Source: Candidatus Gastranaerophilales bacterium (GTDB lineage Bacteria; Cyanobacteriota; Vampirovibrionia; Gastranaerophilales; Gastranaerophilaceae). From it: DNA of 64,000 nt. Of this stretch, positions 1 to 64,000 are shown piece after piece. The translations under genes were made by a program, and so were the position numbers. Within the stretch, counting starts at the first letter, position 1. Every line of letters starts with the position of its first letter. The DNA lies in the NCBI GenBank assembly GCA_944325515.1, contig CALVAO010000010.1:1-64000 (forward strand), in the 5' to 3' direction. The notes beneath the pieces are model-generated. The model made no database searches. It had not been told where the DNA came from and saw nothing but the letters and a program-made list of their open reading frames with translations.

Positions 1-370
1 ATTACATTTATGCTTCAAGCGAAATACTCGATTGAAGGCTGTGGCTATGTGATATTTTTATTTGGACACTAGTGCCCACAAGGGGCGAGGGGATGAAGTG
101 TACTTATTGTGCAAGTTTAAGCAGACAGTTGTCTACTAAGTAATAAGATTGACTTAACCTGCTACTCTTAATTGAATAATTACCATAAGTTTGTGAATTT
201 TGATGATAAATAAAATTGCTTATTTTAAACAATTTAATTGGTAAAAGTTTTTGATGCGATTAATCACAGAAGAACCGCATCCTGTCTGTTGCTATATCAG
301 TATGTGAAAAGAAATTATAATGTAGAACAAACTTAATGATAAATTTGTTCTACATTATTTATAAAATTAA
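1..370. other. Left-edge region with no recognised gene
   Basis: No complete coding region is visible here. One forward frame is open from the window edge to a TAG at 70-72 (about 23 codons). It could be the last residues of a gene that begins outside the window, but nothing in it is recognisable. The stretch around 60-100 is locally richer in G and C than its surroundings and could belong to a structured RNA, but I could not match it to tmRNA, 6S, RNase P or SRP RNA. The only clear structure is the inverted repeat at 319-356. Confidence 0.3.
319..356 (-). terminator. Hairpin downstream of the 371-1270 gene
   Basis: Perfect 13-bp arms (AATGTAGAACAAA and TTTGTTCTACATT) surround a 12-nt loop. 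The hairpin lies directly downstream of the reverse-strand gene ending at 371. There is only a weak T-rich tail on that strand, so it may be an imperfect terminator or a 3'-end stabilising stem. Confidence 0.5.
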
Positions 371-1270
371 TCACTTATGTTTAGGGTCATGTTTAGGGTT
401 TAAAAAAGGAAAGGTTTCGTGCACTAAGTCGTCAATCTTATTTCGAGTTTCATGTCCATCACCATACACAGCTTCTCTTGTTTCATGATTTTCATTAATG
501 ATAGTATCACGTGTTTTATAGTGTTCATCATGTATAGCATTTCTAGTTTCTAGATTTCCTATATTTACGTCTTTACGAAGAGATGAATAATCTTTATGAG
601 CTTCCTCGCGGGTTTTAACATTTTCTGCTACTACAGTTCTTCTTGTTTTGGCAGCTTGAGTGTTTGTATTTGAATTAATTTCTTTGACAGCCTCGTCTAA
701 ACGTGCGCGTACTGCTTTTATATCACCACTCAATTCTTTACAGGTAGCTTCAATAAATTCTCTTGTTAAACCCATTTGCATATACACACCATAAAAACCG
801 TTAGTCATAGTCTCGATGGTTGATTCATACATTTCTTCAGCACTTTTGGTTCTTGCGGCTTCAATATCTTGTTTAGCATTCTCAACCCATTCTACTACGG
901 CATCTTTCCAAGATTCAAAAGCGTTATCTTTGCCTCCAAAATTTTTAGAATCAAAATCTTCCGGTAAAGGGAATGCCTCATAATCAATAATATAAGGAGT
1001 CGTTGGATAATCACGATTAAAACTTCTTGCAGTATCAATAATTTCATTTAATGATCTTCTTGCAAAATCATTAGCATGTTGCCTGTAACTTTTTTTGAAA
1101 CCACTAAAATCCAATTTTGGAGGTTTATTATTTGTTTCAACAACCTCCTTTGAAACTTCTGCCGGCGTAAAAGTTTCCCTTAATTTTTCATTAGTGCTTT
1201 CTTTTGGAGCAATACTTTGTCTGTTTTGAACAGGCTGCGTAAGCTCTTGATTTGTTTTTTCAATTTTCAT
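371..1270 (-). CDS. Hypothetical protein with seven tandem 11-residue repeats
   Basis: I do not recognise the family. The start at 1270 is chosen because an AAAGGAG ribosome site sits 6-7 bases upstream; a start 11 codons further upstream has no such site. The 299-residue product is hydrophilic and has no signal peptide. Its N-terminal ~45 residues are rich in Gln, Thr and Glu. A helical, Trp-containing middle follows, with an acidic region around residues 85-120. Residues about 208-284 are seven consecutive 11-residue units that start with (K/E)TR in nearly every case and often end in His, Tyr or Leu. That period is typical of hendecad coiled coils. The tail ends in a His/Lys/Pro-rich stretch. 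A role as a structural or filament-forming coiled coil is inference only. It stands alone between a hairpin (319-356) and the repeat element (1306-1729), whose left palindrome lies in its promoter region. Confidence 0.75.
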   Translation of the reverse strand: MKIEKTNQELTQPVQNRQSIAPKESTNEKLRETFTPAEVSKEVVETNNKPPKLDFSGFKKSYRQHANDFARRSLNEIIDTARSFNRDYPTTPYIIDYEAFPLPEDFDSKNFGGKDNAFESWKDAVVEWVENAKQDIEAARTKSAEEMYESTIETMTNGFYGVYMQMGLTREFIEATCKELSGDIKAVRARLDEAVKEINSNTNTQAAKTRRTVVAENVKTREEAHKDYSSLRKDVNIGNLETRNAIHDEHYKTRDTIINENHETREAVYGDGHETRNKIDDLVHETFPFLNPKHDPKHK

Positions 1271-1305
1271 AAAATACTCCTTTCGTTTTATATTTAGTAA
1301 CATTC

Positions 1306-1729
1306 AATGTAACTTAATACCTATTGTGTTACATTAGGGGCAAAAACAAAGAATGATGCACATTTAAACCATATGAAACCGTAGAATTTATTCACAAACA
1401 CCTACCCTCGCCGGAAAATAGAGGAAAATCGCACATTATAACAACTAAAAACAAAGAAAAACAAGGCGCGCGCCGCGAACGTGATGCGTAAGCATCGATA
1501 GTGAGCGAAAAAGAACCGGTTTACCGGTCAAGCCTTGGAGGTTAGCCTCAATGCCCGTAAGGGCATAGAAAACAGCCGCAGGTTTTCTCTTTCTTTTCGT
1601 ACTTTTCTTTCTCTTTTGATGCGAAAGAAAAGAGAAAGAAAAGTACATAAAGAAAAAGTAAGAGTAATAAGGCTTACAGCCTAAAAAATAACCCCCTAAT
1701 GTAACACAATAGGTATTGTGTTACATTAG
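1306..1729. repeat. Palindrome-bounded structured repeat, copy 1
   Basis: A 424-bp element is bounded by two palindromes. The left one (1306-1335) is a degenerate copy. The right one (1696-1729) has perfect 16-bp arms (CTAATGTAACACAATA and its complement) around GG. Between them is a GC-richer core at about 1465-1650 with stacked hairpins: GATGC-GTAA-GCATC (1483-1496), ACCGGT-TT-ACCGGT (1515-1528), ATGCCC-GTAA-GGGCAT (1551-1566), and a 19-bp perfect stem with polypyrimidine arm at 1599-1617 and polypurine arm at 1628-1646. A second copy with the same architecture in inverse orientation lies at 46105-46539. The flanking arms (about 130-155 bp and 50-80 bp) are not conserved between copies. A 67-codon reverse open frame crosses the core, but it is explained by the repeat and I do not call it a gene. 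Confidence 0.85.
1696..1729. repeat. Perfect-armed palindrome of repeat copy 1
   Basis: Two 16-bp arms are exact complements around a 2-bp centre. The same arms recur at 46105-46138 and, with one outer mismatch, at 46506-46539; a degenerate version is at 1306-1335. The symmetry and size suit a dimeric protein binding site or a recombination end. There is no T tract, so a terminator is unlikely. Confidence 0.8.
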
Positions 1730-1975
1730 AAAGTTTAAATCTTACATGCTTTTATATCGGCACGTTTTCCAAAAACTTTAATATTATAGAATATATTGTT
1801 ACAAAAATTAACAAATTCTCCACGACTTTTGTAATCTTTAAAGGTATTCGTAACAATGTATTAGAGAGTCTAAAGAAATATTTTACAAATTGTTTATGAG
1901 CATTTCTTTACATCGTTATGTAACAAAACTTTTACAAATATTAAAGTTTTTTGCAAATGTACCGTTATACAAAAT

Positions 1976-3325
1976 ATGGTTGATATAAATAAAATTCAAG
2001 AATATTTTTTCAAAATAGAGAGCTCTAAAGATGGCATATTACAGAAAGATGAAGTATTAAATGCACAAAAGGAGAATACAATATTTTCACAAATTATAAA
2101 AGAAAATATGGATTACGAAACCTTTTATAATTTGGCACTTGAGCACGATAAAAACAAACCTCAAAATCAAGAGAAGCCATATAAATTAGAAACTCCTCCT
2201 GCTCCGCAAGATTGGGAATGGGATGAGGTATCAAGAGTCCTAACAAAAGAAGAAGTTGATAATGATAGATTTAATATAAAATCAAGGGAAGGAGAGGCCG
2301 TCTCCTCTGACATAAATTTTAATTCTGAAGACGGTAAATATATGATTAAACATCTGAGCTTTGATAGTGAAACTTTTAAAAATACAAAGCCGGAGAATTT
2401 ACCTCCAAATTTTGAGCCGGATAAAGTCTTAGAATTAGGTAAACATGTTGGTAATAATATGAATAAGGTACATGATAAAGGCTATACAGGTAGAAATATT
2501 ACAGTAGCTGTTGTAGATACACCAATTATTTTTCATGATGACATTAAATCAAGTCTTGTAGGTTATGAAGTAATGGAAGAAGCAAGCTCATACCCGTATG
2601 CAGATTTTCATGGTCAAGCTACGGCTGGACTACTTGCAGGTGATGAAACCGGTGCTGCGCCGGATTCTAACCTTGTATATTTTGCAAAAGGAGGAAATAA
2701 TGAAAAAGATGGATTACAGGCTCTAAGAAGAATTATTGAGATTAATAAAAAAGCAAAACCGGAAGATAAAATCAGAGTTGTATCACTAAGCTGGGGATTT
2801 GATGAGGATATGCCTGGTTATGATGAATTTAGAAATTTACTTAAAGAATTATATAATGATAATGTTTTTGTTGTAACAGCAGATTTAAATATGCTTGATA
2901 GTGAGATTACCGGAGCAGAAATGCCTTATGGCGGAATTGCAAAAAAAGAACAAGCCGGAAATCCAGATGATTTTTCAAACTATATAGCTATAGATATGTT
3001 TGGTTCACCAAACCCCGAAAAAACCTTATATTTTGCATCCGGTGATAGAACTGTTGCAAGTGCCCGCAATAATAAATCTTTTAGACATGATAGCCAGCAC
3101 TCTACCAGCTGGACAGTTCCGACTATAGCAGGAATTTATACCTGTGCACTTCAATGCGCAGATGAAAACGGAATCAAATTAACACCTGCCAAATTTTGGG
3201 AATACGCATTAAAAACAGGGCAAGAGATTTATGATGCAAATGGAGATTATGCAGGTAAGGCTGTTGATGGTGAGGCTCTTGTAGATTACATTGAGAATTT
3301 AGGTGCTAATTCTTTTGGAATATAA
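1976..3325 (+). CDS. Subtilisin-like serine peptidase (S8 family), non-secreted
   Basis: The 449-residue protein carries the subtilase catalytic triad in order: Asp181 in VAVVDTP, His212 in FHGQATAG, and Ser378 in STSWTVP (the family's GTSxAxP box with Gly replaced by Ser). The SLSWG segment of the substrate-binding strand lies at about residue 270. The first ~150 residues are an unrecognised hydrophilic extension; residues 13-26 (SSKDGILQKDE) resemble a degenerate EF-hand or dockerin loop. I see no signal peptide or membrane segment, unlike most bacterial subtilases, so it may act in the cytoplasm or leave by another route. There is no clear ribosome site before the ATG and no good alternative start; the preceding 240 bases are AT-rich with several TTTACA/GTTACA words. 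It is followed by a hairpin at 3414-3445. Peptidase identity is secure; substrate and location are unknown. Confidence 0.88.
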   Translation: MVDINKIQEYFFKIESSKDGILQKDEVLNAQKENTIFSQIIKENMDYETFYNLALEHDKNKPQNQEKPYKLETPPAPQDWEWDEVSRVLTKEEVDNDRFNIKSREGEAVSSDINFNSEDGKYMIKHLSFDSETFKNTKPENLPPNFEPDKVLELGKHVGNNMNKVHDKGYTGRNITVAVVDTPIIFHDDIKSSLVGYEVMEEASSYPYADFHGQATAGLLAGDETGAAPDSNLVYFAKGGNNEKDGLQALRRIIEINKKAKPEDKIRVVSLSWGFDEDMPGYDEFRNLLKELYNDNVFVVTADLNMLDSEITGAEMPYGGIAKKEQAGNPDDFSNYIAIDMFGSPNPEKTLYFASGDRTVASARNNKSFRHDSQHSTSWTVPTIAGIYTCALQCADENGIKLTPAKFWEYALKTGQEIYDANGDYAGKAVDGEALVDYIENLGANSFGI

Positions 3326-3413
3326 GTTATGTAATCCATAAAGTTATACAGAAACAATAGAAAATATCTGATGATGATACTACGACAGCACTACATAACT
3401 TGATTATGTATAA

Positions 3414-3445
3414 AAAGAGATTGGATATATTAGTCCAGTCTCTTT
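3414..3445. terminator. Bidirectional terminator between subtilase and symporter
   Basis: A 12-bp stem (AAAGAGATTGGA against TCCAGTCTCTTT, one wobble) is flanked on its left by an A run, which reads as a T tract on the reverse strand. It lies between two convergent genes and suits reverse-strand termination of the symporter best. Confidence 0.65.
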
Positions 3446-3473
3446 ATGCTATTATTATTTACATTTAAAATAT

Positions 3474-4799
3474 TTAGTTAATTATATCCCCGTATTCTTC
3501 TGGATTATTCAATAAATCATAATTAATTTCATTTTCATTGTCCGCAATAGCAGCAGCAACAACCGCATCAGATGTGACGTTCAATAATGTCCTCATCATG
3601 TCCGTAATTCTTTCAATTGTGAATAAGAATGCAAAGCCTGCAACCAGCTGCTCCGGACTTAAGCCCATACCATTTAGAACAAGTGCAATCGTAATCAAGC
3701 CTGCACCAGGAATTCCCGCACAAGTAGAAGATGCTATAATTGCTAAAACTGCGATTTGTATAACTAAGAACGGGGTTAATTCAACACCGTAAGCTTGAGT
3801 CAGAAATATTACAGCAATTGTTTGAAGCATAGCAGTGCCGTCCATATTAAGCGTTGCACCCAGTGGAAGAACAAAACTTGAAACTTTATGAGAAATTCCG
3901 CGTTTTTCACAGCATGCAATCGTTAAAGGAAGCGTTGCAGAAGAACTTGCTGTTCCAAAAGCAACCATCATAGCTTCAGCCATAGCAGCATAAAGCATAA
4001 GAACAGGTACTTTTGAAAATACTTTTAAAAATACCGGATATACAATAAAGAATTGAATGGCAAATCCCAGAGCCAAAACACCCAGATATTTTGAAATACT
4101 CATGAATATATCAATACCAAATGAGGAAACTGCAACAGCTGTTAGTGAAAATACACCGGGAGCAGCAAAACACATAATCCAATCCGTAATTTTCATAGTT
4201 GCTGCAAAAATTGATTCAAAAAAGCCTACAAACGGTCTATTAATATCACCAACCTTAGCAAGTGCTATAGAGAAGATTAGCGCAAATACGATAATAGGTA
4301 CCATATCACCGCTTGCAATTGATGCGAGAGGATTTTTAGGTATAAAGCCTAATATTATGTTAAGAAGATTACCCTTTTGAGCTTCAATAGTAGCTGCGAC
4401 CTGCTCCTGTATATCAATAGCCGTATCTATATTTATATAATGTGCGGCACCGATTCCGGGTTTAAATAATAAAGCAAGTCCGGCACCTATTGTTACAGCC
4501 AGTATGGTAATTACTCCGTAATAACAAATCATTTTTGTGCCAAGTTTACCAATTTGTTTACTGTCACCGACACTGGTAATACCAATAACTATAGCCGAAA
4601 TGACTAATGGAATTACAACCATCTGTATAAGCCTTATAAAGACCTGCCCTATGAAAGTTAAAGTTGTCATAACAATAGGATTAGGGGCTTTGTGCAGCCA
4701 GATACCTACAATTACACCAAGGACAAGACCTGCAAAAATGTGCCAGTTGCGTTTAAGTCCTAAACCAAGCGCTATAAGCACCTGCATATAAAATTTCAT
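3474..4799 (-). CDS. Dicarboxylate/amino acid:cation symporter (DAACS family)
   Basis: A polytopic membrane protein of 441 residues, the normal family length. Family signatures are present: the serine-rich re-entrant loop TASSSATLP, the motif LGATLNMDGTAM of helix 7, and the second re-entrant segment with AGIPGAG. These build the substrate and Na+ sites of glutamate/aspartate/C4-dicarboxylate carriers. The SSSATLP and LNMDGTA versions are closest to the sodium-coupled neutral amino acid/glutamate branch, whereas the paralogue at 62215-63543 has the DctA/GltP-like versions. The start is supported by a GAGAGGAT ribosome site about 5 bases upstream. It is a single-gene unit ending at the hairpin 3414-3445. 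The transported substrate cannot be read from sequence. Confidence 0.93.
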   Translation of the reverse strand: MKFYMQVLIALGLGLKRNWHIFAGLVLGVIVGIWLHKAPNPIVMTTLTFIGQVFIRLIQMVVIPLVISAIVIGITSVGDSKQIGKLGTKMICYYGVITILAVTIGAGLALLFKPGIGAAHYINIDTAIDIQEQVAATIEAQKGNLLNIILGFIPKNPLASIASGDMVPIIVFALIFSIALAKVGDINRPFVGFFESIFAATMKITDWIMCFAAPGVFSLTAVAVSSFGIDIFMSISKYLGVLALGFAIQFFIVYPVFLKVFSKVPVLMLYAAMAEAMMVAFGTASSSATLPLTIACCEKRGISHKVSSFVLPLGATLNMDGTAMLQTIAVIFLTQAYGVELTPFLVIQIAVLAIIASSTCAGIPGAGLITIALVLNGMGLSPEQLVAGFAFLFTIERITDMMRTLLNVTSDAVVAAAIADNENEINYDLLNNPEEYGDIIN

Positions 4800-4958
4800 A
4801 TATAAATCCTCTCATATACTTATATAACTAGATTATTATATTATTTTTTAAGCAAAAAGTAAAGATTTATAAGGTTGAAAAATCATTTAGGAACTTAAAT
4901 AGTATATAACAGTACTTTTATTTAAAATTAGAAGTCTTATCTTGTTTTTAAAATCCTC

Positions 4959-4987
4959 TTGCAAAATTCTTTAAATTCTATTAAGAT
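4959..4987 (+). promoter_or_regulatory. Possible promoter of rpaB
   Basis: TTGCAA (4959-4964) and TAAGAT (4982-4987) are separated by 17 bases, 59 bases upstream of the rpaB start codon. This fits a housekeeping promoter, but in such AT-rich DNA chance matches are common. Confidence 0.4.
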
Positions 4988-5045
4988 ATATGTATAAATA
5001 TTAAGAATTTCAAATTTTTGTAAATACAAGTTTAAAGGTGGTAGC

Positions 5046-5831
5046 ATGACAGAAAATGAAGAATTACAAGAGATGGGTGAAACAGAAACTCGTCAGAAAA
5101 TTTTAGTGGCAGATGATGAAGCCAGTATCAGAAGAATTTTGGAAACTCGTCTTAAAATGGTTGGGTATGATGTTGTCACAGCTGAAGATGGAGAAGAAGC
5201 TGTGGAAGTCTTTAATAAAACAAATCCCGATCTAGTTGTATTGGATGTTATGATGCCAAAGATGGACGGGTATGGTGTGACAAGAGAAATTCGCCGTACA
5301 TCAGATGTCCCTATTATAATTTTGACAGCATTGGGTGATGTATCCGAAAGGATTACAGGATTGGAGCTTGGAGCAGATGATTATGTGATTAAACCATTCA
5401 GCCCCAAAGAACTTGAAGCCCGTGTAAAAGCTGTTTTGCGCAGAACAATTAGTAAAGATATCATTATTCCCGCATCCTCTTCTTCCGGAACTCCTGCGGT
5501 TGCTTCTAAAAACGGCAAAAATATAATAACTGCAGGTGCAATAAAAATTGATACCGCAAGAAGACAGGTATTTAGAAAGAATGAGCGCATAAGACTTACC
5601 GGCATGGAATTCAGCCTTTTAGAATTACTGGTTAATAATTCCGGTCAAGCATATTCCAGAAATGAAATATTACAGCACGTATGGTCATACCCTGCAGATC
5701 ATAGGATTGATACCCGCGTAGTAGACGTTCATATTTCCAGATTGCGTTCAAAATTGGAGGCAGATCCGGCTAATCCAGAATTAATATTGACTGCCCGCGG
5801 CATAGGTTATATGTTCCAACGTATAAACTAA
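5046..5831 (+). CDS. rpaB: RpaB-like OmpR/PhoB-family response regulator
   Basis: Residues 18-130 form a receiver domain with the acidic pair Asp23/Asp24, phospho-acceptor Asp67 (VLDVMMPKMDGYGV), Thr94 and Lys116. Residues ~160-260 form a winged-helix DNA-binding domain (GMEFSLLELL, RVVDVHISRLRSKLE, ARGIGYMFQR). Both domains match cyanobacterial RpaB, as I remember it, almost throughout, including the blocks ASIRRILETRL, GADDYVIKPFSPKELEAR and DPANPELILTARG. In Cyanobacteria RpaB works with the kinase NblS/Hik33 and controls light- and stress-responsive genes. In a non-photosynthetic host it must do something else, perhaps envelope or redox stress. The linker (~residues 132-158) is Ser/Ala/Lys-rich. 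The ribosome site AAAGGTGG precedes the ATG. The gene is monocistronic, with a strong terminator at 5847-5879. No kinase lies nearby. Confidence 0.92.
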   Translation: MTENEELQEMGETETRQKILVADDEASIRRILETRLKMVGYDVVTAEDGEEAVEVFNKTNPDLVVLDVMMPKMDGYGVTREIRRTSDVPIIILTALGDVSERITGLELGADDYVIKPFSPKELEARVKAVLRRTISKDIIIPASSSSGTPAVASKNGKNIITAGAIKIDTARRQVFRKNERIRLTGMEFSLLELLVNNSGQAYSRNEILQHVWSYPADHRIDTRVVDVHISRLRSKLEADPANPELILTARGIGYMFQRIN

Positions 5832-5846
5832 CAAAAATCAGTTAAT

Positions 5847-5879
5847 AAGCGGTCGGAATATAAAATATTCCGACCGCTT
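5847..5879 (+). terminator. Terminator of rpaB
   Basis: A 13-bp GC-rich stem (AAGCGGTCGGAAT with its complement) around a short AT loop, followed by GCTTTAT. It starts 15 bases after the rpaB stop codon. Confidence 0.85.
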
Positions 5880-5920
5880 GCTTTATAATCTTTATTTGCT
5901 ATACTGAAATAGTAAACAAT

Positions 5921-5997
5921 GGCGCCTGTCGTCAAGCGGTTAAGACCTCGGATTGTGGTTCCGATATGCATGGGTTCGAATCCCATCAGGCGCCCCA
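5921..5997 (+). tRNA. tRNA-His (anticodon GTG)
   Basis: A full cloverleaf can be drawn. The acceptor stem is 5922-5928 with 5987-5993. The anticodon stem TCGGA/TCCGA holds the loop TTGTGGT with anticodon GTG. The T arm is ATGGG-TTCGAAT-CCCAT. The gene encodes the extra G(-1) at 5921 opposite discriminator C73 (5994), the identity mark of histidine tRNAs, and the CCA end is encoded (5995-5997). A terminator follows at 6006-6030. Confidence 0.96.
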
Positions 5998-6005
5998 TTA
6001 ACTTT

Positions 6006-6030
6006 AAAACCCTCTCTATGAGAGGGTTTT
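6006..6030 (+). terminator. Terminator after tRNA-His
   Basis: Stem AAAACCCTCTC / GAGAGGGTTTT with a short TAT loop, continuing into TTAATATTTT. It lies nine bases after the tRNA. Confidence 0.85.
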
Positions 6031-6059
6031 AATATTTTACGCTTTATAAATTCGCTTTA

Positions 6060-6374
6060 CTAAGCAACATGTAAAGAGAAGCCGAGTTCTTTTAATAATT
6101 TGCCGATTGTATCTAATCTTGGAACTCGTTCACCCTTGAACATTTCGTATAATGCGGCTCTTGTTATTCCTGTTTTTTGTGAAAATTCACTTATACTCAT
6201 GCGTGCTTTAACAACTTGTTCTAAAGACTGAAAAAATAAATCATAATCGCCTTCTGTGATAAATTCTTGTATAGCTGCATCTAAATACATTTTTTGATAT
6301 TCAATATCTTGTAAAACATTGTTCATATGTTCTTCATGAGTTATGTTTTCCGATTTAATTTTTTCTATATCCAT
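6060..6374 (-). CDS. HTH antitoxin of a type II toxin-antitoxin pair (HigA-like)
   Basis: The second gene of a two-gene unit whose first gene encodes a RelE/ParE-fold toxin; only one base separates the toxin stop from this start. I choose the ATG at 6374 because an AAAGG site lies 10 bases upstream, and this gives the tight toxin-antitoxin spacing; an in-frame ATG three codons earlier overlaps that site. The 104-residue product has an N-terminal helical part that should bind the toxin, and a C-terminal helix-turn-helix (about residues 59-100: MSISEFSQKTGITRAALYEMF, then VPRLDTIGKLLKELGF) of the addiction-module antidote type. It probably represses its own operon through the inverted repeat at 6701-6720. 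Confidence 0.85.
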   Translation of the reverse strand: MDIEKIKSENITHEEHMNNVLQDIEYQKMYLDAAIQEFITEGDYDLFFQSLEQVVKARMSISEFSQKTGITRAALYEMFKGERVPRLDTIGKLLKELGFSLHVA

Positions 6375-6375
6375 T

Positions 6376-6693
6376 TTATTCATACCTTTCTTTAAATTCT
6401 TGTAAATATTTCTTCGCAATTTCAATGTCTTTTGATTGTTTTGACTTATCTCCTGCTGATAAAAATATAATTACTACATTATCATATTCATATGCATAGA
6501 TTCGATAACCTGCACCTTCAACAAATTTTATTTCTGTCAAATTGTCGAATTTTTTATGTTTACCTAAATTCCCTAATCTTATGCGGTCTATTCTTCTGTC
6601 AATTATTAATCTAACGCTTTTATCTAATGAATTATACCAATCAAGATAAGGGCATTTATTATCATAAGTCTTATAATAAATTATTTCTTTCAT
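6376..6693 (-). CDS. RelE/ParE-superfamily toxin (HigB/Gp49-like)
   Basis: A 105-residue basic protein of the phage Gp49/HigB-like toxin family. Characteristic blocks are the early YLDWYNSLD, the RIDRIRLGNLG segment, the strand EIKFVEGAGYRIYAYEYDNVVIIFLSAGDK, and a C-terminal amphipathic helix IEIAKKYLQEF. Members cleave ribosome-bound mRNA and are neutralised by the downstream HTH antitoxin. The start at 6693 is preferred over one nine codons upstream because the upstream version would place the inverted repeat 6701-6720 inside the gene, and family proteins begin near MKE. Transcription runs toxin first, antitoxin second, the order typical for this family and opposite to most other systems. 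Confidence 0.85.
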   Translation of the reverse strand: MKEIIYYKTYDNKCPYLDWYNSLDKSVRLIIDRRIDRIRLGNLGKHKKFDNLTEIKFVEGAGYRIYAYEYDNVVIIFLSAGDKSKQSKDIEIAKKYLQEFKERYE

Positions 6694-6700
6694 ACTTATA

Positions 6701-6720
6701 TTGTATCGAAAAAGATACAA
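6701..6720. promoter_or_regulatory. Likely operator of the toxin-antitoxin operon
   Basis: A perfect inverted repeat TTGTATC-(6 nt)-GATACAA ends 8 bases upstream of the toxin start codon. Position and symmetry fit autorepression by the HTH antitoxin; this is inference. Confidence 0.6.
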
Positions 6721-6861
6721 TAAATCAAGTCTAAAATATATTAAACTGCTAAAAGTTTCTCAATTCTTATATAAATAATCCGACATTCATCTGTATCAAT
6801 AATTGAAAATATCTCAAAATTTGGTTCGGGAAACGTCCCATCTCCCACCCTATGCAAAGAA

Positions 6862-7452
6862 TTATTTTTGCTTTGAATATCTTCTTGCTTCTACTTCAAG
6901 CAGGTTATTTCTATAAAGTTTTATTTTTTTATAAAAATTTTTTACAGCTTCTTTTAAACCTTTATCTGTTAATGTGCCTAAATCGTCAAGAATTGATAAA
7001 TCCGGATATTCTTTGAAGGCTTTTATATATTCCTTTGCTTTTTCAAACTGCGGATGCCCTTCTTTGATTACTCCGCGAGACTCTATTGATTCCTGGTAAA
7101 ATTTTTTGTTAAAAGGATATATATCTTCATACAAAGGGTATTTTCTTGCAATAAATTTTCTAAAATTATTTAGCCCGTTTTCTGTGTTATCAGCCATACC
7201 TGCAATGTATCTCGCCATAATTTGTAATTGATCTACATGTTTGGACTCGTGCTTAATAAGCTTTTTTATTAATGGTCTGAATAATTTACAGTTAAAAAAT
7301 TTGTTTATTGTTATTTCCGCATTATATGGATTTGTATCTGCAACAGCATTTATCAATATACGAGAGCGCATTTTAGGTGTAACAGGCAATTTCTGTTTTT
7401 GTACTGTTTGTGACAAAGTATTTAAAAGAAATCGGCATTGTTTTATGTGCAT
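6862..7452 (-). CDS. Putative small HExxH metallopeptidase-like protein
   Basis: The family is not recognised. The 196-residue protein contains His68-Glu69-x-x-His72 in the helix IKKLIKHESKHVDQLQIM, and a C-terminal EVEARRY at about 186-192. A glutamate in an E-x-E-A context after an HExxH helix is the usual third zinc ligand in gluzincin-type domains, so a zinc-dependent hydrolase fold is plausible. The protein is basic, has no signal peptide or membrane segment, and is shorter than most peptidases. The AAAGG site 9 bases before the ATG supports the start. It sits alone between the toxin-antitoxin operon and a small hypothetical gene. Catalytic function is inference from the motif only. Confidence 0.7.
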   Translation of the reverse strand: MHIKQCRFLLNTLSQTVQKQKLPVTPKMRSRILINAVADTNPYNAEITINKFFNCKLFRPLIKKLIKHESKHVDQLQIMARYIAGMADNTENGLNNFRKFIARKYPLYEDIYPFNKKFYQESIESRGVIKEGHPQFEKAKEYIKAFKEYPDLSILDDLGTLTDKGLKEAVKNFYKKIKLYRNNLLEVEARRYSKQK

Positions 7453-7645
7453 AATATAAAACCTTTCGGCGTAACATCATAGTATAACTTCTACATATTT
7501 ATATAAAGTTGTATCGTAGAAAAAAATTGCTAAACTGTTAAGAATTATTAATAAACTAATAAAACCTTAAAATCTTCACACCTTAAGTTAAAAGTTAAGC
7601 GGCTATCGCGTGCAGGCTTATACAAGAATTATTTATTGACTATTC

Positions 7646-7972
7646 TCAATATTTCAACAACTGCCCTTTAGCAAGTTTTTCTTTCGCCTTTTCAATAGAA
7701 AATTTTTGCGGCTTATTAGGCATATATTTTTCTATATGTGACCGCAATTCTCTGAAATGAGGAATTTTTTCCATTAAATCTACAAATGTATTGATATCTT
7801 TTCCGCTTATTAAATACAATCTAGAAGGCTTGTCATGTTTTTTTTCTATTAGTGATGTGAATGAATATGACTTTTCTCTCAATTGAGCTCTCAAACGCTT
7901 AAGTTGTTTTGTTTTTCCATCTATTCGTATAAATTTACCAAACGTTGGTGAAGTTGTATTATTTATATACAT
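7646..7972 (-). CDS. Small hypothetical protein with lineage-type N-terminal leader
   Basis: A 108-residue basic protein that I do not recognise. It begins with a short polar leader ending in SPTFGKF, similar in style to the leaders seen at 50192 (SQSFKG), 53156 (NTNFKS) and 54812 (SPNFNA). The rest is a single compact domain with Lys/Arg-rich helices. The AAAGGAG site 4-5 bases upstream supports the ATG. The stop lies 194 bases from the next gene downstream in transcription. The TPR gene start at 9356 is not close, and its end at 7986 is 13 bases upstream of this start, so the two genes may be cotranscribed. Confidence 0.7.
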   Translation of the reverse strand: MYINNTTSPTFGKFIRIDGKTKQLKRLRAQLREKSYSFTSLIEKKHDKPSRLYLISGKDINTFVDLMEKIPHFRELRSHIEKYMPNKPQKFSIEKAKEKLAKGQLLKY

Positions 7973-7985
7973 AATTCTCCTTTGT

Positions 7986-9356
7986 TTATCCGGATATTAA
8001 TGAAAGACAATTAGAATCATTGAAAGCCTGCAGGGAAGGATTAATCTGGATTGCTTTTGAGTAGTCACTCCTAAATCCTTCTGTATCACCCAATTCTTTG
8101 CGTATTGCAGCTCTATAGTAATATGCATCAGCATAGTTAGAATTATTTTCTATCGCTTTATTTAAATCAGCAACTGCACCTTGCAAATCCCTTAGAACAC
8201 ATTTCTGCAGCCCTCTTATGTAATAGCTTTCTGCTAATTTTATATTCGTTGTAGGGTTTTTCTTGACTGCAGTTGTAGTGATGACCGGATTTGCAGCCGC
8301 TTGAACCGTTGCAACACCTGCACTTATAGCAGCAATTTTTTCCGGCTCTTTTTTAGGCTGCTGTGGCGCTACGGTTTCTTTTACAGGTTTTGGTTCAGTT
8401 TTAGGTGCTACAGCAATTTTAGTTTCCTGTTTTGGTACTACAGAAGGTTTATTTGAAACTTTATTATAGGCAACCGTATTTTCTGCTGTGTTCCGAGTAG
8501 CTTCTGCTATAACATCTCCGGTATTATAATTCGATATTATTTTAGGCGGAGCCGGAACAGCCGCTATATAACTTTCGTTAGACAGGAGCGGTTTTACATT
8601 TTTAATAAATACCTGTTTTTCAGCAAGTGCAATTGCTTGATCCAAATCTATTGCAGCACCTTCGTTATCAAAATATAATTTTTTTAGTCTTCCTCTGTTT
8701 GCATAGGCAATGCTATCATTAGGATTGAGAGCTATAGCCTGCGTATAGTCGCTTAAAGCTCCAACATTAAAATTCATCCTCTTTTTTACAACCCCTCTGT
8801 TGTTATATGCTTCTGCATCTTTTGGATTGAGTTCTATAGCTTTATTATAATCTTCCAATGCTCCTTCATTATCACTCAGCATATATTTTAAATTTGCACG
8901 ATTATAATAAACATCCGAGTATCTGCTGTTGATTTCTAACGCTTTTGCATAGTCTTTCATTGCACCTTCTATATCATTTAATGCAACTTTTAACACACCT
9001 CTGTTATTATAAGCATATGCAAAATTTTTATTGATTTGAATTGCTTGATTGTAATCATTCATTGCGCCATCTAAATCATTAATTAATTGCTTAATATAAC
9101 CTCTGTTAAGATAAAGTTCCGGATTATTCGGATTTAACTGTATTGCTTTATCGAAATCCGCAATTGCACCTTTAATATCTTGTTTCAGAAACCGCATTGA
9201 TGCTCGATTGGAATACGCAAGTGAAGCATTAGGATTTGATTCTATTTCTTGAGTATATGCTTCTATGGTTTTTTCAATCGGAGTTTGTGCCGTAACAACT
9301 GCGTTGTTAAGCATTAAAATCAGTGCTGCTGCAAGTATAAAACTTGTTTTTTTCAC
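7986..9356 (-). CDS. Exported TPR-repeat protein
   Basis: I assign a GTG start at 9356: AAGGAG lies 8-9 bases upstream and the product then begins with a clean signal peptide (VKKTSFILAAALILMLNNAVVTA) cut near residue 23. The 456-residue mature part has seven or so consecutive 34-residue tetratricopeptide repeats (about residues 30-260, pattern NPNxxxAYNNRGxxKxxxxDxEGAxxDYxxAIxL). A Pro/Lys/Ala/Val-rich linker (~residues 290-365) follows, then two more TPR units up to the C-terminus. It is probably a periplasmic or outer-membrane-associated scaffold. It lies downstream of flhA on the same strand with a 116-base gap, so linkage to export is possible but not shown. The Pro/Lys/Glu linker could cross or bind the cell wall. 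Confidence 0.85.
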   Translation of the reverse strand: MKKTSFILAAALILMLNNAVVTAQTPIEKTIEAYTQEIESNPNASLAYSNRASMRFLKQDIKGAIADFDKAIQLNPNNPELYLNRGYIKQLINDLDGAMNDYNQAIQINKNFAYAYNNRGVLKVALNDIEGAMKDYAKALEINSRYSDVYYNRANLKYMLSDNEGALEDYNKAIELNPKDAEAYNNRGVVKKRMNFNVGALSDYTQAIALNPNDSIAYANRGRLKKLYFDNEGAAIDLDQAIALAEKQVFIKNVKPLLSNESYIAAVPAPPKIISNYNTGDVIAEATRNTAENTVAYNKVSNKPSVVPKQETKIAVAPKTEPKPVKETVAPQQPKKEPEKIAAISAGVATVQAAANPVITTTAVKKNPTTNIKLAESYYIRGLQKCVLRDLQGAVADLNKAIENNSNYADAYYYRAAIRKELGDTEGFRSDYSKAIQINPSLQAFNDSNCLSLISG

Positions 9357-9472
9357 GATACGTACTCCTTCATCAAGCTGGATTTGATTAAATATTAACA
9401 CATAAATAAAGCATATCAAGAGGGTAAAGCGAACAGAGTATATCGGGTAAATCTTAGAGTTGATTTTACTAA

Positions 9473-11563
9473 TTAATAGCCGCTATTTTCTCCTATTGTA
9501 TCAACAGCCTCAACTTTAATATCCGTAATTAATTCCGAATAAGATATTACAACAATGGTAGGAATATGTCTTTCAAGGAGTTGATACAATGGCAGCCTTA
9601 TTCTTGGTGAACACAAAATTACAGGCTGTTGTCCGATTGATTGGTGAGCGCGCATAAGAGTCATTGCAGTCGATTCAATCAAATCCTGTACCTGCATAGG
9701 ATTTAAAAGGAACATTGTACCTAATTCTGTTCTTTGACAGCTGTCATCAAGAGTTTTTTCCCATTCCGGCGATAAAGTCAGCGCATACAAGACGTGGTCT
9801 TTATCTACGTTATTTAAACAAATTTGACGCCCCAGAGCTGCTCTCAAGCGTTCTGACAAAATATCTGGTTCTTTTGAGAATCTTGCATAATCACATAAAC
9901 GCTCAAATACAAATATAATATCTTTTATTGAAACTTTTTCTCTGATTAAGTTTACAAAAATCTTTCTCAAATCCGAAGTTGAAATAATTGCCGGAACTAA
10001 ATCATTAACAAGTGTAGGATCTTGAGAACGGACAAGCTCCATAAGTTTAAGTACATCAGTTTTGGTCATTACTTCATCAACGTGTTTTCTTACACATTCT
10101 TGAAGGTGTGTAACAAGTACATCTGTTGCATCAACTGCTGTAACGTTTTTGGTAGCCTTTGCATCTTCTAAAGAAATCCAGTAAGCCTGCGTCTGATAGG
10201 TCGGATCAACACCTACAATAGCATCTTCCGGAATAGTCTTCTTAACAGAATCCCATTGATCGGCTATAACCATATATTTTCCCGGATAAACATAACCGGA
10301 AGCAACGACGTTATTACGTATAGAAATAACATACTCATTTGCTTCAAGTGCAGATGAATCCATAATACGGATATTAGGCAAAATATAACCTAATTCGTCA
10401 GTAACTCTTTGACGTAAAGCAGCTATCTTAGCAAGTAATTGTCCTTCTTGATCTGGATCGGCAATAACAAGCAAGCCTGCTCCAACCTGCAAGCTCAAAA
10501 CATCAACACCCAGTCTTTCGTACATCTTATTCGGGTTAACCAAATCCTGCATATTCTGTCGAACGCTTTCCAATTGCCCCAATTGAGATTGAACATCGGC
10601 GTTAACCAATACAGAGAAGCCTGCAATTGCAAGAATTATAGTAAACAGCAAGAACGGCAGGAAAGGAAGACCTGTAATAGGTGATGTAACAGTAATTAAA
10701 CCTAAGAATAAGGCAGCAAAAAACAGAGAATACGGTTTTGCCATAATCTGGTTTGTTAAATCACCACCGAGAGATGTATTACCGGCAGAAGCACGTGTCA
10801 TTACGATACCTGCTGCTATAGACATTAAAAGCGAAGGCAGCTGTGATGCAAGACCGTCACCTATGGTTAATACAGTGTATTTGTTAACGGCGTCTGCAAT
10901 CGGCATTTGATTAACAAGACAACCTATTGCCAGACCGCCTACAATGTTTATTAATACAATGATGATACCTGCAATGGTATCACCCTTTACAAACTTCATA
11001 GAACCGTCCATTGAACCGAATAGACTGGATTCTCTTTGTAAATCTTCACGTCTTTTTACAGCCTCTTCCGGAGAAATCAAACCGGCATTAAAGTCTGCGT
11101 CAATTGTCATCTGCTTACCTGGCATAGCGTCTAAAGCAAAACGTGCTGCAACTTCCGCGATACGTTCAGCACCTTTTGTGATTACCATAAACTGCACAAC
11201 GGTAATAATCAAAAAGATTACGCCGCCAACAATCATATTACCGCCGGTTACGAATGTTCCGAAAGCATGAATAACTTCTCCTGCATCTCCTTTTGCTAAT
11301 ATAAGTCTGGTTGAAGCAATAGAAAGAACCAGCCGGAACATTGTTCCCAACAGAATAATAGAAGGAAATGCCGCAAGTTCAAGAGGTTTTTGTACATACA
11401 ATGATATCATCAATAAAACAATACCAAGGGTAATATTCAAGCTGATGGAAAAATTGATAACCCAATTAGGCATCTCTATAATGAGGATTAATATCAGCGT
11501 CATTACAAAGAGTGCAAGAAATATTTCACTTATAGGTTTATTTTGTTGTCCCTCAGCTGCCAT
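9473..11563 (-). CDS. flhA: Flagellar/type III export gate protein FlhA
   Basis: A 696-residue FHIPEP-family protein. The N-terminal half has about eight membrane helices with the family blocks FRLVLSIASTRLIL, FVIFLIITVVQF-type helix, and the conserved cytoplasmic loop AERIAEVAARFALDAMPGKQMTIDADFNAG. The C-terminal ~350 residues are the FlhA_C ring domain (GYILPNIRIMDS, VVASGYVYPGKY, LIREKVSIKDI, GRQI). FlhA forms the nonameric export ring that receives chaperone-substrate complexes and couples export to proton flow. It is the last gene of the FliG-like/FliH-like/flhA unit (gaps 8 and 44 bases). I call it flagellar rather than a virulence-type SctV because of the FliH-like neighbour and the FliA-type sigma factor at 30072-30887, but that distinction is inference. 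A membrane-free paralogue of the C-terminal domain is at 40175-41638. Confidence 0.93.
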   Translation of the reverse strand: MAAEGQQNKPISEIFLALFVMTLILILIIEMPNWVINFSISLNITLGIVLLMISLYVQKPLELAAFPSIILLGTMFRLVLSIASTRLILAKGDAGEVIHAFGTFVTGGNMIVGGVIFLIITVVQFMVITKGAERIAEVAARFALDAMPGKQMTIDADFNAGLISPEEAVKRREDLQRESSLFGSMDGSMKFVKGDTIAGIIIVLINIVGGLAIGCLVNQMPIADAVNKYTVLTIGDGLASQLPSLLMSIAAGIVMTRASAGNTSLGGDLTNQIMAKPYSLFFAALFLGLITVTSPITGLPFLPFLLFTIILAIAGFSVLVNADVQSQLGQLESVRQNMQDLVNPNKMYERLGVDVLSLQVGAGLLVIADPDQEGQLLAKIAALRQRVTDELGYILPNIRIMDSSALEANEYVISIRNNVVASGYVYPGKYMVIADQWDSVKKTIPEDAIVGVDPTYQTQAYWISLEDAKATKNVTAVDATDVLVTHLQECVRKHVDEVMTKTDVLKLMELVRSQDPTLVNDLVPAIISTSDLRKIFVNLIREKVSIKDIIFVFERLCDYARFSKEPDILSERLRAALGRQICLNNVDKDHVLYALTLSPEWEKTLDDSCQRTELGTMFLLNPMQVQDLIESTAMTLMRAHQSIGQQPVILCSPRIRLPLYQLLERHIPTIVVISYSELITDIKVEAVDTIGENSGY

Positions 11564-11607
11564 TAAATTTTGTTATTTCCTCCTTTTTGAAATCTTGCAA
11601 CCATATT

Positions 11608-12363
11608 TTAAATTCCTTCCAGAGCTTTTTTTATAATTTCCAACTGTGTATCAATTGAAGCATCTACGATACCGTTATTTGTTTGGAAAATACATCCGCC
11701 GTCTTCTATTGAAGGGTCTGATACAATATTTATTTTGGCATCAATCCCGTATTGATATGTAATGTTAGGAAGTGTATCTTTGATAAACTGAACAGCCTGC
11801 GGTTTTACTCTTATATTTATCTTTGGTTCACTCTTCGATACGGTTTTCAAAACATCAATAATTGTGTTTATTAAAACCTGCGGGTCACTTTCCACTTCCT
11901 TTTTAATGATCTTTTTTGCGATATCAACACTAATCTCAAGAATATCCGGTGCTATATATTCAAACACATCTTTTTTGGCATTCATAAAATTAGACAATTC
12001 TGAACGAAAGTTTTCAAGATCTGCAGCAGATTGTTCAAGTCCTTTTCGATACCCCTCTTCAAAAGCTGATTTTTTTATATTTTCAGCTTCTTCCTGCGCA
12101 CGGGAAACAAGATTTCTATCATCGATTCTTCTGTATCCTCTTCTACGGGATCCTCTCCTGCGTTCCTGCCTTTGAGAAAAATCAATATTTTCAATATCAA
12201 ATAAATCAATCTCCGGTTCTGGAGCCGGCGGAGGTGCAGATGGTGCTTGAGGAATCAACTCTTCTGCGGTTTCAACGGAATTTTCCTGCTGAATATCAGC
12301 AGGTTTTAAATCTTCTGTTTTCTTCCTCTCCCTTAGTTTTTGATTAGATTTTTTAATAATCAT
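11608..12363 (-). CDS. FliH/SctL-like stator protein of the export ATPase
   Basis: A 251-residue protein. The N-terminus is disordered and rich in Glu/Pro/Ala (residues ~20-55), followed by an Arg-rich patch (RQERRRGSRRRGYRR) and a coiled coil (~residues 85-130). The C-terminal ~115 residues match the FliH/SctL domain: DILEISVDIAKKIIKKEV, a strand with KINIRVKPQAVQFIK, and the diagnostic ending DPSIEDGGCIFQTNNGIVDAS. FliH-type proteins dimerise, bind the FliI ATPase and dock it to the export gate. The ATPase gene is not in the window. It lies between the FliG-like gene (8 bases upstream) and flhA (44 bases downstream), clearly in one operon. The Arg-rich patch is unusual. Confidence 0.8.
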   Translation of the reverse strand: MIIKKSNQKLRERKKTEDLKPADIQQENSVETAEELIPQAPSAPPPAPEPEIDLFDIENIDFSQRQERRRGSRRRGYRRIDDRNLVSRAQEEAENIKKSAFEEGYRKGLEQSAADLENFRSELSNFMNAKKDVFEYIAPDILEISVDIAKKIIKKEVESDPQVLINTIIDVLKTVSKSEPKINIRVKPQAVQFIKDTLPNITYQYGIDAKINIVSDPSIEDGGCIFQTNNGIVDASIDTQLEIIKKALEGI

Positions 12364-12371
12364 GATTTTTA

Positions 12372-13412
12372 TTATATACTATCTTCGACATATTGTGCAA
12401 CAATACCGGCAACTCTTAGCGGCAAATCCGAATATTCTCCGTCATAAGCTTGAGCCAGAAAGCGTTTTACCAGCGGACGCTCATTTTTGACAATTTTTTC
12501 AATTTTTTCTCTCGGAGTTGACCTGTATATTCTTAACAAATCTCCGAGAACATTTTCCTTTGTTAATTTTCGTTTTACAGGCAGAAAATCTTTCATTTCT
12601 TTAAGACATCCGGATATTAAATCACCGTCTATATGAGATTCTAAGTCTGCCATGTTCATATATTGTGAAATTGCAAGCGAATCATTTGAATCAAATTTAT
12701 TTAATATTGTGGTAACTTTATCTTGAGATAAAATCTTCAGCACAAGCGCAAGCGTCATAAGCTTCATCTGCTTGTTAGTAATTCCCTGCGGCATTGAAGC
12801 TTTTTGCTTTTCAATACTTCTCTGCTTACGTTTTTCAGCCCTGCGTTTTTCAGCCTCTTCCAGATTTTTTTCTGCCTGTTCTGCAGCTGCCTGTTTCTGC
12901 CGCATTTGTTCTTCTTGAGCTTGTTTTGCCATGGCATCAATATTAGATTGGCTTTCCGCACGATTTTTTATTTCTTCATCAATAATACCTTTTTTTTCAA
13001 GCTCTTCTATGCTTGACTTATACACCTTAATAACATGGTGTTCTACAGCTTGAAGCAGCTGATCTTGCGGGATTTTTCTTATTACAGCCTGTTTTGCAAC
13101 TTCAAAAATAGTAAATGCGATTTTTTGCATAATACTATCCCAGTATTGAGGTAATATGCCGGAATGAATCAAATCAATTGATTTATGAAAAGACCATTCA
13201 GCAATAATCTGGGTTATGAAAACCGCCTGTTCCGGAGTCAAGTTCAGCTGAGTATCATTATATAGAGCTTCTCCTGCAAGCAGAGTAAAATTACCCAGAG
13301 TTTTAACAATATATTCTTTTTCTCTATCCTGTAAATCTTTTGGAACAAGCTCCTTTGCCTGCTCTGCCATCGAGGCTGCGAAACCTTTATAATCAAATCC
13401 TTCTATTGGCAT
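12372..13412 (-). CDS. FliG-like protein, first gene of the export cluster
   Basis: The 346-residue protein has three parts. First comes a helical N-terminal domain (~1-145), then a highly charged coiled coil (~150-205, with runs of Lys, Arg, Glu and Gln), and last a C-terminal helical region (~215-346). The last part resembles FliG-type armadillo motifs: ALVLKILSQDKVTTILNKFD followed by helices ending in ERPLVKRFLAQAY. FliG links rotor and export apparatus in flagella. The match is weak and the N-terminal domain is unrecognised, so another basal-body or sorting-platform component (SctK/SctQ-like role) is possible. Its position, 8 bases before the FliH-like gene and upstream of flhA, is the strongest evidence for an export role. 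The EHPQ-type FliG motif is not evident. Confidence 0.55.
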   Translation of the reverse strand: MPIEGFDYKGFAASMAEQAKELVPKDLQDREKEYIVKTLGNFTLLAGEALYNDTQLNLTPEQAVFITQIIAEWSFHKSIDLIHSGILPQYWDSIMQKIAFTIFEVAKQAVIRKIPQDQLLQAVEHHVIKVYKSSIEELEKKGIIDEEIKNRAESQSNIDAMAKQAQEEQMRQKQAAAEQAEKNLEEAEKRRAEKRKQRSIEKQKASMPQGITNKQMKLMTLALVLKILSQDKVTTILNKFDSNDSLAISQYMNMADLESHIDGDLISGCLKEMKDFLPVKRKLTKENVLGDLLRIYRSTPREKIEKIVKNERPLVKRFLAQAYDGEYSDLPLRVAGIVAQYVEDSI

Positions 13413-13612
13413 ATAAAAACTTCCTTTTATCTTGGATATTATAACCCCTATTTTATTATAGAGGGCTGGCGTTAGTATTACATCATATAATTTAATGATT
13501 TAAAATAATTTTTCTATTAATAGTTTAAACTGCCCGTGCAGGTAATTTTTGACAGCTTCTCGTTATTTTTTTCTGTTTATGCTATTATTTAAAGTAATTG
13601 GAGAGGATTACT

Positions 13613-16255
13613 ATGATAAATTTTTTACTGAAACTACTGGGTGACCCTAATGAAAAAAAAGTTAAGAAAATACAGGGTATAATTGATCACATAAATGCGC
13701 TGGAACCGGAATTTGAAAAACTTACTGACAGTGAATTAAAGGCAAAAACTAATGAATTTAAGGCAATACTTGCCAAAAGACCGACTTCGGATAATGAAAA
13801 GGCTGATAGAATTCTTGAAAAAGAAGCTCTGGATAAAATTTTGCCGGAAGCTTTTGCTACAGTACGTGAAGCCGGTAAAAGAGTTTTAAATATGCGACAT
13901 TTTGATGTCCAGCTAATCGGTGCTTATTTTCTGCATAACGGACATATCGCAGAAATGAGAACAGGTGAAGGTAAAACTCTTGTTGCAACTCTTGCTGCAT
14001 ATCTAAATGCATTAACAGGAAAAGGTGTACATGTTGTCACTGTTAATGATTATCTGGCTAAACGTGACAGCGAATGGATGGGAAAAATTTATAAATTCCT
14101 CGGGCTCTCTGTCGGAGTAATTCTTTCTAATCAACATGATGCAGATGAATTTAACCGTAAACGTGATGCCTACAATTGCGACATTACATACGGTACAAAT
14201 AACGAATTCGGATTTGATTATTTAAGAGATAATATGGCTGCTTCAAAGGAAATGCTTGTTCAAAGACCTTTTAATTACGCAATAATTGATGAAGTGGACA
14301 GTATTCTTATTGATGAAGCTAGAACCCCTCTTATCATAAGCGGTCGTGTTGAAAAATCCGCAGATACATATACACTTATGGCAAAAGTAGCACCGCAACT
14401 AGAAAAAAATCAAGATTATGAAGTTGATGAAAAAAATAAAAATGTAATCTTAACAGAAGACGGGATTGATAGAGCGCAGGAAATCATAGGTTGTAAAGAC
14501 CTTTTTGATATTAATAATCAATACGCACACGACTTACTAAATGCACTGAAAGCAAAAGAATTATTCATTAAAGATACCGACTATGTTGTAAAAGACGGCG
14601 AAATAATGATTGTTGATGAATTTACCGGACGTTTGATGCCGGGCAGACGCTGGTCTGACGGGCTTCACCAGGCAATAGAAGCAAAAGAAGGTGTTGAAAT
14701 TCAAGACGAAACTCAAACTCTTGCAAGTATAACATTCCAGAATTTATTCAGATTATATCCGAAACTCTCCGGTATGACAGGTACTGCTATGACAGAAGAA
14801 GCTGAATTCGGCAAAATTTATAACCTTGAAGTTACAGCGATACCGACAAATAAACCGGATATTAGAATAAATTATCCTGATGTTATATATAAAACAGAGA
14901 AAGCTAAATACAATGCGGTTGTCGATGATATTATTGAACAACATAAAATCGGCAGACCGGTTCTTGTTGGTACTGTAAGTATTGAAAAATCCGAATATAT
15001 TTCAGCTCTTTTAAATAAAAAAGGTATTAAACATAATGTTTTGAACGCAAAACAACATGAACGCGAAGCATATATTATAGCTCAAGCCGGACGTGTCGGC
15101 GCTGTTACAATTGCTACAAACATGGCAGGACGCGGTACTGATATTCTTTTAGGCGGTAATGCAGAATTTCTTGCAAAAGAAGAACTCGATAAAAAGGGTA
15201 TAACTCCGGATAATGAACGATATGAAGAATTAAAAGCGGATTCCCTTGCAAATGCACGTAAAATTACAGAAGCAGAACACGCACAGGTCGTTAAACTCGG
15301 CGGCTTACATGTAATAGGCACAGAAAGACATGAGTCAAGAAGAATTGATAACCAATTGAGAGGTCGTGCTGCAAGACAAGGCGACCCCGGTTCTACAAGA
15401 TTTTTCCTCTCTTTAGAAGATAACCTTATGAGAATCTTTGGCGGAGATAAGATTACCGGATTAATGAATATGCTTAATGTTGAAGAAAATATGGCAATAG
15501 AATCTTCTCTTATCACAAGACAAATTCAATCCGCTCAAAAGAAAGTTGAAACATATCATTTTGATATTCGTAAAAATGTTCTTCAATATGATGATGTTAT
15601 GAACATTCAGAGAGAAAAATTTTATGCCCAAAGACGCAAAGTCCTTGAAGGCAAAGATTTAAGAAGTGATATTGAATATATGATAGACAGAGAAATTGAC
15701 AGACTTCTAAAGAGTTATATTACACCGGAAATGAATCCGGAAGAATATATTCAAGAAGATTTGCAAACTCTTATTAAGGAGCTGCATTCAACAATACCGC
15801 AATTATCCTATATAACGGTAGATGATATCAAAAATTACAGATATCCCAGAATATATGATTCTTTAAGAGAAGCTGCACTCAAAGCTTATAAAGAGCATGA
15901 AGAAGAAATTATCGGATTTTATAACACCATTTCTGAGCAATATGATCCGTCTTTTGAGAAACAGGAACTATTTTCTGAAAATAATATAATGCGTTCTTTA
16001 GAAAGAGATATTCTTCTTAGAGTTGTAGATAATCAATGGATTGATCATCTTCATAACATAGACATGCTAAAAGATGGTATAGGTCTTCGTGCCTATGGAC
16101 AAAAAGACCCGTTAATTGAATACAAAAAAGAAGCCTATGACCTCTTTAATAAAATGATGTATGAAATCCAGAGCAATACAGTTAAATATTTATTCAGAGC
16201 AAAATTTGGTATACAATTTGTTTCTGATGAGGGAATTGAAGTCGTAGAAAACTAG
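13613..16255 (+). CDS. secA: Preprotein translocase ATPase SecA
   Basis: An 880-residue SecA. NBD1 has Walker A MRTGEGKT (~115-122) and Walker B with [19 protein letters not shown]. The preprotein crosslinking domain follows; NBD2 has [13 protein letters not shown] and [31 protein letters not shown]; the helical wing/scaffold ends in the [33 protein letters not shown] block. It drives Sec-dependent export with SecYEG. The ATG at 13613 is chosen because GGAGAGG lies 6 bases upstream; an in-frame TTG five codons earlier overlaps that site. The protein stops soon after the scaffold and lacks the C-terminal zinc-binding Cys/His motif used by SecB and ribosome-binding SecAs. It is monocistronic, with a terminator at 16277-16310. 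Confidence 0.97.
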
Positions 16256-16276
16256 AAAAATTCAAAATGTAAAAAA

Positions 16277-16310
16277 AATAAGAGGTTTCAGATGAAACCT
16301 CTTATTTTTT
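16277..16310. terminator. Bidirectional terminator between secA and pseudopilin
   Basis: A 14-bp perfect stem (AATAAGAGGTTTCA and complement) with a 2-base centre, an A run on its left and a T run on its right. It can stop both convergent genes. Confidence 0.9.
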
Positions 16311-16322
16311 CTTGTTACTTGA

Positions 16323-17084
16323 TTAATATTTATAAATAACTTTCCAATTATTATCCATAATGGAACCAGTACAAGTTACACCTGATGTAACTTCATCCGC
16401 GTTACATTTATCAGAGCCGTCTTTCCACTCCTGCTCTGCCGTTGATGCTGCCTCTTCACCACCGTCTTCTTCATCCTCCGATTGTGCAGAAGTATATGCT
16501 CTTGAAAGACTCAGTCCGCCTTCTGGAAGCAGTTTGCCGCCATTATCTAATACAAAACAGAAAATATCACGACCAAGACGATTAGGCTTTGTTTCAAAAC
16601 CATTTAAATCATAGACAATATGACCGACTTCGCCCTTATAAGAACCTTTTGCACGTGCTTTTGCTGCAGCAATAGTCGAACTATTTGTTACTAATTCTAC
16701 GCTGAAAGCCTCACCGCTTGCCATATTGAAGATTTTTTGCTGTTCAAATCCCTGCGGTAAACCGTCAGAAGAACCAGAATAGCTTTTAGGAGCTAAAGTC
16801 AATGAAGAAATTGTTTTTCCATCTGTTGAGCCTTCAACATATTCTCCTACAACATCTAGATAATCATCAACATCTGATACCGCAGATGTTAACGTTGATG
16901 ATTCTAGCTCTCCTAAAATATGCTGGTTGGTAATTTCCATAGTATTTATAAATTTTCTGACAGAAGGAGCAACCTTGGATTTTTGATAGCTGCCCACCAG
17001 TGCCGGCATTGCAAGTGCAGATACTATACCAATAATTGCAAGAGTGATCAAGACTTCTGCAAGTGTAAAACCAGTTTTTTTCAT
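16323..17084 (-). CDS. Type IV pilin/type II pseudopilin-like protein
   Basis: The N-terminus MKKTG|FTLAEVLITLAIIGIVSALAMPAL is a textbook class III prepilin signal: a short basic leader, cleavage after Gly5, methylated Phe, Glu5 of the mature chain, and a ~20-residue hydrophobic helix. The remaining ~220 residues are an extracytoplasmic globular domain with a Gly/Ser-rich stretch, an acidic loop (EDEEDGGEEA) near residue 207, and two late cysteines (KCNADEV, VTCTG) likely to form a disulphide. A sibling with the same plan is at 45303-46019. There are no pilus assembly genes next to it; such orphan pseudopilins are common when the machinery is encoded elsewhere. The GAGAGG site before the ATG supports the start. 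It may be a minor pilin, adhesin or competence-type pseudopilin. Confidence 0.88.
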   Translation of the reverse strand: MKKTGFTLAEVLITLAIIGIVSALAMPALVGSYQKSKVAPSVRKFINTMEITNQHILGELESSTLTSAVSDVDDYLDVVGEYVEGSTDGKTISSLTLAPKSYSGSSDGLPQGFEQQKIFNMASGEAFSVELVTNSSTIAAAKARAKGSYKGEVGHIVYDLNGFETKPNRLGRDIFCFVLDNGGKLLPEGGLSLSRAYTSAQSEDEEDGGEEAASTAEQEWKDGSDKCNADEVTSGVTCTGSIMDNNWKVIYKY

Positions 17085-17151
17085 AAATTTTTCCTCTCTC
17101 TTTTATCAATATATTTATTTTATCATTTTTTTGCTCTGCCGTCTATACAAC

Positions 17152-17181
17152 AAAAAGCCGGATTTATAAATCCGGCTTTTT
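17152..17181. terminator. Terminator hairpin between branching enzyme and pseudopilin
   Basis: AAAAAGCCGGATTTA pairs with its complement, giving a stem with an A run on one side and a T run on the other. It is the probable terminator of the reverse-strand GH57 gene, whose stop is at 17197. Confidence 0.85.
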
Positions 17182-17196
17182 AATCTAATCTTATTT

Positions 17197-18915
17197 CTAT
17201 TGATACAATGGAGCAAGTTTCTTTTCTTGCTGCGGAATTACTCCCTCTTCAACAGATTGATAAATTCTATAATCTATTACAGGGAAGCAATTGTCAATAG
17301 CTTCAATTTCTACAAGTTTACCTTCATCAATATTGCCGGATTCAATCATATCCGCAATAGCACTGAAACGGTCAACATGTTCGTTAAACCTGTCTGTTGC
17401 ATAGTCTTTTGCCTGCCATGTTGTAATTAAGAACGGCCAATCAGAACTTTGCAGAAGCAGATTTTCTCTGGCAAGCTGGTTTAATGCTCTGTGTAACAGC
17501 TTATCTTCCGGTATATTCGGATATTTATCAGCAATAGCATTAATACGTTTTTCACAGGAATGAATAATCGGCCACATCCATTCTGTTAAGTGGTTCATCC
17601 ATACATAGAAATGACCGCCCTGTCCCCATGAGCTTTCCGGGATTTGTATTGCTTCTTTTGGCGGATACTTCTTGATATATTCTCCTGCAGTAAGTCTTTC
17701 AACTTCCGGCAGATAATCATGGAATTTCTTGATAACCTGTTTGATAAATTCAACGCCTTCAAACCACCAGTGACCAAATAATTCTGTATCAAAAGATACC
17801 ATTACCAGCCCTTCATGACCTTTTGCAAGTTTATAATCATTTAATAAGTGATAAATCAATGTTGTATAATGATCTGAATTCTCATTTACTTTATTCATAG
17901 CAAGAACCGGATCGTATAACATTTTATCTCCCAAATCTGTTGTAGGAGATGTAATTCTCCAGTAATGCATGCCGGATTTATCATCTTTTTTGTGGAATTC
18001 TCTAAAGCATCCGTCACCCGGGTATCCATCAGCTGCAGACCAAACTTGATATCCAGCTCTGTCATTACGTCCCATAACCGCTACTTGAGCATCCGGAAGC
18101 CAGTATGCAGAATATGTATCGTACCCGGTTGCAGGTCTTTCCGGTAACGGAATATATTCTATGTTTCCGTACATACCTATAACACGTCTATTACCGATGG
18201 AATTTCCGCCTTCTATAACGTGAGATTCTGTAAAGAAATATTGTATATCATTATTTTGTAGAGTTACTTCAATAGCTGGACGCCAGTGCTTCTTACCGTC
18301 TTTTCCTACATATTCATAACCCTGCCTGTATGCACATTCAGGAAGCCATGCACCCATTGCCTTTTTACCAAATAATCGTTTAGTTGTATCCTGTCCTATT
18401 TTGAATTGCGCATTTAAATTGCTGTCAGTAGCAAGCAACGGTGAAAAACCATGAGTTGCACCGGATGTTGTAATTTCAATACATCCTAAATCTTGATATT
18501 TTTTGAAATATTTAATCAGATTTTTTTCGTATTTATTAACAAAATCATTTCTTAACTTGTTCCACCAGTCAAAGTAATATTTTGCCAGATATTTTAAATG
18601 CTGAGAATGTGCTACTTTTGGATCCGGATATCTGTCCAAATCTTTAGATACCGCAGCAATCCTCGAATCTATGTACTCAACAAAACCATTTTGCAAATGT
18701 TCATCATTTAATTGTTCTGCAAGAATTGGTGTAATTCCTACAGTTAATTTTGCTTGAATACCTTCATCATATAATTCTGAAATAGCATTAAGCAGAGGTA
18801 CATAAGTTTCTGCCATGCATTCGTAGAGGTTTTCCTCTCCGAATGGCCACATTCCCGCCATTCTGTAATATGGCAGGTGACTGTGCAACATAAATACGAA
18901 TTGTCCTACTGACAT
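17197..18915 (-). CDS. GH57 1,4-alpha-glucan branching enzyme
   Basis: The 572-residue protein begins with the GH57 signature QFVFMLHSHLPYYR. The catalytic nucleophile lies in AWLPECAY (Glu193) and the acid/base in MVSFDTELFGHWWFEG (Asp376), both in the contexts known for GH57 branching enzymes of Thermus and Thermococcus. A C-terminal helical domain with SSWGQGGHFYVWMN and SDWPFLITTWQAKDYA completes the family length. It makes alpha-1,6 branches in glycogen. Like the GT5-like protein at 50438-53104 it points to storage of a glycogen-like polymer. It is transcribed alone, with no other glg genes adjacent. An alpha-amylase-type GH57 activity is less likely given the conserved C-terminal domain. 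Confidence 0.92.
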   Translation of the reverse strand: MSVGQFVFMLHSHLPYYRMAGMWPFGEENLYECMAETYVPLLNAISELYDEGIQAKLTVGITPILAEQLNDEHLQNGFVEYIDSRIAAVSKDLDRYPDPKVAHSQHLKYLAKYYFDWWNKLRNDFVNKYEKNLIKYFKKYQDLGCIEITTSGATHGFSPLLATDSNLNAQFKIGQDTTKRLFGKKAMGAWLPECAYRQGYEYVGKDGKKHWRPAIEVTLQNNDIQYFFTESHVIEGGNSIGNRRVIGMYGNIEYIPLPERPATGYDTYSAYWLPDAQVAVMGRNDRAGYQVWSAADGYPGDGCFREFHKKDDKSGMHYWRITSPTTDLGDKMLYDPVLAMNKVNENSDHYTTLIYHLLNDYKLAKGHEGLVMVSFDTELFGHWWFEGVEFIKQVIKKFHDYLPEVERLTAGEYIKKYPPKEAIQIPESSWGQGGHFYVWMNHLTEWMWPIIHSCEKRINAIADKYPNIPEDKLLHRALNQLARENLLLQSSDWPFLITTWQAKDYATDRFNEHVDRFSAIADMIESGNIDEGKLVEIEAIDNCFPVIDYRIYQSVEEGVIPQQEKKLAPLYQ

Positions 18916-19095
18916 TTTTGCCTCCGTTCATTTCTCGTGTTTGAATATATATTTTTACATTATTATTTATAACATAATTTTATCAAAAAAGTAACTCTTA
19001 AGTATTAATACAACGGAATAATGTTACAAATGTTAACTATATTGCAGCCCCCAAAACCCTTTGAGTACGCTTATATAAGGTTTATATAAGGAGAT

Positions 19096-19926
19096 TTAGC
19101 CTATTGTAAAAATGTAATTGTTATTTTTTGAGCATGTTGCACAAAAATCTGTTTCTGCTGTTATTGATTTTGAAAAATCTTTAAAAGAGCTGCCGCATCT
19201 GCCTCTGTAATCATTTGCAAGAAACGGACATGAGTAAATCCCGGTCTGGCATAAAATACGCCCGTTCATGCAGTCTGTTCTTATAGAAGCTTTACAAAAA
19301 TTCTCGTCTGAAAATGATGGATGAGAGGCTGTTATTTGAATATCCGTATTAAAAATTTCTTGCTCTTTGAAAATATGGTTGAAATTTTCTGTCATTTCTT
19401 TTTCATCAATATTATAATAATTTTGTATTGTAAGAACAGATGTAAAATTATACCGGCTTAGAGTTTTCAGTGCAAATATTGTCTGCCTGTAATGCCCTCT
19501 GTACTTTACTTTATCACTTTCAAGTTCATTAAAATGTACCAGCGAGAGTTTGAAAAATATTTGACTGTTTCCTTCATCCTCAACTTTTTTTAAAAATCTT
19601 ATCTTTTTTTCATTTAGAAAACTTGCATTTGTACAAATACATACATTGCATCTTTTTAAACACAATCGGAGTATACTGTTGAAATCCGGATGGGTCATAG
19701 GTTCTGCTCCGGTTAGATATATACAGTACAAGTTTTCAAATTTAGTATCATTTAGGGCTTCTTTTATTTTGTCAACAGAAATAAAATCTTTTACATTTTT
19801 ATTCATCGGGAAATCAATATAACATCCGGAACATCGCTGGTTACAGTTTTTAGCTGTTAATTCAATAAATAGATTATTCAATTCTGCTAATTTATACACC
19901 GGAGCAGTGTAAATGCTGTTGCTCAT
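19096..19926 (-). CDS. Radical SAM protein
   Basis: A strong GAGGAGG site four bases before the ATG at 19926 fixes the start, giving 276 residues. The radical SAM cluster motif is C28-x3-C32-x2-C35 (NCNQRCSGC), followed by the SAM-binding LTGAEPMTHPDF (family GGEP, here GAEP). The C-terminal ~70 residues hold a further set of cysteines (RTDC, ILCQ, YSCPF, GRCGSS, FCATC) that could bind a second iron-sulphur cluster as in SPASM/twitch proteins. It may therefore modify a peptide or carry out another radical reaction, but no precursor peptide is evident next to it. The following intergenic part has the direct repeat TTATATAAGG at about 19070-19091. It is divergent from the glycosyltransferase operon starting at 20103. 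Confidence 0.87.
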   Translation of the reverse strand: MSNSIYTAPVYKLAELNNLFIELTAKNCNQRCSGCYIDFPMNKNVKDFISVDKIKEALNDTKFENLYCIYLTGAEPMTHPDFNSILRLCLKRCNVCICTNASFLNEKKIRFLKKVEDEGNSQIFFKLSLVHFNELESDKVKYRGHYRQTIFALKTLSRYNFTSVLTIQNYYNIDEKEMTENFNHIFKEQEIFNTDIQITASHPSFSDENFCKASIRTDCMNGRILCQTGIYSCPFLANDYRGRCGSSFKDFSKSITAETDFCATCSKNNNYIFTIG

Positions 19927-20102
19927 AAATCCTCCTCTATAATTTGACTTAAACATGTTATTGCACACAAGTTCAAAAAAAAATTATCAAATCGGGCGGT
20001 AAATATATAGATAGTTGGACAAAAGTTTTAAGTATTATATAAAAATAAAAAACAAATATTTACGTCTGGTCATATAAAGAATTTACGTGTAAAATATTTT
20101 TT

Positions 20103-21083
20103 ATGGCAAAAGTTTCGATTATTGTACCTGTATATAAATCTGAAAACTATCTTGATATCTGTCTGGATAGTTTGCTAAACCAAACTTTTAATGATTTTGA
20201 GATTATTTGCGTAAATGACGGTTCTCCGGATAATTGTATAAATATACTAAGGCAGTATGCAAAACTGGATAACAGGATTAAAATATATTCTCAAAAAAAT
20301 CAAGGTTTATCTTCTGCAAGAAATACAGGACTTAAATATGCAAGCGGGGAATTTATAACATTTGTGGATTCTGATGATTTTTTATCACCTGCAGCACTTG
20401 ATATAATGTATAAAAATATTACTGAAAATAACAGTGATTATATGTTTTCATACGTCTATCAAGTTTATCCGGATAAATATTTTTTCTGGGAGCTTCCAAA
20501 TATAAAAGATTTTCAAAATCATATTTCAAAGCCTGTTTTTAATGAAGAAGATCTGGGGGCGGAATTTTTTCTCAAATTAATACACAGCGCCTGGGCAAAA
20601 ATGTACAGGCATGATTTTATAAAAGAATTTTCTTTTCCGGAAGGACTTATATTTGAAGACTTGCCGTTTTTTGCACAATGTTATCTAAATGCAGAAAAAA
20701 TATCATTCGATTTTAACCCGCTGTACTTTTACAGAAAAAGTGCTAACTCTATTATCACAACTGCCGGTAAAAATTTTATTGATATATTTGAAATTAATAA
20801 ACTGGTCACAGAAATCTTCAAATCTTGCGGAAAGTACCAAAAATATAAAACTATACTTCTTATAAGCCAGATGGAAAATTCTCTTATAAGAACGCTTGAA
20901 ACTAAGGGAAGTACAAAAAGAGAAATGTTCAAAATGCTTCAACAAACTTATGGCAATATAGATTTTTCCCAATTTGATATGAGTATTTTGGAGAGAAAAA
21001 ATATCTATTATGCATACAAAGAAATCCTAGACAAAAGCTATAATGAATTTAGGGATTTTGAAAGAAGGCTTAAAAATGGATAA
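20103..21083 (+). CDS. Family 2 glycosyltransferase
   Basis: A 326-residue GT-A enzyme. The N-terminal ~110 residues carry the GT2 core: KVSIIVPVYKSENYL, the UDP-binding VNDGSPDNC, QKNQGLSSARNTGL, and the metal-binding FVDSDDF. The remainder has a conserved acceptor-side block (FPEGLIFEDLPFF, where ED is the probable catalytic base) and a helical C-terminus with no membrane segments. It likely adds a sugar to a surface polysaccharide or LPS from the cytoplasmic face. The following glycosyltransferase overlaps its end by 8 bases, so the two are translationally coupled and probably act in the same pathway. There is no clear Shine-Dalgarno before the ATG. Confidence 0.9.
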   Translation: MAKVSIIVPVYKSENYLDICLDSLLNQTFNDFEIICVNDGSPDNCINILRQYAKLDNRIKIYSQKNQGLSSARNTGLKYASGEFITFVDSDDFLSPAALDIMYKNITENNSDYMFSYVYQVYPDKYFFWELPNIKDFQNHISKPVFNEEDLGAEFFLKLIHSAWAKMYRHDFIKEFSFPEGLIFEDLPFFAQCYLNAEKISFDFNPLYFYRKSANSIITTAGKNFIDIFEINKLVTEIFKSCGKYQKYKTILLISQMENSLIRTLETKGSTKREMFKMLQQTYGNIDFSQFDMSILERKNIYYAYKEILDKSYNEFRDFERRLKNG

Positions 21084-22083
21084 AACTCCTTTAATATCAG
21101 TAATCGTTCCCGTATATAATACCGGAAAATATTTAAAAGAGTGCCTTGACTCGCTCCGTTTGCAAACATATAACAATCTTGAATTTATATGCGTTGATGA
21201 CGGCTCTACAGATAATTCTTTAGAAATTTTAAAGAATTATGCTGCACAAGACAAAAGATTTATTATACTGCACCAAAAAAATTCCGGAGCTGGAGAAGCC
21301 AGAAACAACGGTTTAAAAGTCGCAGGCGGCAAATATGTTTCTTTTATTGATTCTGATGACAGGGTCTCTCTATGTTTATATCAAAACTTTGTAAATCTTT
21401 GCCAAAAGATTGATATATATATCTTTAATGTATGTGAATATAATCCAAGCAGCAAAGATATTCTGCCAAAATACTTTTTTTCAATAGATAGCTGGAATAA
21501 CCATAAAAATGAAAACAGCATACATACATTTAATGATAATATAAACCCGTTTCACGGGAACATGTCAGCTGTTAATAAAATCTATAGCATGTCTTTTTTA
21601 AAATCACTAACTACTAAAACAGAAGATAATAAACTTTTTCCTGCAAATATGATTTTTGAAGACCAATATTTTTTCTTTTTAACAATGATAAATGCAAAAT
21701 CAATAATAGTTAACCCTAATCCACAGTATTATTATAGATGCTCAAATATTAATTCTGTAACACAAAATCCGGCTGAACATGTTTTCGACATATTCAGTAT
21801 TATTGATAAAATTGAAGCTCTTTTGATAGAAACTAATAATTATGAAGCATATAAATATGCATTCTTTCAGCACAAATATAAGCAGTTCGCGCATCTTTTC
21901 TTTAAATCTAATATCTCTGACAGAGCAGCTTTTTATAACGAAATGAAAGCCCGACTGCTGAAATACAAAGATGAAAAACTTAACCCTGCAATATGCGAAA
22001 GATTAACGCTAATCGGTGTTTATAAAAACATTATAAAACTTAACGCTGAAGAATTTTATGAAAAATATAAGGATAAAATCTAG
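21076..22083 (+). CDS. Family 2 glycosyltransferase
   Basis: The second enzyme of a coupled pair. I place the start at the ATG at 21076, inside the end of the preceding gene, because the GT2 core (LISVIVPVYNTGKYL) begins eight residues later and GAAGG lies upstream. The 335-residue protein has VDDGSTDNS, QKNSGAGEARNNGL and the DxD-type FIDSDDR, then an FEDQYFF block equivalent to the FEDLPFF of its neighbour. The similarity suggests duplication followed by divergence in the C-terminal acceptor-binding half. It probably works in surface glycan assembly. The gene ends 4 bases into the convergent prmC. Confidence 0.9.
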   Translation: MDKTPLISVIVPVYNTGKYLKECLDSLRLQTYNNLEFICVDDGSTDNSLEILKNYAAQDKRFIILHQKNSGAGEARNNGLKVAGGKYVSFIDSDDRVSLCLYQNFVNLCQKIDIYIFNVCEYNPSSKDILPKYFFSIDSWNNHKNENSIHTFNDNINPFHGNMSAVNKIYSMSFLKSLTTKTEDNKLFPANMIFEDQYFFFLTMINAKSIIVNPNPQYYYRCSNINSVTQNPAEHVFDIFSIIDKIEALLIETNNYEAYKYAFFQHKYKQFAHLFFKSNISDRAAFYNEMKARLLKYKDEKLNPAICERLTLIGVYKNIIKLNAEEFYEKYKDKI

Positions 22084-22910
22084 TTATTTTTAACTCTGCC
22101 GTAAATAATTCTGTCTATACCAGCCATATCTTTTTCGACAGTAATATCTTTGAAATCTTTTTTCATAAATTCTTTTACATACATGCTCTCACCAATACCA
22201 AGTTCAAACATAAGCCACCCGCCGGTTCTTAAATACATAGGAGCCTGTTCTGTTATTTTTCTGTAATATTCTAAACCGTTTTCACCGGCAAAGAGAGCCA
22301 CTGCAGGTTCCTTATTAACTTCCGGAGATAATTCTGTTCCTATTGGTATGTAAGGCGGATTGGATATTATAATATCAAACTTTTCTTCTTCTCTAACCTT
22401 CTCAAATAGATTAGATTTTCTAAAAACTGCCCTGTTATTAATTCCAAGTTTTGTTACATTGTCAAGAGCAATTCTGAGAGCATCCGATGAAATATCAACT
22501 CCAAGAACAACTGCATCCGTATTTTTAGCTATTATGCAGGCTATGCAACCAGAGCCGGTTCCTATGTCAAGAACATTGTGCAAATTTTCTTCTTTTATTC
22601 TTTTTATTGCTTCACGTACCAAAATTTCCGTTTCGTCACGCGGAATAAGTACATCCGGAGTCACTTTAAAAAACTCGCCCATAAAATACGATTCACCTAT
22701 TATGTATTGAACCGGAGTTCTGTCCTTAATTCTTTCCAGAACTTTTTCCTTTAAAATAGAAAGCTGCACCTCATCCGGCATTATACCTTTGCATTTGTCC
22801 AGCTCTGTGTATTTGCAAAAATGTTCCAGCAGCATTCTGACTTCAAGTTTGGCTTCATTTGGCTCAATTCCTGCATCAATCAACAATTTTGTAATCATCT
22901 GAGTGTTCAT
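22080..22910 (-). CDS. prmC: Release factor glutamine methyltransferase PrmC
   Basis: A 276-residue class I methyltransferase. The N-terminal helical domain contains the PrmC block RTPVQYIIGESYFMGEFFKV and VLIPRDETEIL; the SAM site is VLDIGTGSGCIAC (~113-125); and the catalytic NPPY is at 184-187, followed by YIP. It methylates the Gln of the GGQ loop in release factors RF1 and RF2. The usual partner prfA is not adjacent. Its start lies inside the end of the upstream 168-residue hypothetical gene (35-base overlap), so it is probably translated by coupling. Confidence 0.94.
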   Translation of the reverse strand: MNTQMITKLLIDAGIEPNEAKLEVRMLLEHFCKYTELDKCKGIMPDEVQLSILKEKVLERIKDRTPVQYIIGESYFMGEFFKVTPDVLIPRDETEILVREAIKRIKEENLHNVLDIGTGSGCIACIIAKNTDAVVLGVDISSDALRIALDNVTKLGINNRAVFRKSNLFEKVREEEKFDIIISNPPYIPIGTELSPEVNKEPAVALFAGENGLEYYRKITEQAPMYLRTGGWLMFELGIGESMYVKEFMKKDFKDITVEKDMAGIDRIIYGRVKNN

Positions 22911-23382
22911 TCAAAATTCTTTCTATTTCATTTCTTAAATCAAGTTTGGATAACTCTTCTACATCTTTTTTTTCTATAGAATATTTTTTGCACAATCTAT
23001 CATAATAGTAAAGCTGTTTTTGTGTAGGCTTTTCTTTAGACATTTTAACTTCCTGTAAAAACTTGCGTTTTTTCCGCTCAAATTCTTTGTTCGCTTCTAT
23101 TATTGGACGCTGTTTCTCTTTATATTCGTAATATTTTATACATTCTTTTATATAATCTTCCGTATCCCTCAGAAACTCACTGTCATCTATAACTTCCTCA
23201 AGAAAAGGAAATCTTGACGCATTAAGCTCCAGATAATATTTTTCATCCTCAATAAACTTGTTCAGTATATCCGAACAAGTTAAATTCAAATTTTGCTTCA
23301 CTAACGCTCTTAAATAATTACATATACCGCTTTTTTGAGTTTTGTCAAAATTTAAGTATATTCTGTTTTTTATTTGATACAT
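22876..23382 (-). CDS. Hypothetical protein with basic C-terminal domain
   Basis: A 168-residue, highly charged, mainly helical protein with no signal peptide. Residues ~113-165 begin MSKEKPTQKQLYYYDRLCKKY and resemble a short domain with a T-x-K-Q-x-x-(Y/F) start. That domain is found at the ends of various plasmid and phage proteins; its function is unknown to me. The start is an ATG with a close AAAAGGA; spacing is short, but no better in-frame start exists. It overlaps prmC by 35 bases and follows a 63-residue gene by 41 bases, forming a three-gene unit. Confidence 0.65.
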   Translation of the reverse strand: MYQIKNRIYLNFDKTQKSGICNYLRALVKQNLNLTCSDILNKFIEDEKYYLELNASRFPFLEEVIDDSEFLRDTEDYIKECIKYYEYKEKQRPIIEANKEFERKKRKFLQEVKMSKEKPTQKQLYYYDRLCKKYSIEKKDVEELSKLDLRNEIERILNEHSDDYKIVD

Positions 23383-23423
23383 TCCTTTTCCGTTTTTCCG
23401 CCTGCCATTTCAGAACTTTTGGG

Positions 23424-23615
23424 CTACCACCTCAATAAGTCCTCGACACTAAATTTATGTCCGCTGTCATTATTCACAAATTTTACCAATTTCTCCCGCA
23501 GTGGATTTGTTTGATAATTTTCGTGTTTTGATAATTCTTTATCTTTCTCTTTTTCTTTATTTTCCAATTCATGATTAGTAATAACAGTAAATCGCATTTT
23601 TTCTTTGTGTGTCAT
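23424..23615 (-). CDS. Small charged hypothetical protein
   Basis: A 63-residue product. The start at 23615 places AAGAGAGG 7 bases upstream; an ATG two codons earlier touches that site. The sequence is dominated by Lys and Glu and ends in FSVEDLLRW, possibly a short interaction helix. It is the first gene of the unit leading to prmC. The family is not recognised. The good ribosome site and the position in an operon support it as a real gene. Confidence 0.55.
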   Translation of the reverse strand: MTHKEKMRFTVITNHELENKEKEKDKELSKHENYQTNPLREKLVKFVNNDSGHKFSVEDLLRW

Positions 23616-23759
23616 TTTCATGCCTCTCTTATTCTTAAATATCTCTTATGTATATATAAAGTATTTAAGAATAAAAAAATTGCCTTTTTTGTTCGCTTTT
23701 ATTAAGAATTGTAACAAAAATGGCTAAAATTTTCAATTTTGTTAATATTTTGACACAAA

Positions 23760-24491
23760 CTAAAGCTTTATTGTTCTGAAAATTGTATGGTATTCGTGAG
23801 CACCGTAATAGATAATAATGGAAACAAAGTAGTTTTCCAGATCATTTACTTCCAAATAGGTCTGAACCGGAGTTTTTCTCTTTGTACTCTTAAAATTACC
23901 GATAAAATCCAGAAAGCCCATATGCACCTTTTGAGCCCAGGTATATTTTGGTTTTGGAATATGTTCATCATAGAACATTTCCGGTGTATAATCTCTTTCA
24001 TATACAGGTATAATATATTTTACAAGACCGTTTTGCTTAAATAACATATACCATTTTCCTTCGTGTTCTCTAGGTGTCAGCAGATAATAGCCCGGCTCTA
24101 CTGTAATACTTTTAAAATATATAGGCGAATTTAGCCTCAATAAAGGGTAAACAGACCATGTTGCATCTTTTAAATCATAATACTGATCCGGATCAATGTC
24201 GTGCAAATAGGAAAAATCTGCAATTTCAAGACTATTGTATATTTGGGCATAATCTTTATCCGGCTTTGTTTTTTCCGGAATAATTACTTCTTGCTGAGTA
24301 TAGTCCGGACTGTCAGCAGCTTCTTCTGTCTGTTGAGGTATAATGTCATCCTCTTTATCCAGTGATGCCGGATCTATATCATCATAAAATCCCGGCGGTG
24401 TTCCGGCGTGCCCTCCGTTATCAACAGGTTCTGCAATAACCGGCAGGAGAAAAAACATTAATAATAAAACTAAAAAGCTCTTCTTTAACAT
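23760..24491 (-). CDS. Exported hypothetical protein
   Basis: A 243-residue protein that begins with a clear signal peptide (MLKKSFLVLLLMFFLLPVIA, cleavage near residue 20). A disordered acidic/Pro-rich region (~22-80) follows, then a beta-rich domain with many aromatic residues (FSYLHDIDPDQYYDLKDATW, YYLLTPREHEGKWYMLF, YFVSIIIYYGAHEYHTIF). It is most likely periplasmic. I see no catalytic motif. It is monocistronic and divergent from pheS, with 88 bases between the start codons. The aromatic beta domain suggests ligand or envelope binding, but function is unknown. Confidence 0.75.
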   Translation of the reverse strand: MLKKSFLVLLLMFFLLPVIAEPVDNGGHAGTPPGFYDDIDPASLDKEDDIIPQQTEEAADSPDYTQQEVIIPEKTKPDKDYAQIYNSLEIADFSYLHDIDPDQYYDLKDATWSVYPLLRLNSPIYFKSITVEPGYYLLTPREHEGKWYMLFKQNGLVKYIIPVYERDYTPEMFYDEHIPKPKYTWAQKVHMGFLDFIGNFKSTKRKTPVQTYLEVNDLENYFVSIIIYYGAHEYHTIFRTIKL

Positions 24492-24579
24492 ACAAATATT
24501 TTAATGTATCAGCGCAAAAAATCAAGATTCTTTACTTTTGTAATTTAGTGCGGTATCATTGACTTAAGGGAGAACAAGT

Positions 24580-25617
24580 ATGAAAGAACAACTGGAAAAT
24601 ATTTACAATTCTGCTAAATCAGATATTGAAAATGCTAAATCAATCAGTGATATTGACGAAATCAGATTAAAATATTTGAGCAGAAAAGGCGAGTTTAATT
24701 CTATAAAAAAAGGGCTGAAAGATTTGTCAGATGAAGATAAACGTACAGTCGGCGCCTTAGCAAATAAAATTACGCAGGACCTTGAAGCCCTTTTAAAAGA
24801 AAAACATGATGTTTTTTATCAGAAAGAACTTAATGAAAAACTTCAAAAAGATCGTATTGATATAACATTGAGCGGTAAATTTATTCCGCAGGGTAAAATA
24901 CATCCATTGACAGAAACAACAAATGAAATTGTATCTATTTTCCAGAACTTAGGTTTTTCTGTTGTAGCACCGGAACTTTCCCCCGAAGTAGAAACTGAAT
25001 ATTACAATTTCGATATGTTAAATGTTCCGAAAGAGCATCCGGCAAGAGATGTACAGGATACTTTTTATGTAAAAGATATGGACGGTGTTGTACTAAGAAG
25101 CCAAACATCAGGCGCACAAATACATGTTATGGAAAATCAGCGCCCGCCTATTAAGGTTATAGCCCCGGGACGTGTGTACAGAAACGAAAATATAAATGCA
25201 CGGAAAAACAACTTTTTCCACCAAATAGAAGGGTTGTACATTGATAAAGACATTACTTTCGGCGACTTAAAAGGTGTATTAAATGAATTTATAAGACTGT
25301 ATTTTGGCGCTACAAGACCAACCCGTTTCAGAAGCAGCTTTTTCCCGTTTACAGAACCTTCTGCCGAAGTCGATGTTCAATGCATTATGTGCCAGGGGAA
25401 AGGGTGTCGTATATGCGGTGGAACCGGCTGGCTTGAAATTCTCGGAAGCGGTATGGTTGACGTAAATGTCTTAAAAGGCGTCGGTATTGATCCGGATGTA
25501 TATTCCGGTTTTGCATTCGGCATGGGCGTTGAAAGACTTGCAATGCTGAAATATGCTATTGACGACATCAGATTGTTCTTTAATAATGATAAAAGATTTT
25601 TAGAACAATTTAAATAG
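24580..25617 (+). CDS. pheS: Phenylalanyl-tRNA synthetase alpha subunit
   Basis: A 345-residue class II synthetase subunit. The N-terminal coiled coil (1-90) binds tRNA. Motif 2 has YRNENINARKNNFFHQIEG, and motif 3 is GFAFGMGVERLAML. The insert CIMCQGKGCRICGGTGWLEI contains the four cysteines seen in a subset of PheS proteins, which may bind zinc. It charges tRNA-Phe with PheT. No pheT follows: the next gene is convergent and overlaps by 8 bases. Unlinked pheS and pheT is, to my knowledge, the rule in Cyanobacteria. The ribosome site GGGAGAA supports the start. Confidence 0.96.
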   Translation: MKEQLENIYNSAKSDIENAKSISDIDEIRLKYLSRKGEFNSIKKGLKDLSDEDKRTVGALANKITQDLEALLKEKHDVFYQKELNEKLQKDRIDITLSGKFIPQGKIHPLTETTNEIVSIFQNLGFSVVAPELSPEVETEYYNFDMLNVPKEHPARDVQDTFYVKDMDGVVLRSQTSGAQIHVMENQRPPIKVIAPGRVYRNENINARKNNFFHQIEGLYIDKDITFGDLKGVLNEFIRLYFGATRPTRFRSSFFPFTEPSAEVDVQCIMCQGKGCRICGGTGWLEILGSGMVDVNVLKGVGIDPDVYSGFAFGMGVERLAMLKYAIDDIRLFFNNDKRFLEQFK

Positions 25618-26500
25618 TCATTTTTTTATTCTTAAAAAGTTTTTTCTCAAGTTCCTGCGCAGTCTTTGTTTTTGCAAGACCGCCGAGTGAAGTTTCCTTT
25701 AGCAAAGGTGACATCAATTGACCTGTTATTTTTAAAGTGTCTACGATTTCATCCAGAGGGATTTTGCTCTCAACACCGCATAAAGCAAGCTCTGCTGCAG
25801 TTACGGCATGTATTGCAAGAAACGCATTCCTTTTTATACAAGGAACTTCTACAAGTCCGCAGACAGGATCACAGGTTAATCCCAGAATATTTTTCAGAGC
25901 AAGAGAAGCAGCCTGTAGTATCTGATTAGTATCTCCACCAAGTATCTGGCAAACAGCGCCGGCAGCCATAGCGGATGCCACTCCGCATTCAGCCTGACAG
26001 CCAGCAACCGCACCTGCCAGCTGTACCTTGTTAGAAATTAATAAACCTATAAAACCGGCTGTTAAAAGCCCGTTAATTTGTTCTGCTTCTGTAATTTTTT
26101 CTTCTTCTGCAACTGCAATTATTGCAGAGGGGACTATGCCGCATGAACCGGCAGTCGGGCAAGCTGCTATACGTCCCATTCTTAAATTTTCTTCTGCTGT
26201 TGCCAGAGCGTATGTTATTATTTTTTCAAAAGTTTTTCCGAAAAGCGCACGCCTGTGATTATATCTTTCAATAAGTTTCGCACAATCATCACCGCACCAT
26301 CCGCTTATTGATTTTTCTGTAGAATGAAGTCCATTTTTTACTGCATCTTTCATTGCAAGTAAATCTTCGAGCACTCTGAGCCTTACAACGTCTACAGTGT
26401 CTTCCAGCAATACTGATTCTTGTTCCTGTGCAATTTCATATATTGATTTATTTTGCTTATTACATTCTTCTGCTAAATCTGAAAATGATAAAATCGGCAT
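25610..26500 (-). CDS. sdaAA: L-serine dehydratase alpha subunit
   Basis: A 296-residue catalytic subunit of the iron-sulphur L-serine dehydratase, which converts serine to pyruvate and ammonia. Conserved blocks are MGRIAACPTAGSCGIVPSAI, GCQAECGVASAMAA and LGLTCDPVCGLVEVPCIKRNA. The cysteines in these blocks hold the [4Fe-4S] cluster that binds serine. The start overlaps the stop of sdaAB (TAATG), so synthesis is coupled. The C-terminus KTSLGGLAKTKT is typical. The gene forms an operon with a receiver-domain protein and sdaAB, and feeds pyruvate to fermentation together with ppdK at 42405. Confidence 0.95.
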   Translation of the reverse strand: MPILSFSDLAEECNKQNKSIYEIAQEQESVLLEDTVDVVRLRVLEDLLAMKDAVKNGLHSTEKSISGWCGDDCAKLIERYNHRRALFGKTFEKIITYALATAEENLRMGRIAACPTAGSCGIVPSAIIAVAEEEKITEAEQINGLLTAGFIGLLISNKVQLAGAVAGCQAECGVASAMAAGAVCQILGGDTNQILQAASLALKNILGLTCDPVCGLVEVPCIKRNAFLAIHAVTAAELALCGVESKIPLDEIVDTLKITGQLMSPLLKETSLGGLAKTKTAQELEKKLFKNKKMTI

Positions 26501-27153
26501 TATTTTAACTTCCTAACATTGGTTACAAAAAAAACATCTTTTATCTGTCTTATTTTCTCTACAATATCATCCCCGACAGGAATATCCAGAGCAAGGTACA
26601 TTGAAGCAGCCCCTCCTTTTGAACTTCTATCGCAATGCAGAGAAGCAATATTAATATCCTGTTTTTGAATAATATCGCTTACTTTAGATATCATTCCGGG
26701 ACGATCTTTATACATTAAAAGGATAGAATGATACGAACCGTCTATATTAGCAGAAAAACCGTTAATATTATTAATTCTGATTTCTCCGGCACCAACAGAA
26801 TCACCGGAAATAGTCATTTTATCATCAAATATAATATCTACTGAGTTTGGATGTCTTGAAATATCTTCTCTGTACTCATAGGAATAGTCTATTCCGGAGG
26901 CTTTATCAAAAATATTTTTTATTCCGGAATCATCTACAGAATACCCCAGAACTCCGGCTAGAAGCCCCTTATCTGTGCCGTGCCCGAAACCTGTTGTAGC
27001 AAAAGAATTGTACAAAATAAATTTTACTTTTGTAAATTCATTATTGTATATATTTCTTGCCATAAGTCCGAGCCTAACAGCACCTGCAGTATGGGAACTT
27101 GATGGACCGACCATGATTGGGGATATAACGGAAAATAGAGATTTTTGCTCCAT
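26500..27153 (-). CDS. sdaAB: L-serine dehydratase beta subunit
   Basis: A 217-residue protein with the N-terminal beta-domain signature SVISPIMVGPSSSHTAGAVRLGLMA and FATTGFGHGTDKG. It ends in an ACT domain (~residues 140-215, SILLMYKDRPGMISKVSDIIQKQDINIASLHCDR), which in this enzyme family senses amino acids or pairs subunits. It lies three bases after the receiver-protein gene and overlaps sdaAA by one base. It is required with sdaAA for activity. Confidence 0.95.
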   Translation of the reverse strand: MEQKSLFSVISPIMVGPSSSHTAGAVRLGLMARNIYNNEFTKVKFILYNSFATTGFGHGTDKGLLAGVLGYSVDDSGIKNIFDKASGIDYSYEYREDISRHPNSVDIIFDDKMTISGDSVGAGEIRINNINGFSANIDGSYHSILLMYKDRPGMISKVSDIIQKQDINIASLHCDRSSKGGAASMYLALDIPVGDDIVEKIRQIKDVFFVTNVRKLK

Positions 27154-27155
27154 CT

Positions 27156-27764
27156 TTAATAATCATCCTCATCATCTTTACCGGAATTAATGTATCCATC
27201 CATAATACCGTATAGGGCACTCTGCCAATCGCTGTTTTTTTCTAAAAAGAAGTCAGCCCCTCGTGCTTTGCATTGCTGTTCAATTTCTTTTCTTGGAGAT
27301 GCAGTTATAACCCCGATAGTAGTCTTTACACCTGCAGCAGAAGCCAGTTTTTTTAGTTCTGTCAAGAGTATAAAACCTTCACGCTCCGTCGGTATAAACA
27401 AATCCATTACGACGTATTCATATTTTCTTTTCTTATATTTATTGACAGCATCATAGATTTCTTGTGAACAGTCGATGTCATAATCAAACTGTGATAAAAG
27501 CACTTTTAGCTGATAAGTAATTACCCCGAGGTCATCAACTATCAAAATAGCCGGTCCGGTAGGCTCTTCTTCCGAAGACACTGTTGAACCGATAGCCTTG
27601 CTTGTAATAGGTTTTTTAGCGTTGCTGTTTAATTCCTTTAAAGTATCAACTATATTGATAAGCTGTTTCTTTAAATCCAAAAGTTCTATATTTTGCGGGG
27701 GTTTTGAATTTGTTATATTATAGAACAATTCAATAAACTCATTATCCAGATCCACGTTAGGCAT
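27156..27764 (-). CDS. Receiver-domain protein (CheY-like), first gene of serine dehydratase operon
   Basis: The start is taken at the ATG at 27764, with AGGAG 5 bases upstream; a GTG two codons earlier abuts that site. Residues 1-70 are a helical, partly disordered N-terminal part. Residues 72-195 form a receiver with acidic pair Asp77/Asp78, phospho-acceptor Asp121 (VVMDLFIPTEREG), Thr154 and Lys176. There is no DNA-binding output domain and the tail is acidic (GKDDEDDY). It could act by protein contact, or the N-terminal helices may be the output. Its place, two bases before sdaAB, suggests a link to serine catabolism or merely shared transcription. The cognate kinase is not in the window. 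Confidence 0.85.
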   Translation of the reverse strand: MPNVDLDNEFIELFYNITNSKPPQNIELLDLKKQLINIVDTLKELNSNAKKPITSKAIGSTVSSEEEPTGPAILIVDDLGVITYQLKVLLSQFDYDIDCSQEIYDAVNKYKKRKYEYVVMDLFIPTEREGFILLTELKKLASAAGVKTTIGVITASPRKEIEQQCKARGADFFLEKNSDWQSALYGIMDGYINSGKDDEDDY

Positions 27765-27872
27765 GCTCACTCCTGTTTTTAGTTAATTATAACATAGAGT
27801 TCCGCCAAAAGTAAAGTCTTCTCCTATGTTTAGATTATTTTAGTTTGATAGATTTTAGAGTATAATTATTTT

Positions 27873-28733
27873 ATGAAAAAATTTATTATTAGTTTATTTT
27901 TATTATTTAGTTTATCACCGGCATATGCAGCAGAAGAGAATTCTTTTATATATAAACTTCATTTGCTAAATGATACCAGACAGATACGTTCTTTACTGAA
28001 CTCTCAAGTCTGGTATGCAAATAGAACCAACTTTAACAAATTTATAGCAACTTATGATAAGAATTATGTAAGCGGCGACGGTTTTAATCTTGAAACATAC
28101 TCTAAGCTTGTAAAAGAAACCTGGGATTTATACGGCAGGATTCAATACGATATTAAAATCAATGATATTGATATAAAAGAAGATTCTGCAGTTGTGAATG
28201 TTACTGAAACATCTTATGCAGAAGTTCCTGTTTCCGAAAAAATGGACGGAGAACTAAAAAGTGCATCAAAAAGCATCTATTATTTAAAGAAAATAGACGG
28301 CAAATGGAAAGTTACATCTGATAGTGTATTAACAGAAGATACGTCTTTATTGTACGGCGAAGCAATGGACTTGGATATAAAACTCACAGCTCCCAAAGAA
28401 ATTCCTGCAAATACAGAATACACAGCTTCGCTTGAGTTTATTCCTCCAAAGGATTCTATTGCAATCGCCTCTATCGCTATGGATAAAGTTGAATATCCGC
28501 AGAAACAGGCAAAAGAAGTGTTTAGAAAATTACCAGAAGATAATATTCTGGAGAGATTATTTGTATCCAATTCAGATAATGTCAATGAATATATTATAGC
28601 TTCAATAGGACTTACCAGAGCTGATATAACCGATTTAAGCATTAAACTAAGCCTTACAGGATTTGGATACCAGATAACAAGGGTAAACGTAACACCGCCG
28701 CAAAAAGAGGATAATAATGTCAAAGAAAGGTAA
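27873..28733 (+). CDS. Exported hypothetical protein upstream of lspA
   Basis: A 286-residue protein with a signal peptide (MKKFIISLFLLFSLSPAYA, cut near residue 19). Residues ~25-160 look like an NTF2/SnoaL-type fold, with a helix followed by curved strands (SKLVKETWDLYGRIQYDIKINDIDIKEDSAVVNVTET and YLKKIDGKWKVTSD). The C-terminal half is a beta domain with no familiar motif. It is probably periplasmic. Its end overlaps lspA by 17 bases, so it is the first gene of a unit with lspA and the RluD-type synthase. Function is unknown. Confidence 0.75.
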   Translation: MKKFIISLFLLFSLSPAYAAEENSFIYKLHLLNDTRQIRSLLNSQVWYANRTNFNKFIATYDKNYVSGDGFNLETYSKLVKETWDLYGRIQYDIKINDIDIKEDSAVVNVTETSYAEVPVSEKMDGELKSASKSIYYLKKIDGKWKVTSDSVLTEDTSLLYGEAMDLDIKLTAPKEIPANTEYTASLEFIPPKDSIAIASIAMDKVEYPQKQAKEVFRKLPEDNILERLFVSNSDNVNEYIIASIGLTRADITDLSIKLSLTGFGYQITRVNVTPPQKEDNNVKER

Positions 28734-29184
28734 ATTAATATATTTCTTAATATCGATTATATTTTTTATCTTATTTGATACATATTTTTCTGAAATAATA
28801 CTGAAATATGCGGCAAATTTTAGAGGTAATTCCGTATTTGATTTGGTTTTTGTTCAGAATACCGGTGCAGCTTTTAGTATATTACAAGATTCAAGAACTT
28901 TTCTGATAGTGTTCTCGCTCGCTGCTATTCTTGGAATAACGGCTTATTTAATTAAACACCTATCAAAAACCTCTGTAATAACTTTATTCTGGGCAGCTCT
29001 TTTAATTGCGGGAATATCCTGCAACCTGTATGAACGTATTACATTAGGCTATGTAAGAGATTTCTTTAAATTAAATTTTGTAAATTTTCCTGTATTTAAT
29101 ATTTCAGATATTTTCATAAATATAAGTGTTTTTGCTATAGTTGTAATTATAATAAAAAACAGCTATTCAAAAAAACAGTTATGA
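28717..29184 (+). CDS. lspA: Signal peptidase II (lipoprotein)
   Basis: A 155-residue, four-helix aspartic membrane protease that removes signal peptides from lipidated prolipoproteins. The family blocks are present: VQNTGAAFSIL and, for the catalytic dyad, YVRDFF and FPVFNISD with its two aspartates. The usual GNLIDR block reads CNLYERI, a slightly divergent form. It overlaps the upstream exported protein by 17 bases and the downstream pseudouridine synthase by 4 bases. It implies that the organism makes lipoproteins. Confidence 0.93.
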   Translation: MSKKGKLIYFLISIIFFILFDTYFSEIILKYAANFRGNSVFDLVFVQNTGAAFSILQDSRTFLIVFSLAAILGITAYLIKHLSKTSVITLFWAALLIAGISCNLYERITLGYVRDFFKLNFVNFPVFNISDIFINISVFAIVVIIIKNSYSKKQL

Positions 29185-30092
29185 GAATAATTATTGATGA
29201 ATTAATAGAAGACAAACGACTGGACAGCTACCTTGCAGAATGTATGCAGGACATTTCGCGTTCCAAAATACAGTCCGCTATAAAAAAAGGGAATATAAAA
29301 GTAAATTCCAGTATAGTAAAACCATCGTACATAATACGTGATGGCGACATAATTGATTTCGATGATACTGAAGGTAATACAATACATATAGAACCGGAAG
29401 ACATTCCTCTTGATATAGTTTATGAAGATGATGAGATGGCTGTCGTAAACAAACCTTCTGGTATGCTTACACATCCTACCGTATCCGAGAATAAAGGAAC
29501 GCTTGTTAATGCTCTTTTATTTAAATACGGCGACAAACTTTCCGATATAAACGGAGCATACAGAAGGGGAATTATTCACAGGTTAGACAGGAATACTTCC
29601 GGACTTTTAATGATTGCCAAAAATAACAGAGCACATGAATTTTTGGCAAAAGAGATGAAAGAACATAATATAACAAAGAAGTATTATGCAGTTATCCGCG
29701 GAGTACCGGAGCAGGACGAATTTGAAATAAACAAGCCTATTGGCAGAAACCCGCGTCAGCCAAATAAGATGTGCATAGATGATGCCGGAAAAGAAAGTAT
29801 TACAATAGTAAAGGTTATTAAACGTTTCAAGGACGCTGCTTTTATAGAACTCCAGCTAATTACGGGTCGAACCCACCAGATACGCGTGCATATGGCAAGC
29901 ATAGGGCATCCCGTATATAACGATACTCTGTATGGTTTTGGCAAAATGAAAATAAAAACTGATGAACAGGTTCTTGAATCCTATAAATTAACATTCCCGC
30001 ATCCATATGACGGAGAAAAAATAACGGTAGAAATTCCTTACAGTGAAAAACTGGACAGGGTTTTGAAATTTCTAAATAATACTTCTCTTTAG
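29181..30092 (+). CDS. RluA-family 23S rRNA pseudouridine synthase
   Basis: A 303-residue protein with an N-terminal S4 RNA-binding domain (residues 1-65, SRSKIQSAIKKGNIKVNS). The catalytic domain contains HRLDRNTSGLLMIAKN, whose Asp is the nucleophile, plus NKPSGMLTHP and TGRTHQIRVHMASIGHPV. The S4 domain plus this length fits RluD-type enzymes acting on the large ribosomal subunit. It follows lspA with a 4-base overlap, a pairing seen in many bacteria. Its last 21 bases overlap the convergent sigma factor gene. Confidence 0.93.
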   Translation: MRIIIDELIEDKRLDSYLAECMQDISRSKIQSAIKKGNIKVNSSIVKPSYIIRDGDIIDFDDTEGNTIHIEPEDIPLDIVYEDDEMAVVNKPSGMLTHPTVSENKGTLVNALLFKYGDKLSDINGAYRRGIIHRLDRNTSGLLMIAKNNRAHEFLAKEMKEHNITKKYYAVIRGVPEQDEFEINKPIGRNPRQPNKMCIDDAGKESITIVKVIKRFKDAAFIELQLITGRTHQIRVHMASIGHPVYNDTLYGFGKMKIKTDEQVLESYKLTFPHPYDGEKITVEIPYSEKLDRVLKFLNNTSL

Positions 30093-30887
30093 TCTTTCCG
30101 AACGATTTTCACTCAACAGATTTTTAAGCTTCATAATTGCTTGAGCATGAAGCTGTGAAATTCTTGATTCGGAAACATTTATAGCTTCTCCGATTTCTTT
30201 AAGAGTCATATTTTCATGATAGTAAAGCACCATAATTGTTCTTTCTCTTTCGGGAAGCCTTCTTAAGGCATTTTCAAGTTCTTTTTTTACATCCTTTTCT
30301 TCAAGTTTTTCGTGCGGCGCAAGATTATGAGAATCTTGAATTGTATCAATGATTTCTATATCTCCGTCTGATGCGCCTTTTTTATCATAAATGGAAGTTA
30401 CAGTAGCATCTTCTGAAAGAATTTGTTCGACTTTATCCCGTTCCATTCCGAGATAATCAGCTATTTCAGTATTTGTAGCCGCACGTCCAAACTGTTTTTT
30501 TAACAATTCCTGGGCTTCTTTTACATCTTTAATTTTTTTTCTTACGCTTCTCGGAAGAAAATCTTGAGAACGTATTTTATCAATAATATTACCTCTAATT
30601 CTTACAAGAGCATAAGTTTCAAACCTTGCACCCATTTTCGGGGTATATTTTTCAACTGCATCGATTAAACCTTCAACACCGTAGCTTGAAATATCCTCAT
30701 ACGAAAAAGTCGGAGGCAAAGCAACTTTTACACGACCGACTACATATCTTGTAAGGTAAATATATTGCAGGATAAGTGCATCACGAAGCTCTTTATTGCT
30801 TTTATCAGCAAAATAGCGCGTCCACATTTCAGCAAGTTCTTCGTTCGTAGCTCTTTTAATTTTATTGTAAGATGTTTCCTGTTCCAT
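30072..30887 (-). CDS. fliA: FliA/WhiG-type RNA polymerase sigma factor
   Basis: A 271-residue sigma-70 family protein of the group-3 flagellar type. Region 2 has YIYLTRYVVGRV, SYEDISSYGVEGLIDAVEKY and GARFETYALVRIRGNIIDKIRSQDFLPRSVR, the last being the FliA signature. Region 3 follows with NTEIADYLGM, and region 4 has LPERERTIMVLYYHENMTLKEIGEAINVSESRISQLHAQA. It should direct RNA polymerase to late flagellar or related promoters, which fits the FlhA/FliH-like genes at 9473-13412. No anti-sigma FlgM is seen. An AGGA site 8 bases upstream supports the start. WhiG-like regulation of a non-flagellar regulon is an alternative. Confidence 0.9.
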   Translation of the reverse strand: MEQETSYNKIKRATNEELAEMWTRYFADKSNKELRDALILQYIYLTRYVVGRVKVALPPTFSYEDISSYGVEGLIDAVEKYTPKMGARFETYALVRIRGNIIDKIRSQDFLPRSVRKKIKDVKEAQELLKKQFGRAATNTEIADYLGMERDKVEQILSEDATVTSIYDKKGASDGDIEIIDTIQDSHNLAPHEKLEEKDVKKELENALRRLPERERTIMVLYYHENMTLKEIGEAINVSESRISQLHAQAIMKLKNLLSENRSERLKRSII

Positions 30888-31045
30888 CCCTCTTGTCCTA
30901 ACACATGTTTATTCTATTGTAACGTTTTCTTAACAATTAGCTATCCTCTATATATAGGAATTTATTAAATATGCCTTAAAGTTATAACCGGCAGGGTAAT
31001 AGCAAAATATCTGCATGCTTTTTTTAATATCTACAGGAGGATTTT

Positions 31046-31720
31046 ATGTATCGTATTATTTTTTCACTTATTCTGCTTTTAGGTATTTTGGTTTCAAACA
31101 TTAGTCTTGTTGTTGAGGCAAGGACTATTGTAACAAGAACACCTGCATACAGAAGTTATTACAACAGACCCTCACGAGGTTTTAGACACAATAATTATAG
31201 ACGTCCGTCACATTATAACAATTATAATCGTCTTTATAATAACAGAAGGTATTATAATTCATATCCGCAGAGGCGTTTTTTTAACAGAGGATATTATACA
31301 ACATCGTCACTTTCGGATCTTGGTGCTTTAGAAAAATATACTTTAAATAAAAACTATAATCGCGACAGTGATTTAGAACGGTTAGAAAGATTAGAGATGG
31401 AAGCTTTCGGGGCAATACAAAACGGTGATATAAATACTCGCTATGATAATGTAAGGACAGCAATATTATCCCGCCCCAAACAAAACTATAAAACTTCTTT
31501 CTGGCGGAATATAGGAAATTATTTTAGCGGTCAGATGACAGGATTTACTCCCTCTTTTGATAATGATCCATTTTTTTCTAACTCAAGTTTCGGAAGTACA
31601 CCTTATCCAACAACATATGGAAACAGTTCTGTCAGCCAGTATTCAAGTCCTTTTGGCAGCTGCAGCAGAATAAATAATTATGGAACCGGTTCCGGCTGCG
31701 GAGTTAAAATATTAGACTGA
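31046..31720 (+). CDS. Exported Tyr/Asn/Arg-rich hypothetical protein
   Basis: A 224-residue protein with a signal peptide (MYRIIFSLILLLGILVSNISLVVEA). Residues ~26-90 are low complexity, dominated by Tyr, Asn and Arg (SHYNNYNRLYNNRRYYNSY), a composition seen in sticky surface or phase-separating segments. A short conserved-looking helical motif follows (~91-140, LSDLGALEKYTLNKNYNRD then ERLERLEMEAFGAIQNGD), then a Ser/Phe/Pro-rich tail with two cysteines (FGSCSR, GSGCGVK). The helical motif resembles short segments in other envelope proteins of this lineage, as I recall. AGGAGG before the ATG supports the start. Function is unknown. Confidence 0.78.
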   Translation: MYRIIFSLILLLGILVSNISLVVEARTIVTRTPAYRSYYNRPSRGFRHNNYRRPSHYNNYNRLYNNRRYYNSYPQRRFFNRGYYTTSSLSDLGALEKYTLNKNYNRDSDLERLERLEMEAFGAIQNGDINTRYDNVRTAILSRPKQNYKTSFWRNIGNYFSGQMTGFTPSFDNDPFFSNSSFGSTPYPTTYGNSSVSQYSSPFGSCSRINNYGTGSGCGVKILD

Positions 31721-31728
31721 AGACGTTT

Positions 31729-31872
31729 CTATAAGCCTGCTTCCGGATGGGCAGAGTTAGATTTCACTATCTCATAATATTCGTTCTTGTCGATGTTAAC
31801 CCCCATCGTTTTAATATCAATCTCAAATTTTTTCTTCTTCTTTTTTAGAAAAATTTTATCTGATGATTTCAT
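31729..31872 (-). CDS. Small protein (47 residues) overlapping the panD stop
   Basis: This open frame starts with an ATG inside the last codons of panD, in the +1 frame, and runs 47 codons to a TAG. A GGAG site lies 6 bases before the ATG, so translation could be coupled to panD termination. The product has six consecutive lysines early (residues 10-15), then [21 protein letters not shown] and a short tail. It has no recognised family and could be a small regulatory or nucleic-acid-binding protein. The ribosome site, tight overlap and lack of another gene in this gap support it; its small size keeps confidence moderate. Confidence 0.5.
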
Positions 31873-32206
31873 TATTTTCTCCGACTTGAACGATTACCGG
31901 CTTATGAGTTTTAATTTCTTCCGGTGTCAGCTGTGCATAAGTCACAATAATAATTTTATCTCCAGGCTGTGCCTTTCTGGCAGCAGCACCGTTTAAGCAG
32001 AAACATTTAGAACCGCGTTTTCCTTTTATTGCGTATGTCTGGAAACGTTCACCATTATTAATATTCAATATTTCGACCTTTTCCCATTCCAGAATTCCTG
32101 CTAATTCCAAAAATTCTTCATCTATTGTTATAGAGCCTACATAATTAAGATTTGCATCTGTTACAGTAGCTCTGTGTATTTTTGAATTTAAAAATTGTCT
32201 TAACAT
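31856..32206 (-). CDS. panD: Aspartate 1-decarboxylase
   Basis: A 116-residue pyruvoyl enzyme that makes beta-alanine for pantothenate and coenzyme A. The self-processing site is Gly24-Ser25 in NYVGSITID; the N-terminal [16 protein letters not shown], the block [11 protein letters not shown] and [23 protein letters not shown] are diagnostic. Length is normal. panB and panC are not nearby. The gene for a 47-residue protein starts within its last codons. Confidence 0.96.
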
Positions 32207-32299
32207 ATTTACCTCGCTTTTATGTTAACACAAAAAAGGGATACATGGAGAATGTTTTTATTTTATATTTTTTTCAAAATATATTAAAAGGAGGGCAAA

Positions 32300-32530
32300 A
32301 TGATTGATTTATTTATATTAGAAACCTGTCCGTACTGCAAAAAAGTTATGGCATTTCTTGATGAAAAAGGAGTAAAATACAACAAAATTGATATTAAGGA
32401 TAAGGCATCAGAAGACGCTTTAATACAAATGGGGGGAAAGCGTCAAGTACCATTTTTAGTAGACAAAGACAGAAATATACAAATGTATGAATCTGATGAC
32501 ATTATTGAATATCTCAAAACAATAATATAA
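32300..32530 (+). CDS. Glutaredoxin-like protein
   Basis: A 76-residue thioredoxin-fold protein with the active site CPYC (residues 10-13), the cis-proline in RQVPFL, and a C-terminal YESDDIIEYLK that binds glutathione or a partner. Length fits the short glutaredoxins of anaerobes, which may use thioredoxin reductase or other thiols instead of glutathione. A very strong AAAAGGAGG site precedes the ATG. It is monocistronic, followed by a hairpin at 32540-32562. Confidence 0.93.
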   Translation: MIDLFILETCPYCKKVMAFLDEKGVKYNKIDIKDKASEDALIQMGGKRQVPFLVDKDRNIQMYESDDIIEYLKTII

Positions 32531-32539
32531 ATGTGTTAT

Positions 32540-32562
32540 AATCTGCCCTTAATAGGGCAGAT
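32540..32562 (+). terminator. Hairpin after glutaredoxin gene
   Basis: Arms AATCTGCCCTT and AGGGCAGATT with a short loop, ten bases after the stop. The T tract is poor (ATTATT), so termination may be weak. Confidence 0.6.
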
Positions 32563-32601
32563 TATTGCCCTGCTATAAATATTTTTTATATACAAAATGT
32601 T

Positions 32602-33801
32602 CTAAATTATGCTCTTTTTCTTTTGTGCGTTTTCATAACGTTTCTTTGTAAAATGAACTGTCATGCCTGCGACAAAAAAGCCCATTACGCCTATCGAAAA
32701 AATATAAGGTAAGCCTTTTATCAAAATCTTTTGTTTTACAAGAGACCTGTACTCATTTTCAACCGTAGTATGTTTTTTTTCTGCCAATTTTTCTGCCAGC
32801 TTGCTAAGTTTATCAAAATCCGGCACATTTAAATTTTTATCAATTAAATCTTTACACTTGCCCATTTTTTGAAGAAGCTTTCTAAATCCTCTTTCTACAA
32901 GCTCACTTCCTGTTATCACATAAAGAGCCACTAGCGGAAATCTTGTTGCAGTTTCTTTCAAATTTTCTTTTCCCCTATCAGCAGAAGCTCCGAAATACCC
33001 TGCACCGCCAACAAGCACACAAGTTGTAAGCTGTCCTTTGCTTAAGCATAACCTGCCGTTTTGATTGGCAAAATCCATACAAAAATATTTGTTTACAAAA
33101 TCTTTTGCTTTAGGAGAATTTTTGAATAGCTTATTCCCCGGAGCTACAATAAATTCCGAAACTTTCTGAAGAATTTTTGAATTTTTACCCTTTGAGGCAA
33201 GAACTCCTGCCAGCCCCAGACATCCTGCGTAAAGCCCTCCGGCAAGAGCAATATGCTTTTGGGCGCTTTTTTTGACTTTCTCTTGATGTTTTATATCCTC
33301 TTGATTATTTTCTAAAGATGCTATATTTTTAAAATCGCTTTTTTTAAATAATTTTAAAGTCATTAAATTCTTAATATAGTTTAAAGAAAATTCCGTAAGC
33401 GGAATTGCCATTGCGGCAAGAGCAATAGCAGCCTTTACAGGCAATACCTGTTTATTATTCTTCCCTCCTTTATTTATAAGTTCAACCCCTGTTGTTGCAA
33501 CTTCTTTTTTTAGATTATTATCAAGTCCTTTTGAAAACAACTTTCTAGCGACCTTCTCACCTAATAATGCAGGCACGAGATAAATAAGCGTTTCTTCTGA
33601 AACTTCAAGAAATGTATTCTCCGTCAAATCCGCAAGACTTCGTGAAAAAACAGCTTTTGGAATCAAGCAGGTTGAAACATCCTGTATAAAACGGGATGTA
33701 GAAAGTCCGGAAGCCTGTTCTTGATGTCTTACAAATTTAGCAGCAGGCTTGAGTTTTTTCGGTAAACTATTTATTAAATTATCGTTGTTAACTTTTGTCA
33801 T
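32602..33801 (-). CDS. Hypothetical membrane protein
   Basis: A 399-residue basic protein that I do not recognise. It has several likely membrane helices: ~120-140 (PVKAAIALAAMAIPLTEF), ~185-205 (IALAGGLYAGCLGLAGVLA), ~268-285 (LTTCVLVGGAGYFGAS), and near the C-terminus (LPYIFSIGVMGFFVAGMTV, ~368-388). These alternate with Lys-rich soluble segments, and the protein ends in a Lys-rich tail. This pattern of a large soluble part plus membrane segments and a basic tail recurs at 48700-48999 and 50438-53104. It may be a lineage-specific envelope or inclusion-associated protein. No clear ribosome site precedes the ATG. Confidence 0.7.
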   Translation of the reverse strand: MTKVNNDNLINSLPKKLKPAAKFVRHQEQASGLSTSRFIQDVSTCLIPKAVFSRSLADLTENTFLEVSEETLIYLVPALLGEKVARKLFSKGLDNNLKKEVATTGVELINKGGKNNKQVLPVKAAIALAAMAIPLTEFSLNYIKNLMTLKLFKKSDFKNIASLENNQEDIKHQEKVKKSAQKHIALAGGLYAGCLGLAGVLASKGKNSKILQKVSEFIVAPGNKLFKNSPKAKDFVNKYFCMDFANQNGRLCLSKGQLTTCVLVGGAGYFGASADRGKENLKETATRFPLVALYVITGSELVERGFRKLLQKMGKCKDLIDKNLNVPDFDKLSKLAEKLAEKKHTTVENEYRSLVKQKILIKGLPYIFSIGVMGFFVAGMTVHFTKKRYENAQKKKSII

Positions 33802-33908
33802 GACTCTTATTCCCTAAAACTTGTGAAACTTTTTAATTGCCTTTTGTAAGAGATTTTATTTACAATCGTTAACACAAGTATTTGAGAGCAGACAAAACCC
33901 CTTTAGGC

Positions 33909-33958
33909 TTTAACTACCCAAAAACTAAACAGAACAGTGGAAAATAAGGGTAGTTAAA
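33909..33958. repeat. Inverted repeat with 11-bp arms
   Basis: TTTAACTACCC at 33909-33919 and its exact complement at 33948-33958, separated by 28 bases. It could be a regulatory stem-loop or binding site upstream of the reverse-strand gene 32602-33801. Confidence 0.6.
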
Positions 33959-34012
33959 CTAACCCGCGCCACCAACTTCTATTCAGATTTACTAAAGATT
34001 TTCTATACATAA

Positions 34013-34052
34013 AATATTTCCTTGTATCGATATATCGATACAAGGAAATATT
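34013..34052. repeat. Perfect 40-bp palindrome
   Basis: The 20-bp left half AATATTTCCTTGTATCGATA is followed directly by its complete reverse complement, with no loop. It lies 31 bases downstream of the uridine phosphorylase stop on the reverse strand, where a few T residues follow. It may act as that gene's terminator, but a spacerless palindrome of this length is unusual. Confidence 0.8.
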
Positions 34053-34082
34053 AACGTATTTAGAATAATTTGTCAAGCTATC

Positions 34083-34844
34083 CTATTTTGCTATTAATAT
34101 TTTAATGCCTTCTACTGCCGTTTTTATTGCGGAATCCGTATCATGTACAACAGGGTTCTCCATTCCCTGCTTTTCTCTTTCTTGATTTGCAACAACAAGA
34201 AATATAGATCCAACTTTAACTTTCAAATAGCTTGCAACAATAAACAGCGCTGCAGATTCCATTTCCGAAGCCAGACAACCGAGCTTTAACCAGGCATTCC
34301 ATTTGTTATTCAGCTCATAACTTACAGGCATCAAATCCGGACTGTGTTGACCATAAAAAGAATCTTTACACTCTACAACACCGACGTGATATGGCATATT
34401 CAATTTTCTTGAAGCCTCTATCAATGCTGTTACAATATCATAATTCGCAACAGCAGGAAATTCTATGGGCGCATATTCTTTAGAAGTCCCTTCCATTCTT
34501 ATTGCACCTGTTGCTATAACCAAATCACCGCTCTTTACATCTAAATCCATACCGCCGCATGTTCCGACACGTATAAAATATTTTGCTCCGACTTTAACAA
34601 GTTCTTCCAGCGCAATTGCCGCAGACGGTCCACCGATACCTGTTGATGTAACACTAACTTTTACGCCGTTTAAAGTACCTGTATATGTTGTAAATTCACG
34701 TCTGTCTGCAACGAGTTTCGGGTTTTCAAAATAAGCTGTTATTTTTTCACATCTTTTAGGATCCCCTGGAAGAATAACGTATTCTCCAACATCTCCTTCT
34801 TTTAAACCGATATGGTATTGTGTTCCGTCTGTTGAATATTTCAT
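34083..34844 (-). CDS. udp: Uridine phosphorylase
   Basis: A 253-residue nucleoside phosphorylase of the PNP/UDP family. The phosphate-binding GDPKRCEKI and [17 protein letters not shown] are present, as is RVGTCGGM. The uridine-specific block [26 protein letters not shown] followed by [10 protein letters not shown] distinguishes it from purine enzymes. It splits uridine into uracil and ribose 1-phosphate. With the pyrimidine nucleoside phosphorylase at 38857 it indicates nucleoside salvage or use of nucleosides as carbon source. It is monocistronic, ending before the 40-bp palindrome; AAGGAG precedes the start. Confidence 0.95.
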
Positions 34845-34968
34845 ACAAATCTCCTTATTAGAAAAAATAATTTTAACATAAAGGAAGTGTAATTACAAAC
34901 TCACATCCGTTATTAGAAGAGAGCTCCATTTATAAATAAAAAAGAATGTTAGGATTTTGTTAGGGAGT

Positions 34969-36294
34969 CTATATTAAAAATCTTAACCAGATGTATATTG
35001 TACTTAAAATCAAAGATACAAAAGTTACAACTACGCCGTATTTAAGATAGTACATAAATTTTATCGGATATCCATGCGCAGAAGCTGTTTCTGAAACAAT
35101 CACGTTTGCAGCTGCTCCAATAATGGTTAAGTTCCCGCCGAGACATGCACCCAAAGACAAGCACCACCATAAAGGCATTGTATATTCAGCCCCCATATTA
35201 TTTTGAACTTCCACAAGCATTGGTGCCATTGTTGCTGTATACGGAATGTTATCTACAATACCGGAAAGAATACCGGATGCCCATATTATAATCATAGAAG
35301 CAGCTTGCTGAGAACCGTTCGTAACATCCAGAAGCCATTGTGCCATAATCTTTATACCTCCGGCATGTTCAAAGCCGCCAATGATAATAAATAAACCTAT
35401 AAAGAAAAATATTGTATTCCATTCTATCTCATGAAAAATTTTCTCCGGTTTTTCAAACAAAAGTAAAAAGGCTGCACCTGCCATAGCACAAACGCATGTT
35501 TGTATATGGGTTACATCGTGCAATATAAACCCCGCAATTACAAGCAAAAGAACTATTCCGGAACGAATTGCCAGAGTTTTATCTGATATTGTTTGCGAAT
35601 TATCCAGCATAGAAACTTTTTTCATTTTTTCTTCATCTGCAACAAGCTGTTTTCTAAACATAAAAACAAGAAGAATTGTTGTAACAACCAGAATAAAAGT
35701 TACAATATCAGTTAATTCAATTAAAAAATCTGCAAAAGATAATCCTGCATAACTTCCTATAATAATATTAGGCGGATCTCCTATTAATGTTGCTGTACCG
35801 CCAATATTTGATGCAAGAATTTCAGTTATCAAAAACGGCATTGGACTTATATCAAGTTCACGGGCAATTACGAACGTAACAGGCATTACCAGTATAACAG
35901 TAGTTACATTATCAAGAAAAGCTGATGCTACAGCTGTAAATACAGCAAGTGCTGCCAATACTGCCTTTGGATGTCCCTTGGTTTTCTTCAGCATGGCATT
36001 CGCTGCCCAGTTAAACATTCCGCTCCGTGATGAAATATTCACTATAATCATCATTGCAACTAAAAGAAAAATAACATTAAAATCTACAAAATTGATAAAG
36101 TATCCGAAATCAAACTCTCCATCTGTGACTTTATTCTGGGAGAGCAGCCCCAGCAGCAACGTTACAACCGCACCGATTAAAGCTATCGTAACCTTTGGTA
36201 CTTTCTCTACTGCTATAAATATATATGAAACAATAAGTATTATTGCTGAAACCGTAATTGCATTTGAATGTACAAAACCGTTGAAATCAATCAT
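34969..36294 (-). CDS. ArsB/NhaD-type ion transporter superfamily membrane protein
   Basis: A 441-residue protein with about eleven membrane helices. The blocks SAFLDNVTTVILVMPVT, ASNIGGTATLIGDPPNIIIGS and, in the second half, GILSGIVDNIPYTATMAPML and GACLGGNLTIIGAAANVIVSE form the duplicated helical-hairpin signature of the ion transporter superfamily (ArsB, NhaD, CitMHS, P protein). The substrate could be sodium, arsenite, citrate or another anion; no arsR/arsC or other specificity gene lies nearby. A GGAG site 5 bases upstream fixes the ATG. It is divergent from bamA. Confidence 0.9.
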   Translation of the reverse strand: MIDFNGFVHSNAITVSAIILIVSYIFIAVEKVPKVTIALIGAVVTLLLGLLSQNKVTDGEFDFGYFINFVDFNVIFLLVAMMIIVNISSRSGMFNWAANAMLKKTKGHPKAVLAALAVFTAVASAFLDNVTTVILVMPVTFVIARELDISPMPFLITEILASNIGGTATLIGDPPNIIIGSYAGLSFADFLIELTDIVTFILVVTTILLVFMFRKQLVADEEKMKKVSMLDNSQTISDKTLAIRSGIVLLLVIAGFILHDVTHIQTCVCAMAGAAFLLLFEKPEKIFHEIEWNTIFFFIGLFIIIGGFEHAGGIKIMAQWLLDVTNGSQQAASMIIIWASGILSGIVDNIPYTATMAPMLVEVQNNMGAEYTMPLWWCLSLGACLGGNLTIIGAAANVIVSETASAHGYPIKFMYYLKYGVVVTFVSLILSTIYIWLRFLI

Positions 36295-36418
36295 GAACGC
36301 TCCATATTTTTCAAAACTAACTGTTTATCAATTATAACATAAATAAAACCATCCGATTGAGACATAACTATTTGATAAAAAAGGTCAACTTTATCGCATG
36401 TTACATGTTTACATATTT

Positions 36419-36448
36419 TTGAAATTTACATATTTATGGTATTATAAT
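36419..36448 (+). promoter_or_regulatory. Probable bamA promoter with TTACA words
   Basis: TTGAAA (36419-36424) and TATAAT (36443-36448) are spaced by 18 bases, 25 bases upstream of the bamA TTG start. Immediately upstream and within are three (G/T)TTACAT words (36400, 36408, 36425). RpaB sites in Cyanobacteria (HLR1) are direct repeats of such words at a 10-base period; here the spacing is 8 and 17, so RpaB control is only a guess. Confidence 0.45.
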
Positions 36449-36473
36449 GTTTGTAACGCTGTGGAGTGGATAG

Positions 36474-38372
36474 TTGACTAATTTGTCATATTTATATAAA
36501 AATTTCATAATATCTATATTGGTACTGGGGGCTTTATTAACACCAGCTATTGCCTTTTCTGCAGAAGAAACTGACGCAGAGCTTGATTATATGGAAGAAT
36601 CCACATACGACAGCAACACTGCATACATTAATGATATAGAAATCTTAGGCTCTAATATTATCAAACCGGAATACATACTGTCCAAAATGTCACTCCAAAA
36701 GGGCGATTTATACGATAAAGACGCCATGCAGCAAGATTTAAAAACTATCTACAGACTCGGTTATTTTACCGAAAAAATGAAGGCTATTCCGGTTAAAAAT
36801 CCAAACGGAACAATTTCACTAAAGATAATACTGGAAGAAAATATTCCTGTCACGGATTTTACAATAGAAGGCAATACTGTTGTTTCATCAGATGAAATTA
36901 TGCAATATTTATTGCCGTTAAAAGGAAAACCTCAGAACATTACGGCTATTAATCAAGCGATGGAGCAGATTAATGAGTGTTATTATTCAAAGGGATATAT
37001 ATTATCAAAAATAGATTCCATATATGATGATCCGGATGGTACGCTAAATCTCAGCATTACAGAAGGTAAGATTAATAAAATTATGATTACCGGTAATGAG
37101 AAGACCAAAGAATATGTTATAGAACGTAATATAATGACCGAACCGGGAACTGTTTACAATGAAAACCAGATAAAACAGGATCTGGTACGATTATACTCCA
37201 CACAGGCTTTTAAGGATGTAAACAGAACCATTGAAGTTTCGGAAGAAGATCCGGATTTATTTGATATAACAATTGAACTTAAAGAACAAAGAACAGCCTC
37301 TATATCAGTAGGTGGCGGTTTGGACTCTGCTACAGGTGCTTTCGGGTCTATTGGTATTTCTGATAATAACTTTAGAGGAATGAACCAGAGGGTATCTCTT
37401 ACAGGTCTTGTCGGATCCGGTATTTTGATGAGCGACTCTTCAATCAAAAACCATATGAATTATCAAGCTGAATTGAGCTTTTTTGAACCTCATTTCTTAA
37501 ATGCAGATAATTCTTTAATGAGTAAAATATATTTTCGTGATTTAGGCAGCTACCAGATTCCGCTGGCGATAGAACGCAGAATTGGTATTGAAGGCACCAT
37601 TGCACACAGATTAAAATATAACCGCAACCTGTCGACAACTTTAACTACAGGCGTTGAATACATACACTTAAGCGAAGGAGATATTCACAATATCACTAAT
37701 CTATATAACAGCCATAATTTGAATATTGCAGAGAGAGCCAAACAGTTAGACGGCGGTCTATTCCTAAGGATAGCTCCCGGACTGGCATATGATTCCAGAG
37801 ATTCTGCAATAACGCCGCGAAGAGGTGCTTTAGCGTCTGTCCGATATGAAGAAGCTTTCGGACTTGATGGTTTTGGAAAAACAAACGGTCGTTTGACAGG
37901 TATGGCAAAAAAATACATACCTATTGCTAAGAAATCATCGCTTACATTTACCGGCAGAGGCGGTATTACAGTACATGGTTCTGATTTACCGGAAGTTATG
38001 GCTTATCGTTTAGGCGGACCTTATACAATAAGAGGTTACAAAGTAAACGGTGTTGGTACAGGTACTGCATTTGTTATGGGTTCTGTAGAGCTTGCAACAC
38101 CTATACCTTTTGTAGACAGACTAAAAGTTAATTTCTTACAGAATTTAAGATTAACATTCTGGGTTGATGCAGGTAAAGTCTTTGATCCTACAATATCAAG
38201 TATTTTGTATGACAGACCAATTCAAGCTATTACAGCCGGTATTGGTTTAAAAATCAATATGCCCGGTATAGGACCGCTCTCGGTAGACTATGGTTTCCCG
38301 CTGACAAATCCGGGTCCGAACGGTTCACCTAACGGTTACTTCACCTTCGGGGTTGGTGACATGATGTACTAA
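36474..38372 (+). CDS. bamA: Outer membrane assembly factor BamA/Omp85
   Basis: A 632-residue protein with TTG as start, chosen because it leads directly into a signal peptide (residues 1-30, ending PAIAFSA) and GGAG lies 8 bases upstream. Three POTRA domains follow (about 48-124, 125-200, 201-275). The 16-strand barrel comes next, with the substrate-gating loop-6 motif IRGY (GGPYTIRGYKVNG) and a C-terminal aromatic strand. Three POTRAs is the cyanobacterial/chloroplast Omp85 arrangement, against five in Proteobacteria. It inserts beta-barrel proteins into the outer membrane and heads a unit with the Skp-like chaperone (35-base gap), the nucleoside phosphorylase and the FlhA_C-like protein. 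Confidence 0.94.
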   Translation: MTNLSYLYKNFIISILVLGALLTPAIAFSAEETDAELDYMEESTYDSNTAYINDIEILGSNIIKPEYILSKMSLQKGDLYDKDAMQQDLKTIYRLGYFTEKMKAIPVKNPNGTISLKIILEENIPVTDFTIEGNTVVSSDEIMQYLLPLKGKPQNITAINQAMEQINECYYSKGYILSKIDSIYDDPDGTLNLSITEGKINKIMITGNEKTKEYVIERNIMTEPGTVYNENQIKQDLVRLYSTQAFKDVNRTIEVSEEDPDLFDITIELKEQRTASISVGGGLDSATGAFGSIGISDNNFRGMNQRVSLTGLVGSGILMSDSSIKNHMNYQAELSFFEPHFLNADNSLMSKIYFRDLGSYQIPLAIERRIGIEGTIAHRLKYNRNLSTTLTTGVEYIHLSEGDIHNITNLYNSHNLNIAERAKQLDGGLFLRIAPGLAYDSRDSAITPRRGALASVRYEEAFGLDGFGKTNGRLTGMAKKYIPIAKKSSLTFTGRGGITVHGSDLPEVMAYRLGGPYTIRGYKVNGVGTGTAFVMGSVELATPIPFVDRLKVNFLQNLRLTFWVDAGKVFDPTISSILYDRPIQAITAGIGLKINMPGIGPLSVDYGFPLTNPGPNGSPNGYFTFGVGDMMY

Positions 38373-38407
38373 AATAGTGTATAATAATAAAATATAGGAG
38401 GTTTTGT

Positions 38408-38857
38408 ATGAAAAAATTAAAATTAGGATTGGTAGTTTTAGCAATAGCTGCTTTTACGGGTATCGCAAATGCAGGAGGAATCGGGTACATTGATTATGTA
38501 AAAGTAATTGATAACTATGATTATGCTAAACAGGTTACTAAAGAAGTTGATGCCAAAGGATTAGAAATGCAGCAATTTTTAGTAGATAAAGAAAAAGAAT
38601 ATAAAGCTCTCGATACTCCGCTAAAGAAACAAACTTTTGAAGCAAAAGTTGCACAGGAATTTAAGGAAAAAGAACAGGCTTACGTTAGTTTAAAAACTAA
38701 AAGAGAGCAGGAAGTTTATACTAAAATAAAAGATGCTGCAAAAGCAGTTATGGTAGAACAAAAGCTCGATGCTATTATGGATGTAAGAGGAGTCTTTGTT
38801 GGCGGAGTTGACATTACAGACAGCGTTATTGCAAAATTGAAAGGCGCTAAAAAATAA
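38408..38857 (+). CDS. OmpH/Skp-like periplasmic chaperone
   Basis: A 149-residue protein. After a signal peptide (cut after GIANA, residue ~22) comes the OmpH start GGIGYIDYVKVI, two long charged helices (~residues 38-115) that form the jellyfish-like arms of Skp, and a closing strand region (LDAIMDVRGVFVGGVDITDSVIAKL). It holds unfolded outer membrane proteins on the way to BamA, which is encoded directly upstream, as in many bacteria. An AGGAGG site precedes the ATG. Its stop shares one base with the next start. Confidence 0.9.
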   Translation: MKKLKLGLVVLAIAAFTGIANAGGIGYIDYVKVIDNYDYAKQVTKEVDAKGLEMQQFLVDKEKEYKALDTPLKKQTFEAKVAQEFKEKEQAYVSLKTKREQEVYTKIKDAAKAVMVEQKLDAIMDVRGVFVGGVDITDSVIAKLKGAKK

Positions 38858-40182
38858 TGAATTTCATCGACTTAATCGAAAAAAAGAAACTCGGAAAAGT
38901 TCATACAAGAGAAGAAATTAACTTTATTACAAACTCTCTGATGGACGGTTCTATTCTGGATTGCCAGATTGCAGCGTGGCTTATGGCTGTATGTTTTAAC
39001 GGCTTAACAAAAGACGAAACAGCAAATTTGACTCTTGCACTGGCTTCTTCCGGAAAAAAAGTTGATTTTGGAGAATTAAGCGGTCTAATTGTTGATAAAC
39101 ATTCTACCGGCGGAGTAGGGGATAAAGTTACAATAACATTAATTCCCCTGCTTGCAGCGGCAGGCATACCGGTTGCAAAAATAGCAGATAGAGGTCTTGG
39201 ATATGCGGCAGGCACTGTAGACAAATTAGAATCAATACCGGGACTGAACACTAATTTAACAACCGGAGCTATTGTTAATCAAATTAAAAATATAAGTGCG
39301 GTGATTGCTTCTCAAGCTGAAGAAATCGCACCTGCTGATAAAAAACTTTATGCTATTAGAGATCTTACCGCGACAGCTGATAATGAGGCTTTGATAGCTT
39401 CCTCTATTATTTCTAAAAAAATCGCATCCGGAGCAGCTCATATTTTTCTTGATGTAAAATACGGTTCAGGGGCTTTTATGAAAACACCGGAGGAGGCTGT
39501 ACACTTATCTAAACTAATGGTAAATATAGGAAGAGCTTTAAACAAATCCATAACAGCTGTTGTTACTTCTATGGAAGAACCTTTAGGTAGAGCTGTAGGT
39601 AATTCACTTGAAGTCATTGAAGCGATTGAATTTTTGAAAGGTAATATTAAAAACGGAGATTTGGCGGATTTGACATACTTTTTTGCAACAACAGCGCTGT
39701 TAAAACTAAATTTATATGATAATGAACAGGAAGCCTTAAAATACTTAAAAGAACTTGTCAGCTCCGGTAAAGCGTTGAATAAATTTAAAGAACTTATAAT
39801 TGCACAGGGTGGAAATTCACAGGTTATTGATAACTACGATATATTTCCTCTGCCGTCATTTAAAGTCGAATGCGAATCTAAAAAGAATGGTTATATCCAC
39901 CATATAAATGCGCACGAAATCGGTCACGCAGCAAAAATTTTAGGTGCAAACAGAGAGGGGAACAATCGTCCCATAGATCTCAGCGTAGGCATTTTCTTAA
40001 ATAAAAAAAGCGGAGAATATGTTAATAAGGGTGAAACACTTTATACAATTTATTCTAACGATGCTGATAAAACGAAAATAGCTCAGAGATATTGTGATGA
40101 AGCGTTTTGTATAAATGAAAGCAAACCATCGCAGAATCACTTAATTTATAAAATCATTGGAAATGAGGACGAAGATGTATAA
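38857..40182 (+). CDS. Pyrimidine-nucleoside/thymidine phosphorylase
   Basis: A 441-residue family-II nucleoside phosphorylase. The phosphate/nucleoside motif LIVDKHSTGGVGDKVT is intact, with the conserved SGLxxxSGGTxDKLESIPG-type block as KIADRGLGYAAGTVDKLESIPG, FLDVKYGSGAFMKT, and the C-terminal alpha/beta domain. It converts thymidine, uridine or deoxyuridine to base plus (deoxy)ribose 1-phosphate. Single-letter discrimination of DeoA from Pdp is not possible here. It is coupled to the skp gene by a one-base overlap, and the next gene starts within its last codons. Confidence 0.93.
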   Translation: MNFIDLIEKKKLGKVHTREEINFITNSLMDGSILDCQIAAWLMAVCFNGLTKDETANLTLALASSGKKVDFGELSGLIVDKHSTGGVGDKVTITLIPLLAAAGIPVAKIADRGLGYAAGTVDKLESIPGLNTNLTTGAIVNQIKNISAVIASQAEEIAPADKKLYAIRDLTATADNEALIASSIISKKIASGAAHIFLDVKYGSGAFMKTPEEAVHLSKLMVNIGRALNKSITAVVTSMEEPLGRAVGNSLEVIEAIEFLKGNIKNGDLADLTYFFATTALLKLNLYDNEQEALKYLKELVSSGKALNKFKELIIAQGGNSQVIDNYDIFPLPSFKVECESKKNGYIHHINAHEIGHAAKILGANREGNNRPIDLSVGIFLNKKSGEYVNKGETLYTIYSNDADKTKIAQRYCDEAFCINESKPSQNHLIYKIIGNEDEDV

Positions 40183-41638
40183 TAAAAAAATGCAATATGT
40201 TATAAAATCAGTACCGACCGATGACAAAGAAGCTTTAGAAGCTCTTTTAAATGAAATGTCTGAGTTAGGCTGGGATTTATATACAATGCATGAAGTAGAA
40301 ACCGACAGTTCTTTTGATTTTAATTGTATCTTTATGCGTGAAAAACAAGAAGAAGATACTACGGATCTTGACGATATAGTTAATATTACAAATTTCAAAT
40401 ATCGTATGGAAAAAATGCTAGCGGCACCGTCCAGCCCTTATGCTTCCTGCAAAGAAATTCAGCTTAAGATTGCAAACCAGAAAGAAAGAATTAAGAAAAT
40501 TAAAAATCAGCTAGAAAGTGAAACATTATCGCCAGACAAGAAAAAACAACTAAATAACCAGATGTCTGATGAATTAAAACAGTTAGACAGCTTAAAACAA
40601 GCCTTGATAAACGAAATTTCTCCGACTACTATGTATTCAAATATTAAAGAAGAAAAGTTTGTAGTAAATCTGTCGGAAGAAATTTTGCAGGTAATTTCAA
40701 TGGAAGAAAGCGACAACCTTCTGGCTGAAACAGTAAAAGTAAGACAAGATTTAACAGAAAAGCTGGGCTATGTTATTCCGCATATCCATTTTCATAACAG
40801 CGATGAATTACTTCAAAATGAATTTAATATAAAAATTCATGATATTGAAGTTTTCCGCTCTATTGTTTTTCCGGAATGTATAGCCTTTTATAAGGATGAT
40901 ATCAAAGGTTATAAAATTACAGAAGATGATTTTATTCTGACTGATGATATTACAGGCAAAAAACTGGTCTGGATTCAAAAAGACAAAGTTAAAGACTTTT
41001 GGGTTCAAGGTCTGACCGCATCGGAATACATTGGTAAAGCAATTGAATATGTTGCTATAAAAGAAGTTTCCGATATTATGGATTACAACGACATTAACAA
41101 ATATATAGAAAAAGTCATTGAAACCAATTCGTTCCTGGTTGATAATATAATTCCGGACTTTATTACAGCCTCTGATTTAAAATATCTCATAACATGCCTC
41201 ATAAGAGAAAAAGTTTCAGTAAAAAATATTGTTTACATCTTTGAAAAAATCAATGATTACGCAAATGAACCGACAAAAGAAGATTTGCTTGATAAAGTAA
41301 GGCTGGCACTTTCCAGACACATAATAAAAGACCTCTCCGAAAACGGCGAACTTAAAGTTATTGAATTTTCCGATGAAATACTGGATAAAATATATTCATT
41401 CTTTAAAGAAGATGATGAAGCAATAATAAGAATTGATGCTGATGATGTACAAAATATTGTAACTAAAATTATAAAATTCTCTAAATCAAAAAAAATAACT
41501 AACCCTATAATTGTAGTGCCTTTAGATATAAGGCATATGGTTTTTGTAATATTATCAGAATTTATCCAAAACCTTACAGTACTTGCACATGAAGAACTTG
41601 TAAGCGATTACAATATAAAATTTATTGGTAAGGTATAA
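40175..41638 (+). CDS. Soluble protein with FlhA cytoplasmic (FlhA_C-like) domain
   Basis: A 487-residue protein with no membrane segments. Start 40175 has GAGG 6 bases upstream and overlaps the upstream stop by 8 bases. Residues ~5-52 (MQYVIKSVPTDDKEALEALLNEMSELGWDLYTM, then IFMREK) look like a DUF4177-type domain. Residues ~75-150 are a coiled coil. Residues ~155-487 align with the C-terminal ring domain of the window's own FlhA. Pairs (FlhA versus this protein) include RVTDELGYILPNI / DLTEKLGYVIPHI, LIREKVSIKDIIFVFE / LIREKVSVKNIVYIFE, and ALGRQI / ALSRHI. The eight-helix export gate half of FlhA is absent. It may bind export substrates or chaperones, or cap the export ring. It is cotranscribed with bamA-skp rather than with flhA. 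Confidence 0.8.
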   Translation: MYNKKMQYVIKSVPTDDKEALEALLNEMSELGWDLYTMHEVETDSSFDFNCIFMREKQEEDTTDLDDIVNITNFKYRMEKMLAAPSSPYASCKEIQLKIANQKERIKKIKNQLESETLSPDKKKQLNNQMSDELKQLDSLKQALINEISPTTMYSNIKEEKFVVNLSEEILQVISMEESDNLLAETVKVRQDLTEKLGYVIPHIHFHNSDELLQNEFNIKIHDIEVFRSIVFPECIAFYKDDIKGYKITEDDFILTDDITGKKLVWIQKDKVKDFWVQGLTASEYIGKAIEYVAIKEVSDIMDYNDINKYIEKVIETNSFLVDNIIPDFITASDLKYLITCLIREKVSVKNIVYIFEKINDYANEPTKEDLLDKVRLALSRHIIKDLSENGELKVIEFSDEILDKIYSFFKEDDEAIIRIDADDVQNIVTKIIKFSKSKKITNPIIVVPLDIRHMVFVILSEFIQNLTVLAHEELVSDYNIKFIGKV

Positions 41639-41670
41639 AAAATCTTTTTCAGACTTTATATTAGTAAAAA

Positions 41671-41702
41671 GACCTAGGTCAAGTGGTTAGGGTGCTGACT
41701 AA
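41671..41702 (+). other. tRNA-like D-arm remnant upstream of recombinase
   Basis: GGTCAAGTGGTTAGGGTGC at about 41677-41695 resembles the D-arm half of a bacterial tRNA (compare GTCAAGCGGTTAAGAC in the tRNA-His here). No anticodon or T arm follows, so it is not a functional tRNA. It directly precedes a tyrosine recombinase gene, so it might be a leftover attachment site. Confidence 0.3.
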
Positions 41703-41744
41703 TTTTCTTGATAAATTACTAATAAAAATGAAAGGATGAAAAAG

Positions 41745-42287
41745 ATGAACATTGTAGACCCCATTAGGGAAAAAGAGTACATTAATGCAGTAAAAAGAGT
41801 TTTGAATGAAAGCGGAACAAGGAATCTTTTATTATTCTTGCTGGGAATTAATACCGGTTTGAGGGTTTCAGATTTACTATATTTAAAAGTTAAAGACGTA
41901 AAAGATAAAGACTCTGTACAAATAAGAGAACGAAAAACCAGAAAAACAAAAAAATTTCCAATACCTAAAGAAATCAGAATATTTATCAGTGAATACGTTG
42001 AACGCAAGCCGTTAAGCCGATATCTTTTTAAAAGCAGAAAATCAAATAAACCAATAACACGCGTACAGGCTTATAGAATAATAAAAGAAGCCTGCAGAGT
42101 TCTCGGCTTAGACCACACAGGAACACATTCTCTAAGAAAAACATTCGGATACCATTTCTATAAACAGACTAAAGATATTGCCCTTTTGCAAAAAATACTA
42201 AATCACTCATCACAGGACATAACCCTGCGTTATATCGGTGTAACACAAGAGATTATCGATAATAATTTAAAAATGTTTGCCTTATAA
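41745..42287 (+). CDS. Small tyrosine recombinase (catalytic domain only)
   Basis: A 180-residue protein. The ATG at 41745 is preferred because AAAGGA lies 9 bases upstream; an ATG three codons earlier abuts that site. All tyrosine recombinase residues are present: Arg40 (NTGLRVSDLL), a Lys in the KTRKTKK hairpin (~67-70), His128 and Arg131 (THSLRKTFGYH), His154 (ILNHSS) and nucleophile Tyr163 (LRYIGV). The N-terminal core-binding domain of phage integrases is missing, so it resembles FimB/FimE-type invertases that switch gene expression, or short integrases of small elements. No obvious inverted switch flanks it. A tRNA-like remnant lies just upstream. It may also be a degraded mobile element. 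Confidence 0.88.
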   Translation: MNIVDPIREKEYINAVKRVLNESGTRNLLLFLLGINTGLRVSDLLYLKVKDVKDKDSVQIRERKTRKTKKFPIPKEIRIFISEYVERKPLSRYLFKSRKSNKPITRVQAYRIIKEACRVLGLDHTGTHSLRKTFGYHFYKQTKDIALLQKILNHSSQDITLRYIGVTQEIIDNNLKMFAL

Positions 42288-42349
42288 ATACGATCGGGGT
42301 CCGTTCGATATTTATACTGTTCAAAATGCCTGCGGCAAGTTATTTATTT

Positions 42350-42384
42350 GATAAAAAATAAGCGGAAGACAATGCCTTCCGCTT
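42350..42384 (-). terminator. Terminator of ppdK
   Basis: Stem AAGCGGAAG/CTTCCGCTT around a 7-base loop. On the reverse strand it is followed by ATTTTTTATC. It begins 20 bases after the ppdK stop. Confidence 0.88.
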
Positions 42385-42404
42385 ACATTCTATTTGTTTA
42401 CGTT

Positions 42405-45053
42405 TTATTTTCCTTCAACAACTGCTTGAGCTGCAGCTAGTTTTGCTTGAGGAATTCTAAACGGTGAGCAGGATACGTAATCCAAGCCGATTCTGTAAGC
42501 AAACTTAACAGAATCCGGATCGCCGCCGTGTTCACCGCAAACGCCGCCGAGAAGTTTCGGATTAACAGCCTTACCTTTTTCCATAGCCATTTCCATTAAT
42601 TTACCAACACCTTTTGTATCAAGTGTTTCAAACGGGTTAGCCGGAAGAATTTTCTGTTCAACATAGCGTTTTAAGAATTTACCTTCAGCATCATCTCTTG
42701 AGTAACCGAATGTCATTTGAGTCAAGTCATTTGTACCAAATGAGAAGAACTCTGCATATTCAGCAACTTCATCAGCTGTCAATGCTGCACGAGGAATTTC
42801 TATCATAGTACCGAATTTGTAATCAACTCTAATACCTTTTTCGTTCATTACATTTTCTGCAACTCTTTCAAGAATTTCTTTTGCAACCTTTAACTCGTTT
42901 ACATGACCGATAAGAGGTATCATAACGTAAGGAATTACATCAACACCTTCTTTTTTAGCATCGCATGCAGCTTCAAAGATTGCTCTTACCTGCATTTCAT
43001 TAATTTCTGGATAAGTTAAACCTAATCTGCAGCCTCTTAAGCCCATCATCGGGTTAGATTCAGATAAGCTTTCAACTACGCTTAACAATTCTTCTTTTTC
43101 TTTAGAATCTTTTCCTTGAGCTTTCAGAGTAGCAACTTCTGCAATCAAATCTTCCTTAGAAGGTAAGAATTCATGAAGCGGCGGGTCTAAAAGTCTTACT
43201 GTCATCGGCATGCCGGAACCAAGAGCCTTAAACATAGCATAGAAGTCTGAATACTGCATAGGAAGCAGATGGTCTAAAGCTTCTTTTCTTGCTTCCGGAG
43301 TACCTGCAATAATCATCTTTTGTACCCAAGGTAATCTGTCCGGATCCATGAACATATGCTCTGTTCTGCAGAGCCCAACGCCTTCTGTTCCGAATTTGAG
43401 CGCATTTGCGATATCCTTAGGAGTATCAGCATTAGCTTCAACCTTCATAGTCTTAATTTCATCAACCCACTGGAAGAATGTTGTGAAGTTGTCATCGATT
43501 TGAGCATCAGCCAGCTTAACAGCACCGTCCATAACAAGACCTTTGCCGCCGTCTAAAGAGATAACGTCGTTCTTGTGGTAAACAGTACCGTCTGCACCTG
43601 TTAATGTTTCATTTTCAAGATCAATCTTCATATCTTCGCAGCCTGCAACGCATGGTTTACCCATACCTTTTGCAACAACTGCTGCGTGGGATGTAGCACC
43701 GCCTCTTAGTGTTAGAACACCTTGAGCAACTGCCATACCGTGAATATCATCCGGACAGGTCTCAATTCTTACAAGAATAACTTTTTCGCCTGCTGCACCT
43801 CTTTGAGCTGCTTCTTCCGTATCAAATACGATTTTACCGACAGCAGCACCCGGAGAAGCGTTTACACCGTGTGCAACCTTATGAGCTTCTTCCATTGCTT
43901 TAGCGTCAAAGCAAGGTAATAAAATCTGATTAACAGTATAAGGATCTACTAATTGAATAGCTCTTTCTTTAGTAATAATACCTTCTTTGCACATTTCAAC
44001 GGCAATTCTTACTGCAGCTGCTGCTGTTCTTTTACCGTTACGTGTCTGTAAGATATATAATTTACCTCTTTCAATAGTAAATTCCATATCTTGAACATCT
44101 TTGTAACCGAGTTCAAGTTTTTTAGCAATGTCAACATATTGTTTATACAAATCCGGCATTTCATGCTCTAATTCTGCAATCGGTTTCGGAGTTCTGATAC
44201 CTGCTACAACGTCTTCACCTTGAGCATTTGTCAAGTATTCACCGTAGAACTTGTTTTCACCTGTTGCAGGGTTACGTGTGAAAGAAACACCTGTTGCGCA
44301 ATCATCGCCCATGTTACCGAATACCATTGTTTGAACGTTAACAGCAGTACCGTAATTGTGGTCGATTTTGTTCATGTTTCTATAAGCTACTGCACGAGGA
44401 ATATTCCAAGAACGGAATACTGCTTCAATAGCTTCTTGAAGCTGAACATACGGATCTTGCGGGAATTCTTTTCCAGTAACTTCTTTGATTACATTTTTGT
44501 AGATAGGAATAAGAGATTTCCAGCCTTCTGCTGATACTTCCGTATCAGACTTTACACCTTCTCTTTCCTTAACCTTTTCAACTTCTGATTCGAAGTATTT
44601 TTGTCTGTCCATTTCCCAAGCAACTGAGCCGAACATGGTTAAAAATCTTCTGTATGAATCGTAGCAGAAACGCGGGTTGTTAGTTAATTTAACCATAGCT
44701 TCCACTGTTTCATCATTCAAACCTAAGTTAAGAATAGTTTCCATCATACCGGGCATTGAAATTCTTGCGCCGGAACGAACAGATACTAATAAAGGATTTG
44801 AAGTATCTCCGAATTTTTTACCGGCTTGAGCTTCAACATCCTTTAGAGCAGCTTTTACTTCATCCATTAAACCTTCGGGCATTTTGTTGCCGTGGTTAAT
44901 GTAATCCATACAAGTTTCTGTAGTGATAGTAAGTCCCGGAGGTACCGGAAGACCTAAATTTGTCATTTCAGCAAGGTTAGCACCTTTGCCGCCCAAGAGG
45001 TTACGCATGTTTGCATTACCCTCTCTAAATAGCCATACTCTTTTTTCAGCCAT
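42405..45053 (-). CDS. ppdK: Pyruvate, phosphate dikinase
   Basis: An 882-residue enzyme interconverting pyruvate + ATP + phosphate and phosphoenolpyruvate + AMP + diphosphate. The N-terminal ATP-grasp domain starts VWLFREGNANMRNLLGGKGANLAEM. The swivelling domain has the phospho-histidine in LRGGATSHAAVVAKGMGKPCVAGC, and the C-terminal PEP-utilising barrel has TEHMFM, FGTNDLTQMTFGYSRDD and the catalytic Cys in GGVCGEHGGDP. In anaerobes it often works in glycolysis or gluconeogenesis and links serine- and dicarboxylate-derived pyruvate to PEP. GAAGGAG before the ATG supports the start. No regulatory protein gene is adjacent. Confidence 0.97.
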   Translation of the reverse strand: MAEKRVWLFREGNANMRNLLGGKGANLAEMTNLGLPVPPGLTITTETCMDYINHGNKMPEGLMDEVKAALKDVEAQAGKKFGDTSNPLLVSVRSGARISMPGMMETILNLGLNDETVEAMVKLTNNPRFCYDSYRRFLTMFGSVAWEMDRQKYFESEVEKVKEREGVKSDTEVSAEGWKSLIPIYKNVIKEVTGKEFPQDPYVQLQEAIEAVFRSWNIPRAVAYRNMNKIDHNYGTAVNVQTMVFGNMGDDCATGVSFTRNPATGENKFYGEYLTNAQGEDVVAGIRTPKPIAELEHEMPDLYKQYVDIAKKLELGYKDVQDMEFTIERGKLYILQTRNGKRTAAAAVRIAVEMCKEGIITKERAIQLVDPYTVNQILLPCFDAKAMEEAHKVAHGVNASPGAAVGKIVFDTEEAAQRGAAGEKVILVRIETCPDDIHGMAVAQGVLTLRGGATSHAAVVAKGMGKPCVAGCEDMKIDLENETLTGADGTVYHKNDVISLDGGKGLVMDGAVKLADAQIDDNFTTFFQWVDEIKTMKVEANADTPKDIANALKFGTEGVGLCRTEHMFMDPDRLPWVQKMIIAGTPEARKEALDHLLPMQYSDFYAMFKALGSGMPMTVRLLDPPLHEFLPSKEDLIAEVATLKAQGKDSKEKEELLSVVESLSESNPMMGLRGCRLGLTYPEINEMQVRAIFEAACDAKKEGVDVIPYVMIPLIGHVNELKVAKEILERVAENVMNEKGIRVDYKFGTMIEIPRAALTADEVAEYAEFFSFGTNDLTQMTFGYSRDDAEGKFLKRYVEQKILPANPFETLDTKGVGKLMEMAMEKGKAVNPKLLGGVCGEHGGDPDSVKFAYRIGLDYVSCSPFRIPQAKLAAAQAVVEGK

Positions 45054-45257
45054 TAGTTTCTCCTTCTTTCTAAAATTGAATTTAATAAAATCCTAGCATC
45101 TGGATTTTAGCACAAAGATAAACAACAAACAAATACTTTTTTTAATTTTAATTTATATTTTGCAAATTGCAAAATATTACAAATAATATTTCGCGTAGAA
45201 TGACACTTTTAGTTCCATTGAGTTAATCCCATAAAATGCAAATTAATTGTCTAAGAA

Positions 45258-45286
45258 TAAAAAAGGCAACCGATTTTAGGTTACCT
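45258..45286 (-). terminator. Terminator of the second pseudopilin gene
   Basis: AGGCAACC and GGTTACCT (one wobble pair) form a stem. Read on the reverse strand it is followed by a T run. It lies 17 bases after the pseudopilin stop. Confidence 0.75.
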
Positions 45287-45302
45287 CTATACTATATATG
45301 CT

Positions 45303-46019
45303 TTATTGATAAATTACTTTTAAATTATTTTCAAAAATTGAAGCGGCACAGCCTCTACCATCACCGACGTTGTCTTCTGTACAGGCTATAGAACCAGCAT
45401 TATCATCATCATAAGTAGGAATAATACCCGTTGAACGGAAATTTTGAGCACTACTCCCCCAGGGAACAACTTGACCACTTCTATCAATATCAAAATAAAA
45501 AATATCTTTACCCATAATATTTGGACCTCTTTTTATTCCATTAATGTCAATATATAAATCTGTAAATCGACCTTTATATGAACCAACAGCTCCTGTATCA
45601 CTATTCATTAAATCTTTCAATGTAAGTAACGATATATCATCTGAAAATTTAAATTCGATATACTTTGACCAATCTATATTACTAGGCTGCTTATTCCAAA
45701 AAGTTTGTGTAGGTGTAAATATTACACGGTTACTTTTATAGCTATCACTGCCAATAAAAGAACCACCGCTAATATATTTTGCTAAAAGTTCAAAATATTC
45801 ATCACTTGTTTCAGCGATTTTTGCAAGGTCTGAAGCTTCTTCATCATGTAATAACTGTTCATGAGCATTTTCTAATGTAGCAACCACTTTAGATAAAGTC
45901 GGTCCTATTTTAGCAGTCCCTGCATTTTGCACAAGAGCAGGAGCAGTTAATGCTGCAACTACACCGATTATACCTAAAGTAATCAACACTTCCGCAAGAG
46001 TAAATCCGATTTTTTTCAT
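45303..46019 (-). CDS. Type IV pilin/type II pseudopilin-like protein
   Basis: A 238-residue protein with prepilin leader MKKIG|FTLAEVLITLGIIGVVAALTAPALVQN: cleavage after Gly5, mature Phe1 and Glu5. The globular domain (~35-238) includes a Trp/Phe-rich middle and ends in two cysteines (IACTEDNVGDGRGCAAS) and NNLKVIY. This ending closely matches the VTCTG...DNNWKVIYKY ending of the pseudopilin at 16323-17084, so the two are paralogues with a divergent centre. It is monocistronic. The upstream 85 bases lead into the palindrome at 46105, the end of repeat copy 2. Confidence 0.88.
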   Translation of the reverse strand: MKKIGFTLAEVLITLGIIGVVAALTAPALVQNAGTAKIGPTLSKVVATLENAHEQLLHDEEASDLAKIAETSDEYFELLAKYISGGSFIGSDSYKSNRVIFTPTQTFWNKQPSNIDWSKYIEFKFSDDISLLTLKDLMNSDTGAVGSYKGRFTDLYIDINGIKRGPNIMGKDIFYFDIDRSGQVVPWGSSAQNFRSTGIIPTYDDDNAGSIACTEDNVGDGRGCAASIFENNLKVIYQ

Positions 46020-46104
46020 ATTTTAAGCTCTCCTTTTTTATTTTGTTTTATCAAATAGTCAATATTAAGATGCTATAAGCCTTTACTATTGGCTTTTATT
46101 TGCC

Positions 46105-46539
46105 TAATGTAACACAATACATATTGTGTTACATTAGAAAATAAATTTTATGGTTAAAATTAGCTTAATATCTATGTTTTATACTTATTGTCCCTTTCTT
46201 TCTCTTTTTTGGCATTAAAAGAGAAAGAAAGGGACGGAAAGAAAGAGAAAAGAAACGGCTGTTTTCTATGCCCTTACGGGCATTGAGGTTAATTTGATTT
46301 AACCCTCCAGGGCTTGACCGGCAAGCCGGTTCTCTTTCGCTCACTATCGATGCTTACGCATCACGTTCGCGGCGTGCGCATTGTTAGATATAGTATTCAA
46401 GAATTTTATTTCTTTAGAATATATGTAAATAGCAAGATTACAGGTTTTGAAAAACAAATTTTTCGATTTGATATTGCAAAAGTATTGAAAATAGTGTATT
46501 ATAGAGTTATGTAACACAATATGTATTGTGTTACATTAG
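46105..46539. repeat. Palindrome-bounded structured repeat, copy 2 (inverted)
   Basis: A 435-bp element between two 34-bp palindromes (46105-46138 and 46506-46539), with arms as in copy 1. The hairpin core (about 46190-46385) is in the opposite orientation to copy 1: the polypyrimidine/polypurine stem (46190-46208 with 46217-46235) comes first, then ATGCCC/GGGCAT, the ACCGGC-TT-GCCGGT hairpin, and the GATGC/GCATC stem. Stem differences from copy 1 are compensatory: ACCGGT/ACCGGT versus GCCGGT/ACCGGC; the long stem starts GTCCC/GGGAC here against GTACT/AGTAC. The flanks are different from copy 1. A 66-codon forward frame across the core is treated as accidental. Confidence 0.85.
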
Positions 46540-46673
46540 AAAATAAATTTACAATTTGCTATTTTCATCCAGTTTGAAATAATCTATCATTTGATAAATT
46601 GAAGATAACCTGTTATAAAAATTTTTGTGCTTATAGCAAACATTATTTCATTACCAAAGAACGAGCACTTTGC
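46540..46673. other. Intergenic AT-rich stretch
   Basis: These 134 bases lie between repeat copy 2 and the glmS stop. I see no gene, and no good terminator for glmS. Confidence 0.4.
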
Positions 46674-48509
46674 TTATTCTACAGTAACAGATTTAGCAAG
46701 GTTTCTCGGCTGATCTACGTCTTTACCTAAGAATTCTGCGATGTAGTATGCCAGCAGCTGCAAAGGAACAACCGCTAGTGCTGGAGAAAGAATTTCAGAA
46801 ACTTCCGGAATTCTTATTATACTTTCAAAAAGTTCATTTAATTTTTCATCCTCAGAATCAGTTAAAGCTATCATTCTTGCATTTCTTGCTTTTGCTTCTT
46901 CTGAATTTGAAAGAATTTTATCGTAAACCTTTCCTTTCATCAATATCGAAAGTACCGGCATAGATTCATCAAGCATTGCAATCGGTCCGTGTTTAAGTTC
47001 GCCGGCAGTATAACCTGTTGCATTAATATAGCTGATTTCTTTAAGTTTTAACGCACCTTCTAATGCTGTCGGAAAATTAATTCCGCGTGCAATAAAAATA
47101 AAGTCCTTGGAATTAGCAAACTTTCTTGCACATTTTTGAATTTCTTCCTTATGAGCAAGAATTTTTTCAATCTTTTGAGGAAGAATTATTAATTCATGTT
47201 TCAATTCACTTAAATCACTTGCACCTTTGACTTCAGCAATATAAATTGCGAGAAGATAGAAAGAAATCAATTGCGCCATATAAGATTTTGTAGCCGCTAC
47301 AGAAACTTCAATACCAGCATTAACAGGAACTAAACTGTCAGCTTCGCGCGCCATTGTTGAGTCCGGACGGTTTGTAATAATCAATATATGAGAACCCTTA
47401 TTTTTTGCCTGTCTTACTGCAGTAATTGTATCTGCTGTTTCTCCGGATTGTGAAACTCCGATTACAAGTGTATTTTTGTCAGTAATAGTTTTCCTGTAAA
47501 TATATTCACTTGAAGGTTCTACATCAACAGGAATATCACAAAATTCTTCTATCAAATATTTTCCAACCATTGCCGCATGCAATGATGTTCCGCAGGCAAC
47601 AATTTGAATACGACTCAATTCTTTTAATTTTTCTCTATCTAATGTTACTTCTTTTAAAATAACATTTTCATCAATTGCACGAAGCTTACCGGACAGCACA
47701 TTTCTTACAACATCCGGCTGTTCATGAATTTCTTTAAGCATAAAATGTTTATATCCCATTTTACTTAATGCAACCGGCTCCCACGGAAGAGTTTCTACTT
47801 TTGGGGCTACCGGATTGTTATCAATATCAATTAATTTTATTGAATTTGGTGTTAATGTTACAATTTGGTTATCCTCAAGATACATAGCCTTTTTAGTATA
47901 TTTTATTAATGCGGGTACATCTGATGCGACATAGTTTTCATTTTCACCTAACCCAACAACAAGCGGTGCATTTCTTCTCGTTGCAACAATTGTATTTTTT
48001 ATGTCTTGATGGATGACACAAAGCGCATAAGCCCCTTCAATCTCTCTGGTCGCTAATCTTACAGCCTCTGTCAAATCATGGACTTCACCGTATTTTGTTG
48101 CAACCAGATGCGCAATAGTTTCTGTATCTGTTTGAGAACGGAAAGTACATCCTTGTTTTTCTAATTTTTCTTTTAATTCCTTAAAGTTTTCAATAATTCC
48201 GTTATGAACAACAGCTACTTTACCACAGTTACAGGAATGCGGGTGTGCATTTACAACAGTTGGTGCACCGTGTGTTGCCCAGCGAATATGTCCGATGCCG
48301 ATTGTAGATTTAGAAATTTCTGTATAACTCTTCTCTACAATATCTTTAAGATTTTGTAATTTTCCTGCTGCTTTAAAAAGTTCAACTTTTCCATCAATAT
48401 TTACCGCTATTCCGGATGAGTCATATCCTCTGTATTCAAGGCTTGTAAGCCCTTCCAGCAAAATATCTACAGCTTTTTTATTTCCAACGTATCCTACAAT
48501 CCCGCACAT
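46674..48509 (-). CDS. glmS: Glutamine--fructose-6-phosphate aminotransferase (isomerizing)
   Basis: A 611-residue enzyme that makes glucosamine 6-phosphate, the first step to UDP-GlcNAc for peptidoglycan and LPS. The N-terminal glutaminase domain starts at catalytic Cys2 (MCGIVGYVGNK) with YRGYDSSGIAV, IGHIRWATHG and HNGIIENF. Two SIS sugar isomerase domains follow (CGTSLHAAMVGKYLIEE, VSQSGETADTITA; LKEISYINATGYTAGELKHGPIA), and the C-terminal DQPRNLAKSVTVE is intact. No ribozyme-like leader was recognised upstream; the 190-base leader has only an imperfect inverted repeat (48531-48654). Confidence 0.97.
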   Translation of the reverse strand: MCGIVGYVGNKKAVDILLEGLTSLEYRGYDSSGIAVNIDGKVELFKAAGKLQNLKDIVEKSYTEISKSTIGIGHIRWATHGAPTVVNAHPHSCNCGKVAVVHNGIIENFKELKEKLEKQGCTFRSQTDTETIAHLVATKYGEVHDLTEAVRLATREIEGAYALCVIHQDIKNTIVATRRNAPLVVGLGENENYVASDVPALIKYTKKAMYLEDNQIVTLTPNSIKLIDIDNNPVAPKVETLPWEPVALSKMGYKHFMLKEIHEQPDVVRNVLSGKLRAIDENVILKEVTLDREKLKELSRIQIVACGTSLHAAMVGKYLIEEFCDIPVDVEPSSEYIYRKTITDKNTLVIGVSQSGETADTITAVRQAKNKGSHILIITNRPDSTMAREADSLVPVNAGIEVSVAATKSYMAQLISFYLLAIYIAEVKGASDLSELKHELIILPQKIEKILAHKEEIQKCARKFANSKDFIFIARGINFPTALEGALKLKEISYINATGYTAGELKHGPIAMLDESMPVLSILMKGKVYDKILSNSEEAKARNARMIALTDSEDEKLNELFESIIRIPEVSEILSPALAVVPLQLLAYYIAEFLGKDVDQPRNLAKSVTVE

Positions 48510-48530
48510 ATATACCTCTCTTTATTTTTA

Positions 48531-48654
48531 GTTTAGTAGTTGAGGAGTTGAGTAGTTTAGAAAAATTTAGATTATTTTCGCAGTATAAAACGTTTTTATC
48601 GTTAATATTTTTTTATAACATCTTCTTTACTGCTAAACTTCTAAGCTCCTTAAC
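48531..48654. repeat. Imperfect long-arm inverted repeat upstream of glmS
   Basis: A purine/T-rich arm at 48539-48560 (GTTGAGGAGTTGAGTAGTTT and two more bases) pairs with 48633-48654 at 18 of 22 positions. The left arm itself is a tandem of GTAGTTGAG-like units. It lies between the 48700 gene stop and the glmS start. It could be a weak terminator for the former or a structured glmS leader. Confidence 0.45.
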
Positions 48655-48699
48655 ATTTCAATCTCTCTTAATTCTAACACAAATTTCTTTGTTAGCTAA

Positions 48700-48999
48700 T
48701 TAAGATTTTCTAAAGAACTTTCTTATTTTATGTACACCCGCGATACCTGCTGTAAGCAGAGTAACTCCGCCAAAAATCTTAAAATATAGAGCTTTATTAA
48801 AATCATTTTTTGTTTTCTCCTTTTTTGCACCTTCATATATATCTGTATTAATAGCTCTGATTTTGTTTCCGGCATCCTGCTCAGAAAAGAGCGTGTGTTT
48901 CGGCAGTACCGCAGGTGCTTCTGCTGCAGCTGTTTTTGTCCGTTTAATCTTTGTATCAGTTGTATAATGAGCTTCTATCATTTTAGAACAGTTCTCCAT
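48700..48999 (-). CDS. Small protein with C-terminal membrane anchor
   Basis: A 99-residue protein, unrecognised. The N-terminal ~70 residues are soluble and Lys/Ala-rich. Residues ~73-92 (LYFKIFGGVTLLTAGIAGVHKI) form one membrane helix followed by the basic tail RKFFRKS, a tail-anchor layout. The first ATG (48999) lies inside the end of the acetyltransferase gene (17-base overlap). An ATG six codons later (48981) sits one base after that gene's stop, with GGAG 12 bases upstream, and is an alternative start. The anchor resembles that of the glycogen synthase-like protein at 50438-53104 in style. Confidence 0.65.
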   Translation of the reverse strand: MENCSKMIEAHYTTDTKIKRTKTAAAEAPAVLPKHTLFSEQDAGNKIRAINTDIYEGAKKEKTKNDFNKALYFKIFGGVTLLTAGIAGVHKIRKFFRKS

Positions 49000-49612
49000 A
49001 TCTTAATAATTTATGAAGCCGCGATTTTGGCAAAAACATCATGCCGGTCTGCGGCGGAATATCCGGAATTTTTTTACGCAGACATTCCTCCATATAATCA
49101 TTTGCTTCCGGCGAGGTAAACCTAAATCCCAATTTGTAAAAGAACAGCGCAGGCGAAGATTCTTTTATCATCGGTGCTGAAAAAGTCACAATACGCCCTT
49201 CGGCTTTTGTATCAAACATGGCTTTTTCAGCAAGAGATTTTATAGCTTCGGTTCCAAGCCCGCATCGAGGCTTAGGGGATTGAATGTAATCTATTATATA
49301 GCAGTTTTTCAAATACTGCCGTTTATGTTTTATTACAGGAGCATTGGCACCAAGAGTTGTAAAGAAATTATCATTATCATCCTGTAACTTTACGGTCTCT
49401 TCTACTATATCAACATAATCACTGTCAATAATACCGGGGATTATTATATTATCACCCCTTTTAATTTTCTTAACACGTATATCCGCCTTTTGTTTTAATA
49501 GCGGAGTTTTAAATCCGAGTATCGGCGGCATCCCCATACTCTGAACAGACGCTGTTGGTTTCGCAACCGCCATCTGCGGACGCGTGTCCATAGTCGTAAT
49601 ATTATTAATCAT
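48983..49612 (-). CDS. GNAT-like acetyltransferase with N-terminal leader
   Basis: A 209-residue protein. The C-terminal part has GNAT fold features: the acetyl-CoA binding CGLGTEAIKSLAEKA (motif A, G-x-G-T in place of Q/R-x-x-G-x-G/A) and SSPALFFYKLGFRF (motif B). A leader of ~45 residues, rich in Met, Thr and Pro, ends in LGFKTPLL, recalling the F-K-G-type leaders of nearby proteins. The substrate is unknown. The 99-residue membrane-anchored protein follows with a 17-base overlap, so the two may act together. AGGTAGG precedes the ATG. Confidence 0.75.
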   Translation of the reverse strand: MINNITTMDTRPQMAVAKPTASVQSMGMPPILGFKTPLLKQKADIRVKKIKRGDNIIIPGIIDSDYVDIVEETVKLQDDNDNFFTTLGANAPVIKHKRQYLKNCYIIDYIQSPKPRCGLGTEAIKSLAEKAMFDTKAEGRIVTFSAPMIKESSPALFFYKLGFRFTSPEANDYMEECLRKKIPDIPPQTGMMFLPKSRLHKLLRYGELF

Positions 49613-49715
49613 GACCTACCTAACCTATATTTATCTAACCTTATCTATATAAAGTCATGATTTTTCTCAAAATTGCCTTTTTAGCCAACCTAAACCCAAT
49701 TATTGTTACAAAACT

Positions 49716-50192
49716 TTACAGTCGTTTTAGTTTTAAAACTAATTTGTCTAACAAAGTTTTTGCTTTATAACCAAAACTGCTGCGTTTTACCATTTCATTA
49801 TTATATTCACTATAATTATTCAAATAATTCAGCAGCCCTTTTGCAACGAGTTCTTTTTCAACAGGATGCGTAATGGCTTCCGGCGTTTTTGTTCCGGTAT
49901 TACTCAGTTTATATTTTTCAAATTCATTCTTTGTAAAATTAAGTGGTCTTTTAGTTTCTACACTTACATCTTCTCTTACATTTATTCCACCTGTTTCAAA
50001 CCATTGAGCTTCATAATGTTTTTTATTAAAACGTTCTACATTACTAATTTCTTCCGGTGTTTCATCTTTAAAAGGATAATAATCTTTAGTAACAAATCTT
50101 ATACAGTTGTGTGCGCTTACATCGCCGGTTTCAGAAACTTTGCCCCATAGTCCTTTAAAAGATTGTGAATTATTGATTGGTGATATGTTCAT
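49716..50192 (-). CDS. Hypothetical protein with SFKG leader
   Basis: A 158-residue hydrophilic protein that begins MNISPINNSQSFKGLWGK, the clearest example in the window of the short polar leader ending in S-F-K-G. The remainder is a charged, mostly helical domain with a basic C-terminus (LLDKLVLKLKRL). There is no signal peptide or membrane helix. AAAAGGAG 8 bases before the ATG fixes the start. It is divergent from the glycogen synthase-like gene, which carries a related leader. Function is unknown. Confidence 0.72.
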   Translation of the reverse strand: MNISPINNSQSFKGLWGKVSETGDVSAHNCIRFVTKDYYPFKDETPEEISNVERFNKKHYEAQWFETGGINVREDVSVETKRPLNFTKNEFEKYKLSNTGTKTPEAITHPVEKELVAKGLLNYLNNYSEYNNEMVKRSSFGYKAKTLLDKLVLKLKRL

Positions 50193-50437
50193 TCTTATGA
50201 CTCCTTTTTAGTCAATATACTACCAACATCAAATAATTGTAAATAGAATTTGTTACAAAAATTTATATTAATTGACCATCAGTGCTATTGAAAACAAATT
50301 ATTATTTGATACGATGAAATAAGAAATTGTAATAAAAATTTACTTAATATTTCTTAATAATAAAGAAAAAAGAGTTAATTTTTTTTATGTGTGGATTTTT
50401 ATATATATAGATAGATTATGTGTGTAAGGAGTCGTTT
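50193..50437. promoter_or_regulatory. Divergent promoter region
   Basis: This 245-bp AT-rich gap separates the divergent starts of the SFKG-leader gene and the glycogen synthase-like gene. Several -10-like words occur (for example TATATAT near 50403), but I cannot choose among them. Confidence 0.35.
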
Positions 50438-53104
50438 ATGAAGATTAACGCAATCAGTACTGATTATTCTGCCCTAAAGGCATCCAATGCAAGAAGAGTG
50501 AAGGCAAACTATCCGGAACCTCAAGATTTAAATGTTCCTCAAGGTATGAGTGTAATATCGTTTAAGGGCGGGAACAAAAATCATGTCTTGCATGTTGTAG
50601 CAGAATGCAAACCTTTTAATCAAGCTGGTGGTGTTGCAACCGTTGTTCAAGATTACCAACGTTTAAATAATGCATCCTCTTCAGACAAAGGCAAAGCTGT
50701 TTTTGTAACTCCTTTCTATAATGGTCTTGTTAAATATGAATGTGCTGATGATGCAGCGGATTTTCAAAAAATAAGCGTTGATATACCTCGAGTTCCAGAA
50801 GGGCTTCCAGAAGGACATCCTCTAAAAAACAAAGTCGGGCAGCCAGTTTATATTAAAGCGGACTTATCAAAAACAACTGTTAAGGAAGCTTTAGAAGCCA
50901 GAAAAGATTACTGGCTTTTAGAAGAAGTTGCTGATAAAAAGATGAACTGGGGGATGCAGAAAGATGCGCCTGTCAAACTCTTAAAAGTTGTTGCAGATGC
51001 AAATGATAAACCTTTTACTGATGATGTATTCATGATATTTACTGAAGCGACTGCATATGATCCAAAACCGTATTCTGCAAATCAATATTCCTCTCAAGTT
51101 AAGGATATTGTAAGGTCCTGGAATGGCGATCCCTATGCTAAATTTGATAAAGCTGTTGTTGAATGTATGGAAGACATTTCTAAAAAGATGGGAGATTTTG
51201 ACCCGGGTACTGTAATTTGTTCAGATTCACAAGCAGCTTATACAACACACTATATGGCACAGAAAAATGCTGAAGGTTTAGAATATTTTAAAGGTAAAAA
51301 ACCAATGCAGATTGGGCATAACCTTGGAGATGGATATATTGGTATAACTTCTCCCAGAAGTATGGTTGTAAATTTAAATATATTTACCCCGGAAGAACTA
51401 GAGGCTTTAACTAAATCTGAAAGTTTAAGAAAAGCTATTGTTACTGGCGGCAAAGAGGAAGATATTTTCTTCAAGAAGATTCTTGAGAGTTTAGATGCCA
51501 AAAATAAATGCTCTGCTATCAGCATTCCTATTCACTATGGTAAAAAAGGATATTTACAAACATTTGGAGTTGTATCTCAAGGTTATCTTGATGAACTTGT
51601 AAAAAATAAAGAAATCGCACCATACATATATGATGATATGAAAATATTAGCAGAAAAAGGAATTGCAATAGGGCTGACAAATCCTCATAACTCCAATAAT
51701 ACTGCTTTTACCAAAGTTGGACTGGGAGGATATAATTCTGCTCAAAAAATTAAACTTGCAAATGGTACAGAAGAAGTTATAGAACCTTTAAAAATGCTAA
51801 CGGAAAAAGATCGCGAAAATCTTACCCTTGAACAATTGAGAAAAATCAAGAATGAAAATAAAATAAATTTTCTTACTCGTTTTGCTTCAAAGTATGATAA
51901 TGCCCAGTATTTTAATTCCAAAACAAATGCTTGGAGTAAACCTGGAGAAGGAACTTCCATGATTAGAAAAGGTATGGCTGGACAAATGCCCGTTGTGCAG
52001 AATATTGATATTGACAAATATGTCGCAAAACTTAAAAAAGGCGAAGATGTTAAGGTTGTTGTAAGCTGGGGGCGTGGTGATTTCCAGAAAGCATTTGATG
52101 AAGTTTTAAACGGCTTTAAAAATTATGTACAGAAAACCGGTGACAAAGACACATTACTTGTTATGGGCGGTGATTTAAATAACGACAAAGTGGAAGGACA
52201 AAAAGTAAAAGATATAGCAGAATTGCTAACTAAAGATCCGTTGTTTAAAGGTAGAGTTATGTTATTAGATGACTTTGCTCCTGGTGAACCAATGGCATGG
52301 ATAGGTGATACGGCAATATTTCCATCAAGAACGGCTCCTTGTGAGTTAACTGACCTTGAAGCAAAGAAAATGCTATGTACACCTATAGTTGCTAATGGTC
52401 AAGGTTTAAGACAAAAGAATTTTGATCCTGCTATTGCAGATGAAGCTGCACTGGCAGATGCATTTAAGACAAAACATCAATATTTTGATTCAAGAGAAGA
52501 TATGCTAAAATCTGCTAATGAAGATGCTAAAAATTCTTTTAATAAAGTATACAACAAAGTAAAAAATGAAATTTCCACAAAGTATAGAACTGTTATAGGC
52601 GGTGAAATTCCCGCTGAAAAAATGGAGCTGTTCCTTAATGTCAATGAAGATTACAAAAATGCGTTAAGAAAACTGCGTGATTCTGTGATGGCAGATGATA
52701 TCGCCGAATGTTTGGAACGGTGTTTAATTACTCACCGCAACGATGATGTTGCTAAAACAATCCTAAAAAATCAAGCAAATATTAAAACAGGGTGGGAAAA
52801 TAATCAGATTATTACAAGGTCAAAAGTTCCTACAGGTGAACTATATAGACAGCAGTTCAAGAAAGATGCACACGATATTTCTAATAAAAACGATGTCATA
52901 GGTTCAAATATATCAAAACCGCACTCAAAATCAAAAACAAACAGCAGCATAAAAGCATGGTTTAAAGCTCATAAAAAAGCTTCCATCATTGCAGGCAGTG
53001 CTGTTGCTGTTGCTGGGCTTGGATATGCAGGATATAAGACAGGATGGCTTACGCCAAAATTTGATAAAAAAGAAAAGAACGGTCATCTGTCTTGTGTAGG
53101 TTAA
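50438..53104 (+). CDS. Glycogen/starch synthase-like protein (GT5) with leader and membrane tail
   Basis: An 888-residue protein; the start has AAGGAG 6 bases upstream. Residues 1-45 are a polar leader ending SFKGG. Residues ~48-560 and beyond resemble GT5 glycogen synthases: HVVAECKPFNQAGGVATVVQD replaces the family's xSExxPFxKxGGLADVV. The second Rossmann domain has KVVVSWGRGDFQKAFDEVL, and PSRTAPCELTDLEAKKMLCTPIVANGQGL replaces PSxxEPCGLxQLxAMxxGxxPIVxxTGGL. Key residues of the K-x-G-G loop are altered, so donor preference or activity may differ. After an ~80-residue linker, a hydrophobic helix (~848-868, SIIAGSAVAVAGLGYAGY) is followed by a basic tail. This suggests anchoring to a membrane, unlike normal glycogen synthases. 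A family-2 glycosyltransferase gene follows after a terminator. Confidence 0.8.
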   Translation: MKINAISTDYSALKASNARRVKANYPEPQDLNVPQGMSVISFKGGNKNHVLHVVAECKPFNQAGGVATVVQDYQRLNNASSSDKGKAVFVTPFYNGLVKYECADDAADFQKISVDIPRVPEGLPEGHPLKNKVGQPVYIKADLSKTTVKEALEARKDYWLLEEVADKKMNWGMQKDAPVKLLKVVADANDKPFTDDVFMIFTEATAYDPKPYSANQYSSQVKDIVRSWNGDPYAKFDKAVVECMEDISKKMGDFDPGTVICSDSQAAYTTHYMAQKNAEGLEYFKGKKPMQIGHNLGDGYIGITSPRSMVVNLNIFTPEELEALTKSESLRKAIVTGGKEEDIFFKKILESLDAKNKCSAISIPIHYGKKGYLQTFGVVSQGYLDELVKNKEIAPYIYDDMKILAEKGIAIGLTNPHNSNNTAFTKVGLGGYNSAQKIKLANGTEEVIEPLKMLTEKDRENLTLEQLRKIKNENKINFLTRFASKYDNAQYFNSKTNAWSKPGEGTSMIRKGMAGQMPVVQNIDIDKYVAKLKKGEDVKVVVSWGRGDFQKAFDEVLNGFKNYVQKTGDKDTLLVMGGDLNNDKVEGQKVKDIAELLTKDPLFKGRVMLLDDFAPGEPMAWIGDTAIFPSRTAPCELTDLEAKKMLCTPIVANGQGLRQKNFDPAIADEAALADAFKTKHQYFDSREDMLKSANEDAKNSFNKVYNKVKNEISTKYRTVIGGEIPAEKMELFLNVNEDYKNALRKLRDSVMADDIAECLERCLITHRNDDVAKTILKNQANIKTGWENNQIITRSKVPTGELYRQQFKKDAHDISNKNDVIGSNISKPHSKSKTNSSIKAWFKAHKKASIIAGSAVAVAGLGYAGYKTGWLTPKFDKKEKNGHLSCVG

Positions 53105-53109
53105 AAATT

Positions 53110-53132
53110 ACGGGCTTTCAAAGAAAGCCCGT
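53110..53132 (+). terminator. Terminator after the glycogen synthase-like gene
   Basis: ACGGGCTTTC pairs with GAAAGCCCGT around a 3-base loop, followed by TCTTAATTT. It begins six bases after the stop codon. Confidence 0.82.
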
Positions 53133-53155
53133 TCTTAATTTATAAGGCTATTTTT

Positions 53156-54166
53156 ATGAACGTATTTTATGCACCCAAAATATCAAATACAAATTTTAAA
53201 AGTAAAAACAATATAAAAGTTTCTGTAATATTACCTGTTTATAACCAAGAAAAATATCTTGCAAGAGCACTGGATTCGTTAAGAGGACAAACATTAAAAG
53301 AAACAGAATTTATCTGCGTAAACGACGGGTCAAAAGACAGGAGTTTAAATATCTTGCAGCAATATGCCCTCAAAGATAAGCGTATAAAAATTATTAACCA
53401 AAATAATCAAGGAGCTGGAAGTGCAAGAAATAACGGATTAAAAAAAGCTGCAGGCGAATATATTGCCTTTTTAGATCCGGATGATTGGATTGAAAAAAAT
53501 ACTTTAAAAACACTGTATAGAGAGGCTGAAAAACAAAATTGCGATATGCTTGTCTTTGATTTCAACAGATGTGATGAAAATGGAAAATGTTTAAATAATA
53601 TACATATAAAAGATTTTTTAAAAAATATATATGATATTCATGAAAATAAACTTTTTAACTGGAAAGATATTAAATCCGGAGTTTTTGGCAAGCTTTTTCC
53701 TGCTGCGTGGAACAAATTTTATAAAAAGGATTTAATAAAAAATAATAAATTATACTTTGCAAAATCAAGTCTTGCAGAAGATATGAATTTTGTTTTTGGA
53801 GCGACATTAAAGGCTAAAAAAATCGGATATATAGAAAAACCTTTTTATAATTATACTCTTCATAATCAATCAGCAACGCGGGTTGTTTCAAATAAGAATT
53901 TATGCATATTTCAAGCAATAGATTCGGTAAAAAAGATGATTAAAAAATCGGGGCTTACTGAAGACTTAAAAACAGAGTTTAATAACTTTGTTTTATGGCT
54001 TATTATCTTTCACACAAAGTTGATTAAATCTCCGGATAAGCTGCTTGATATCTGTAAAAAACGCCTAACTGCAAAACAAAATCAAATGATAAATACAACT
54101 TTGCAAAAGAATTTTAAGGTACTTTCTATATTAGAAGGTTTAAAAAATAAAAGACGGGTAATATAA
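53156..54166 (+). CDS. Family 2 glycosyltransferase with N-terminal leader
   Basis: A 336-residue protein. Residues 1-20 form a leader (KISNTNFKSKNN) of the same style as its neighbours. The GT-A domain starts at residue ~21 with KVSVILPVYNQEKYL and holds VNDGSKDRS, NNQGAGSARNNGL and the metal-binding FLDPDDW. An ED pair in SLAEDMNFVF marks the likely catalytic base. There is no membrane segment. It closely resembles the pair at 20103-22083. AAGG 8 bases before the ATG supports the start. The acceptor is probably a surface glycan. Confidence 0.88.
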   Translation: MNVFYAPKISNTNFKSKNNIKVSVILPVYNQEKYLARALDSLRGQTLKETEFICVNDGSKDRSLNILQQYALKDKRIKIINQNNQGAGSARNNGLKKAAGEYIAFLDPDDWIEKNTLKTLYREAEKQNCDMLVFDFNRCDENGKCLNNIHIKDFLKNIYDIHENKLFNWKDIKSGVFGKLFPAAWNKFYKKDLIKNNKLYFAKSSLAEDMNFVFGATLKAKKIGYIEKPFYNYTLHNQSATRVVSNKNLCIFQAIDSVKKMIKKSGLTEDLKTEFNNFVLWLIIFHTKLIKSPDKLLDICKKRLTAKQNQMINTTLQKNFKVLSILEGLKNKRRVI

Positions 54167-54201
54167 TAATAAAATAATAAATTTTGTGTTAAAATTAGTT
54201 T

Positions 54202-54810
54202 ATGATTTTAAAAACATTTATTGAACCGCCTATTGATAATAATAACTATCTTATAATTGATGAAGAATCTAAAGAAGCTGCGCTTATTGATTGTTCCGCT
54301 GTTGATAGTGATATTAATGAAGAACTCGAGAGACAGGGTGCAAAACTCAAATATATTCTGCTTACCCACGGTCATTTTGACCATATTGCAGGTATAAGAC
54401 AAAATCCGGATGTAAAAATTGTAATGCATAAAGCTGATTTAGGATGGTTAGAAAAAGCTAATCAGTATATGCCTATGTTTGGAATGCCAAATATTACAAT
54501 CCCCAAAATTGATATTTTTGTGGAAGATGGGGATGTCTTAAAACTGGGTAATACGGATATAAAAGTAATCCATACTCCCGGACATACGCAGGGCGGAGTC
54601 TGTTATTTAACAGGCGGAAAGCTTTTTTCCGGCGATACCATTTTTAGAGAATCAGTTGGACGCTGTGATTTGGAAGGCGGAGATTTTGACCAGATTGTAG
54701 ACAGTATTGAATCAAAAATTTTCACGCTTCCTCCGGAAACGCTTATTTACCCTGGACACGGAAGAATGACTTCTGTTGAGTGGGAAAAAGAACATAACAG
54801 GTTTATGTAA
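54202..54810 (+). CDS. Metallo-beta-lactamase-fold hydrolase (glyoxalase II-like)
   Basis: A 202-residue protein of the short YcbL/GloB-like group. Metal ligands are H56-x-H58-x-D60-H61 (LTHGHFDHIAG), His in HTPGHTQGG, Asp in FSGDTIFRESVGR, and the last His in YPGHGRMT. Members hydrolyse thioesters such as S-lactoylglutathione or related substrates; the true substrate is open. No Shine-Dalgarno is evident before the ATG, so translation may be leaderless or weak. It is one base ahead of the 116-residue hypothetical gene. Confidence 0.92.
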   Translation: MILKTFIEPPIDNNNYLIIDEESKEAALIDCSAVDSDINEELERQGAKLKYILLTHGHFDHIAGIRQNPDVKIVMHKADLGWLEKANQYMPMFGMPNITIPKIDIFVEDGDVLKLGNTDIKVIHTPGHTQGGVCYLTGGKLFSGDTIFRESVGRCDLEGGDFDQIVDSIESKIFTLPPETLIYPGHGRMTSVEWEKEHNRFM

Positions 54811-54811
54811 T

Positions 54812-55162
54812 ATGTTAATACAAGAAATTTCAAGTCCAAATTTTAATGCAAAACTTAATACGGCTGAAGTTTTAGAAACAACGTCGCAAAAAATTTTTTA
54901 TTCTGATGGCACTAATGGTTTAAAAAAAGTTATTTTTGCTCTTAATGACAAACCTTTTAAAGCTACTGGCGCAAAAGGATATCGTTATTATGCTAAAATT
55001 TTAGGTGACAAAATTATGAATAAATATCCGCAAATTAAAGAAGCTACAGATAATATTCATAAAATTACAGCAGAATACCCTTATTTAACAAAAAAAGAAT
55101 TGAATGCTAAAATTCAGCCAATGATTGAAAAAATCGGAAAAGAAATTGATATTGTAATATGA
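54812..55162 (+). CDS. Hypothetical protein with SPNF leader
   Basis: A 116-residue basic protein. The ATG at 54812 lies one base after the upstream stop, with AGG 10 bases before it; a GTG 12 codons earlier is inside the hydrolase gene and less likely. The sequence begins MLIQEISSPNFNAKLN, again a leader with the S-x-x-F pattern, and continues with a helical domain (DGTNGLKKVIFALNDKPF, GYRYYAKILGDKIMNKYPQIKEA). No family is recognised. It is in a unit with the MBL hydrolase and the TIGR04076-type gene. Confidence 0.65.
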   Translation: MLIQEISSPNFNAKLNTAEVLETTSQKIFYSDGTNGLKKVIFALNDKPFKATGAKGYRYYAKILGDKIMNKYPQIKEATDNIHKITAEYPYLTKKELNAKIQPMIEKIGKEIDIVI

Positions 55163-55171
55163 GGTTAACTT

Positions 55172-55489
55172 ATGAAAAAATGTAAAATAACCGTACTTAA
55201 GAGAAATTTTGATGAAGAGCTTGCAAAAGAATACGGAGTTGAAGGACTCGGTGCCTGCCCTTTATTAAAAGAAGGACAAGTTTTCTATGCAGATTGGGAA
55301 TGTCCGCAGGGATTTTGCAATGAAGCGTGGAAAGCAATTTATCAATATGTATTCACTCTTGCTCACGGCGGATGCAAAGACGAACTGTTCTATTATGGCG
55401 ACTGGATACGAAAACCAGGAGTTGCAATCTGTTCTTGCAATGACGGACTACGCCCAGTTATATTTAAAATCGAAGCACCGGAAAACTAA
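55172..55489 (+). CDS. TIGR04076-type small cysteine-rich protein
   Basis: A 105-residue protein matching the TIGR04076 pattern as I recall it: a KCKITVLKRNFDEEL start, CPLLKEGQVFYADW, CNEAWKAIYQYVFTLAHGG, and WIRKPGVAICSCNDGLRPVIFKIE. Five to six conserved cysteines (C4, C29, C44, C49, C88, C90 or so) suggest metal or redox binding. Function is unknown for the family. It lies nine bases after the preceding gene and 13 before the next. Confidence 0.82.
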   Translation: MKKCKITVLKRNFDEELAKEYGVEGLGACPLLKEGQVFYADWECPQGFCNEAWKAIYQYVFTLAHGGCKDELFYYGDWIRKPGVAICSCNDGLRPVIFKIEAPEN

Positions 55490-55502
55490 AAGGATGTATT
55501 TT

Positions 55503-56780
55503 ATGAAAAAAATTTTAGTACAAAAACAACTAACAATTGCAGCAGCCTTGTTAATATCACTCTTTATTATTGCATTAGGCATTCTTTTTATTTTTTTTGT
55601 ATTCAACGGCTATCTGAATTTTCATAACAAATTAGAAGTTATGGGGTTTATTGGCGCAGCTGCCTTTTTTATTCCGTTATGGCTAAGCAATGCTAATAGT
55701 AGTAAAAGATATGTTTCAGAATTAATTTTGTCAGATGATACACTAACAGTAGTTTATAGAAAGAAAAATAATATAGTAAAAGAAAAGGCTATAAAGCTGA
55801 CGGATATTGAAAGTGTTCATGCAAAGTTAAACGCAAACAGAGCTAAAATCTCAAATTCTATATTTCTTTTCTGTGAAACAGAGGTAAAAATACGCACAAA
55901 AGACGATAAAACTATATCTTTTAAAGAAAATCCGACGGCAAGACTTACATTTTGCAGTTATGATTTTATGCTCCGCTTTATAAAATTTGCAAAAAATCTG
56001 CCGAATTTTACATATGAAGTTATAGGCAATTCTGAGGCAGCAAAAGAAGATGTAAAACACTATGCAATGTATGGCAGAAGGATTTCTTATTTTAAACGGG
56101 AATGGATTAATTTTATGCAGCTTGATGCACAGAGCAGAAGACTTATTACAACATTATTTGTATTATTCTTCTTTTGTATCGGTTTTGTATTTTATATTTT
56201 TTTACTGGTACCAAATATTCAGTTGTTTACAAAGAATGAATATGTGTCTTTTATTGATCACGGATATGAATTATATCAAAATAATTTGTACGAACAATCC
56301 CTCAGAGAATATGATAAAGCTTTAAATATTCATGACGATGATTATAGATTATATTATTACCGTGCACTATCTTATGAAAAAAATAAACAATACGAAAAAG
56401 CTATAATTGAAGCAAATAAAGGCATCGCCGTACTGGATAAAAAGTCTGCATACCATAATGCAAAAAGAAAGATATTTGTAAAAAAAGATGACGTCGGTCT
56501 ATATGATGTTGTTGGTGACTGCAATAAAAAATTAAAAAGATATGAAGAGGCAAAAAAAGCATTTGATTATGTAATTGAAAATGTTAGGTATGCTTATACG
56601 GATGCTTACTTTAAAAGGGGACAATGCGAATTCTATTTAAATCAAAAAGAAGCTGCCTTAAGAGATTTTTACAGACATAAAAGAATTATAGAAAAATCCA
56701 TACAAGCCGGATATTCAGTATATAATCAAAATCACTTAACTAATATTAACAAGTGGATTGAAGCTTGTCTTGCGCACTAG
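55503..56780 (+). CDS. Membrane protein with C-terminal TPR domain
   Basis: The start at 55503 has AAAGGA 8 bases upstream, giving 425 residues. Two hydrophobic helices at ~10-35 and ~43-60 anchor the N-terminus. A soluble PH-like or beta-rich part follows (~70-190), then a third helix at ~220-245 (FVLFFFCIGFVFYIFLLVPN). The final ~170 residues are tetratricopeptide repeats (YVSFIDHGYELYQNNLYEQ, LREYDKALNIHDDDYRLYYYRALSYE, and more). It looks like a membrane-anchored scaffold. It ends the unit begun by the MBL hydrolase. No enzyme motif is visible. Confidence 0.75.
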   Translation: MKKILVQKQLTIAAALLISLFIIALGILFIFFVFNGYLNFHNKLEVMGFIGAAAFFIPLWLSNANSSKRYVSELILSDDTLTVVYRKKNNIVKEKAIKLTDIESVHAKLNANRAKISNSIFLFCETEVKIRTKDDKTISFKENPTARLTFCSYDFMLRFIKFAKNLPNFTYEVIGNSEAAKEDVKHYAMYGRRISYFKREWINFMQLDAQSRRLITTLFVLFFFCIGFVFYIFLLVPNIQLFTKNEYVSFIDHGYELYQNNLYEQSLREYDKALNIHDDDYRLYYYRALSYEKNKQYEKAIIEANKGIAVLDKKSAYHNAKRKIFVKKDDVGLYDVVGDCNKKLKRYEEAKKAFDYVIENVRYAYTDAYFKRGQCEFYLNQKEAALRDFYRHKRIIEKSIQAGYSVYNQNHLTNINKWIEACLAH

Positions 56781-56851
56781 CATATATTTCAAATATTCAA
56801 AACAATTCTGTTTCTATATACAATTCCACCCTGCTGTGATAAGATATTGTT

Positions 56852-57460
56852 ATGGAAAATCTTAAAAAGATTTATGAGAGATTTAAAGCTCTGGATAAGA
56901 AGAAACGATCTTATTTGATAGCAGTACTCGCTGTTATTTTTGTTATGTCATGGGCTTTTATATCTGCCGGTGTTATAACCTGCAATTTCAATAGAGCACA
57001 GTTAAAGGGCAATGAAGACGAACAGAAAGTAGATGCTGTAGGAATTATTATTACAGAAACGAAAGACGGACAAAAGTATTTTGAAATATACGGCGAAACC
57101 GGACATTACAGTAATGACCACAGTATTGCAACACTGAATAATGTTATAGGAAATTTTTATAAAGAAAATAAAGTCGCAATGAGTTTTCAATCATCTAAGG
57201 GAACTTATGATGAAAAAACCGGTGTTATTACTTTATATGATAATACGTTTATTGTTCTTGAAGACGGCACTTCATTGAACACGGATAAACTTATCTGGTC
57301 CGGTTCTGACAAAGAAACTGTTGCAGAGGGTCATGTTTTAATTAAAAAGAATAAAGAAATGACTGCAACAGCTGAAAAAGGTGTCATCAGCGCCGGATAT
57401 GAAAAATTCAAAATTATTGGCAAAACACAAACTAAATTGTATAGTAAGGAGAAAGCTTAA
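56852..57460 (+). CDS. lptC: LptC-like LPS export protein
   Basis: A 202-residue protein. One membrane helix (~22-45) anchors a periplasmic beta-jellyroll domain (~60-195). Its strands (GQKYFEIYGETGHYSNDHSIATLNNVIGNFY, SFQSSKGTYDEKTGVITLYDN, LIWSGSDKETVAEGHVLI) match LptC/OstA-like repeats. LptC passes LPS from the LptBFG transporter to LptA. It shares one base with the lptA start, and the pair implies an LPS-type outer membrane. The ABC components lptB/F/G are not in the window. There is no strong ribosome site. Confidence 0.85.
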   Translation: MENLKKIYERFKALDKKKRSYLIAVLAVIFVMSWAFISAGVITCNFNRAQLKGNEDEQKVDAVGIIITETKDGQKYFEIYGETGHYSNDHSIATLNNVIGNFYKENKVAMSFQSSKGTYDEKTGVITLYDNTFIVLEDGTSLNTDKLIWSGSDKETVAEGHVLIKKNKEMTATAEKGVISAGYEKFKIIGKTQTKLYSKEKA

Positions 57461-58416
57461 TGAAAAAGATATTAATATTTTTATTGTTAATATTATCAAG
57501 TTTAGCGGTTTTTTCATCGGATTTGATTATAGAATCCAAAACCCAGACTTTTTCGGATAAAGAAAAGAAGATTAAACTTGACGGAGGCGTAAAAGTTAAG
57601 CTTGATAACCTTACAGTTGAAGGTTCAAGAGCTGATGTTACAATAAGACGTAATAACAAACTCGATACAGCTACTTTTTATGACAAGCCTTATGCGTATG
57701 AAGTAAACGAGAATAAAAAACGTGAAGTAAAGGCAAATATTCTGCAGCTTTCATTAATCAATAAAATTGTAAGAGCGGAAGGCGAATCGCAATCTATTAT
57801 TACTGAAGGCAATACGCCTATTGTTATTATCAATGCTGACAGCCAGGAATATGATACAAAAAGCAGTGTAATGGTTGCAGTAGGCTCAGTTACAATTAAG
57901 TATAAAGATATCGACACATATTCTGATAAAGCTGTTATTATAGCAGATGAAAAAGGTGGTCTTAAAAAAATCGATTTAATCGGAAATGCAAGAGTTAAAC
58001 AGGAGCAGAATGTTTCAGAGGGACACCATTTTGTTTATAACCCGATTACGGAAGAAATGAGTGTTACAGGAAATACAAAGACAACTGCATATTCTGATGA
58101 CGGCAAAAAGCTGGTAATTCATTCCGACTACCAGCAGTATCATAAAAAACAGAATTCTTATATCGGCAGCGGGCATGTAAAAATCTGGTATGACGATTAC
58201 TATGCACAGGGTCCTAAAGTTTCGGTATTTCCGGATGCAGAAACAAATAAACCGAATGAAGTTTATTTTATAGGTCGTTCTAAAATTGTCCAGCAGGATA
58301 AGGATATTATTGCAGATAAAATAAAAATGACAATGAATCCGAAGGATTTTGTTGCCGAAGGTAATGTAAGAACAATTATTCACAATGTAGATACAAAAGA
58401 GGAAGAGGATTTGTAA
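57460..58416 (+). CDS. lptA: LptA/OstA-like periplasmic LPS bridge protein
   Basis: A 318-residue protein with signal peptide MKKILIFLLLILSSLAVFS. It is much longer than the ~185-residue Proteobacterial LptA. Residues ~20-150 form one OstA beta-jellyroll (SKTQTFSDKEKKIKLDGGVKVKLDNLTVEGSRADV), and residues ~150-310 continue with a second set (YDTKSSVMVAVGSVTIKYKDIDTYSDKAVI, GSGHVKIWYDDYYAQGPKVSVF, IIADKIKMTMNPKDFVAEGNVRTII). A longer jellyroll could span more of the periplasm as a single bridge segment. It overlaps lptC and the next TPR gene by one base each, so all three are coupled. Confidence 0.87.
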   Translation: MKKILIFLLLILSSLAVFSSDLIIESKTQTFSDKEKKIKLDGGVKVKLDNLTVEGSRADVTIRRNNKLDTATFYDKPYAYEVNENKKREVKANILQLSLINKIVRAEGESQSIITEGNTPIVIINADSQEYDTKSSVMVAVGSVTIKYKDIDTYSDKAVIIADEKGGLKKIDLIGNARVKQEQNVSEGHHFVYNPITEEMSVTGNTKTTAYSDDGKKLVIHSDYQQYHKKQNSYIGSGHVKIWYDDYYAQGPKVSVFPDAETNKPNEVYFIGRSKIVQQDKDIIADKIKMTMNPKDFVAEGNVRTIIHNVDTKEEEDL

Positions 58417-59186
58417 TGTCTGAAAAAATCGATAAGGCTATGAGTCTTTTTAAGGAACGTAAATATGAAGAAGCAATAGATGCCTTTAGTTCCGTGCTGG
58501 AAACAGAGCCGGATAATGCGGATGTTTATAATAATCTTGGTGTTGCATATTCATGCGTCGGGAATTTTGAACAGGCAGAAAATTATTATGTAAAAGCTCT
58601 GGAACTTGATCCGGAGATGGCACAGGCATATATTAATCTTTCGGACTTGTATTATAAGGCAGGAGATTTACCATCCGCGCTCGGTACATTGCAGCGTGGC
58701 AGCTATGAACTGCAGGATAATCTGGCAATTGCGCATCTGCTTGCAAGAGTTTATATAGAAGACCAAAGATGGGAAGATGCGATTGAAGAATTAGAGCGGG
58801 TACTGGATGGTGAGCCGGAAAACTATGATGCGTATTATGATTTAGGTCATGTCTGTTTCGAGCTCGGAGATTACGAAGGAGCAATTTCAAATTTTGAAAA
58901 TGTAATTGAGTATCAAGAGAATAATGAACTTTTGTATTACGCGCTCGCTCAAGCATATGAAGCAAATAATGAGATTGATAAAGCAATATCAAATTATTTA
59001 AAAGCAATTGCCGTAAACGATAAATTTACGCTTGCGTACAAAAAAGTCGGAATTCTATTCCTTGCAAGAAATGATTATGAAGATGCAATAGAATACTTTG
59101 AAGAATATATTAATTTTGATATTCCGCAGGAAGAAAAAGACAGTGTAACTAAACTCATTGAACGAATAAGGGCAAAAATGGCATAA
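58416..59186 (+). CDS. TPR-repeat protein
   Basis: A 256-residue protein made almost wholly of six to seven TPR units (KYEEAIDAFSSVLETEPDN, NFEQAENYYVKALELDPEM, RWEDAIEELERVLDGEPEN, and more) with no signal peptide. It is highly acidic. One-base overlaps join it to lptA, so it may scaffold LPS transport or assembly from the cytoplasmic side, but that is inference from position only. A strong terminator at 59247-59286 ends the unit. Confidence 0.88.
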   Translation: MSEKIDKAMSLFKERKYEEAIDAFSSVLETEPDNADVYNNLGVAYSCVGNFEQAENYYVKALELDPEMAQAYINLSDLYYKAGDLPSALGTLQRGSYELQDNLAIAHLLARVYIEDQRWEDAIEELERVLDGEPENYDAYYDLGHVCFELGDYEGAISNFENVIEYQENNELLYYALAQAYEANNEIDKAISNYLKAIAVNDKFTLAYKKVGILFLARNDYEDAIEYFEEYINFDIPQEEKDSVTKLIERIRAKMA

Positions 59187-59246
59187 ACTGTAAAAATAAA
59201 TAGCTCCTGTTGAATACCGGAATCTTTTTATTAAGCCAAGAATTAT

Positions 59247-59286
59247 AAAAAAATGGCGGAATGCATTTGCATTCCGCCATTTTTTT
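59247..59286. terminator. Bidirectional terminator between TPR gene and ileS
   Basis: A near-perfect stem (ATGGCGGAATGCA with its complement) has seven A on its left and six T on its right. It can terminate both convergent genes. Confidence 0.95.
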
Positions 59287-59294
59287 GAAGTTAT

Positions 59295-62135
59295 TTATTC
59301 CGTTACTGCCTCATAACAATCAGAACAAATTGTTTCATATCCTGCGTGTTCACCAAGCTTTCTGTATTTCCAGCAGCGCTCACATTTTTCACCTTCAGCT
59401 TTTGTCACCCAAACTGTTGTTTCGCCTTCTGTGTACTCGTTCAAGATTTCAGAAGGTGCTGTTTCTACTACATAAGCCTGCGATGTGATAAATATATCCG
59501 CTAAATCCTTTTCATTAGCTTTTAAAACATCTGCATTTTCTGATTTTACATAAACAGCAACTTCAAGCGAGCTTCCGACTTTTTTATCAGCTCTTAATGG
59601 TTCAATCGCACGGGTTACAACCTCTCTTATTTTTAAGATTTTTGTAAAATCTTCTTCAAGCTTTTCGTTTTCCCATTCTTTATTTACCCCCACCCAGTTT
59701 GCAAGCAGAATACTTTCTAAGCCGCCTCTCTGGCATTCGGGAGTATTTTGCCAGATATCTTCTGCCTGATGAGGCATTACAGGAGTCAGAATTCTAGCAA
59801 GAACCTGTAACGTTTCATACAAAACTGTCTGGCATGCTCTTCTTGAGAGCGATTTCTTACCTGCTGTATAAAGCCTGTCTTTTACGATATCAAGATAGAA
59901 TGCACTCAAATCAACTGCTGCAAAGTTTTGAAGACATTGGAAATATTTGTAGAATTCATAGTTTTCAAACGCAACCGTTACTTCTTCAACAACTTTGTTT
60001 AATTTATGCAGCGCAAACTTATCAATCGGTTTTAAGTCCTCATATTTTACATAATCTTTTTGAGGGTCAAAATCATAAATATTACCGAGCAAAAATCTTG
60101 CAGTGTTGCGTGTTTTCTTAAAGATTTCCGCAAGCTGTTTTATGATATTATCACCGATTTTTGTATCGTTTCTGTAATCAACTGACGCAGCCCACAATCT
60201 CAAAATATCGGCACCGTAGTTTTTAATAATATCATCAGGTCTTATATAGTTTCCTAAAGACTTGGACATTTTTCTTCCGTCTTCGCCGAATACAAATCCG
60301 TGAGTTAAGACCGATTTATAAGGCGCTTTATCTTGAACTGCAACAGATGTAAGGAGTGAGGATTGGAACCAGCCTCTATGCTGGTCTGAACCTTCAAGGT
60401 ACATATCAACCGGAGTATGTCCTAAAACATCAGAGCGTTTTTCGACAACAGCTCTCCAGGTGACACCGGAATCAAACCATACGTCCATAATATCGGTTTC
60501 TTTTTTGAAATGTTTTTTACCGCACTTAGGGCATACAAAACCTTCCGGCAAAAGCTCTTCTGCAGTATATTTAACCCATGCATCAGAACTTTCTTTTTCA
60601 AAGATTTTTGCAACATTTTCGATAGTTTCGTCTGTGACGATTGCCTCTCCGCAGTCTTCACAATAGAATACCGGAATAGGAACACCCCACGCTCTCTGGC
60701 GCGAAATACACCAGTCAGAACGTCCTTCAACCATGTTAGAAATTCTGTTTTCACCGCTTGCAGGTATCCATTTTACCCCTTTAATTGCTTCTAAAGTTTT
60801 GTCACGGAATTTGTCGACTTTTACAAACCATTGCGGAGTTGCTCTGTAGATTACAGGATTTTTGCATCTCCAGCAGTGGGGGTACGAGTGGTTTATATCA
60901 GATGCTGCAAGCAAAGCACCGCAAGCTTGAAGTTTTTCTATTACAATTTTGTTGCCTTTATAATAAGGAACTCCTTCTAAGTCTTTATCTCCGACAATTT
61001 CAGTCCATCTTCCCTTGCTGTCAAGCGGAGAAAATACTTCAATACCGTATTTACCCCCGACTTCGTAGTCCTCAAGACCGTGTCCGGGAGCTGTATGAAC
61101 CGCACCTGTACCGGCATCAAGTGTTACGTGCTCGCCAAGGATTATCGGTGATTTTCTGTCATACAAAGGATGCTTTGTATTTAAAAGCTCTAAATCAGCA
61201 CCTTTAACAGAGCCTATTACTTTAATATCTTTTTCTTCCCAGCCGACACCTTCTAAGAAACTTGCAAGAAGCTCTTGAGCAATAAAATAAACCTCATTAT
61301 TATAAGTAAAGAAAGTATATTCAAATCTTGGATGTAAGCTTATTGCCATATTTGACGGAATTGTCCACGGGGTTGTTGTCCAGATAACGGCATAAATGGA
61401 GTGACTGAGTGACTGAGTGACTGAGTGATTAAGAGTTTTATCAGATGAATTTAAGAGTTTGATAATTCTGTCAGCACTCTCTTCATCAAATTTAAAACGT
61501 ACGTAAATTGAAGTTGATGTATGGTCTGCATATTCAACTTCGGCTTCAGCTAACGCTGTTTCGCAGGAAGCGCACCAGTAAACTGGTTTTAAACCTTTTT
61601 CAACATAACCCTTTTTATACATTTCACCGAAAACTCTAACCTGTTCAGCTTCAAATTCCGGTGCATAAGTTAAATAAGGATGCTCCCAATCACCCCAAAC
61701 ACCGAGGCGCTTAAATTCAGACTCTTGCCCTCTAAGACTTTCATTTGCATACTCTCTGCATTTTTCTCTCAATTCAGCGGGCGTAAGTGCTTCTCTTCCG
61801 CCTTTAATATTTTTAACGACAGCGTTTTCAATCGGAAGCCCGTGCCCGTCATAACCTGGAACATAAGGTGCATAATAGCCTTTCATTGATTTATATTTAA
61901 TCAAAATATCTTTAAGAATCTTATTTAACGCTGTGCCTACATGAATTTTGCCGGAGCTCAAATATGGAGGTCCATCGTGAAGAATAAACTTATTAGCTTT
62001 ATCTCTTTGAGCCAGATTTTTCTCATAAACATTTATCTCTTCCCAGAATTTTTGAGTTTCCGGTTCCTTTTTGGTAGCATTTGCTCTCATCTCAAGAGTC
62101 GTTTGCGGTAAGTTCAGCGTTTCTTTATATTCCAT
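59295..62135 (-). CDS. ileS: Isoleucyl-tRNA synthetase
   Basis: A 946-residue class I synthetase. GAGG 6 bases upstream supports ATG 62135 (an ATG four codons earlier overlaps that site). The HIGH-type motif is GKIHVGTALN, with GHGLPIEN; the editing domain has WTTTPWTIPSN; KMSKS is in DGRKMSKSLGNYIRPDDII; and the C-terminal zinc knuckle is CERCWKY...CSDC. It charges tRNA-Ile. In the loop just before the editing domain, residues around NHSVTQSLSHSIY are encoded by four tandem 8-bp units (61399-61430), an insertion not expected in the family. Slippage by one unit would shift the frame. Confidence 0.97.
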   Translation of the reverse strand: MEYKETLNLPQTTLEMRANATKKEPETQKFWEEINVYEKNLAQRDKANKFILHDGPPYLSSGKIHVGTALNKILKDILIKYKSMKGYYAPYVPGYDGHGLPIENAVVKNIKGGREALTPAELREKCREYANESLRGQESEFKRLGVWGDWEHPYLTYAPEFEAEQVRVFGEMYKKGYVEKGLKPVYWCASCETALAEAEVEYADHTSTSIYVRFKFDEESADRIIKLLNSSDKTLNHSVTQSLSHSIYAVIWTTTPWTIPSNMAISLHPRFEYTFFTYNNEVYFIAQELLASFLEGVGWEEKDIKVIGSVKGADLELLNTKHPLYDRKSPIILGEHVTLDAGTGAVHTAPGHGLEDYEVGGKYGIEVFSPLDSKGRWTEIVGDKDLEGVPYYKGNKIVIEKLQACGALLAASDINHSYPHCWRCKNPVIYRATPQWFVKVDKFRDKTLEAIKGVKWIPASGENRISNMVEGRSDWCISRQRAWGVPIPVFYCEDCGEAIVTDETIENVAKIFEKESSDAWVKYTAEELLPEGFVCPKCGKKHFKKETDIMDVWFDSGVTWRAVVEKRSDVLGHTPVDMYLEGSDQHRGWFQSSLLTSVAVQDKAPYKSVLTHGFVFGEDGRKMSKSLGNYIRPDDIIKNYGADILRLWAASVDYRNDTKIGDNIIKQLAEIFKKTRNTARFLLGNIYDFDPQKDYVKYEDLKPIDKFALHKLNKVVEEVTVAFENYEFYKYFQCLQNFAAVDLSAFYLDIVKDRLYTAGKKSLSRRACQTVLYETLQVLARILTPVMPHQAEDIWQNTPECQRGGLESILLANWVGVNKEWENEKLEEDFTKILKIREVVTRAIEPLRADKKVGSSLEVAVYVKSENADVLKANEKDLADIFITSQAYVVETAPSEILNEYTEGETTVWVTKAEGEKCERCWKYRKLGEHAGYETICSDCYEAVTE
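61399..61430. repeat. Tandem 8-bp repeat inside ileS
   Basis: Four consecutive GAGTGACT units (the last is GAGTGATT), forward strand. They lie within ileS and encode a short insertion ahead of the editing domain. Eight is not a multiple of three. Confidence 0.9.
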
Positions 62136-62214
62136 TTTATACCTCATTATTCTTTAATCATTTTTAAAATATCATAAATAAGCCGGTTTGAAAATTTAAT
62201 AATTTTCATATTAT

Positions 62215-63543
62215 TTATCCATCTGTACCTGTCTTAGCACCAAAATCTCGTTGGAAACTAACATTTTGTCTGATTTTAGTTAAAGTATTGGTCTTAAGAT
62301 TTTTCATTTTTATAAACTCTGCCATTTTATTGTAATCAAAAGCATTTTCCCATCTTGCAATAACAACTGTTGCAACACAATTTCCTATTAAGTTAACCGT
62401 AGTTCTACCCATATCAAGGATTTGGTCAATTCCTAAAAGTACTGCAACCCCAATAATAGGGATATTGAAACTTGTTAAAGTCCCTGCAAGAACAATTAAT
62501 GAAGCTCTCGGTACACCTGCAACACCTTTACTTGTAAGCATTAATGCAAACATAATAACAAGCTGTTGTTCAAAAGTAAGGTGTATTCCTACAAGCTGAG
62601 TGGAAAATATAACTGCCATTGCAAGATATAGAGTAGAGCCGTCCAGATTAAACGTATAGCCGGTCGGCATTACAAAGCCCACAATTGATTTCGGAACACC
62701 AAATTTTTCCATTATAGCCATTGCTTTTGGAAGAGCAGCTTCTGAACTGGCAGTTGTAAAAGTTAGAAGAGCAGGTTCTTGTATGGCTTTTATCAGTGCT
62801 TTTACAGAAATTTTTACTATTCTGCATACTATAATAAGAACAAGAAGTACAAAAACAGCCAGCGCCGCATACAAAGATAATATAATTTTGCCGTAATTAA
62901 ATAAGATTTCAATACCGTTTGAGCCGACTGTATATGCGATTGCACCAAATATACCGACAGGTGCAAAAAACATAACATATTCAGTAAACTTAAACATTAC
63001 GGAAGCAACCGAATTTAATATATCAATAACCGGCTGTGCTTTCTTACCGACAGCACAGATTGCAAGCGAGAAAAATAAGCAAAATACAACAATTTGCAGC
63101 AAATTTCCTTCTGCCATCGATTGAAAAATACTTGTCGGACAAAGGCTTAATAATAGTTCTCCGAAAGAATTGTGATGTGTCGTAGACGCCATTTGCACGA
63201 TTCTTGTCAAACCTGTATTATCAGAAGCAATATTAGCAATCCCGATACCTGGTTTAAAAAGATTTGCAAACCCGAGACCTATAAACAACGCCAGTGTTGT
63301 TACAACTTCAAAATAAGCAATTGTTTTTATACCGAGCCTTCCCAGACTTTTGACATCACCGTGCCCAGCAATTCCGACAACCAGTGTAGCAAATAAAAGA
63401 GGTGCTATTATCATTTTGACCATTCTCAAGAAAATTTCAGCAAGAACATGAAGCCTAACTGCAAAATGCGGGAATGCCCAGCCTACTATAACGCCCAGAA
63501 ATAGTGCTATAAAAATCGCTATTGTTAATCGTGATTGTTTCAA
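62215..63543 (-). CDS. Dicarboxylate/amino acid:cation symporter (DctA/GltP-like)
   Basis: I take TTG 63543 as start: AAAAGGA lies about 7 bases upstream, and the product (442 residues, family length) begins just before the first membrane helix. An upstream TTG would add 20 charged residues without a ribosome site. Family motifs are TASSEAALP in the first re-entrant loop, PTGYTFNLDGSTLY in helix 7 and SKGVAGVPRASLIVL in the second re-entrant loop. These TASSEA and FNLDGS versions are those of proton-coupled DctA/GltP-type carriers, so the substrate is probably a C4-dicarboxylate or glutamate/aspartate. It is a distant paralogue of the gene at 3474-4799. It is monocistronic, upstream of the partial GT4 gene. 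Confidence 0.92.
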   Translation of the reverse strand: MKQSRLTIAIFIALFLGVIVGWAFPHFAVRLHVLAEIFLRMVKMIIAPLLFATLVVGIAGHGDVKSLGRLGIKTIAYFEVVTTLALFIGLGFANLFKPGIGIANIASDNTGLTRIVQMASTTHHNSFGELLLSLCPTSIFQSMAEGNLLQIVVFCLFFSLAICAVGKKAQPVIDILNSVASVMFKFTEYVMFFAPVGIFGAIAYTVGSNGIEILFNYGKIILSLYAALAVFVLLVLIIVCRIVKISVKALIKAIQEPALLTFTTASSEAALPKAMAIMEKFGVPKSIVGFVMPTGYTFNLDGSTLYLAMAVIFSTQLVGIHLTFEQQLVIMFALMLTSKGVAGVPRASLIVLAGTLTSFNIPIIGVAVLLGIDQILDMGRTTVNLIGNCVATVVIARWENAFDYNKMAEFIKMKNLKTNTLTKIRQNVSFQRDFGAKTGTDG

Positions 63544-63659
63544 TCTCTTTTCCTTTTTTATTTCGGTAAAATCTATATGTCCCTTTAATTGTAAATTATA
63601 CAATAAAAAAGAAAAAGAACATATGTTGGATTACAATTTATATTTTAACTAATATTTTT

Positions 63660-64000
63660 TTAAATTTCTCTGATATACTCCAGATAATTCTTACAGGCAG
63701 CTTCTTTTGTATAATTTATTATCGTATTATAACTGTTTTCAAGAATTTTATTCTGGTTATCAGATGTTAATATTTTTTCTATAATATCATCTTTCCAGAA
63801 ATAACCGTTTATCCCGTCTTTTATAATACCTGCAATCCCGTCATTTTCACTGCATACAGTTATACATCCGGATGCCATAGCCTCAAGATACACCATTCCG
63901 AATGTTTCATTTTGACTGGGAAGGACAAATATGTCAGAATTTCTCATTTCTTCTAAAACACGGTTGTGCTCTAAGTGCCCTAAAAAAACAGGTTTAGAAG
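63660..64000 (-). CDS. Glycosyltransferase family 4 (C-terminal part, cut by window edge)
   Basis: The frame is open to the right edge (64000), so the gene begins outside; about 113 C-terminal residues are visible. They contain PVFLGHLEHNRVLEEMRNSD, and FVLPSQNETFGMVYLEAMASGC with the E-x7-E type motif (ETFGMVYLE) that binds the donor nucleotide-sugar, then NDGIAGIIKDGINGYF, the classic end of the GT-B second Rossmann domain. It likely works in surface polysaccharide synthesis. It is followed by the symporter at 62215-63543 after a 116-base gap. Confidence 0.9.
   Translation of the reverse strand, partial: SKPVFLGHLEHNRVLEEMRNSDIFVLPSQNETFGMVYLEAMASGCITVCSENDGIAGIIKDGINGYFWKDDIIEKILTSDNQNKILENSYNTIINYTKEAACKNYLEYIREI

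Follow-up and report, generated by a model that had tools for sequence, protein, structure and literature searches.

The window analyzed here comprises positions 1 to 64,000 of contig CALVAO010000010.1 (GenBank assembly GCA_944325515.1) from a Candidatus Gastranaerophilales bacterium, a gut organism related to the cyanobacteria. A preliminary description of this DNA had noted four palindromes of 30 to 34 bp that bracket two segments, with a common GC-rich core in opposite orientation. All four palindromes are present at the positions listed below, and the core was found to be ~200 bp long and 84% identical between the two segments. The consensus of the four palindromes is CTAATGTAACACAATA-NN-TATTGTGTTACATTAG. 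Half-site matches in the window number 7, a count attained in no shuffle; 1.4 would be expected by chance. The features are listed with strand where one applies; switch 1 and switch 2 denote the two bracketed segments with their sites, in anticipation of the reading proposed below.

371-1270, minus strand: candidate target gene of switch 1, whose start codon, with an AAGGAG ribosome site, lies 33 bp outward of the left site
1304-1337: predicted recombination site, left, switch 1; the outer half is a TTAATA variant and the centre is CC
1338-1695: putative invertible segment 1, with a canonical promoter found at neither inner end
1460-1660, plus strand: GC-rich multi-hairpin core, copy 1, an independent dispersed structured repeat
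1696-1729: predicted recombination site, right, switch 1; the centre is GG, the left-site dinucleotide inverted
41736-42287, plus strand: catalytic-domain-only tyrosine recombinase, 183 amino acids (PF00589), proposed invertase of all switches
45303-46019, minus strand: pilin/pseudopilin-like gene (N_methyl, PF07963) on which switch 2 is proposed to act
46104-46137: predicted recombination site, left, switch 2; the centre is CA
46138-46505: putative invertible segment 2, between the switch 2 sites
46189-46385, minus strand: GC-rich multi-hairpin core, copy 2, in the orientation opposite to copy 1
46474-46502, plus strand: predicted sigma70-like promoter TTGCAA-17-TATTAT, directed away from the pilin gene and separated by 7 bp from the right site of switch 2
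46506-46539: predicted recombination site, right, switch 2; the centre is TG, the left-site dinucleotide inverted

The genome that contains the window (G000; 2.1 Mb, 34 contigs) holds 35 palindromes at 3 or fewer mismatches, and a reversed control pattern gave 0. With 2 further, more diverged palindromes, the total comes to 37 sites of 34 bp, which form 17 inverted pairs, each bounding a segment, and 3 single or contig-cut sites. The spacers of the 17 pairs range from ~290 to ~1300 bp and vary in content. In most pairs the sites lie ~400 bp apart with the core inside; three pairs (C5:39025, C16:25127, and C3:35040) are ~291 bp apart and lack the core, and others, with spacings of ~557, 1150, and 1283 bp, enclose different contents. 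No exact copy of the site was found in IMG/VR. The 1283-bp switch on contig C19 of G000 encloses GC-rich dispersed repeats (PHPGKE-type readings) and an open reading frame of 113 amino acids (L047:2682-3023), which is putatively DUF559-like. Four of the 37 sites lie within 600 bp of a contig end versus about 0.7 expected; repeats alone could suffice as the cause, and this excess is not counted as evidence.

The palindromes and the core had been described as one conserved unit. When the recurrence of palindrome-core-palindrome units was checked, each part was found without the other, both in G000 and across the genus, a result that the preliminary description had itself named as grounds to reject a combined element. 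In G000, the ~291-bp pairs and others are coreless, and copies of the core without palindromes lie at C1:201054, C7:105020, and C3:257. Some genomes of the genus that lack palindromes have 20 to 29 core matches (21 to 29 in G035, G053, and G054, with 0 palindromes), and G061, G026, and G038 carry 8 to 14 palindromes and 0 core matches. By its distribution, the core is a separate dispersed repeat that would be dispensable for switch function. Additional core matches lie at C19:13252/15706/17661 of G000. Three short hairpins of the core stay paired inside and outside switches, with 8 pairs changed on both sides, so that the earlier suggestion of a structured RNA is partly right for the core alone, a dispersed repeat whose hairpins are kept paired by compensatory changes. 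GNRA-type loops would fall on the core strand on which the GATGC hairpin precedes the polypyrimidine stem. Rfam contains no family for the core, and its subthreshold matches are mostly eukaryotic miRNA models on the polypurine/polypyrimidine stem. Since the core is located behind the promoter, it would not be transcribed from the switch promoter; insulator, terminator, and RNA are all possible roles.

The explanations first suggested, namely a non-autonomous mobile element, a mobilised structured RNA, or a chromosome-organisation site, lack support as the principal account, since core and palindromes are uncoupled both inside one genome and from one genome to another. Palindromes at both ends do bracket a recurring unit, as the preliminary description held, but this unit is not a single mobile element. 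A MITE- or REP/BIME-like non-autonomous element, with a transposase acting on the terminal palindromes and the core as cargo, would account for palindromes at both ends and for segment copies that are 93 to 98% identical at unrelated flanks, with the identity ending at the palindromes. Spacers of ~290 to ~1300 bp with unrelated cargo speak against such an element, and we regard it as improbable.

Two paralogous loci of G000, C7:12957 and C8:91961, contain the segment in both orientations. The flanks of the two loci align collinearly through the palindromes, over 434 bp on the left (96.8%) and 254 bp on the right (100%), whereas the 438-bp middles match in reverse at 96.6%, with breakpoints within the palindromes. 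An inverted middle between collinear flanks indicates that the segment was inverted one or more times after the loci duplicated. This in-place inversion is a further point against a mobile element. It is also left unexplained if the palindromes are operators of an ordinary DNA-binding repressor or activator, with pairs that permit looping; symmetric sites near promoters at many loci would suit such a regulator.

Strand exchange by a site-specific recombinase needs matching centres in partner sites. The two sites of each pair were compared, each read from outside to inside. The central dinucleotide was common to both partners, in inverted form, in 31 of 32 pairs from G000 and relatives (17 of 17 in G000); 20,000 trials with shuffled partners gave 14.5 matches on average and 24 at most. 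The dinucleotide varies between loci (CA, CC, GG, TG, CG, and TA). Partners often have different outer arms (AC, TT, TC, and AT), and their inner arms agree. Transposon ends do not require centres that match within loci and differ between them, and locus-specific matched centres are likewise unexplained by operators. At L005 (C1:4174-4602) and in the window at 46104-46560, 14 to 15 bp just inside the left site are repeated just outside the right site (TTAGGGGCTTAGTT; TTAGAAAATAAATTT), and a locus-specific stretch of ~10 bp separates the site from the conserved cargo. These direct repeats were found at two loci only; together with the ~10-bp stretch, they recall the coupling sequences of recombinase-moved cassettes.

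The segments sit beside the beginnings of genes and have a predicted promoter with a set direction, an arrangement that again does not favor a mobile element. Of the 17 complete segments, 11 carry a predicted sigma70-like promoter (TTGNNA-17/18-TATNAT) that ends 7 to 8 bp inward of one site and is directed outward. A further segment, truncated where contig C12 begins, has an end of the promoter-bearing type. The start of a pilin-like gene, of the type MKKxGFTLAEVLITLGIIGVVAALTAP or FSLMEMMVVLL, lies ~150 bp or less outside a site at about 11 loci. Since the promoter of switch 2 is directed away from the pilin-like gene at 45303-46019, this gene is predicted to be OFF in the assembly. At C3:35040, C16:25127, and C19:14892, the switch lies between two pilin-like genes that diverge from it and are nearly identical at their 5' ends, and an A/B choice is therefore predicted. 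At loci orthologous to C3:35040 in G032 and G033, the promoter-like end appears to face the opposite way; as a comparison of different cargo classes, this is no more than suggestive. In relatives, no inverton was found at the orthologous glmS position, where the alignment covered glmS only.

No canonical promoter was found in segment 1 of the window (1306-1729) or in five other segments. The inner ends of segments without the promoter (window 1338-1370, L080, L087, L273, L276, and L277) represent a second end type, in which a conserved GGGG(T/C)AAA-rich motif adjoins the site instead. The gene at 371-1270 is without a Pfam or NCBIfam match, and its layout relative to the site is that of the pilin loci. 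By its membership in the family, segment 1 would be expected to switch this gene.

The preliminary description had stated that no transposase lies near the element. This was incomplete, since the window encodes a tyrosine recombinase 3.8 kb from the nearest switch, which is copy 2. PF00589 spans residues 19 to 170 of its 183 amino acids. In an alignment with the XerA-like recombinase of PDB 4a8e, the catalytic positions are occupied by R43, a lysine within residues 70 to 73 (assigned by position only), H131, R134, H157, and Y166. Size and residues thus agree with a FimB/FimE-type invertase, whose catalytic domain of ~180 to 200 amino acids carries R, K, H, R, H/W, and Y. It scores under the NCBIfam invertase cutoffs (49.7 bits versus 222 for PRK09871; 38.5 versus 221 for PRK09870). 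The protein is FimB/FimE-sized and would work like FimB/FimE but is not classed as FimB/FimE proper. A close orthologue (75 to 92% identity) is present in 12 other genomes of the genus, always beside the same upstream gene, and this constant neighbor indicates that the window recombinase is probably vertically inherited.

Among 65 genomes of the genus, an orthologue of at least 75% identity occurs in 13. All 13 carriers have at least 7 palindromes, compared with 2 of the 52 others (Fisher P = 6.4e-12). One of the two exceptions, G031, has an 86%-identical recombinase fragment at a contig end; the other, G038, has 8 sites and no close orthologue found in a genome that is 80% complete. For more distant relatives of the enzyme, at 51 to 58% identity, variant forms of the site occur as matching inverted pairs around or beside the recombinase gene (G017, G030, G009, G029, G047, and G059), with centres that vary by species and match within each pair. 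In three Firmicutes metagenome-assembled genomes (titled Anaerosporobacter, Clostridium, and Defluviitaleaceae), the site recurs as an exact copy 140 to 370 bp from a homologue. Distant relatives with sites of their own provide independent support for the link between enzyme and site. An operator would explain neither the co-occurrence of the palindromes with a tyrosine recombinase nor the sites that flank recombinase genes in relatives, and we judge that alternative to be very improbable. On these comparative grounds, and in a genome known from its assembly only, the 183-amino-acid recombinase is probably the switch enzyme.

A near-perfect palindrome with a 2-bp asymmetric centre, as in Hin/Gin sites, would also suit inversion by a serine recombinase, four of which are encoded in G000. 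However, none is encoded in G064 (61 sites), G049 (29 sites), or G042 and G052 (13 sites each), all of which are 98 to 99% complete, and these four site-rich genomes rule out a serine recombinase as the required enzyme. In relatives, the nonpalindromic centre extends over more bases and yet is the same in both partners, as for tyrosine recombinases. A serine recombinase as the driver of the switches is thus extremely improbable.

Taken together, the segments are very probably invertons flipped in trans by the 183-amino-acid tyrosine recombinase at 17 or more loci, varying pilin-like surface proteins. This reading is based on site pairing, one past inversion, matched centres, promoter placement, target context, and enzyme-site co-occurrence; from these we infer the identity of the enzyme, present-day flipping, and the resulting transcription. 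The recombinase (41736-42287) would bind the palindromic sites at both ends of a segment and exchange strands at the site centre, so that the intervening DNA flips. In the main class, which has an outward sigma70-like promoter just inside one site, a flip would turn the promoter toward the flanking gene (ON) or away from it (OFF); between divergent pilin genes, it would serve one or the other. With one enzyme acting in trans on at least 17 loci, the result would be random, reversible variation of pilin-like surface proteins.

It is conceivable, although rather unlikely, that the recombinase also swaps or copies promoter cassettes between centre-matched loci, flipping, spreading, and homogenising switches across the chromosome. 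Cassette exchange would account for near-identical segments that end at the sites and sit at unrelated flanks, as well as for inner halves that are identical within a pair whose outer halves differ.

The proposed inverton network has parallels in known switches. The E. coli fimS switch is one locus with short repeats and with the recombinases FimB and FimE beside it. As in fimS, a short catalytic-domain tyrosine recombinase and a surface-fibre target are paired with an invertible segment of ~300 bp, inverted repeats, and an outward promoter, here predicted. Unlike fimS, one orphan enzyme would probably serve at least 17 loci through 34-bp near-palindromic sites, and the targets are type IV-pilin-like rather than chaperone-usher fimbriae. 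In Clostridioides difficile, the tyrosine recombinase RecV acts in trans on several invertible sequences and is needed for only some of seven (PMC5903667). Action in trans by a tyrosine recombinase is proposed here as well, but through a bigger and more homogeneous set of sites, in another phylum. The Mpi protein of Bacteroides fragilis is a master invertase for at least 13 invertible regions genome-wide (PMC5903667). The window enzyme is similarly proposed to serve many regions across the genome, whereas Mpi is a serine recombinase whose targets include polysaccharide loci.

Invertons catalogued with PhaseFinder and PhaseFinderDC are stretches of DNA between inverted repeats of 10 to 40 nucleotides, often with promoters and often close to cell-surface genes; the text of that study does not mention Cyanobacteria or Melainabacteria (PMC11892184). 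Flipping of catalogued invertons was measured by reads, whereas the switches described here are known from assembly sequence. For Gastranaerophilales, Melainabacteria, and Vampirovibrionia, our search of the open-access literature, with subscription papers outside its range, turned up no report of phase variation or invertons. The proposed network is a large and apparently single-enzyme one in a lineage for which none was found described. It points to genome-wide phase variation in uncultured gut Gastranaerophilales, and since most switches precede pilin-like genes, cells probably vary their surface display at random. It also offers a clean, phylogenetically supported pairing of a very small tyrosine recombinase with its putative recognition site, including centre variants. 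Because enzyme, sites, promoter, and pilin-like targets are all named, the model is testable on existing metagenome reads, culture-free.

The window recombinase is one of six catalytic-domain tyrosine recombinases of ~180 amino acids encoded in G000, and the five others could contribute to flipping. Other small tyrosine recombinases (of the C16, C27, and C9 type) did not track site counts: in G042 and G046, none is present beyond the window type and those most closely related to it. A second subfamily of ~180 amino acids, 37 to 39% identical to the C16 enzyme, is encoded at L151:1450-1995 and L152:1456-2019 (C8 and C26 of G000), and no TGTAAC-type site was found near these genes. In relatives, a recombinase gene lies between two inverted sites (L197, L198, L205, L211, L196, and L225), and genes enclosed in this way may flip themselves. 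The enclosed recombinase of G016 (L225) is a pseudogene.
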